Source of the DNA: Gammaproteobacteria bacterium
GTDB lineage: Bacteria > Pseudomonadota > Gammaproteobacteria > UBA9214
Reading direction: 5' to 3'
Assembly (NCBI GenBank): GCA_029860045.1
Contig: JAOUBY010000021.1
Span: 1 to 33,723 of the forward strand
DNA: 33,723 bases
Below, piece by piece: positions 1-33,723 of this stretch. Below the pieces are notes generated by a model. That model was not told the origin of the DNA. It ran no database searches and saw only the letters and a program-made list of their open reading frames with translations. Each line of letters opens with the position of its first letter. Within the stretch, counting starts at the first letter, position 1. Position numbers and translations under genes: made by a program.

Positions 1-172
1 CAAGGATGAAAACCTGGTGGTCGGTTTCAATGTGACCTATGTGCTGGATGTGCTGAACGCGCTCGATACCACCGATGTGGAAATTTTTCTGAGTGATGCC
101 AACAGCAGCGCATTAATTCACCAGCCTGGAGCAGAGGACTGTCGGTACGTCGTAATGCCGATGCGGCTGTAG
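1..172 (+). CDS. dnaN: DNA polymerase III beta clamp, C-terminal end (partial)
   Basis: This is the last 56 codons of the sliding clamp, read in frame from base 2 to the TAG at 170-172. The 5' part lies outside the window. The product is a ring-forming processivity factor for DNA polymerase III. The end of the protein, YVVMPMRL, is the near-invariant C-terminus of gammaproteobacterial DnaN, and the preceding segment with DVLNALDTTDVEIFLSD fits domain III. It is followed after 25 bases by recF, as in the classical dnaA-dnaN-recF-gyrB origin cluster, so they are probably co-transcribed. Nothing unusual is visible in the part present. Confidence 0.95.
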   Translation, partial: KDENLVVGFNVTYVLDVLNALDTTDVEIFLSDANSSALIHQPGAEDCRYVVMPMRL

Positions 173-197
173 GGCCGGCTCCCCAGGCCATGCGCTG

Positions 198-1323
198 ATG
201 CCTGCACCTGCCAAGATCGCATCAGGCGCACCCGCGCTACTGTCACAGCGCGGACTGCAAACCCTTGAAATCGTCGACTTTCGCAATATCGAGGCGGCCT
301 CACTTACCTTCAGCCCGGGCCTGAACCTGATCGGAGGTGAGAACGCCTCCGGAAAGACCAGTTTACTGGAAGCCATTTATTGCCTGGGGCGCGTGCGTTC
401 CTTTCGAACCCGCCAGCCAGAACAGCCGATACGCTATGGCCAGTCCTGCTACCGCCTGGTGGGAAAGTTAAGCCGGGGGGCAGGACAGTCACTCCCGGTC
501 GGTATCGAGCGCAGCCGTTCAGCACTGACTGTGCATCTGGACGGTGAACCGGTGCGCCGGCTCTCGGACCTGGCCGGCAGCTTTTCTGTCCAGGTATTGA
601 GTGCCGATACGCCGAACCTGTTGAACGGGGGGCCGCGCTACCGTCGCCAGTTGCTTGACTGGGCCCTGTTCCACGTGGAACAGGGTTACCGTGATGTCTG
701 GCAACGCTACACACGCATCCTGCGGCAACGCAACGCTGCCTTGCGGACCCACGCCCATACCAGCCTTGTTACCAGCTGGGACGGCGAACTGCTTGAGACG
801 GCTGCCCAGATCGACGATTTGCGACAAAGCTACCTGCAGCGTTTCGAAGTCCTGCTGGCACAGGAGGTCGCGCAGTTGTTGCCGGGCGCCAGTATCGAGC
901 TGAACTACCTGCCGGGCTGGCCTGGCCATGCCGGGCTGGCCGCAACCGTGGCCGGCGCCCTTGAGAAGGACCGGGCCCACGGTTACACCCGTTACGGGGT
1001 GCACCGCTCTGATTTCCGGCTGCTGATCGATGGTAACGATGTGGCCGGACACTGCTCGCGTGGCCAGCAGAAATCGGTGCTGGTGGCCTTTCTGCTGGCG
1101 CAACTGCGCCTGCAGCAGGAGCGGCAGTCGCCGCCAGGGGCCTTTTTACTCGATGACCTGGGTAGCGAGCTGGATGACGATCACCAGCGGCGCGTGTTGC
1201 AGGCGCTACGTGAGCTGGATGCCCAGGTGTTTGTTTCTGCTATTGAGGGTGACCGGGTGGCGGTGTCGGACTGGCAGAGTGTGGCACGGTTCCACGTGGA
1301 ACATGGCAATATCCGGGAGGTGC

Positions 1324-1328
<5 letters not shown>
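198..1328 (+). CDS. recF: RecF, DNA replication and repair ATPase
   Basis: RecF is an SMC/ABC-type ATPase that binds gapped DNA and helps RecOR load RecA. The 376 residues show a Walker A motif GENASGKT at 47-54, an ABC signature-like CSRGQQKS near 288, and a Walker B FLLDDLGSELD near 314-324. Conserved similarity begins near residue 20 (LQTLEIVDFRNI), so the ATG at 198 gives about 18 extra N-terminal residues over E. coli RecF (357). I see no strong ribosome site there, and the start is uncertain. The gene lies between dnaN and gyrB on the same strand. Unusually, it carries two ParB-type parS palindromes in its coding sequence, encoding FHVEQG (about residue 157) and FHVEHG (about residue 364). 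Confidence 0.93.
667..682. promoter_or_regulatory. parS: parS site 1 (ParB/Spo0J binding centromere site) inside recF
   Basis: The sequence TGTTCCACGTGGAACA is a perfect 16-bp palindrome identical to the parS consensus known from Pseudomonas. The flanking CCC and GGG extend the perfect dyad to 664-685. ParB loads at such sites and spreads to form the partition complex that SMC and ParA act on. The position inside recF, close to the inferred origin, is where parS sites are expected. Confidence 0.9.
1288..1303. promoter_or_regulatory. parS: parS site 2 near the end of recF
   Basis: GGTTCCACGTGGAACA matches the parS consensus at 15 of 16 positions; only the first base differs. The inner 14 bases (1289-1302) are a perfect palindrome. 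It lies about 620 bp downstream of parS site 1 and about 25 bp before the recF stop. Two sites this close in one gene argue against coincidence. Confidence 0.82.
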
Positions 1329-3770
<2,442 letters not shown>

Positions 3771-3822
3771 CCCGCTTGGCTGGTGCAGGGCCTCCAGACT
3801 GCCGATCTATCAGATTTGGCTA

Positions 3823-3837
3823 TAGCGTGACACGCTA
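3823..3837. repeat. Perfect 15-bp inverted repeat downstream of gyrB
   Basis: TAGCGTG-A-CACGCTA is a 7-bp perfect dyad around a single central base, 52 bp after the gyrB stop. It is followed by AAAATTTATAT rather than a T tract, so it is a poor intrinsic terminator. A protein-binding operator upstream of the AT-rich promoter region at 3841-3870 is an alternative. No function is assigned. Confidence 0.5.
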
Positions 3838-3854
3838 AAATTTATATCTAATTG

Positions 3855-3889
3855 TATTGTCTGTATAATTTAATCTATCAAAGACAATA
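3855..3889 (+). promoter_or_regulatory. Candidate small-RNA promoter with an inverted repeat around its -10
   Basis: A perfect -10 hexamer TATAAT lies at 3864-3869 in a strongly AT-rich stretch. It is bracketed by an 8-bp inverted repeat, TATTGTCT (3855-3862) and AGACAATA (3882-3889), which looks like an operator. No consensus -35 is evident at 16-18 bp spacing, so an activator or a different sigma factor may be needed. Predicted transcription would start near 3876 and run rightward into the hairpin-rich region that ends at the terminator 4072-4106. Confidence 0.4.
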
Positions 3890-4106
3890 ATTGTTGTATA
3901 CCCAATATTTGGGGTTCATTTTTGAGCGCCTCGCGAGGTAACCACCCAACCCTGCCACGGCATATAGCTCTTGTTGCGAGCCCCTGGTTTACCAATGTGT
4001 AGGGATTCTGTAAGTCGTCAGGGCGTATGGTGTGACCATCGAATACCGGATGTATTCGACTCCGTAAATTCAATCCCCGGCCACTGGTTGACCGGGGATT
4101 TTTTTT
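3876..4106 (+). ncRNA. Candidate small non-coding RNA between gyrB and plsC
   Basis: No convincing protein gene occupies this gap. The stretch runs from a candidate promoter to a strong intrinsic terminator, giving a predicted transcript of about 230 nt. Hairpins read by eye are CCCAA-TAT-TTGGG near 3901, the palindrome CCTCGCGAGG near 3929, ATGGT-GTG-ACCAT at 4027-4039, and an 8-bp stem at 4039-4059 with loop CGGAT. The GGA in that loop and an AGGGA near 4002 are features of CsrA/RsmA-binding RNAs, but there are too few to make that call. It does not resemble 6S, tmRNA, RNase P or SRP RNA as far as I can recognise. The family is unknown and the 5' end is a guess. Confidence 0.45.
4072..4106 (+). 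terminator. Rho-independent terminator of the candidate small RNA
   Basis: A perfect 9-bp GC-rich stem, AATCCCCGG (4072-4080) and CCGGGGATT (4092-4100), encloses an 11-base loop and runs into eight T residues (4099-4106). It is oriented for plus-strand transcription. It lies about 300 bp after gyrB, too far to be gyrB's natural terminator unless the intergenic stretch is a long 3' UTR. Confidence 0.9.
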
Positions 4107-4195
4107 GCTCTTCATCCCACCGGTACGTCAGCAACGGTAACACCGGGCCTTCTGCAGCGCGGGGACCGTGAGAGGTGCGCTAGCTGGTGGTATTG

Positions 4196-4942
4196 CTATT
4201 TCAGCGTGGTGATCTCGTCCATGCGTGCCTCGATCCAGTCGGCGGCTTCCTCCAGCACCTGTTGTGCCGATTTGCCGTTACTGGTGATCGGGGCGCCAAT
4301 ACGTACCTGGATGACCCCCGGGCGCTTGATGAAGCTGCGCCGTGGCCAGTATTCCCCGCCGTTGTGTGCAACGGGCACGATCGGGAAGCCACTGTGCTCG
4401 GCCAGGATGGCGCCGCCGATGCGGTAGTGGCCTTTTTGCCCGGCCGGGATGCGCGTGCCCTCGGGGAAGATGACGATCCAGATACCCTGTTCCAGTCGTG
4501 CCTTGCCCTGGGTAACCAGTTGTCTGACAGCGGCGCGGCCGGTACCGCGCTTGATGGCGATACATTTCATCAGGGCCAGTCCCCAGCCAAAGAAAGGTAT
4601 CCACATCAACTCACGCTTGGCGACCCACACCTGTAACGGAAAAATCTGTTGCAGGGCGATGGTCTCCCAGGTGGACTGATGTTTGGAAAATACGATGCCG
4701 GCGCCGTCGGGAATGTGTTCAAGGCCCTGAATCTCGTGAGTCAGTTTGCAGGTGACCCTGAGCCACCACAGGATGAAGTTGACCCAGCTTTGCAACAGCG
4801 CCCAGCGTACCCGCAGTGTAAACGGGAAAGTGAACAGCAACAGGATGGCGTAGCAGACAATGGTTACCGGGAACACCAGCCAGAAAGCCAGCGAGCGCAG
4901 CCAGAGTACCAGGTAGGGCGGGTGACTTTCGGTCTGCGTCAT
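4196..4942 (-). CDS. plsC: 1-acyl-sn-glycerol-3-phosphate acyltransferase (PlsC family)
   Basis: The protein transfers an acyl chain to lysophosphatidic acid to make phosphatidic acid at the inner membrane. A hydrophobic N-terminal anchor lies at about residues 10-42. The acyltransferase block I is HQSTWE, with catalytic His88 and Glu93 in the HX4E variant of HX4D. Block III is FPEGTR at 159-164. The length of 248 is typical. The ATG at 4942 overlaps the gmhB stop by four bases (ATGA), so translation is probably coupled. The heptose-phosphatase/PlsC pairing suggests a cell-envelope supply operon. The specific acyl donor cannot be told from sequence. Confidence 0.9.
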   Translation of the reverse strand: MTQTESHPPYLVLWLRSLAFWLVFPVTIVCYAILLLFTFPFTLRVRWALLQSWVNFILWWLRVTCKLTHEIQGLEHIPDGAGIVFSKHQSTWETIALQQIFPLQVWVAKRELMWIPFFGWGLALMKCIAIKRGTGRAAVRQLVTQGKARLEQGIWIVIFPEGTRIPAGQKGHYRIGGAILAEHSGFPIVPVAHNGGEYWPRRSFIKRPGVIQVRIGAPITSNGKSAQQVLEEAADWIEARMDEITTLK

Positions 4943-5484
4943 GTGGCGGTGCTGCCGAGCAGGGATTCGACGGCGCAGTACAGGTCATCAAAGACCGGGA
5001 CGGCGGGGTCCAGTTCGGGCAGGCTGACCGTGCCAAATCCCTTGCCGGTCTTTACCAGCATCGGCAAGGCGCCGGCTGCCTGTGCTGCCTGTATATCATT
5101 GATGGAGTCACCGATTACCGGTACCGATCCAAGCTTGATGTGCAGGCGGCTGGCGATATCAAGTAACAGGCCGGGGGCCGGTTTGCGGCAGTTACAGTTG
5201 TCCCTTGCAACATGCGGGCAGAAAAATACTGCGTCGATGACGCCACCGGATGCCTTCACGCTGCGCTGCATGGTTTCATTGATGCGTGCCAGCGTATCCA
5301 GGTCACATTGCCCGCTGGCGAGCTCCGGCTGGTTCATGGCAACAACGACACGCCAGCCGGCACGGTTCAGACGTGCAATGGCTTCCAGGCTGCCACGGAT
5401 CGGTCGCCACTCGTTTGGTGACCGGATGCAATCATCCGATGACTCGTTGATGACACCGTCGCGATCGAGGATGGCAAGTTGCAT
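4939..5484 (-). CDS. gmhB: D,D-heptose 1,7-bisphosphate 7-phosphatase (HAD family)
   Basis: GmhB removes the 7-phosphate in ADP-heptose synthesis for the LPS inner core. The 181-residue HAD protein has motif I DRDGVIN with Asp7 and Asp9, the zinc loop ligands Cys89, His91, Cys97 and Cys99, a CRKPAPG segment, and motif IV-like GDSINDI. The oddity is motif II: the usual TNQSGIxRG is replaced by MNQPELASG, with Met50 where the family has a conserved Thr. The start ATG shares its A with the TGA of the upstream mazG-like gene (TGATG), and the stop overlaps plsC. The family assignment is secure; full activity is less certain because of motif II. Confidence 0.85.
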   Translation of the reverse strand: MQLAILDRDGVINESSDDCIRSPNEWRPIRGSLEAIARLNRAGWRVVVAMNQPELASGQCDLDTLARINETMQRSVKASGGVIDAVFFCPHVARDNCNCRKPAPGLLLDIASRLHIKLGSVPVIGDSINDIQAAQAAGALPMLVKTGKGFGTVSLPELDPAVPVFDDLYCAVESLLGSTAT

Positions 5485-5819
5485 CAGCTGTCCCTGAATT
5501 CGGAAACGCGAATGCGTCCGTTGATGGTGCGGGATTCGCGCTGTTCAAGTTTTTTCATCTTGTCCCAGAATGCAGCGGCCAGGTCAAAGTCTGCTGCAAT
5601 CGCGGTACCCATCAGCAGGATGAACAGGTCTGCACATTCCTCGACCAGCTCATGCTTGTCCTTGCCCTTGGTGACGCAGGCAGAGATCTCGCCAAGTTCC
5701 TCGGCCATCAGTGCGACCCGGTAGACCAGGTCCTCGCCACCCGTATTCTTGAAATCATGCTTGTCGTGAAAGGCCTGCACGGCATCCAGCATGCGTGTGT
5801 AGGAGTCGGCATCATTCAT
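5484..5819 (-). CDS. MazG-like nucleotide pyrophosphohydrolase
   Basis: This is a small all-alpha NTP pyrophosphohydrolase-type protein of 111 residues. Members hydrolyse (d)NTPs to monophosphates, often as house-cleaning enzymes. The metal-binding signature is present as EELGE (residues 40-44) followed by EECAD with Glu61 and Asp64. It sits between glyS (42-bp gap) and gmhB (1-base overlap), so it belongs to the glyQ-to-plsC run. The substrate cannot be read from the sequence. It is a single-domain protein, much shorter than E. coli MazG. Confidence 0.8.
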   Translation of the reverse strand: MNDADSYTRMLDAVQAFHDKHDFKNTGGEDLVYRVALMAEELGEISACVTKGKDKHELVEECADLFILLMGTAIAADFDLAAAFWDKMKKLEQRESRTINGRIRVSEFRDS

Positions 5820-5861
5820 TGGCTGTTTGCTCCGAAAAATTCTACCGCCGAAGCGATGTCC

Positions 5862-7937
5862 CTATGATTGTAACAGTGAGATATCCGCAACCTGCAGGAA
5901 CAGTGCCGACAGGGTATTCAACAGCGCCAGACGATTATCACGTAACGCCGCATCATCGGCCATGACCATGACATCATCAAAGAAGCTGTCCACTGGCGCC
6001 TGCAGGCCGGCCAGCAGGCTCAGTGCGGGTGTGTATTCACGCCGGGCAAACAGCGGCTGTACCGCCTCGGCCTGTGTGGTAATGGCGCCGGCGAGCGCCT
6101 GTTCGGCCGGCTCAATGAGCAACTCCTGCTGGTACTGGCTCGGTACCGCCGTTTCCGCCTTGCGCAGGATATTGCGAATGCGCTTGTTTGCGGCCGCCAG
6201 GCTGGCGGACTCCGGCAGTGCCCGGAAGGCCCTGACGGCCTGCATGCGGCTATCGAAATCCAGTGGCCGGGACGGTTGCCGTGCCAGTACGGCATCAAAT
6301 ACCGGTGTCTCGTAACCGGCGTCCAGGTACCAGCTGCGCAGGCGCTCCATCATGAAGGCAAACAAGGCATCGGTGATGGCGCCGGCATTGACGTCGGCCG
6401 GGAAATGGCTGGCTGCCTGGTCGATGAGCTCACGCAGATCGATATCCAGTTGTTGTTCGATGACAATGCGCATGACACCGAGTGCCGCCCGGCGCAACGC
6501 GAACGGGTCCTTGTCGCCGCTGGGTGGCTGACCTATGGCGAAGATGCCGACCAGGGTATCGAGACGCTCCGCGATTGCCAGGGCCTGGCCGATCGGCGAT
6601 GCCGGTAACTCATCTCCGGCATGGCGCGGCTGGTACTGTTCATCCAGCGCCATTGCCACGGCATCGTCCTCGCCGTCGTGCTGCGCATAGTAACGACCCA
6701 TGATGCCCTGCAGTTCCGGAAACTCGAACACCATGCTGGTGACCAGGTCACACTTGCACAGGGCGGCAGCACGTTCTGCCTGTGCCGCATCGAATCCCAG
6801 GGTTGTGGCAATGTGACCAGCCAGCGCCGCGACGCGCCGCTGCTTGTCACCCAGAGAGCCCAGTTGTTTCTGGAATGTCATGCTATCCAGTTGTTCGGTA
6901 CGACTGGCCAGCGACTGCTTGCGATCCTGTGCCCAGAAAAAAGCGGCATCCTCCAGGCGCGGTCGTATCACACGCTCATTGCCCGCCTTTACCTGTTCCG
7001 GATCCTGGCTTGCGATATTCGCGATGGTAATGAAGTTCGGCATCAGCTGACCGTCCGGGCCGGTCACCGGGAAAAATTTCTGGTGATCCTGCATGCTGGA
7101 GACCAGCGCCTCGGCAGGTACTTCCAGAAAGCGGGCCTCAAAGTTGCCGGTAATCGCAACCGGCCATTCCACCAGCGCAGTCACTTCATCAAGCAGATCA
7201 GGGTCGATCTGTGCCGTACCATCGAGTGCCACACCGGCCTCGATAACCTGGGTGCGGATCGAGTCATGGCGCTGTTCCATATCGGCCATCACGTGACCGC
7301 GTGACTGCAGCAGCTCTGCATAGTTTGCAGGGGTGTCGATGGCGATGGGTTCGTTATGGTGGAAACGGTGACCGCGTGTATAACGGTCGGCCGTCAGCCC
7401 GAGTAATTTTGCCGGTAATGGCGTATCACCCAGCAGTAGCACGATCCAGTGTGCCGGGCGTACAAACTCAATGTCGGAATCTCCCCAGCGCATGCGGCGC
7501 GCCACGGGGATGGCCCTGAGTGCCTTTTCAATAATGCCCGGGATAATTTCTGCTGCCGATTTGCCGGTCTCGCTGGCGTTATAGACAAGCCATGCACCCT
7601 TGTCGGTCTCCAGCCTGTCAAGCTCATCAACCGTGACGCCGCAAGAGCGGGCAAAACCTTCAGCCGGCTTGGTCGGTTTGCCGTCGTCATCAAAGGCCGT
7701 GGCGAGTGCCGGTCCGCGCCGCGTGACGTCCCGGTCCGGTTGCTTCAGCGGCACATCATGCACCAGTACCGCGAGCCGGCGCGGCGTTGCAAATGACTTG
7801 CTGTTGCCGTGAGCGAGATGGCACTCGTCAAGCAGGCTGTCGATGGCGGCCTGCAGCGCATCGCGCATGCGCTTAAGTGATTTTGGCGGCAGTTCCTCGG
7901 TGCCGATTTCAAACAACAGGTCCTGTGTGTTGCTCAC
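5862..7937 (-). CDS. glyS: Glycyl-tRNA synthetase beta subunit
   Basis: This is the tRNA-binding subunit of the alpha2beta2-type bacterial glycyl-tRNA synthetase. Its 691 residues are close to the 689 of E. coli. It opens with [15 protein letters not shown], diagnostic of GlyS, and contains [19 protein letters not shown] at 148-166 and [10 protein letters not shown] at 474-483. The C-terminal third is the anticodon-binding (DALR-like) region. The start ATG at 7937 overlaps the end of glyQ by four bases, so the subunits are probably translationally coupled. No anomalies are seen. Confidence 0.97.
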
Positions 7938-8839
7938 GTCACGGCCCCCGTCATCATCGGGAAGCCCAGCGATTCGCGCCTTGCATAATAGGCCTCGGCT
8001 ACCTGGCGCGACAGGGCGCGAACACGCAGGATGTAGCGTTGGCGTTCGGTCACAGAGATGGCGCTGCGTGCGTCGAGCAAGTTAAAGGTATGCGATGCCT
8101 TGAGTACCATTTCATAGGCCGGTAGCGGCAGCCCGGCCTCGATCAGGCGGTTGCTCTCGCGCTCGCAGATATCGAAACTGTGCAGCAGCGCTTCGACATC
8201 GGCCTGTTCAAAATTGTAGGCTGACATCTCGACCTCGTTCTGATGGTAGACATCCCGATAAGTTACCGGGCCGTCTGGTCCCTGTGTCCAGACCAGGTCG
8301 AATACACTCTCGACTTCCTGCAGGTACATGGCGATGCGTTCCAGGCCGTAGGTGATTTCCCCGGTCACCGGCCGGCACTCCAGTCCGCCAATCTGCTGGA
8401 AATAGGTGAACTGGGTCACCTCCATGCCGTTCAGCCACACTTCCCAGCCCAGTCCCCATGCACCGAGTGTCGGTGATTCCCAGTTGTCCTCGACAAAACG
8501 TACATCGTGAACCAGGGTATCAATGCCAAGCTCGCGCAGCGAGTCGAGGTACAGTTCCTGGATGTCTTGTGGCGATGGCTTCAGTACCACCTGGAACTGG
8601 TAATAGTGTTGCAGCCGGTTCGGATTCTCACCGTAGCGGCCGTCGGTAGGCCGTCGTGACGGTTGTACATAGGCGGCACGCCAGGGCTCCGGCCCGATGG
8701 CGCGCAGGAAGGTGGCCGGGTGAAAGGTGCCGGCGCCGACTTCCATGTCATAGGGCTGTAGCAGTGCGCAGCCCTGTCGGGCCCAGTACTGCTGCAGTGC
8801 GAGAATCAGGCCCTGAAATGTTTTTGGTGTTTCTGACAC
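7934..8839 (-). CDS. glyQ: Glycyl-tRNA synthetase alpha subunit
   Basis: This is the catalytic (glycyl-adenylate-forming) subunit. The core segments [37 protein letters not shown] and [13 protein letters not shown] are essentially invariant in GlyQ. The open frame extends upstream to 9643, but family similarity begins only at KTFQGL. I therefore chose the GTG at 8837-8839, which gives 301 residues (E. coli 303) starting (M)[10 protein letters not shown]. No strong Shine-Dalgarno sequence is visible before it. It heads the minus-strand run glyQ-glyS-mazG-like-gmhB-plsC and is divergent from the gene at 9047. Confidence 0.95.
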
Positions 8840-8870
8840 GGTATCTGGTCGCTGCGGTTGCCGGCACGGC

Positions 8871-8900
8871 AGTATAGCCTGTGGTCTGTGAATTTCCCAA
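8871..8900 (-). promoter_or_regulatory. Probable sigma-70 promoter for glyQ
   Basis: On the minus strand, TTGGGA (plus-strand 8895-8900) and TATACT (8871-8876) are separated by 18 bp. Transcription would start near 8864, about 25 bases before the GTG. The match is imperfect at both hexamers, and it was found only by eye. Confidence 0.4.
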
Positions 8901-9046
8901 GCTGGCGTTTTACCTGCAGATTTGAATGACCGGCCGAGGTCTGCAGGGGAATTTACGGTAGCGCCGGAAGTCTGCTGCATATGCGTGCACTCAAGTACCG
9001 GGCGGACACGGTCGACAACCAGCCTGTATCCCGGTGGAGGAAGGAT

Positions 9047-9613
9047 ATGACGCGGCTCATTCTGGAACCTACATCCGTTGCACAGTGGCAGGCCCTGGTA
9101 CAGGAAGCCCAGGCCGCTTGTGGCTGCAATCTTGATGAGGCGCTGGAGAGCTACCTGGTGTTTCTGTTGATGCGTTTCGCCGACAAACCGCACTGTACCG
9201 CGCGCATCATGGCCGAAGACTTTCTGAATTCCTGTTTGGCGCAGGGCGCCGACCGAATTGACCTGCTGCGCGATGTGGGCGATCACTGCCTGTTGTTCTC
9301 CGGACTGTTTCCGCAACTTGCCGAGCGCAGGCTGGTGCGCATCAGCTATTTCGTCAATGTCGGGCGTGCCTCGTACCGCCAGTTGTCGGACGTGCTGGAT
9401 CACGGCTGGGCGCGGGTCTATGGCAATATCTCCGAGGCCTTCATCGTGCTGATGGATATTCTGCATGCCATGCGTGGACTGGGCGGGCAGGCCCTGCTGA
9501 CGCCAATCCAGGCGCTCGAACTCTGGCAGGAAACCGGCAGCCGGCGCTGCTACCGGCAGTTGTGCGATGGCGGCAGCATCACGCCAACGCCTGGTCCACG
9601 CAGCAGCCACTGA
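9047..9613 (+). CDS. Conserved-looking protein of unknown function
   Basis: I do not recognise this 188-residue protein. The frame is open from 8981, but the ATG at 9047 has a strong ribosome site (GGAGGAAGG) a few bases upstream and is preferred. No signal peptide or clear transmembrane segment is seen. The sequence looks mainly alpha-helical, with seven cysteines scattered rather than in a metal motif. It lies 77 bp before the PP-loop ATPase on the same strand, so a role in that module is possible but unproven. Codon use resembles its neighbours. Confidence 0.7.
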
Positions 9614-9637
9614 GCTCCCGGCCCTGCGCGCTGCTGT

Positions 9638-9658
9638 CCGCATTAATGTAGAATGCGG
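9638..9658. repeat. 7-bp inverted repeat before the PP-loop gene
   Basis: CCGCATT (9638-9644) and AATGCGG (9652-9658) form a perfect dyad around AATGTAG. A -10-like TAGAAT (9650-9655) overlaps its right half. It could be an operator, a weak terminator for the upstream gene, or part of a promoter for the gene at 9691. No -35 is obvious. Confidence 0.35.
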
Positions 9659-9690
9659 TCATTTCCGCAAACCCGTGTTTTCCCCTCGCT

Positions 9691-10734
9691 ATGCCAGGTC
9701 CCCGTAAAGCTGTTGCACTGATCTCAGGTGGTCTCGACTCACTGCTGGCTGCGCGCGTGGTCATGGAGCAGGGTGTCCATGTCGAGGGCATCAACTTTTT
9801 CACCGGTTTCTGCGTCGAGGGCCATACGCACGCTATCCGGAAGCAGGACAGCAAGCGTCCGAAACGCAATAATGCGCTGTGGTCGGCCGAACAGCTCGGT
9901 ATCAAGCTGCACATTATCGACATCATCGACGAGTACAAGGATGTGGTCATCAACCCGAAACACGGTTATGGCGCCAACCTCAACCCGTGTCTCGACTGCA
10001 AGATATTCATGGTCAACAAGGCGCGGCAATGGATGATTGAGCACGGCTTTGACTTTATTATTACCGGAGAAGTGGTTGGCCAGCGTCCCATGTCACAGCG
10101 CAAGGACACCATGCCGGTGGTGGCGCGCGACTCCGGTGCAGAAGACCGGCTGGTGCGACCACTGTGTGCAAAGAATCTGCCGCCGACCTTGCCGGAACAG
10201 GAAGGCTGGCTGGACCGCGATCTGCTGCATGGTTTCAATGGTCGTTCCCGCAAGCCGCAGATTGCACTGGCGGCCCATTATGGCTTCGAGGACTTTGCGC
10301 AACCGGCCGGTGGCTGCTGTTTCCTGACCGACCGGCAGTATTCGGTAAAGCTGGAAGACCTGTGGAAGACGCGCGGTTCAAGGGAATACGAACTCGACGA
10401 CATCATGCTGCTGAAGGTTGGTCGCCACCTGCGTCCGCGTCCGCACTTCAAAATGATTGTCGGCCGTGAAGAAGGTGAGAACCGTTTTCTCGAAGGTTAT
10501 CGGAAACGTTTTGTGCACCTGTTGCCGACCAGCCATGTCGGGCCGCTGGTGTTGCTGGATGGCGAGGTGGGCGCAGAGGATATCGAGCTTGCCGCGCGCC
10601 TGACAGCGCGCTTCAGCAAGGGGCGCGATGCGCAACGTGTGACGGTGCAGATCAATGAGAGAGAAGGTGCAATGCGCAGTATGGACGTTGTCCCGATGCC
10701 GGTCGATGACATTCCGCAGGACTGGTATCTATGA
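9691..10734 (+). CDS. PP-loop (AANH) ATPase, probable RNA thiolation enzyme with NFACT-R-like tail
   Basis: The N-terminal half is an adenine-nucleotide alpha hydrolase: SGGLDS at 12-17 is the PP-loop, as in ThiI and MnmA. The pair Cys100-x-x-Cys103 (NPCLDC) and the double Cys209-Cys210 (GGCC) are possible persulfide or cluster residues. The tail from about 235, with LLKVGRHLRPRPHFKMIVGR, resembles NFACT-R/DUF814-type RNA-binding domains that are known fused to ThiI-like domains. The 347-residue protein is neither canonical MnmA nor full ThiI, since no THUMP domain is present. The stop overlaps a TusA-like gene by ATGA, supporting a sulfur-transfer role on RNA. The target base is unknown, and no clear Shine-Dalgarno sequence precedes the ATG. 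Confidence 0.75.
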   Translation: MPGPRKAVALISGGLDSLLAARVVMEQGVHVEGINFFTGFCVEGHTHAIRKQDSKRPKRNNALWSAEQLGIKLHIIDIIDEYKDVVINPKHGYGANLNPCLDCKIFMVNKARQWMIEHGFDFIITGEVVGQRPMSQRKDTMPVVARDSGAEDRLVRPLCAKNLPPTLPEQEGWLDRDLLHGFNGRSRKPQIALAAHYGFEDFAQPAGGCCFLTDRQYSVKLEDLWKTRGSREYELDDIMLLKVGRHLRPRPHFKMIVGREEGENRFLEGYRKRFVHLLPTSHVGPLVLLDGEVGAEDIELAARLTARFSKGRDAQRVTVQINEREGAMRSMDVVPMPVDDIPQDWYL

Positions 10735-10973
10735 GTGCACGGGTTGTTGATGCGCGTAATCTGTTATGCCCGTTACCGGTGATCCGCACCCAGGATGCCG
10801 TGGCGGAGTGCCGGCCGGGAGACGAGTTGCAGGTGTTGTGCACGGACCCGGGGGTAGTACATGACATCCCGGCCTGGTGCCGCGTGCACGGGCATGTGAT
10901 CAGCGAAATCCGACACGAGGATCGCGACATCGTGATCAGCCTGTGCGTGGGAGACACGGAAGGAGAGACATGA
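10731..10973 (+). CDS. TusA-family sulfur carrier protein
   Basis: This is an 80-residue TusA/SirA-like protein. The signature LLCPLPVIRT places the sulfur-accepting cysteine at Cys13 in the CPxP motif. Family members carry persulfide sulfur from cysteine desulfurases or rhodaneses to tRNA thiolation, or in sulfur oxidisers to dissimilatory enzymes. Additional cysteines occur at about 38 and 48, as in several non-E. coli homologues. Its ATG lies inside the end of the PP-loop gene and its stop overlaps the CDF gene start (ATGA at both ends), so the three are almost certainly one transcript. It may feed sulfur to the PP-loop enzyme. Confidence 0.88.
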   Translation: MSARVVDARNLLCPLPVIRTQDAVAECRPGDELQVLCTDPGVVHDIPAWCRVHGHVISEIRHEDRDIVISLCVGDTEGET

Positions 10974-12127
10974 GTCATACGCATCTGCCTGATCCGCGCA
11001 ACGCGCGTTACCTGGAGATTCGCAAGGTCACGTTGATTGGTTCGGTCGTTGATCTGTTGCTCGGCGTGGTCAAGATCCTGGTTGGCACACTGGCCAGTTC
11101 GCAGGCGTTAATCGCGGATGGTATGCATTCGCTGTCGGACCTGGCGACCGATTTCCTGGTGTTATTTGCCGCCAAGCATGCACACCGTGAGGCCGATACC
11201 GAACACCCTTACGGGCATGGACGTATCGAGACAGTTGCCACCGTGGTGCTCGGGGTCGCGCTGGTCATTGTTGCGGTCGGCATTTCTGTCGATGCCGTCC
11301 TGCGTCTCCTTGAACCGGACAGCCTGTTGCATCCCGGTCCGCTGGCGCTGGTTGTGGCGTTGTTATCGGTGGCCTCGAAAGAGGCTATTTACCAATATAC
11401 AGCGAAGGCGGCACGACGCCTGCGTTCCAATATGCTGCATGCCAATGCCTGGCACAGTCGCAGTGATGCCATCTCCTCCATCATCGTTGTCTTCGGCGTG
11501 GGTGGTGCAATGGCCGGCTTCCCCTGGCTGGACGCGGCGGGTGCCATCGCGGTAGCGCTGATGATTGCCAAGATCGGCTGGGACCTGTTGTGGAAGAGCC
11601 TGATGGAACTGATCGACACGGCGCTGGAGCCGGAACAGGTTGAGAAAATCCGCCAGATGATCCTGGACGTGAATGGCGTGCGCGCCTGTCACATGCTGCG
11701 TACCCGTTACAGTGGCAGCGACTCGCTGGTCGACGTGCATATCCTGGTGGATCCTGCCCTGAGCGTGTCCGAGGGGCACCAGATCGGTGAGCGGGTGCGC
11801 GAGCGGCTGCTCAACGAGGTGGAGCATGTTGCAGATGTCACCGTGCATATCGATCCGGAAGATGATGAGCTGGCCTCACCCTGCCATCATCTGCCGCTAC
11901 GAGACGAGGTGTTGCGGCGCCTGTACCTTGAGTGGCAACCGCTCGGGCTTGAGCCACTCATTCACAAGGTGGTGCTGCACTATCTTGATGGCAAGGTGCA
12001 CGTGGATGTGTTCGTGGAAGGCGGCGCGCGCTCGGCTGACGAGCTTGCCGAGCTGTCGGCATCGATCCGTGCGGCGGCCGGGCGCCTCGAGGATATTGGC
12101 GAGGTGGCCGTCTATTTTAGCGCATAA
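10970..12127 (+). CDS. Cation diffusion facilitator (CDF) metal exporter
   Basis: This is an inner-membrane divalent-metal/proton antiporter of 385 residues. The frame is open from 10877, but ATG 10970 has a good AGGAGAG ribosome site and matches the family start. The membrane part spans about residues 20-210. The metal site reads HSLSD (His53, Asp57) and HSRSD, an HD/HD arrangement that in the family usually indicates zinc rather than the DD/HD site of FieF. The protein is about 85 residues longer than FieF. After the usual cytoplasmic domain (about 220-300) comes a second domain-like stretch (about 310-385). It is the last gene of the PP-loop/TusA transcript; why a metal exporter is linked to sulfur transfer is not clear. 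Confidence 0.88.
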   Translation: MSHTHLPDPRNARYLEIRKVTLIGSVVDLLLGVVKILVGTLASSQALIADGMHSLSDLATDFLVLFAAKHAHREADTEHPYGHGRIETVATVVLGVALVIVAVGISVDAVLRLLEPDSLLHPGPLALVVALLSVASKEAIYQYTAKAARRLRSNMLHANAWHSRSDAISSIIVVFGVGGAMAGFPWLDAAGAIAVALMIAKIGWDLLWKSLMELIDTALEPEQVEKIRQMILDVNGVRACHMLRTRYSGSDSLVDVHILVDPALSVSEGHQIGERVRERLLNEVEHVADVTVHIDPEDDELASPCHHLPLRDEVLRRLYLEWQPLGLEPLIHKVVLHYLDGKVHVDVFVEGGARSADELAELSASIRAAAGRLEDIGEVAVYFSA

Positions 12128-12129
12128 TG

Positions 12130-12146
12130 CGCACTATCATGGTGCA
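12130..12146. promoter_or_regulatory. NtrC enhancer site 1 of glnA
   Basis: CGCACTATCATGGTGCA matches the NtrC dyad TGCACCANNNTGGTGCA at 12 of 14 defined positions. Its centre lies about 128 bp upstream of the predicted sigma-54 start point (12266). It begins three bases after the stop of the CDF gene. Confidence 0.8.
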
Positions 12147-12159
12147 CTCCCGACTTTAA

Positions 12160-12176
12160 TGCACCATATTTGTGCA
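12160..12176. promoter_or_regulatory. NtrC enhancer site 2 of glnA
   Basis: TGCACCATATTTGTGCA matches the NtrC dyad at 13 of 14 defined positions. It is centred 30 bp (about three helical turns) from site 1 and about 98 bp upstream of the predicted start point. The pairing, phasing and distance closely follow the well-studied enterobacterial glnA enhancer. Confidence 0.85.
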
Positions 12177-12239
12177 TTCCGTTCCCGATCAGGGTAGCTA
12201 ACCCCGTGAAATATTTGCTTATACCGCTCAATTCCGTCG

Positions 12240-12255
12240 TGGCATAATTCCTGCT
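12240..12255 (+). promoter_or_regulatory. Sigma-54 promoter of glnA
   Basis: TGGCATAATTCCTGCT contains the -24 GG (12241-12242) and -12 GC (12253-12254) with the required 10-bp spacing, and matches the TGGCAC-N5-TTGCT consensus well. The predicted start is near 12266, giving a leader of about 93 nt before the glnA ATG. Two NtrC sites lie upstream, so transcription should rise under nitrogen limitation. Confidence 0.85.
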
Positions 12256-12358
12256 TCTTGGCAGTACAAGAATCGAGAGATTTTTTAGGCCGCCGTGCGA
12301 CGTTTGCAGCGGGTATGGCGGGTAATTTTTTTTGCGCAGTAATTTTGGAGGAGTTGTA

Positions 12359-13768
12359 ATGTCTGCAACCAAAGTTTTGAAAATGATGAAGGACAACGGC
12401 ATCAAGTATGTTGACCTGCGATTCACTGACACGATTGGCAAGGAACAGCACGTCACCCTGCCAGCCAGCCAGGTTAACACCGGCATGTTCAAGGACGGCA
12501 AGATGTTTGATGGTTCCAGTATTTCCGGCTGGAAGGGCATCAACGAATCCGACATGATCCTGCTGCCGGATTCCAGCACAGCGGTGCTGGACCTGTTCAG
12601 CGACGAACCCACCATAAACCTGCGCTGCGACATTCTTGAGCCCACCACCATGAAGGGCTATGACCGCGATCCGCGTTCCATTGCCAAGCGCGCCGAGGCC
12701 TACCTGAAGTCCACCAAGGTTGCCGATACCGCCTACTTTGGCCCGGAGCCGGAATTCTTCGTGCTGGATGATGTGCGCTGGGGTGCCGACATGAGCGGTT
12801 CGTTCTGCAAGGTCGATTCCGAGGAAGCGTCCTGGAACGCCGAGCGTGTTTATGAAGACGGCAACATCGGTCACCGCCCGACCGTCAAGGGCGGCTATTT
12901 CCCGGTACCACCGGTTGATTCACTGCATGACCTGCGTGGCGCCATGTGCCTCGCGCTGGAAGAAATGGGCGTGCCGGTCGAAGTGCACCACCACGAGGTT
13001 GCCACTGCCGGCCAGTGCGAAATCGGTACCCGTTTTGACACGCTGGTAAGTCGTGCCGACCAGAACCAGATACTGAAATACGTGGTGCATAACGTCGCAC
13101 ATGGCTATGGCAAGACCGCGACCTTCATGCCGAAACCGATCGTCGGCGACAATGGCAGCGGTATGCACGTACACATGTCCCTGGCCAAGGCCGGCAAGAA
13201 CATTTTTACCGGCAACAAGTACGGCGGTCTGTCACAGCAGGCGCTGTACTACATCGGCGGCATCTTCAAGCACGCACGTGCACTGAACGCCTTCACCAAT
13301 GCCAGCACCAACAGCTACAAGCGCCTGGTACCGGGATTTGAAGCGCCGGTGATGCTGGCTTACTCGGCACGCAATCGTTCTGCTTCCGTACGTATTCCGT
13401 ATGAGTCCAACCCGAAGGGACGTCGCGTCGAAGTGCGCTTCCCGGATTCCAACGGCAATCCCTATCTGTGCTTTGCGGCCCTGATGATGGCCGGCCTGGA
13501 CGGCATCAAGAACAAGATTGACCCAGGCCCTGCCATGGACAAGGACCTGTACGACCTGCCGCCGGAAGAGGAAAGGAAGATTCCGACGGTATGCAGTTCG
13601 CTGGACCAGGCGCTGGAGGCACTGGATGCTGATCGCAAGTTCCTGACTGCCGGTGGCGTGTTCAGTGACGACATGATCGATGCCTATATCGACCTGAAGA
13701 TGGAGGAAGTCACGCGCCTGCGCATGACCACCCACCCGGTCGAGTTCGATATGTACTACAGCCTCTGA
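12359..13768 (+). CDS. glnA: Glutamine synthetase type I
   Basis: GlnA makes glutamine from glutamate, ammonia and ATP as a cytoplasmic dodecamer. The ATG at 12359 follows a strong TTGGAGGAG ribosome site and yields 469 residues, the same as E. coli; an upstream TTG at 12332 is rejected. Diagnostic segments include [41 protein letters not shown] and [10 protein letters not shown]. Tyr398 in [11 protein letters not shown] corresponds to the adenylylation site (Tyr397 without Met), so GlnE control is expected. The gene stands alone between its sigma-54/NtrC promoter and a strong terminator, ahead of ntrBC. Confidence 0.98.
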
Positions 13769-13794
13769 TTCACAGGCACATTACAGCAGTAATC

Positions 13795-13822
13795 AAAGCG
13801 CCCCCTCCGGGGCGCTTTTTTT
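13795..13822 (+). terminator. Rho-independent terminator of glnA
   Basis: A 10-bp stem, AAAGCGCCCC (13795-13804) and GGGGCGCTTT (13809-13818), closes a four-base loop and runs into a seven-T tract ending at 13822. It lies 26 bp after the glnA stop and separates glnA from the downstream DUF4124 and ntrBC genes. Confidence 0.93.
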
Positions 13823-13949
13823 ATGCGTCAATGGCGGAACATCCCGCTGGCCATTGTTGTCTCTAGAGTAGGTTGCAGTGCGGACCGGCGCGCGTATTGC
13901 CCCGACGGGCTGTATTGCATCCTCAGCACGATATGGCTAAGGTGATTGC

Positions 13950-14519
13950 ATGAAATACGTTTTCCCCCTTCTTTTTCTGCTCGCACAGGCGGTGCAGGCG
14001 GATGTCTACAAGTCCATCAATGCCGATGGCGAAGTGGTGTTCTCGGACGTTCCCGCAGCGGGGGCCGAACCCGTCAAGCTGCCCGGCCTGTCTACCTACA
14101 AACCCTCACGGGTGGTCGAGAAATATGGTGGCACACCTGTCGGCGAAACGGAGGATGACGAGGGGCCTTACAAGAGCCTGAAAGTCACCGCGCCGGAAGA
14201 TGACGCAACGATCTGGGATAACCAGGGCATCGCTACGCTGACAGTGGCACTGGAGCCGTCATTACTGACGAAAAGTGGCCACCAGATCCAGTATTTCCTC
14301 GATGGCAAGGCCTATGGCAAGCCCTTGCCACGCCTGAGTCGCACCTACCGTGATATCGAGCGGGGAACGCATACGATCTCTGCCGCAGTTATTGATGCCG
14401 AGGGCGGTACGGTCATCAGCGCCGAACCGGTGACCATTCACCTGCACCATATGTCGAGGCAGCACCCCACTAGCCCGCTATTCAATGGAAACGGTTCAGG
14501 CAATGGAGCTCCCAATTAA
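13950..14519 (+). CDS. DUF4124-type secreted protein of unknown function
   Basis: This is a 189-residue protein with a clear signal peptide (MKYVFPLLFLLAQAVQA, cleavage near 17-18). The mature start DVYKSINADGEVVFSDVP is the DUF4124 pattern. The middle (about 70-170) looks like a beta-rich, Ig-like fold: DDATIWDNQGIATLTVAL, then QIQYFLDGKAYGKP. The tail is rich in Gly, Asn and His and looks disordered. An AAGGTG ribosome site precedes the ATG. It should be periplasmic. Proteins of this kind often sit between glnA and ntrB in gammaproteobacteria, but a role in nitrogen control is not established. Confidence 0.82.
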   Translation: MKYVFPLLFLLAQAVQADVYKSINADGEVVFSDVPAAGAEPVKLPGLSTYKPSRVVEKYGGTPVGETEDDEGPYKSLKVTAPEDDATIWDNQGIATLTVALEPSLLTKSGHQIQYFLDGKAYGKPLPRLSRTYRDIERGTHTISAAVIDAEGGTVISAEPVTIHLHHMSRQHPTSPLFNGNGSGNGAPN

Positions 14520-14577
14520 ATTTTTACGCCGCCTGTAGTACCCCGCCCTCCCTTAAACCCTGCCCACCTGGCATAAA

Positions 14578-14594
14578 TGCACCAAGATGGTGCA
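14578..14594. promoter_or_regulatory. NtrC enhancer site upstream of ntrBC
   Basis: TGCACCAAGATGGTGCA is a perfect match (14 of 14) to the NtrC dyad and a flawless 7-bp inverted repeat. Its centre is about 151 bp upstream of the sigma-54 start point predicted near 14737. It suggests that NtrC regulates its own operon. Confidence 0.88.
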
Positions 14595-14709
14595 TACTAT
14601 CCTCTCTTGGTCTTATACGGGTCCTGTTCCCGTTGCCATGAGAGAGATTATCTTTATGTTTTTCAAGGCAATATTTCTCCCACGTAAAAGCCGGCTGCGG
14701 CCCCCCTTG

Positions 14710-14726
14710 TTGGTTTGTTTCTTGCA
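14710..14726 (+). promoter_or_regulatory. Sigma-54 promoter of ntrBC
   Basis: TTGGTTTGTTTCTTGCA has GG at 14712-14713 and GC at 14724-14725 with exact 10-bp spacing and a good TTGCA end. The predicted start is near 14737, only two bases before the ATG at 14739. Either the message is nearly leaderless or ntrB starts further in, at GTG 14781. The upstream perfect NtrC site supports the call. Confidence 0.65.
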
Positions 14727-14738
14727 ACAGTGGGTGAT

Positions 14739-15824
14739 ATGACGCACACAGGCGAATCTTGCTGCCCGAACGCGGAGCGGGTGCTCGACAATCTGAGCAC
14801 GACCGTGCTGGTCTTTGATGCCGAGTTTCGGCTGATATTTATCAACCAGGCCGGTGAGGTCATGCTGGCGCACAGTGCGCGGCACACCTGTGGGCGCCTG
14901 ATCCATGAGCTGGTGGTCAATGCAGAGACACTGGTTGAGCACCTGGCTGGTGCCTTTACCACGCAGCAGGTAATCAGCAAGCGCGGCTGCCAGCTGCAAT
15001 TACCGGACGCGCCTGACCTGCGCGTGAACTGCACGTTCACCCCGGTTGTTGAAGGTGGCGAGGTAACAACCGTACAGGTGGAGTTGCGCCAGATAGACCA
15101 TCAATTGCGCGTTGAGCAGGAAGAATTGCTGATCACGCAGCAGGAGGCCACGCGCGCGCTGGTGCGCGGACTGGCCCATGAAATAAAAAATCCGCTGGGC
15201 GGCCTGCGTGGTGCGGCACAACTGCTGGAGCGCGAAATCACCGACGACGCGCTGAAGGAGTACACACGCATCATTATCGGCGAGGCGGATCGCCTGCAGG
15301 GTTTGATGAATCGCATGCTGGGTCCGAACAACCTGCCCGAGATGCGTGCCGTGAACATTCACGAGGTGCTGGAACGGGTGCGCGAACTGGTGCAGGCAGA
15401 GGCCGGTGACAGCCTGCAGATCCTGCAGGATTATGATCCGAGTCTTCCGAGTCTGTATGCCGACCCCGACCTGCTGACCCAGGCCATACTCAACATTGTC
15501 CGCAATGCCAGCCAGGCACTGGCTGGTCGGGGTGAAATCCTGTTGCGTACCCGCATACGGCGCAACACCAATATTGGTACGCGCAAGCACCGGCTGATTG
15601 CGCGCATCGAGATTACTGATAACGGCCCCGGTATCGAGGAAGGCCTGCGCAGAAAAATATTTTACCCGATGGTCACCAATCGCAGTGACGGTACCGGGCT
15701 GGGTCTTTCCATTGCCCAGGCGCTGGTCAGCCGGCACCACGGACTGATCGAGTGCGCGAGCCAACCGGGCGAGACCACCTTCACAATACTGTTACCACTG
15801 GAAGAGATGAATGCAGCACAGTAA
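14739..15824 (+). CDS. glnL: Nitrogen regulation sensor kinase NtrB (GlnL)
   Basis: NtrB is a soluble histidine kinase/phosphatase that, under PII control, sets NtrC phosphorylation. With ATG 14739 it has 361 residues. A PAS-like N-terminus covers about 15-115. The H-box is RGLAHEIKNPLGG with His147, followed by an N-box (ILNIVRNASQAL), DNGPGI and GTGLGLSIAQ. No transmembrane segment is seen. The frame opens at TTG 14715, inside the sigma-54 promoter, so that start is rejected. ATG 14739 aligns best with E. coli, but GTG 14781 (after GGAG) would fit the predicted transcript better. Its end overlaps ntrC by 14 bases. Confidence 0.95.
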   Translation: MTHTGESCCPNAERVLDNLSTTVLVFDAEFRLIFINQAGEVMLAHSARHTCGRLIHELVVNAETLVEHLAGAFTTQQVISKRGCQLQLPDAPDLRVNCTFTPVVEGGEVTTVQVELRQIDHQLRVEQEELLITQQEATRALVRGLAHEIKNPLGGLRGAAQLLEREITDDALKEYTRIIIGEADRLQGLMNRMLGPNNLPEMRAVNIHEVLERVRELVQAEAGDSLQILQDYDPSLPSLYADPDLLTQAILNIVRNASQALAGRGEILLRTRIRRNTNIGTRKHRLIARIEITDNGPGIEEGLRRKIFYPMVTNRSDGTGLGLSIAQALVSRHHGLIECASQPGETTFTILLPLEEMNAAQ

Positions 15825-17220
15825 TGAAATTTATGTTATTGACGACGACCGGTCGATTCGCTGGGTGCTGGAGAAGGCACTACAGGCAGAGAACCTGCCA
15901 GTGATGAGCTTTGCCTCGGCAGATGATGCATTGGCCGCGATAGAAAGTCAGGAGCCGGCGGTGATTGTCACGGACATTCGCATGCCGGGTATGGACGGGC
16001 TGGCGTTGCTGGATCGTATCAACAGCCAGTATCCGCAACTGCCGGTCATCATCATGACCGCACACTCTGACCTGGACAGCGCGGTCTCGGCCTACAAGGG
16101 CGGCGCATTTGAATATCTTCCCAAGCCGTTTGACGTGGACGATGCAGTCGCACTGGTCAGTCGTGCACTGGAAGCCCGTTCACAGCAGCCGGTCACAGAG
16201 GCCAGCAGCGATGCAGGCGGAACGCCGGAAATTATAGGCAAGGCACCGGCCATGCAGGAGGTGTTTCGTGCAATCGGACGACTGTCACATTCCAATGCCA
16301 CCGTCCTGATCAACGGTGAATCGGGTACCGGCAAGGAACTGGTGGCGCTGGCGCTACACCGGCACAGTGCGCGTGCGGACAAACCCTTCGTGGCGCTGAA
16401 CATGGCGGCCATTCCGCGCGACCTGCTGGAATCGGAACTGTTTGGACACGAACGCGGTGCATTTACCGGCGCACAAAGCCGGCGTGTCGGCCGTTTCGAG
16501 CAGGCCAATGGCGGCACGCTGATGCTGGATGAAATAGGCGACATGCCGGCCGAACTGCAGACACGCCTGTTACGCGTACTGGCCGATGGCGAGTTTTACC
16601 CGGTGGGTGCACACACGCCGAAAAAAGTTGATGTACGCATCATTGCCGCAACGCACCAGGACCTGGAAACACGGGTACGTGACGGGCGTTTTCGCGAAGA
16701 CCTGTTTCACCGCCTGAACGTGATTCGCATACAGATTCCGGCATTGCGTGAGCGACGTGCAGACATACCGTTGTTGATGCAGCACTTTCTTGTGCTGGCA
16801 GCAACGGAGCTGGATGTCGAGGCAAAGACCCTGACACCTGACGTCGTGACAGCGCTGAGTGCGCTGGACTGGCCGGGTAACGTACGACAACTGGAAAATC
16901 TGTGTCGCTGGCTGACAGTGATGGCGCCGGGCCAGGAAATTCGCGTCGCGGACCTGCCCGGTGATTTGCCGGGCGATGCAAAGGGTGGTGCTGTCGGGGG
17001 TGACTGGCAGGCGACCCTGCGATTGTGGGCGCAACAACAGCTCGGCAATGGATCGAAGCGCCTGCTGGACGAGGCGCTGCCGGCGTTTGAACGCATCCTG
17101 ATCGAAACCGCGCTGCAACATACCGGCGGCCGACGTCAGGATGCGGCCGAACTGCTCGGCTGGGGCCGCAATACACTGACACGCAAGATCAAGGAACTGG
17201 ATATGAACGGCAGGGACTGA
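15811..17220 (+). CDS. glnG: Nitrogen regulation response regulator NtrC (GlnG)
   Basis: NtrC is the sigma-54 activator of nitrogen-limitation genes. Its 469 residues match E. coli. The receiver domain has Asp11-13, phospho-acceptor Asp55 (TDIRMPGMDG) and Lys105. The AAA+ domain has Walker A GESGTGKE at 169-176, the sigma-54 contact loop GAFTGA at 216-221 and Walker B LMLDEIGD at 237-244. The C-terminal Fis-type helix-turn-helix (GGRRQDAAELLGWGRNTLTRK) ends the protein. It is translated from ATG 15811, inside the end of ntrB, behind a GAAGAG ribosome site. Its own binding sites are visible upstream of glnA and ntrB. Confidence 0.97.
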   Translation: MQHSNEIYVIDDDRSIRWVLEKALQAENLPVMSFASADDALAAIESQEPAVIVTDIRMPGMDGLALLDRINSQYPQLPVIIMTAHSDLDSAVSAYKGGAFEYLPKPFDVDDAVALVSRALEARSQQPVTEASSDAGGTPEIIGKAPAMQEVFRAIGRLSHSNATVLINGESGTGKELVALALHRHSARADKPFVALNMAAIPRDLLESELFGHERGAFTGAQSRRVGRFEQANGGTLMLDEIGDMPAELQTRLLRVLADGEFYPVGAHTPKKVDVRIIAATHQDLETRVRDGRFREDLFHRLNVIRIQIPALRERRADIPLLMQHFLVLAATELDVEAKTLTPDVVTALSALDWPGNVRQLENLCRWLTVMAPGQEIRVADLPGDLPGDAKGGAVGGDWQATLRLWAQQQLGNGSKRLLDEALPAFERILIETALQHTGGRRQDAAELLGWGRNTLTRKIKELDMNGRD

Positions 17221-17255
17221 TGCCGACAGGTACGTGCTAGCTCCCGTTGATTGAT

Positions 17256-18230
17256 TTACCCGCCACAACAGGCAGCCGTTTCCATTGCCCCGTTAAGGCT
17301 GAGGCTGCCAATCAACGGGGCGATGCTGTCCAGTTTGTGGCGTTGCAGGTAGTCAATGATGCCGGCGTTGATTTTTTTGCACACCAGCGGATCGTAGAAC
17401 AGCGCGGTACCGATACCGATTGCACTGGCGCCGGCGATGAGAAATTCGATGGCATCCGTGGCAGTGGTGATACCGCCCTGGCCGATGATCGGGATACCGT
17501 GCTGCTTGCAGACCTGGTGGACCTGGTGGACCTTGAGCAGTGCCACCGGCTTTATTGCTGGTCCGGACAAGCCACCCTGGTTATTGCCAATTACCGGCCT
17601 GCGCGATTCAATATCGATCGCCATCCCCATCAGGGTGTTGATAACTGCAAATGCGTCACTGCCGGCATCGATGCAGCGCCGGGCGTTTTCCGCGATATCG
17701 GTCTGGTTCGGAGACAGCTTTGTGATTAACGGCTTGTCTGTTACGGCACGGCAGGCGGCGACCACGCGTGCCGACATGTCCGGATCATTACCGAATGCGA
17801 CACCGCCTTCTTTCACATTCGGACAGGAGATGTTGATTTCGATGGCGTCGATGGGCGAGTCATCAAAAAGCCGGGTGACCTCGGCGTATTCTTCGACCGT
17901 GGAGCCCGACACGTTGGCGACAAAACGCGTCTCACTGAAATCCAGCGTCGGTAAAATTTTGTTCACCACGTGATCGGTGCCCGGGTTTTGCAGGCCGATC
18001 GCATTCAGCATGCCGGCAGGTGTCTCAGCGACACGGTGAGGCGTGTTGCCAGGTCGTGGCTTGAGTGTGGTGCCCTTCAGGCACACAGCACCGACATCGC
18101 GATTGGAAAAGCCTTCAACACGTGTATATTCTTCGCCGAAGCCGACACAGCCGGACAACAGCACCAGCGGCGTGGCAAACGACAGGCCGCAGAAGTCCAC
18201 GTGTAGTTTTTGCCTGTCCGCCTCAGTCAT
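17256..18230 (-). CDS. pyrD: Dihydroorotate dehydrogenase, class 1B-type catalytic subunit
   Basis: This enzyme oxidises dihydroorotate to orotate in pyrimidine synthesis. The 324-residue FMN barrel resembles the NAD-linked PyrDB of Firmicutes. Shared segments are SGCVGFGEEY, RVAETPAGMLNAIGLQNPG, NISCPNVKEGG with catalytic-type Cys136 (cysteine rather than the serine of class 2), INTLMGM and GGLSGPAIKP. Class 1B enzymes normally need the PyrK iron-sulfur flavoprotein, yet no pyrK is adjacent. The tail ends with two cysteines and two glycines. The gene is convergent with ntrC (35-bp gap) and divergent from trmL (28-bp gap). A class 2 membrane pyrD elsewhere is likely but not visible. Confidence 0.88.
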   Translation of the reverse strand: MTEADRQKLHVDFCGLSFATPLVLLSGCVGFGEEYTRVEGFSNRDVGAVCLKGTTLKPRPGNTPHRVAETPAGMLNAIGLQNPGTDHVVNKILPTLDFSETRFVANVSGSTVEEYAEVTRLFDDSPIDAIEINISCPNVKEGGVAFGNDPDMSARVVAACRAVTDKPLITKLSPNQTDIAENARRCIDAGSDAFAVINTLMGMAIDIESRRPVIGNNQGGLSGPAIKPVALLKVHQVHQVCKQHGIPIIGQGGITTATDAIEFLIAGASAIGIGTALFYDPLVCKKINAGIIDYLQRHKLDSIAPLIGSLSLNGAMETAACCGG

Positions 18231-18258
18231 CTGTTACCACACAGGGAAAGGTTGAGAG

Positions 18259-18732
18259 ATGTTTCACGTCGTACTGTACCAGCCGGAGATTCCCCCGAAT
18301 ACCGGCAACATCATACGCCTTTGCGCCAACACCGGCAGCACCCTGCACCTGGTGCATCCGCTTGGCTTCGAACTTGATGATCGCAGGTTGCGCCGTGCCG
18401 GGCTGGATTATCACGAGTTCGCGGCAGTTCGCGAGCATGATACGCTGGAGTCCTTTGTGCAGCAGGTGCAGCCGGCGCGTTTGTTTGGTCTGTCGACGCG
18501 CGGCCGACGCAGTTACGCGGATGTGTGTTACCAGGCCAACGATGCCTTTCTGTTCGGGCCGGAAACCCGTGGCCTGCCAGCCGCATTGCTTGCCGGGCTG
18601 GGTGCTGACTCGATGCTGCGCATGCCCATGCTGCCAGGCAGCCGCAGTCTCAATCTTTCCAATGCGGTTGCGGTGCTGGTGTATGAGGCCTGGCGCCAGC
18701 AGGGCTTTGCCGGTGCGCAGGATTCACTCTGA
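18259..18732 (+). CDS. trmL: tRNA (cytidine/uridine-34-2'-O)-methyltransferase
   Basis: TrmL methylates the wobble ribose of tRNA-Leu isoacceptors using S-adenosylmethionine. This 157-residue SPOUT-fold protein shows the classic start LYQPEIPPNTGNIIRLCANTG, then FGPETRGLP near 95-102 and the knot segment SRSLNLSNAVAVLVYEAWRQ near the end. The ATG follows GAAAGGTTGAGAG. It is divergent from pyrD, and its last nine bases overlap the 3' end of gpsA on the other strand. Confidence 0.95.
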   Translation: MFHVVLYQPEIPPNTGNIIRLCANTGSTLHLVHPLGFELDDRRLRRAGLDYHEFAAVREHDTLESFVQQVQPARLFGLSTRGRRSYADVCYQANDAFLFGPETRGLPAALLAGLGADSMLRMPMLPGSRSLNLSNAVAVLVYEAWRQQGFAGAQDSL

Positions 18733-19722
18733 ACGGATGTCGCGTGCCAGCAGGTTTTGTACGGCGGCTTGCGGTGACAGGCCCTCATGCAGCACGCGAT
18801 ACACCTGTTCCGAGATCGGCATCTCCACGCGGTAGCGGCGTGCCAGTTGCACGACCTCGCCCGCCGTGTTGAAGCCTTCGACCACCTGACCGATTTCACG
18901 AACCGCGAGATCAAGCGCCTCACCCCGGCCCAGCGCCAGGCCAAGGCGACGGTTACGTGACAGGTCGTCGGTGCAGGTGAGGATAAGGTCACCCACGCCG
19001 GACAGTCCCATCAGTGTTTCCCGCCGTGCGCCCATGGCATCGCCAAGGCGAATGATTTCCGCCAGGCCACGGGTGATCAGTGCTGCGCGGCTGTTGGCGC
19101 CCAGTTCCATCCCGTCGGTAATGCCCGAGGCAATGGCGAGCACGTTTTTCACCGTGCCGCCAAGCTGTACGCCCAGCATGTCGTCGCTGGTGTAAACGCG
19201 CATGGAATCACCATGCAGGCGTGCCGCCATGTCATTGGCAAACACCGGGTTGGTTGAGGCAACCGTCAGCGCGGTCGGCAGCCCGCGTGCGACCTCCAGT
19301 GCAAAGGTCGGGCCAGAGACCACGGCGGCCGGATGGCGTGTGCCCAGTACCTCTTCCAGCACATCGCTCATGAACATGCCGCTGCCCTGTTCCAGACCCT
19401 TGGTGGCCCACGCGATGCGCGTGCCCTGATCGAGCAGTGGAGCGACCTTGTTCAGTACGTCCCGAAAGGCGTGACTGGGCACCACGATGAGTATTTCCCG
19501 GGCGGTTTGAACGGCGCTGGCAAGATCTTCTTCTATGTCCAGGCTGGTCGGGAAGGAGATGCCAGGCAGGAAAACACGATTCTGCCGCTCGGCGGCAAGT
19601 GAGCGCACGAACGCGGGGTCGTGGCCCCACAGGCAGGTCGTATTGTTGTTGGTGGCAAGCCGGATGGCCAGTGCCGTTCCCCAGGAACCAGCACCCAGCA
19701 CACATATCGCGTCACGGTTCAT
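18724..19722 (-). CDS. gpsA: Glycerol-3-phosphate dehydrogenase [NAD(P)+]
   Basis: GpsA reduces dihydroxyacetone phosphate to sn-glycerol-3-phosphate, the phospholipid backbone precursor. The 332-residue protein has the dinucleotide-binding GAGSWGTALA at 10-19, ATKGLE near 106-111, SGPTFALEVARGLPT at 136-150, catalytic Lys192 in GGTVKNVLAIASG, and the C-terminal substrate region with GLSGVGDLILTC. It is the last gene of rhodanese-secB-gpsA, 36 bp after secB, the order seen in E. coli (yibN-grxC-secB-gpsA). Its 3' end overlaps trmL by nine bases tail to tail. Confidence 0.97.
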   Translation of the reverse strand: MNRDAICVLGAGSWGTALAIRLATNNNTTCLWGHDPAFVRSLAAERQNRVFLPGISFPTSLDIEEDLASAVQTAREILIVVPSHAFRDVLNKVAPLLDQGTRIAWATKGLEQGSGMFMSDVLEEVLGTRHPAAVVSGPTFALEVARGLPTALTVASTNPVFANDMAARLHGDSMRVYTSDDMLGVQLGGTVKNVLAIASGITDGMELGANSRAALITRGLAEIIRLGDAMGARRETLMGLSGVGDLILTCTDDLSRNRRLGLALGRGEALDLAVREIGQVVEGFNTAGEVVQLARRYRVEMPISEQVYRVLHEGLSPQAAVQNLLARDIRSE

Positions 19723-19758
19723 GGTTCTGCTGTGTTTGTTCCCGTATTGCCGCGTTGC

Positions 19759-20247
19759 TCAGTCTTCTTCTGTAGCGGGCTGCTGTTCTTCCTTTGCCTG
19801 CTGCAGTCGCTGTCGGTAGACACTCTCGAAGCTGATCGGGGATAGCGCTAGCTGCGGGAAGCCGCCTTTTGAAACGATATCCGAAACCGCAGCACAGGCG
19901 TACGGATAGATATTGTGTAAGCAGGCGACATTCAGAGCCCGCTGTAATTCTTCCTCTTCGAATCCCTGGATCATGAAAACACCGGCCTGGTGGACCTCGG
20001 CCAGGTAGGCGGTCTTGTCTTCTGTCTTGGTGGTTACAGTGAGGCTCATGATGACTTCGTAAAAATCATCACCCACAGTCTGGACGGTAGAGCCGAAATC
20101 GATGGTCATCTCCGGCTTCCAATCAAGCGCGAAGATCTGTGGTGAATTAGGGGTCTCGAAGGACACGTCCTTGAGATAGATCTTTTGGGTGTTGATCTGT
20201 CGTTTTGGCTGATCGGTTTCCCGGGCTGCCAGATCTTCATCTGCCAT
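19759..20247 (-). CDS. secB: Protein-export chaperone SecB
   Basis: SecB is a cytoplasmic tetrameric chaperone that holds preproteins unfolded and passes them to SecA. The 162 residues compare with 155 in E. coli. Recognisable segments are IYLKDVSFETPNSP, VTTKTEDKTAYLAEVHQAGVF and NIYPYACAAVSDIVSKGGFPQL. The N-terminus (1-16) and the Gln/Glu-rich C-terminus are low-complexity tails typical of the family. It lies 38 bp after the rhodanese gene and 36 bp before gpsA; the glutaredoxin gene grxC found here in E. coli is absent. Confidence 0.97.
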   Translation of the reverse strand: MADEDLAARETDQPKRQINTQKIYLKDVSFETPNSPQIFALDWKPEMTIDFGSTVQTVGDDFYEVIMSLTVTTKTEDKTAYLAEVHQAGVFMIQGFEEEELQRALNVACLHNIYPYACAAVSDIVSKGGFPQLALSPISFESVYRQRLQQAKEEQQPATEED

Positions 20248-20285
20248 GAGTGTATTCCTTTGCTGCCTGCTGTTTTTGATGTGTG

Positions 20286-20717
20286 TTACTTGCAGTCTGT
20301 CCTGGTCAGCGGGAGTTCGGCCTTTTGCCAGGCCAGGATTCCACCCCTGAGATTATAGACGGATTCGAAACCCTGCTTATGCAGCTTGCCGCTGAAGGCG
20401 ATGGAGCGCTTTCCGCTGTTGCAGTAAACGATGACTGGCCGGTCGCGGTGCTTTTCCAGTGTTGACAGCTTGTCCGGTGTGGGCACATGCAGCGCATTGA
20501 CAATATGCCCGGCCTGGTAGTCCTTGTCTGTGCGCATGTCGACCAGAATGGCGTTTTGATCGTTCAGCATGCGTGTTGCGGCGCGCGGCTCGATGTCTGC
20601 TATTCCGCTCAGGCGCAGCCGTATCTCGCCGGCGGCCAGCAGGGCAAGCAGTGCAAACAGCCCCATAACCAGAAATATGTGGTTGTTGCTGAATTCAAGA
20701 AGCTGGTTGATGTCCAT
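20286..20717 (-). CDS. Membrane-anchored rhodanese-like sulfurtransferase (YibN type)
   Basis: This 143-residue protein has one N-terminal transmembrane helix (about 12-30) and a single rhodanese domain (about 42-138). The active-site loop is YCNSGKRS with Cys99, the residue that forms the persulfide. By position it matches E. coli YibN, ahead of secB-gpsA. The upstream ArsR-family gene is 57 bp away on the same strand and could co-regulate it. The physiological sulfur donor and acceptor cannot be read from sequence. Confidence 0.9.
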   Translation of the reverse strand: MDINQLLEFSNNHIFLVMGLFALLALLAAGEIRLRLSGIADIEPRAATRMLNDQNAILVDMRTDKDYQAGHIVNALHVPTPDKLSTLEKHRDRPVIVYCNSGKRSIAFSGKLHKQGFESVYNLRGGILAWQKAELPLTRTDCK

Positions 20718-20774
20718 GCGTGGTCACTGTCAGGGCGTTACGCCAGGCCCCGGCTGGCCGGGTTTATTGTTTGA

Positions 20775-21089
20775 TCAGGGTTGGGTACAGAATACTTCGC
20801 GCATCATACCGATCAGGCGCAGGGTGCGTGAATCACCGACACGGTAAAATACCCGATTGGCGTCCTTGCGTGAGGCCAGGATACCCTTGTCACGCAGGAT
20901 GGCGAGGTGCTGGGAGATATTGCTCTGCGAGGTCCCGACACGCTCCACGATATCCTGCACGCTGACCTCCTGTTCGCCCAGGGTACAGAGTATTTTTAGC
21001 CGCAGCGGGTGTGACATCGCCTTGAGTGACCGTGAGGCGCGCTCAATGTCTTCCGCGCGTGTTATCAGTGTGTCATTGCCTGCTGCCAT
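20775..21089 (-). CDS. ArsR-family repressor, possible persulfide sensor (SqrR/BigR-like)
   Basis: This is a 104-residue winged-helix regulator of the ArsR/SmtB family; the recognition helix region is TSQSNISQHLAILRDKG. Its only two cysteines are Cys35 (LKILCTL) and Cys101 (REVFCTQ), 66 residues apart. That is the spacing of the redox-active pair in the sulfide sensors SqrR (41/107) and BigR (42/108). Neither the ELCVCD arsenic site nor a clear alpha-5 zinc site is present. A rhodanese gene lies just downstream on the same strand, which fits a reactive-sulfur response. The family call is secure; the ligand is inferred. Confidence 0.88.
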   Translation of the reverse strand: MAAGNDTLITRAEDIERASRSLKAMSHPLRLKILCTLGEQEVSVQDIVERVGTSQSNISQHLAILRDKGILASRKDANRVFYRVGDSRTLRLIGMMREVFCTQP

Positions 21090-21142
21090 CCTGTGCCCTC
21101 AATCGTATCCTGCCCGTAGGCTACTGCATTCATTACTAAAAC

Positions 21143-21155
21143 ATTATACAATAAT
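21143..21155 (-). promoter_or_regulatory. Possible promoter/operator of the ArsR-family gene
   Basis: ATTAT-ACA-ATAAT is a 5-bp inverted repeat in an AT-rich patch between the divergent arsR-type gene and gpmI. On the minus strand it includes a perfect -10 TATAAT (plus-strand 21143-21148). A dyad over the -10 would suit autorepression. No matching -35 was seen, so confidence is low. Confidence 0.35.
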
Positions 21156-21292
21156 AAACCATTTGGGCCAGAGGCAAGATCAGGCTACCCTGATCCGGTT
21201 TCCCGGCAGCGCCCCGGCCATCCTGCGATTAAAAACCTGCCTGTGTATGATGGCGCATAATCTGGACTTATTTTTAGACTCTTTCGAGACTT

Positions 21293-22918
21293 ATGAGTGT
21301 AAAGCAACAGCATAATTCGAACCAAAAAGGAGCCGCACGGCCCATGGTTCTGCTGATTCTCGATGGCTGGGGATACAGCGAGACACCACAGCACAATGCC
21401 ATCGCAGCGGCAGACAAGCCGGTATGGGATGCCATGTGGAACGACTTTCCCCATACCCTGGTGCGCACCTCGGGGGCCGCCGTGGGCCTGCCCGCCGAAC
21501 AGATGGGGAACTCGGAGGTCGGTCACCTCAACCTGGGCGCCGGTCGAGTGGTATACCAGGAATTCACGCGGGTTAGCCGCGCCATCAAGACCGGCTCGTT
21601 TTTTACCAACCTGACACTGACCGATGCAGTCGACCAGGCCATGGAGGCGGACAAGGCTGTGCATATCCTCGGCCTGCTGTCTCCGGGTGGCGTGCACAGC
21701 CATGAAGATCATATCCACGCCATGGTGGAGCTCGCCGTGCAGCGCGGTGCAAAGAATGTCTACCTGCATGCCTTTCTTGATGGGCGGGACACGCTGCCGA
21801 GCAGTGCCGAGTCCTCACTGCGTGCCATGCAGGACCTGTTCGACAAGCTGCAGGGCGGTCGTTTCGCCTCGGTGATCGGGCGTTACTATGCCATGGACCG
21901 TGATCATCACTGGCCGCGTATCCAGGCAGCTTATGACCTGATCACGCAGGGCAAGTCGGAGTTTGTCGTTGGTGACGCGCTGCAGGCGCTTGAACAGGCC
22001 TATGCGCGCGGCGAGAGCGACGAGTTCGTCAAGGCCACAGCGATTGTTCCCGAGGGCACGCAGGCGGTGAAAATCGAGGACGGTGATGTCGTCGTATTCA
22101 TGAATTATCGTTCCGATCGTGCACGCCAGATCACGCGGCCGTTCATCGAGGATGACTTTGATGGCTTCGAACGCGACGCCTGCCCGAAACTCGGCAGATT
22201 TGTCAGCCTGACCGAGTACAAGTCGGACTTTGACGTGCACGTGGCCTACCCGGCCGAGTACCTGAAAAATGTGTTTGGCGAATACCTGTCCAGGCACGGC
22301 CTGCGCCAGTTGCGCCTTGCCGAGACGGAAAAATACGCACACGTAACGTTCTTTTTCAATGGAGGTATCGAGGAGCCGTTTGAGGGCGAGGACCGCATCC
22401 TGGTCAAGTCCCCCATGGTGGCAACCTACGACCTGCAGCCGGAGATGAACTCGGCCGAGGTCACCGATCACCTCGTTGAGGCCGTCGAGAGCGGGACCTA
22501 TGATGTGATTATCTGCAACTATGCCAACCCGGATATGGTCGGGCATAGCGGCAAGTTTGATGCTGCCGTGAAGGCTATCGAGGCCATTGACCGTGCGCTG
22601 GGGCGGGTGTTGCAGGCAGTGCAGTCAGCCGGTGGTGAAATGCTGATTACTGCCGACCATGGCAATGCCGAGCAAATGCTGGATGAAGCAACCGGGCAGC
22701 CGCATACTGCGCACACCAGCAACCCGGTACCACTGATCTACGTCGGTCGCGCGGCACAGATGTCGGAGCACGGTTCCCTGTCGGATATCGTGCCCAGCAT
22801 GATGTACCTGATGAATCTGGAAATCCCGCCGGAAATGACCGGCACTCCGCTGGTGTCCCTGTTACCGGCCCAGGAGTCGGTCGGTGAACCGGCGGCCAAC
22901 GAGGAATTGCATGGCTGA
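21293..22918 (+). CDS. gpmI: 2,3-bisphosphoglycerate-independent phosphoglycerate mutase
   Basis: This is the cofactor-independent, manganese-dependent enzyme interconverting 3- and 2-phosphoglycerate. The 541-residue protein shows [12 protein letters not shown], the phospho-serine loop [14 protein letters not shown] with Ser74, [14 protein letters not shown], and metal-binding [10 protein letters not shown] near the C-terminus. The N-terminus is uncertain. ATG 21293 adds 17 residues, whereas ATG 21344, with an AAGGAG sequence 11 bases upstream, would start at [10 protein letters not shown] and give 524 residues (E. coli 514). It starts a plus-strand run with envC that matches E. coli gpmM-envC. 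Confidence 0.95.
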
Positions 22919-24137
22919 ACAGCAGTGCTGCGTTCCCCGCGCAGCCTATCTGTTACGCGGCGCATGTGTATTGCAGCTGTTTCTGTTACTCGCGCTGTTG
23001 TCACCGGCCGGTCCGCTTGGTGCTGAGACCAACCAGATTGATATCGAGGCAGGCAAGCTGCGCGAATTGCGCGAGCGCATCAGTACCTTCAAGCACGAAC
23101 TCGAATCGGTGCGCGGACAACGCGATGCGCAGCAGGAGGCGCTGGCCCGTACCGACAAGGCAATTGGCGTGATCAGCGCCGAATTGCGGCAGCTGCGCCA
23201 GCAAGCACAACTGGCCGGGGAAAAACTCGCGGCACTGGAAACCGAACGCCGTGCTGCGCGCATGCAACTCAACGGCATGAGTCGGATACTTGGGCGCGAG
23301 TTGCGTGCCGCCTGGCTGGGTGGTCGCCAGGAACGTATCCGCTTGTTGCTGAACCAGGATGACCCGGCAGTGGTCGGGCGCATGATGACCTACCAGGCAT
23401 ACTTTACGCAGGCGCGCACACAGCGCATGGAGCAGTTCCAGGCGACCCTTGAGCGCCTGCGGCTGGCCGAGCAGGCACTGCTTGAACAGCAGGCCGCTAT
23501 CGAGGTCCTGCATGTCCAGCAGCAGGAGCAATCCTTGCGCCTGTCCCGGGAGCAGGAAACCCGGCGCCGTGTCGTTGCCGGGCTGCAGCAGCAACTCAAG
23601 GCAGGGACGATGGAACTGGGGCGGCTCGAGCAGGATGAGCAGCGCGTCCAGCAGCTGCTGTTGTCGCTGCAGCAGGCCTTGCGTGATATTCCACCGCCGG
23701 AGACTGCCCAGAAGCCACTACACAAGCTCAAGGGCCAGCTCAGGTGGCCGGTGGCCGGGCGTATCAGTACGCCTTACGGTGCGCGTCAGGCGGCCGGGAA
23801 GATGCAGGCCCGGGGTGTCCATATCAGTACCCCGTCAGGTACGGATGTGCATGCCATTGCCAAGGGCCGCATCGCCTTTGCCGACTGGCTGCGTGGTTTC
23901 GGTTTGTTGATCATTATCGATCACGGCAAGGGTTATATGTCGCTATACGGCGAAAACAGCAGCCTTTACAAGGCAGTTGGTGAATGGGTGTCACAGGGAG
24001 AAGTGATTGCCGCGGCCGGTAACAGCGGCGGACAGCTGCGTACCGGGCTGTATTTCGAGTTACGCAAGGACGGTCAGCCGATCAATCCGTCCGCCTGGCT
24101 CAAGGGCAAGCCGGCAGCACAGCGCGCAGGCCGCTAG
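22911..24137 (+). CDS. envC: Murein hydrolase activator EnvC
   Basis: EnvC acts in the periplasm at the septum, activating AmiA/AmiB amidases in cell separation. ATG 22911 follows GAGGAA and gives 408 residues; the GTG at 22884 is less likely. It has a signal peptide (about 12-38), a long coiled coil rich in Gln, Glu, Leu and Arg (about 42-275), and a C-terminal LytM domain (about 290-395). The LytM zinc residues are degenerate: RGVHIST replaces HxGx[11 protein letters not shown] lacks its His, and LYFELR replaces HLHFE. This is as expected for a non-catalytic EnvC. It overlaps gpmI by eight bases. Confidence 0.93.
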
Positions 24138-24340
24138 GCGATCCCGCGTTTAGCTGAATTTATCCTGTAATTGCCTGTCTGATAACTGGATTCGGTGCTG
24201 CACAATGGGTCAAGCCTTTCCCTGTGTGGCCGATACCGCTTCAAACAACGCTGTGATATTGTTGACATTTCCTGCGACGGAAGCGGATCCCTCGCGACGC
24301 CCGAACCTGTAATCACTTGACGTACCATGGATATTTTACG

Positions 24341-25657
24341 ATGAAGCTTAAACTACAGAATTCTTTTCTCCTCATGACCGGTCTGCTGGCCGGCGTGCTG
24401 GTCTCGATCGGACACGGTGTCCTGGCAGAACGGGATGCCGCCAGGGCGACACTGCCGGTCGAGGAGTTGCGCACCTTCAGTGACGTGTTCGGCCGCATCA
24501 AGAATGACTACGTCGTCGATGTCGATGACAAGGAACTGATCGAGAATGCCATCCGCGGCATGCTGTCAGGTCTTGATCCGCATTCCTCCTACCTCGATGC
24601 AGAACAGTTTACCGAGTTGCAGGTTGGCACCACGGGCCAGTTTGGTGGTCTGGGTATCGAGGTTGGCATGGAAGACGGGTTCGTCAAGGTCATTGCGCCG
24701 ATCGACGATACGCCGGCGCAACGCGCAGGCGTCCAGGCCGGTGACCTGGTGATTCGCCTGGACGACACCCCGGTCAAGGGTATGACACTTGGCGAGGCGG
24801 TGAAGATCATGCGTGGCGAGCCAGGCACCGATATCATCCTGACTATTGTGCGTGAGGGGCTCGATCAGCCGCTCAAGATAACCATCACGCGTGACGTGAT
24901 CAAGGTCAAGAGCGTGCGTGCGCGAATGCTGGACACAGGCTATGGCTACCTGCGTATCTCACAGTTCCAGTCCAAGAGCGCAGACAACCTGGTGGATGCA
25001 ATCAACAAGCTCAAGAAAGAGAATGATGGTGGGCTGGACGGCCTGGTGCTGGATTTGCGCAACAACCCGGGCGGCGTGTTGAACGGTGCCGTGGCGGTGT
25101 CCGACGCGTTCCTGACCAAGGGCATGATTGTCTACACGGAAGGCCGCATAGCCGATTCGAAATTGCGTTTCAATGCCACGCCGGATGACATCCTCGATGG
25201 TGCGCCACTGGTGGTGCTGGTGAACCAGGGTTCTGCGTCCGCCTCGGAAATTGTTGCCGGTGCGCTGCAGGATCACAAGCGCGCAATCATTATGGGTGCG
25301 AAGACCTTCGGTAAGGGCTCGGTGCAGACCATCTTGCCGCTGAGCAGCGATTCGGCACTGAAGCTGACTACCGCACGTTATTACACGCCATCCGGACGTT
25401 CGATTCAGGCCGAGGGCATTACCCCGGACATTGAGCTGCAGCGTGTGAAAATGGATACTGTTGACAGTACTATCGAGCCGCTCAAGGAAGCCAACCTGTC
25501 CAATCATCTTGATAACGGTAACGGAAAGAAGTCGGCTGAGGACAAGGCAAGCGACGACAAGGATAAAAAAGGCAAGTTACTGAAAGATGATTACATGCTG
25601 TACGAGGCACTCAACCTGCTAAAGGGTCTTGCCATCCTGCAGGCGCGTATGCAATAG
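24341..25657 (+). CDS. ctpA: C-terminal processing peptidase (S41 family)
   Basis: This is a periplasmic serine protease of the CtpA/Prc type. From ATG 24341 it has 438 residues; the frame opens at TTG 24317, but the signal/anchor segment LQNSFLLMTGLLAGVLVSIG fits a start at MKLK. A PDZ domain covers about 95-185 (GGLGIEV, APIDDTPAQRAGVQAGD). The catalytic Ser lies in GSASASEIVAG (about 297-307), and Lys325 is in KTFGKGSVQT. The tail has a Lys/Asp-rich patch (about 386-408). It lies about 200 bp after envC, where the E. coli order continues directly to yibQ. EnvC/NlpD-type activators and Ctp proteases both act on cell-wall turnover, so the link may be functional. Confidence 0.94.
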   Translation: MKLKLQNSFLLMTGLLAGVLVSIGHGVLAERDAARATLPVEELRTFSDVFGRIKNDYVVDVDDKELIENAIRGMLSGLDPHSSYLDAEQFTELQVGTTGQFGGLGIEVGMEDGFVKVIAPIDDTPAQRAGVQAGDLVIRLDDTPVKGMTLGEAVKIMRGEPGTDIILTIVREGLDQPLKITITRDVIKVKSVRARMLDTGYGYLRISQFQSKSADNLVDAINKLKKENDGGLDGLVLDLRNNPGGVLNGAVAVSDAFLTKGMIVYTEGRIADSKLRFNATPDDILDGAPLVVLVNQGSASASEIVAGALQDHKRAIIMGAKTFGKGSVQTILPLSSDSALKLTTARYYTPSGRSIQAEGITPDIELQRVKMDTVDSTIEPLKEANLSNHLDNGNGKKSAEDKASDDKDKKGKLLKDDYMLYEALNLLKGLAILQARMQ

Positions 25658-25670
25658 CACGGGGTTGCGG

Positions 25671-26477
25671 GTGCAGGCGCACACAGCAGGTAAATGGCTG
25701 GGTGCTGTACTGTTCGTATTGTTCGTGCTGCCGGCCGGCGCGTTTGCCGCCGGAGCCGATAACCCTGTCCCCGCCATTGCCCTGATTATCGACGATCTTG
25801 GTAACCAGCGGTTGCCGGGCAAGCATGCCGTGTTACTCCCGGGGCCTGTGGCCTGTGCGTTTTTACCCGAAGGTCCGTTTACCCGTGAACTGGCGCGCGC
25901 GGCACATGCCCGGGACAAGGAAGTCATGCTGCACCTGCCGATGCAGGCTAGCGGGCCACTACAGAATACCCACGGGGCCGGTGTACTGACGCTGGACATG
26001 ACGCGCCAGCAGTACCTCACCACCCTGGAACGTGATCTTTCCGCCATTCCCCACGTTAGCGGGCTGAATAACCACATGGGCAGCCTGCTCACCCGACACC
26101 CCGGCAACATGGGCTGGCTGATGCAGGCGCTGCGTGAGCGTGGCAACCTGTTTTTCATCGACAGCCGCACCACCCGTGCGACGGTGGCAAGGCGCATGGC
26201 GTACGAGTTCGGCATCCCGAGCAGTGAACGTAACGTGTTTCTGGATAATGAACCCGAGGCACCGGCAATCCGTCAGCAATTCCAGCGGCTGCTTGCGATT
26301 GCGCGTCGCGATGGAACCGCGCTGGCAATCGGGCACCCCTACCCTGCTACAATCGAGGTGCTGAAAGAGGAGCTGCAGCAGCTTGGCCGGTCGGGTGTGC
26401 GGCTGGTGCCAGTCGCGCAGTTGATCGAGTTACAAAAAGACAGGCAACTTGCATGGCAAACGTCCTTGTCCCGCTAG
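25671..26477 (+). CDS. Divergent polysaccharide deacetylase family protein (YibQ-like)
   Basis: This is a secreted protein of the divergent polysaccharide deacetylase family, with a signal peptide (about 8-28) and a deacetylase-like barrel from PAIALIIDDLGNQ. Conserved pieces include EVMLHLPMQA, SGLNNHMGS, FFIDSRTT and AIGHPYPATIE. The substrate is unknown. The frame is open from TTG 25629 inside ctpA; I prefer GTG 25671 (268 residues), 14 bp after the ctpA stop, with TTG 25665 as an alternative. The position matches E. coli yibQ downstream of envC. Its end overlaps the DJ-1 gene by 25 bases. Confidence 0.85.
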   Translation: MQAHTAGKWLGAVLFVLFVLPAGAFAAGADNPVPAIALIIDDLGNQRLPGKHAVLLPGPVACAFLPEGPFTRELARAAHARDKEVMLHLPMQASGPLQNTHGAGVLTLDMTRQQYLTTLERDLSAIPHVSGLNNHMGSLLTRHPGNMGWLMQALRERGNLFFIDSRTTRATVARRMAYEFGIPSSERNVFLDNEPEAPAIRQQFQRLLAIARRDGTALAIGHPYPATIEVLKEELQQLGRSGVRLVPVAQLIELQKDRQLAWQTSLSR

Positions 26478-27004
26478 CGCAGGGTTGTGAAGAACTGGAG
26501 GCCGTTACGGTCATCGACCTGCTGCGGCGCGCCGGTATCACGGTGGTCAGTGCCGGTCTTGATGATCAGCCGGTTCAGGCTTCACGCGGCACGGTTTTGC
26601 TTCCGGACATGTCACTGGACGAGGCGCTTGCACAGGACTATGACATGGTCGTGCTACCGGGTGGTTTGCCGGGTGCGGATCACCTGATGAATGATGCTCG
26701 AGTGATCGAGCGCGTCACCCGCATGGCGAACAAGGGCCAATACACGGCGGCTATCTGTGCCGCTCCACGCGTACTGGCGCGTGCCGGCGTGCTGGACGGC
26801 AAGCAGGCCACCAGTTTCCCCGGTGCCATTGATGTCTCGAGTATCCCCGGAATTCGCTACAGTGAGCAGGCAGTGGTGCGGGATGGTATGGTGATCACCT
26901 CACGCGGTCCGGGCACGGCCATGGATTTCGCACTGGAACTGATTGAAGTGCTGGAAGGCAAGCCGGTGCGCGACAAGGTTGAAGACGCCTTGCAGCGACC
27001 GTAA
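26453..27004 (+). CDS. DJ-1/PfpI family protein (YajL-like)
   Basis: This is a cytoplasmic DJ-1 superfamily protein of 183 residues. The nucleophile-elbow cysteine is Cys102 (AAICAAPRVLA), paired with an acidic residue in GCEELEAV (about 13-16) and the helper segment SRGPGTAMDFALELIE. It is closest to YajL/DJ-1 (chaperone, glyoxalase or deglycase activities have been proposed for this family; which applies is debated). The ATG lies within the end of the yibQ-like gene, so translation is likely coupled. An oxidative or reactive-sulfur role would fit the neighbourhood but is only inference. Confidence 0.9.
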   Translation: MANVLVPLAQGCEELEAVTVIDLLRRAGITVVSAGLDDQPVQASRGTVLLPDMSLDEALAQDYDMVVLPGGLPGADHLMNDARVIERVTRMANKGQYTAAICAAPRVLARAGVLDGKQATSFPGAIDVSSIPGIRYSEQAVVRDGMVITSRGPGTAMDFALELIEVLEGKPVRDKVEDALQRP

Positions 27005-27035
27005 CGGCTGCCGGCCGCAGTTTGTTTTTTTATTC

Positions 27036-28028
27036 ATGCGCATTATAGAAGTCATTGCAGACACAGGTCATCTCGATACCCTGCTCGGTATTGCCGAGCA
27101 GCATGAGGTAGCCGATGTCTGGTTCAACACGCCGGGCGAAGGTGAACGCAGCGTGCTCCGCATGCTGGTCAACGATGCCACCCGCCAGGCAGTGATCGAT
27201 GCGCTGCAGAATGTGCTGGGTGCCAGCGAGGACGCGCGCATCATTATCCAGCCGGTCGAGGCAGTGCTGCCCAGGCGCGAGGAAAAGTCGGAAAACGGCA
27301 AGCCGGGTGCAGACAGTGTCAGCCAGACGCGCGAGGAACTCTACAACCGTATCCAGCGTGATACGTGCCTCGACAGCACATTCCTGTTGCTGGTTTGCCT
27401 GTCCACGGTGGTGGCGTGCATCGGGCTGATCGAGGACAACGTGGCAGTCATAGTCGGCGCCATGGTGATTGCCCCGCTGCTGGGGCCGAACATCGCGCTG
27501 GCCTTTGCCACTTCGCTGGGTGACAGCCAGTTGATGTGGCAGGCACTGAAAACCAACCTGGCTGGCCTGGGACTGACGCTGATAATGTCGATTATCACCG
27601 GCTTTGTCTGGCAAAGTAATCTGCACAGTAGCGAGATTATGGTGCGCACCGATGTAGGACTGGCCGGTGTCGTGCTGGCGCTGGCTTCCGGTGCGGCGGC
27701 GGTGTTATCAATGATCACCGGTCTTTCCAGTGCGCTGGTGGGTGTGATGGTTGCCGTTGCATTATTGCCGCCTGCCGCCACACTCGGCATGATGCTGGGC
27801 AGCGGTGAGCTGGCGGCCGCATTCGGCGCCAGTCTGTTGCTGGCAGTCAATGTTGTTTGCATCAACCTGTCTGCCAAGCTGATGTTCCTGTTCAAGGGGG
27901 TCCGGCCGCGTACCTGGCTGGAGAAGAGTCGTGCACGCCAGTCGGTAACCATCTACACGACGTTCTGGATACTGTCACTGTTGATTCTGATTGCCGCGAT
28001 CATCCTGCGGCACGGCTTCTACGCCTGA
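27036..28028 (+). CDS. DUF389 membrane protein
   Basis: This is a 330-residue inner-membrane protein of unknown function. ATG 27036 is chosen because the frame upstream is an out-of-frame shadow of the DJ-1 gene. The soluble N-terminal part (1-115) has alternating beta/alpha character. From about 130 there are several hydrophobic helices with the family's conserved VIVGAMVIAPLLGPN and VALLPPAATLGMMLGSG. It begins 31 bp after the DJ-1 stop, with a T-rich stretch between. Its TGA stop abuts the ubiB stop on the other strand with no gap (TGATCA, 28026-28031). Confidence 0.9.
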   Translation: MRIIEVIADTGHLDTLLGIAEQHEVADVWFNTPGEGERSVLRMLVNDATRQAVIDALQNVLGASEDARIIIQPVEAVLPRREEKSENGKPGADSVSQTREELYNRIQRDTCLDSTFLLLVCLSTVVACIGLIEDNVAVIVGAMVIAPLLGPNIALAFATSLGDSQLMWQALKTNLAGLGLTLIMSIITGFVWQSNLHSSEIMVRTDVGLAGVVLALASGAAAVLSMITGLSSALVGVMVAVALLPPAATLGMMLGSGELAAAFGASLLLAVNVVCINLSAKLMFLFKGVRPRTWLEKSRARQSVTIYTTFWILSLLILIAAIILRHGFYA

Positions 28029-29693
28029 TCAGCGTTCGTTGTTGTCATCCGGCCAGCTGAAGGCCATCAACAGGATGCCGGTGAGGCCGCAGATCCAGCT
28101 CAGCAGGGGGGCGCCCAGCACCATGAGTGGAGCGTAGCCGTCCAGCCCGTAGATGATCGCTGCCGCCAGCAGCAGGCCGGTACCGATGACCGCACTGATG
28201 GTGCGTCGGTTGGCGCGGTGCACTTCGGTGCGCAGTCGCTTCAGGTCGGTAGAGGTCCACTCGATTTGCAACTTGCCGGCACTGGCCTGATCCAGGAAGT
28301 TGTGCGCCAGTGCGGGTAACTCCGGCAGCACCTTGCTCCAGGACGGTACGCTGTCTTTCAGATTGCGCAGTAGTGAACGTGTTCCCAACTGTTCGCTGAG
28401 GGTGCGTTCCAGGAACGGCTTGGCAGTCTTCCAGAGGTCCAGCTCGGGATACAGCTGCCTGCCGAGACCTTCGATGTTGAGCAGTGTCTTTTGCAACAGT
28501 ACCAGCTGTGGCTGCACTTCCATGTCGAAGCGGCGTGCGGTCTGGAACAGGCGCAGCAACACGTTGCCGAACGAAATTTCTTTCAGCGGTTTTTCAAAAA
28601 TGGGTTCGCACACAGTGCGGATGGCCGATTCGAATTCATCCACGCGCGTGCCTTCCGGTACCCACAGTGACTCCACGTGTAATTCGGCCACGCGTCGGTA
28701 GTCGCGATTGAAGAAGGCCATGAAATTTTCTGCCAGGTAACGCTGGTCGACCGGGTTGAGGGTGCCCATGATGCCGAAATCGACCGCCATGTAGCGGCCG
28801 TTGGCGCCGACAAACAGGTTGCCCGGGTGCATGTCGGCATGAAAGAAATTATGCCGGAATACCTGGGTGAAAAATATTTCCACGCCCCGTTCAGAAAGTG
28901 TTTTCAGGTCGATGTTGCTGTCGCGCAGCGCCTGTACGTCGCTGATCTGGATGCCATAGATGCGTTCCATGACCATGACATCCGGGCGACAGTAGTCCCA
29001 GTATACTTCCGGTACATACAGCAGGTCGGTGCCAGCGAAATTGCGTCGCAGCTGCGAGGCATTGGCGGCTTCACGCAGCAGGTCAAGTTCATCATAAAGT
29101 GTTTTTTCGAACTCGGCGACGACCTCGCGTGCGTGCAGACGACGGCCAACCTTCCAGTAACGCTCGGCCATGCCTGCCACTGTATACAACAGGTTGATAT
29201 CGCGTTCGATGTGCTCCCTTACGTTGGGGCGTAACACCTTGATCACCACATCGGCGCCGTCTTTCAGGCGGGCGGTGTGTACCTGGGCGATTGACGCCGA
29301 GGCCAGCGGGGTTTCGTCAAACTCATCGAACAGGGTCTCGATTGGTGCACCGAGTGCGGCCTCGATGCTTGCCCTGGCCTGGCTGCCGGGGAACGGTGGC
29401 ACGTCGTCCTGCAGGCGGGTGAGTTCCAGCGCGATGTCGTCCGGCAGCAGGTCCTGGCGCGTCGACAGGATTTGTCCGAATTTTACATAGATTGGCCCCA
29501 GCTCTTCCAGCGCACGGCGGATGCGCACCGCGCGCGGGCCGCGCTTGCGTGGTAGCCAGTTCCACGGTGCAGTGAAATAAAGAAAGCGGAAAGGCCGGAA
29601 CAGGTGGGTCGCAAGGATGATTTCATCCAGGCCGTGCCGTGCCAGCACGAAGTTTATGTGGATCAGGCGAATAATCTGGGCAGGCCGGATCAT
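28029..29693 (-). CDS. ubiB: Ubiquinone biosynthesis protein UbiB (ABC1/ADCK family)
   Basis: UbiB is an atypical kinase-like ATPase required for aerobic ubiquinone synthesis at the inner membrane. From ATG 29693 ([10 protein letters not shown]) it has 554 residues (E. coli 546); ATG 29702, overlapping ubiJ, is an alternative. Hallmarks are KFGQ at 71-74, the Ala-rich loop [20 protein letters not shown] and AVDFGIMG. Two C-terminal transmembrane helices occupy roughly the last 50 residues. It ends the minus-strand operon hslV-hslU-DUF971-ubiE-ubiJ-ubiB and meets DUF389 stop to stop. Confidence 0.95.
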
Positions 29694-29694
29694 G

Positions 29695-30315
29695 TTATGC
29701 ATCCACGGTTTTCTGCAGTCGCCCGATACGTGCGGCAAGCCGGTCGGTATCGGTGCGGATGCGATCGATGTCGGCGCTGAAATTTTCCACCTCGACGCGC
29801 GCCGGCAGCACACGCAGTTCTTCCCTTAGGTAATCACCAAGATCCTGTTCCAGCGTTACCTTGCCATGGCTGAGTACACGCCGTGTGCGACGCGCCACGT
29901 TGCCTGCTTGATGCGCGATGATATCGCCGGTGAGTCGCGACAACTGTTCTTCCCAGTCAATGTCCATATCATCAAGGATGGCCTTGAAGGCCTGACCGGT
30001 CTCCACGTCACCGCTGATGGTGACGTCACCCGAGAACAGGGTCTTGCTGGTGTTGGCGCCCAGCCCGAGGCGTGCCAGCGCCAGTGGTGTGCCGTGCAGC
30101 GTGGTATCGACCCCGTCCTCCACGTCGACGTTCTCCAGTATGCGGATGCCCCGTTCGTCGGGCAGCATGAACAGGGTCAGGTCGATGCCGCTCAATTCAA
30201 TTGCGATACAGCGGCCGGCCAGGCTGGCCATGCGCGCGGTGGCCTCGGGATCCAGCCGCAGGTAGCGGTTCAGGGCTGCTTCCAGTGTCTGTCGGAACCC
30301 TGATGGCAGCTTCAT
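29695..30315 (-). CDS. ubiJ: Ubiquinone biosynthesis accessory factor UbiJ
   Basis: UbiJ binds lipid intermediates and scaffolds the soluble Ubi complex together with UbiK. From ATG 30315 it has 206 residues (E. coli 201); the frame extends to 30375, but similarity fits a start at [15 protein letters not shown]. The N-terminal part is an SCP2-type lipid-binding domain (about 10-130, with [11 protein letters not shown]). The C-terminal 40 residues form a predicted coiled coil ([19 protein letters not shown]). It lies between ubiE and ubiB, as in E. coli, one base before the chosen ubiB start. Confidence 0.92.
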
Positions 30316-30343
30316 GCATACACCTGTTGTGTGCGGCACGCGC

Positions 30344-31087
30344 TCAAAACTTGTAACCCCGGTGGATGGCAACAATACCGCCGGTCAGGTTGTGAAAGTC
30401 GCAGCGTTCCAGGCCGGCCTGCTGCAGCATGTCCTGCAGGGTTTCCTGGTCCGGGTGCATGCGGATTGACTCCGCCAGGTAGCGATAGCTGTCGGCATCT
30501 TGTGCGACCAGCTGCCCGAGCCTGGGCAGGATACTGAAGGAATAGAAATCATAGGCCGGTTTGAGGGCGCTGACGGGTCTGGAAAATTCCAGCACCAGCA
30601 ATTGTCCGCCCGGGCGTAACACGCGTGCAATGGAATTCAGGGCATGCTGCTTGTCGGTCACGTTGCGCAGTCCAAAGGCAATGGTGACGCGGTCAAAACT
30701 GTTGTCCGGAAACGGCAGCTGTTCGGCGTTGAGCTGGGCAAAGCTGACATTGCCGCTGATGCCGTGGTCAAGCAGTGCACTGCGGCCATTGGCCAGCATG
30801 GCGGCATTGATGTCGGACAGCACAATGTGCCCTTCCGGCCCGGCAAGGGGTGCCATCAGCCGGGCCAGGTCGCCGGTGCCGCCGGCCAGGTCAAGAATGC
30901 GCTGGCCCGGTCGGATATTGGCCATGTTGATGGCAAAGCGCTTCCACAGACGGTGGATGCCAAACGACATCAGGTCGTTCATGGCATCGTAGCTGTCGGC
31001 AACCGAGTCGAATACGCGGCGCACATTCTGTGCCTTCTCCTCTACCGGCACATCGCTGAAACCAAAATGGGTGGTCTTGTCAGTCAT
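30344..31087 (-). CDS. ubiE: Ubiquinone/menaquinone C-methyltransferase UbiE
   Basis: UbiE performs the C-methylation of the benzoquinol ring in ubiquinone synthesis (and of demethylmenaquinone where present). The 247-residue class I methyltransferase shows HFGFSDVP at its start, [26 protein letters not shown], motif [12 protein letters not shown] at about 65-75, and [11 protein letters not shown]. It is followed after 28 bp by ubiJ and preceded by the DUF971 gene at 29 bp, consistent with one operon. Confidence 0.97.
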
Positions 31088-31116
31088 GCCGCTGGCCGGT
31101 GCCGTCTGGCGCGGAA

Positions 31117-31485
31117 TCAGGCGAGTTCCTTGCGTTCATATCCGGCGGCGGCAAGCTTGTCGAGATACTCCTGCCAGTAGCGGTCGTGGTTCTTGCCCAG
31201 GTCATACAGTGTTTCCCAGGAATAGATGCCGGTGTCGTGGCCATCGTCAAAGGTTGGCTGGATGGCGTAGCTGCCGACCGGTTCCACACCGGTGATAACG
31301 ACGTTTTCCTTGGCCAGCTGCAGCGTGCCCTGCCCCGGGCCATGCCCCTGTACCTCGGCGGACGGCGAGTGTACACGCAGGTACTCGTAACTCAGTGCGA
31401 AGTTTTCACCGTCTTCGAAGGCGATTTTCATGACGTGAGATTTCTGGTGCAGGCTGATTTCAACGGGTTTCGGTGTCTTGCTCAT
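31117..31485 (-). CDS. DUF971 domain protein
   Basis: This is a 122-residue single-domain protein of the DUF971 family, related to the N-terminal domain of gamma-butyrobetaine hydroxylases. Conserved elements are [16 protein letters not shown], then [28 protein letters not shown]. The zinc-binding cysteines of some relatives are absent. DUF971 proteins have been linked to iron-sulfur or cofactor biology, but no function can be assigned here. It is sandwiched between hslU (34-bp gap) and ubiE, an order common in gammaproteobacteria. Confidence 0.9.
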
Positions 31486-31519
31486 GATGGTGTTCTCTGT
31501 CAGGTAAATGACGCAGTAA

Positions 31520-32848
31520 TTACAGTATATACCGGCTCAGGTCTTCGTCCTTGACCAGTGCATCCAGGTGCTCGCTGACGTAGGCCGCATCGACACGCAC
31601 GGCACCGCCGGCGCGGTCGGTCGCTTCGAAGGACAGGGTTTCCAGTAGCCGCTCCATGACGGTGTGCAGGCGCCGGGCGCCGATATTTTCCGTGCGCTCA
31701 TTGATCTGGCTGGCTATTTCGGCAATGCGCTTGATGCCGTCCTCGGCAAACTCCAGCGTGACCGATTCCGTGGCGAGCAGGGCCGCATATTGCTCGGTCA
31801 GCGAGGCATCCGGCTCGGTCAGGATGCGCACAAATTCAGCGGCGCCCAGGTCATCGAGTTCGACGCGGATCGGCAGGCGGCCCTGCAGCTCCGGGATCAG
31901 GTCGGACGGCTTGGACAGGTGGAATGCGCCGGAGGCGATAAACAGGATGTGATCGGTCTTGATCATGCCGTGCTTGGTGGTGACGGTGCTGCCTTCCACC
32001 AGCGGTAGCAGGTCGCGCTGCACGCCTTCGCGCGACACGTCCGGTCCGCTGGACTCGCCACGCCGGGTGACCTTGTCGATTTCGTCGATAAACACGATCC
32101 CGTTCTGTTCAACGTTTTCCAGCGCGTTCTGCTTGAGGTCGTCTTCGTTGATCATGTGCGCGGCCTCTTCCTCGGCGAGCAGGCGCCGTGCATCACGAAT
32201 GCGCAGCTTGCGGGACTTGGTGCGGTTGCCGCCCATGTTCTGAAACATGTCCTGCAACTGGCTGGTCATTTCCTCCATGCCGGGCGGCGCCATGATCTCC
32301 ACACCGACCGGGGTGGCGGATAGCTCGATCTCGATTTCCGTGTCATCCATTGCGCCCTCACGCAGGCGCTTGCGGAATTTTTGCCGGGTATCAGATTCGC
32401 CGTCTGCGTCTTCATCCGGCGCCAGGCTGCGTGGTCCCGGCAGCAGGGCATCCAGAATGCGGTCCTCGGCGGCGTCTTCGGCACGGTGATGGACCTTGGC
32501 CATGGCTGTTTCCCGTGCCAGCTTGATGGCGGCATCGGCCAGGTCGCGAATGATCGATTCGACGTCGCGACCGACATAGCCGACCTCGGTGAACTTGGTG
32601 GCCTCGACCTTGATGAACGGGGCATTGGCAAGCTTTGCCAGGCGGCGGGCGATCTCGGTCTTGCCGACCCCGGTCGGGCCAATCATCAGGATGTTCTTCG
32701 GGGTTATCTCGACGCGCAACGATTCATCCACCTGCATGCGCCGCCAGCGATTGCGCAGGGCGATAGCCACGGCGCGCTTGGCAGCGTCCTGGCCGATAAT
32801 GTGCTTGTCCAGTTCCTGGACGATTTCTCTGGGGGTCATATTCGACAT
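31520..32848 (-). CDS. hslU: HslU, ATPase subunit of the HslUV protease
   Basis: HslU is the AAA+ unfoldase of the ATP-dependent HslUV protease. Its 442 residues compare with 443 in E. coli. It starts [20 protein letters not shown], has Walker [10 protein letters not shown] (about 57-65), the pore motif GYVGRD (about 91-96), an acidic intermediate domain (about 110-240), and Walker [10 protein letters not shown] (about 254). The start at 32848 is supported by similarity, although no strong ribosome site is seen. A 69-bp AT-rich spacer separates it from hslV, longer than usual, and contains a TATAAT on this strand. Confidence 0.97.
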
Positions 32849-32879
32849 TTGGCTACAATTCGAGGTAATTAATAACAGT

Positions 32880-32890
32880 AATCGTATTAT
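32880..32890 (-). promoter_or_regulatory. Possible internal -10 between hslV and hslU
   Basis: The 69-bp gap is very AT-rich, and on the minus strand it reads TATAAT near 32884-32889, about 35 bp before the hslU ATG. No convincing -35 was found at 16-18 bp. It may give hslU some independent expression, or it may be chance in AT-rich DNA. Confidence 0.25.
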
Positions 32891-32917
32891 ATCTATATTT
32901 CGCGTTATTTAGCGACA

Positions 32918-33463
32918 TCAAGACGAGATTTTGAGTTCTTCGATGGTCAGGTTGCGGTTGGTATAGATACAGATGTCTGCTGCAATATTCAGCGCGGCCT
33001 CGGTGATGGCGCGTGCGCCCAGTTCGGAACGGTCCAGCAGGGCGCGAGCCGCCGCCTGTGCAAACGGCCCGCCGGAACCGATTGCCATCAGTGAATTCTC
33101 CGGCTCGATCACGTCCCCGTTGCCACTGATGACCAGCGAGGTTTCCTGGTCGGCCACGGCCAGCAGTGCCTCGAGGTTGCGCAGCATCTTGTTGGTGCGC
33201 CAGTCCTTGGCCAGCTCTACTGCGGCGCGGGTGAGTTGCCCGCTGTGTTTCTCCAGCTTGCCCTCGAACAGCTCGAACAGGGTGAAGGCGTCGGCGGTAC
33301 CACCGGCAAAGCCGGCAATGACACGGTCGTTGTACAGGCGCCGTACCTTGCGGGCATTGCCCTTCATGACGGTGTCCCCCATCGTTACCTGGCCATCACC
33401 GCCGATGACAACACTGTCACCGCGGCGCACGGAAAGTATGGTCGTGCCGCGAAACTGATCCAC
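32918..33463 (-). CDS. hslV: HslV, peptidase subunit of the HslUV protease
   Basis: HslV is a proteasome-like threonine peptidase forming a double hexamer capped by HslU. The 181-residue product begins [15 protein letters not shown], so the mature enzyme should start at Thr7 after loss of a six-residue leader; E. coli loses only Met. Other hallmarks are [23 protein letters not shown] and [15 protein letters not shown], then [12 protein letters not shown] and [16 protein letters not shown]. The start appears to be GTG (33461-33463) after GGAG. It is the first gene of the minus-strand operon that runs to ubiB. Confidence 0.96.
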
Positions 33464-33723
33464 CTGGAGGGCTCCTGCAAAAAGGCGTTAGATTGTACAC
33501 CATAGTATTGGGGCAATCGTGCGAGTAACAACGGTACGCCAACAAGAGAATGCATTCGTGCACGACGACAGGGGTGCAGCCGGAAGCGGTTGCCGGGAGC
33601 CGCAAAGGCGCCAGGAAATAAAGCACTCCCTAATGCATCCCATAGACTAATTAGGGTTCTATGTATTTATAGCGAACTATCTGATTACATGATTCTGTGC
33701 CCGGGAAGCAGGAGCAAAAGCTG
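33464..33723. other. Non-coding region at the right edge (upstream of hslV)
   Basis: No protein gene is supported in these 260 bases. A CCCTAAT/ATTAGGG inverted repeat lies at 33628-33656. On the minus strand a sequence loosely like a heat-shock promoter, TTGTTA-12 bp-CCCCAATA (plus-strand 33506-33531), precedes hslV. The stretch 33631-33690 is AT-rich and could carry promoters for hslV or for a gene beyond the edge. Confidence 0.6.
33506..33531 (-). promoter_or_regulatory. Possible sigma-32 (heat shock) promoter of hslVU
   Basis: On the minus strand TTGTTA (plus-strand 33526-33531) is followed 12 bp later by CCCCAATA (33506-33513), similar to the sigma-32 -10 CCCCATNT. The -35 match to CTTGAA is poor. 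Heat-shock control of hslVU is known in E. coli, which favours the idea. Confidence 0.3.

Follow-up and report, generated by a model that had tools for sequence, protein, structure and literature searches.

Predicted chromosomal parS sites inside recF occupy a conserved position in Gammaproteobacteria

The gammaproteobacterial contig JAOUBY010000021.1 (33,723 nucleotides, the whole of which is referred to here as the window) carries two palindromic 16-mers within recF. These are very probably the parS sites by which a ParABS system partitions the chromosome, that is, an origin-region centromere inside recF that is predicted to bind ParB. Their position is probably under ancient selection: it appears to be pinned to the interval between dnaN and gyrB, usually as two sites, spaced by approximately 620 bp, at constant codons of RecF; to dictate RecF residues; to be maintained such that both sites change together and, when site 1 is lost, another site arises next to site 2; and usually to outlive recF. 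The best reading is that the partition centromere of the chromosome is held in place between dnaN and gyrB and that recF hosts it. The location of parS sites within recF is already published for one organism, Pseudomonas aeruginosa (PMC5521831). What is new here, from sequence comparison, is how deeply the position is conserved across the class, how it affects RecF and that the sites usually persist once recF is lost. None of the three was found in the open-access papers searched; the survey by Livny et al. 2007, which is said to be the main one of parS positions, lies outside this coverage.

Results

Two sites in recF and their surroundings

The features of the locus are listed in Table 1. 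An earlier, sequence-only reading of this stretch had placed two 16-mers and a perfect 22-bp palindrome within the recF frame, and all of them are indeed there. Compared with the 16-bp inverted repeat TGTTNCACGTGNAACA, which defines parS, site 1 is exact and site 2 has one mismatch, in one outer base. Since the reverse complement of site 2 is TGTTCCACGTGGAACC, both sites conform to the consensus reported for P. aeruginosa, TGTTCCACGTGGAACM (PMC5098823), which supports the proposal that they are parS.

Table 1. Features of the window at and around the two putative parS sites
Feature	Position	Strand	Details
dnaN (beta clamp), 3' end	1-171	+	cut by the contig start; frame ends ...RYVVMPMRL
recF, host of both sites	198-1328	+	TIGR00611, E=2e-97
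22-bp perfect palindrome CCCTGTTCCACGTGGAACAGGG	664-685	.	encloses site 1
parS site 1, TGTTCCACGTGGAACA	667-682	.	exact match; core 14-mer 668-681; overlaps RecF codons L157-F158-H159-V160-E161-Q162
parS site 2, GGTTCCACGTGGAACA	1288-1303	.	core 14-mer 1289-1302; overlaps RecF codons R364-F365-H366-V367-E368-H369
gyrB, downstream	1356-3770	+	NF011501, E=0; far edge of the dnaN-gyrB interval
282-aa open frame	4649-5497	+	between gyrB and glyS; without a match in Pfam or NCBIfam; possibly not a gene

The gene order around the sites is dnaN-recF-gyrB, and the two sites are spaced by 621 bp. RecF is encoded in a single open frame and scores 326 bits against the curated TIGR00611 cut-off of 172; its start codon is uncertain, the family model starting at residue 20. 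The peptide that ends the truncated dnaN also closes this gene in relatives, for example, in locus L118.

When up to three mismatches were allowed, two matches were found in the window versus 0.13 expected, and none of 100 shuffles reached two. At up to two mismatches, the recF sites are the only matches in the assembly, which comprises 2.4 Mb in 156 contigs and is 91% complete, so that further parS sites are possible in unassembled DNA; the control, the pattern read backwards, gave four matches. The stricter pattern NGTTYCACGTGRAACN without mismatches yielded two matches in the whole genome and none for the control. The sites are thus not scattered around the genome.

The 22-bp palindrome was also considered as an extended recognition site and rejected, its outer bases not being conserved as a palindrome. 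Beyond the 16-mer of site 1, palindromic matches across families are close to the chance level of 25% at most positions, and the 3 bp that each flank adds to the 16-mer to make 22 bp are therefore probably fortuitous. An RNA element at the palindromes was rejected as well, as there was no Rfam match.

The ParA-ParB partner and the distance from the origin

The absence of parB from the genome had been named as an argument against parS. The same genome encodes a standard ParA-ParB pair, which is on another contig and has rsmG and mnmG as neighbors. ParB (L239) has the domains ParB_N, HTH_ParB and ParB_C and the motif GERRWRAA, and ParA has the domain AAA_31. In Caulobacter ParB, R173 and G201 specify parS over NBS (PMC7383237); at these positions (Caulobacter numbering) the ParB of the analyzed genome has GRSRAAVSN and MGHAR, so that both the arginine and the glycine are retained in its helix-turn-helix.

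In the analyzed genome the sites adjoin dnaN and gyrB, and oriC is off this contig; because dnaA is on another contig, the distance from the origin was inferred from the gene order. Four complete relatives (G130, G140, G133 and G209) have contigs that begin inside dnaA or shortly upstream of it; their recF sites are 3.17-3.85 kb from this dnaA-bearing contig start. In G096, which lacks recF, a close parS pair is found at 2.8 kb from the contig start.

Conservation in and outside Gammaproteobacteria

In 140 genomes of the class, approximately one per family, we looked for recF, for ParB and for matches to the strict core GTTYCACGTGRAAC. Of these genomes, 135 had ParB and 123 had strict parS, the most frequent copy number being exactly two; the reversed control pattern hardly occurred in them. 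Comparison of 114 recF genes identified strict parS at both homologous RecF codons in 79 genes, at one in 24 and at neither in 11; the site 1 position is occupied in 94 genes and the site 2 position in 88. The spacing of the pair in these genes is usually 606-669 bp, 621 bp being the commonest value. In class members bearing recF, 187 of 224 strict parS sites lie inside the recF frame. A pair spaced by approximately 620 bp was also seen in named taxa (Pseudomonas petrae, Stutzerimonas kirkiae, Arenimonas caeni and Methylohalomonas lacus); these loci were retrieved with FHVE peptides and were therefore left out of all counts.

The parS sites of Caulobacter and other Alphaproteobacteria have the core GTTTCACGTGAAAC in common with the analyzed genome, but none of the 15 alphaproteobacterial genomes in which both parS and recF were located has strict parS in recF. 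As parS lies outside recF in these genomes, the sampled genomes suggest that only Gammaproteobacteria have the arrangement. Two recF genes of gammaproteobacterial type with the FHVE motif were found on contigs labelled 'Halobacteria archaeon' (L042, JABDRC010000178.1) and 'Rhizobium sp.' (L101, JAIBEO010000244.1), which probably reflects mislabelling or mixed bins.

Five class members (G157, G085, G068, G074 and G116) have parS elsewhere, hence the recF location is not absolutely required. In three of them (G157, G085 and G068; loci L142, L147 and L202), gyrB is away from dnaN-recF, recF has no parS and strict parS is found elsewhere, in G157 at 18-25 kb from parB.

Constraint at the DNA level and RecF residues

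Among RecFs with FHV[EK], we compared the third bases of the preceding codon and of the codons for H, V and E/K with the expectation from the codon usage of each gene. These wobble bases agree with parS at site 1 in 94 of 96 genes (3.7 expected) and at site 2 in 88 of 92 (5.0 expected), with binomial p = 1e-129 and 1e-105, respectively, these p-values ignoring shared descent. The wobble base of the F codon, where parS allows variation, is not fixed. When all 357 testable codons of recF were scanned with no prior choice, the eight parS codons ranked among the nine most constrained; the ninth is at the end of the reading frame.

Where the site 1 DNA is lost, FHV[EK] is found in none of 14 RecFs, which read FYRE, FQTN, FFHY, FYDD, FHHA, FHAE, FYQT, FHSE, FHTQ, FYLD, FYID, YHSS and FYIF. 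Two genomes without strict parS, G198 and G174, have FHNE/FRVE and FHHH/FEVN, respectively. In G225, where strict parS is elsewhere, site 2 still reads FHVEHG and is one synonymous base from parS. One alphaproteobacterial RecF (L301) has FHVE at site 2 in codons that do not spell parS, which shows that the motif can arise without parS. As FHV[EK] is nearly always spelled as parS and is gone where the site is gone, the homologs argue that parS shapes the RecF residues, as had been proposed from the analyzed sequence. RecF would tolerate the imposed residues, usually M/L/V ahead of each site, FHV[E/K] within it and H/Q/P/R following it; since it accepts them, these residues would mainly reflect the centromere and not the function of RecF.

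In three lineages the sites have taken on a variant form, and RecF has changed with them. The recF gene of G109 (L197) has GTTTCATATGAAAC at both places and its RecF has FHMK twice; that of G046 (L013) has GTTCCACATGGAAC at both places and FHME twice; and that of G053 (L212) has GTTCTACGTAGAAC (FYVE) and GTTCCACGTAGAAC (FHVE). The candidate variant cores in L197, L013 and L212 are CATATG, CACATG and TACGTA, respectively. The identity of the variants at both recF positions in two genomes suggests a changed ParB specificity; in an alignment of ParBs from the variant genomes no clear compensating residue was identified. In addition, the two sites of one genome share the Y/R type in 50 of 79 cases versus 30 in shuffles, none of 5,000 shuffles reaching 50, and shared base composition may contribute to this match.

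Sites after the loss of recF or of one site

Twenty five genomes of the sample have no recF over the cut-off, and 14 of these contain strict parS. It is located immediately upstream of gyrB in 13 of the 14 genomes, the exception being G116, and clearly within the dnaN-gyrB gap, which is 59-262 bp long, in 11 of the 14. Among the 13 genomes, seven have a close pair spaced by 26-43 bp, five have a single site and one (L233) has a tandem array. In the array (G125:C48, 1287-1773), perfect parS is repeated at least 12 times at a period of 43 bp; the array directly precedes gyrB, is flanked by parS copies with one mismatch and is not accompanied by recF. Between dnaN and gyrB, locus L215 (G118:C1, 2657-3635) has a decaying recF interrupted by stop codons; this degraded gene still carries the parS-like GTTTTACGTGAAAC near the site 1 position.

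Five genomes lacking both recF and parS (G023, G069, G079, G136 and G137) were considered as counter-examples and rejected: they also have no gyrB over the cut-off, so the origin region probably was not assembled. Parsimony on GyrB trees gave 9-11 changes in the presence of recF, and at least 4-5 when only well supported branches were trusted, many deep branches being weakly supported.

A new parS site within 150 bp of site 2 was found in four of eight genomes that had lost site 1 and kept site 2, and in three of 79 genomes with both sites (Fisher p = 0.001, not corrected for kinship). The appearance of a new site beside site 2 after the loss of site 1 suggests a path from two recF sites to a close pair at the end of recF and then, upon the loss of recF, to a close pair in the gap.

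Discussion

Work on studied relatives suggests how the sites would function. ParB dimers would recognize each parS site, load there as CTP-dependent clamps and spread over the adjoining dnaN-recF-gyrB DNA; ParA, and probably SMC, would thereby get a handle at parS, and newly copied origins would be separated. The closest parallel is P. aeruginosa PAO1, which has two parS sites of the same sequence, parS1 and parS2, within recF, adjoining gyrB and near oriC (PMC5521831, PMC4368675). Its sites parS1-4 are bound by ParB in vivo, with spreading (PMC5098823); parS is required for origin segregation, and one of the four ori-proximal sites is necessary and sufficient for it (PMC4368675, PMC5098823). 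Nine of its ten predicted parS sites are in coding sequences and were mutated with the proteins unchanged (PMC4368675). Of these ten, four are high-affinity sites near oriC, two of them further downstream, whereas the analyzed genome has the recF pair only; in named Pseudomonas and Stutzerimonas loci the recF pair is 630 bp apart. The Spo0J/Soj system of Bacillus subtilis has the same class of 16-bp consensus and a ParB/Spo0J family protein but, unlike the analyzed genome, up to ten dispersed parS sites (cited in PMC4368675); no description of parS hosted in recF of B. subtilis was found in the papers examined. Escherichia coli has a homologous recF in the dnaN-recF-gyrB order, but no strict parS in it, the two positions reading GCFHNEPG and MFTVEKG; it is reported to have no native ParB/Noc homolog and no parS (PMC7383237).

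Could the palindromes be something other than parS? The FHVE segments might be kept for the function of the RecF protein, the palindromic DNA being a by-product of codon choice. The first F is retained in most Gammaproteobacteria even without parS, as in the two E. coli peptides, and the alphaproteobacterial RecF mentioned above has FHVE at site 2 in ordinary codons. However, this would not account for four wobble positions fixed in 94/96 and 88/92 genes versus 3.7 and 5.0 expected, for the absence of FHV[EK] wherever the DNA site is gone, for the joint change to FHM[KE] at both positions in L197 and L013, or for sites that persist as DNA after the loss of recF, and we consider it the least credible explanation, with hardly any weight. 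Nearly as improbable is a role of the palindromes in regulating the dnaN-recF-gyrB operon, as operators or RNA hairpins that would bind something other than ParB. The sites do lie inside the operon, and excess ParB lowers the expression of neighboring genes in P. aeruginosa (PMC5521831); yet E. coli, reported to have no native ParB homolog (PMC7383237), lacks both sites. The sequence, moreover, is the ParB consensus, degenerate at the known Y/R positions, has no further copy in the genome assembly and has no match in Rfam.

A larger, though still small, probability belongs to sites that bind ParB but serve mainly in SMC loading or in local control of replication genes, not in partition. ParB loads SMC in other bacteria. 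Neighboring promoters can be silenced by ParB in other bacteria, but in P. aeruginosa the loss of parB or parS gave no rise of expression next to the intragenic parS1 and parS2 (PMC5521831). In Caulobacter the native parS sites cluster elsewhere, and recF-gyrB is an unexplained hot spot for the insertion of an additional parS site (PMC5815017), which would suit a local role; against it, P. aeruginosa without all four ori-proximal parS sites produces approximately 25% anucleate cells (PMC5098823), and the assembly search gave no other candidate centromere in the analyzed genome. A partition centromere hosted by recF therefore remains the preferred reading. As to the clustering near dnaA and dnaN that the sequence-only reading had proposed as a check, the recF sites of complete relatives are 3.2-3.9 kb from the start of the dnaA-bearing contig.

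This locus is a clean example of a DNA element written into a protein: a chromosomal centromere would determine residues of a repair protein throughout a whole class of bacteria. This is also a warning that conserved motifs of RecF may say nothing about RecF. The genomes in which a site, the gene or parABS has been lost, or in which parS has changed to a variant, provide a natural experiment that may show why partition sites stay by dnaN and gyrB.
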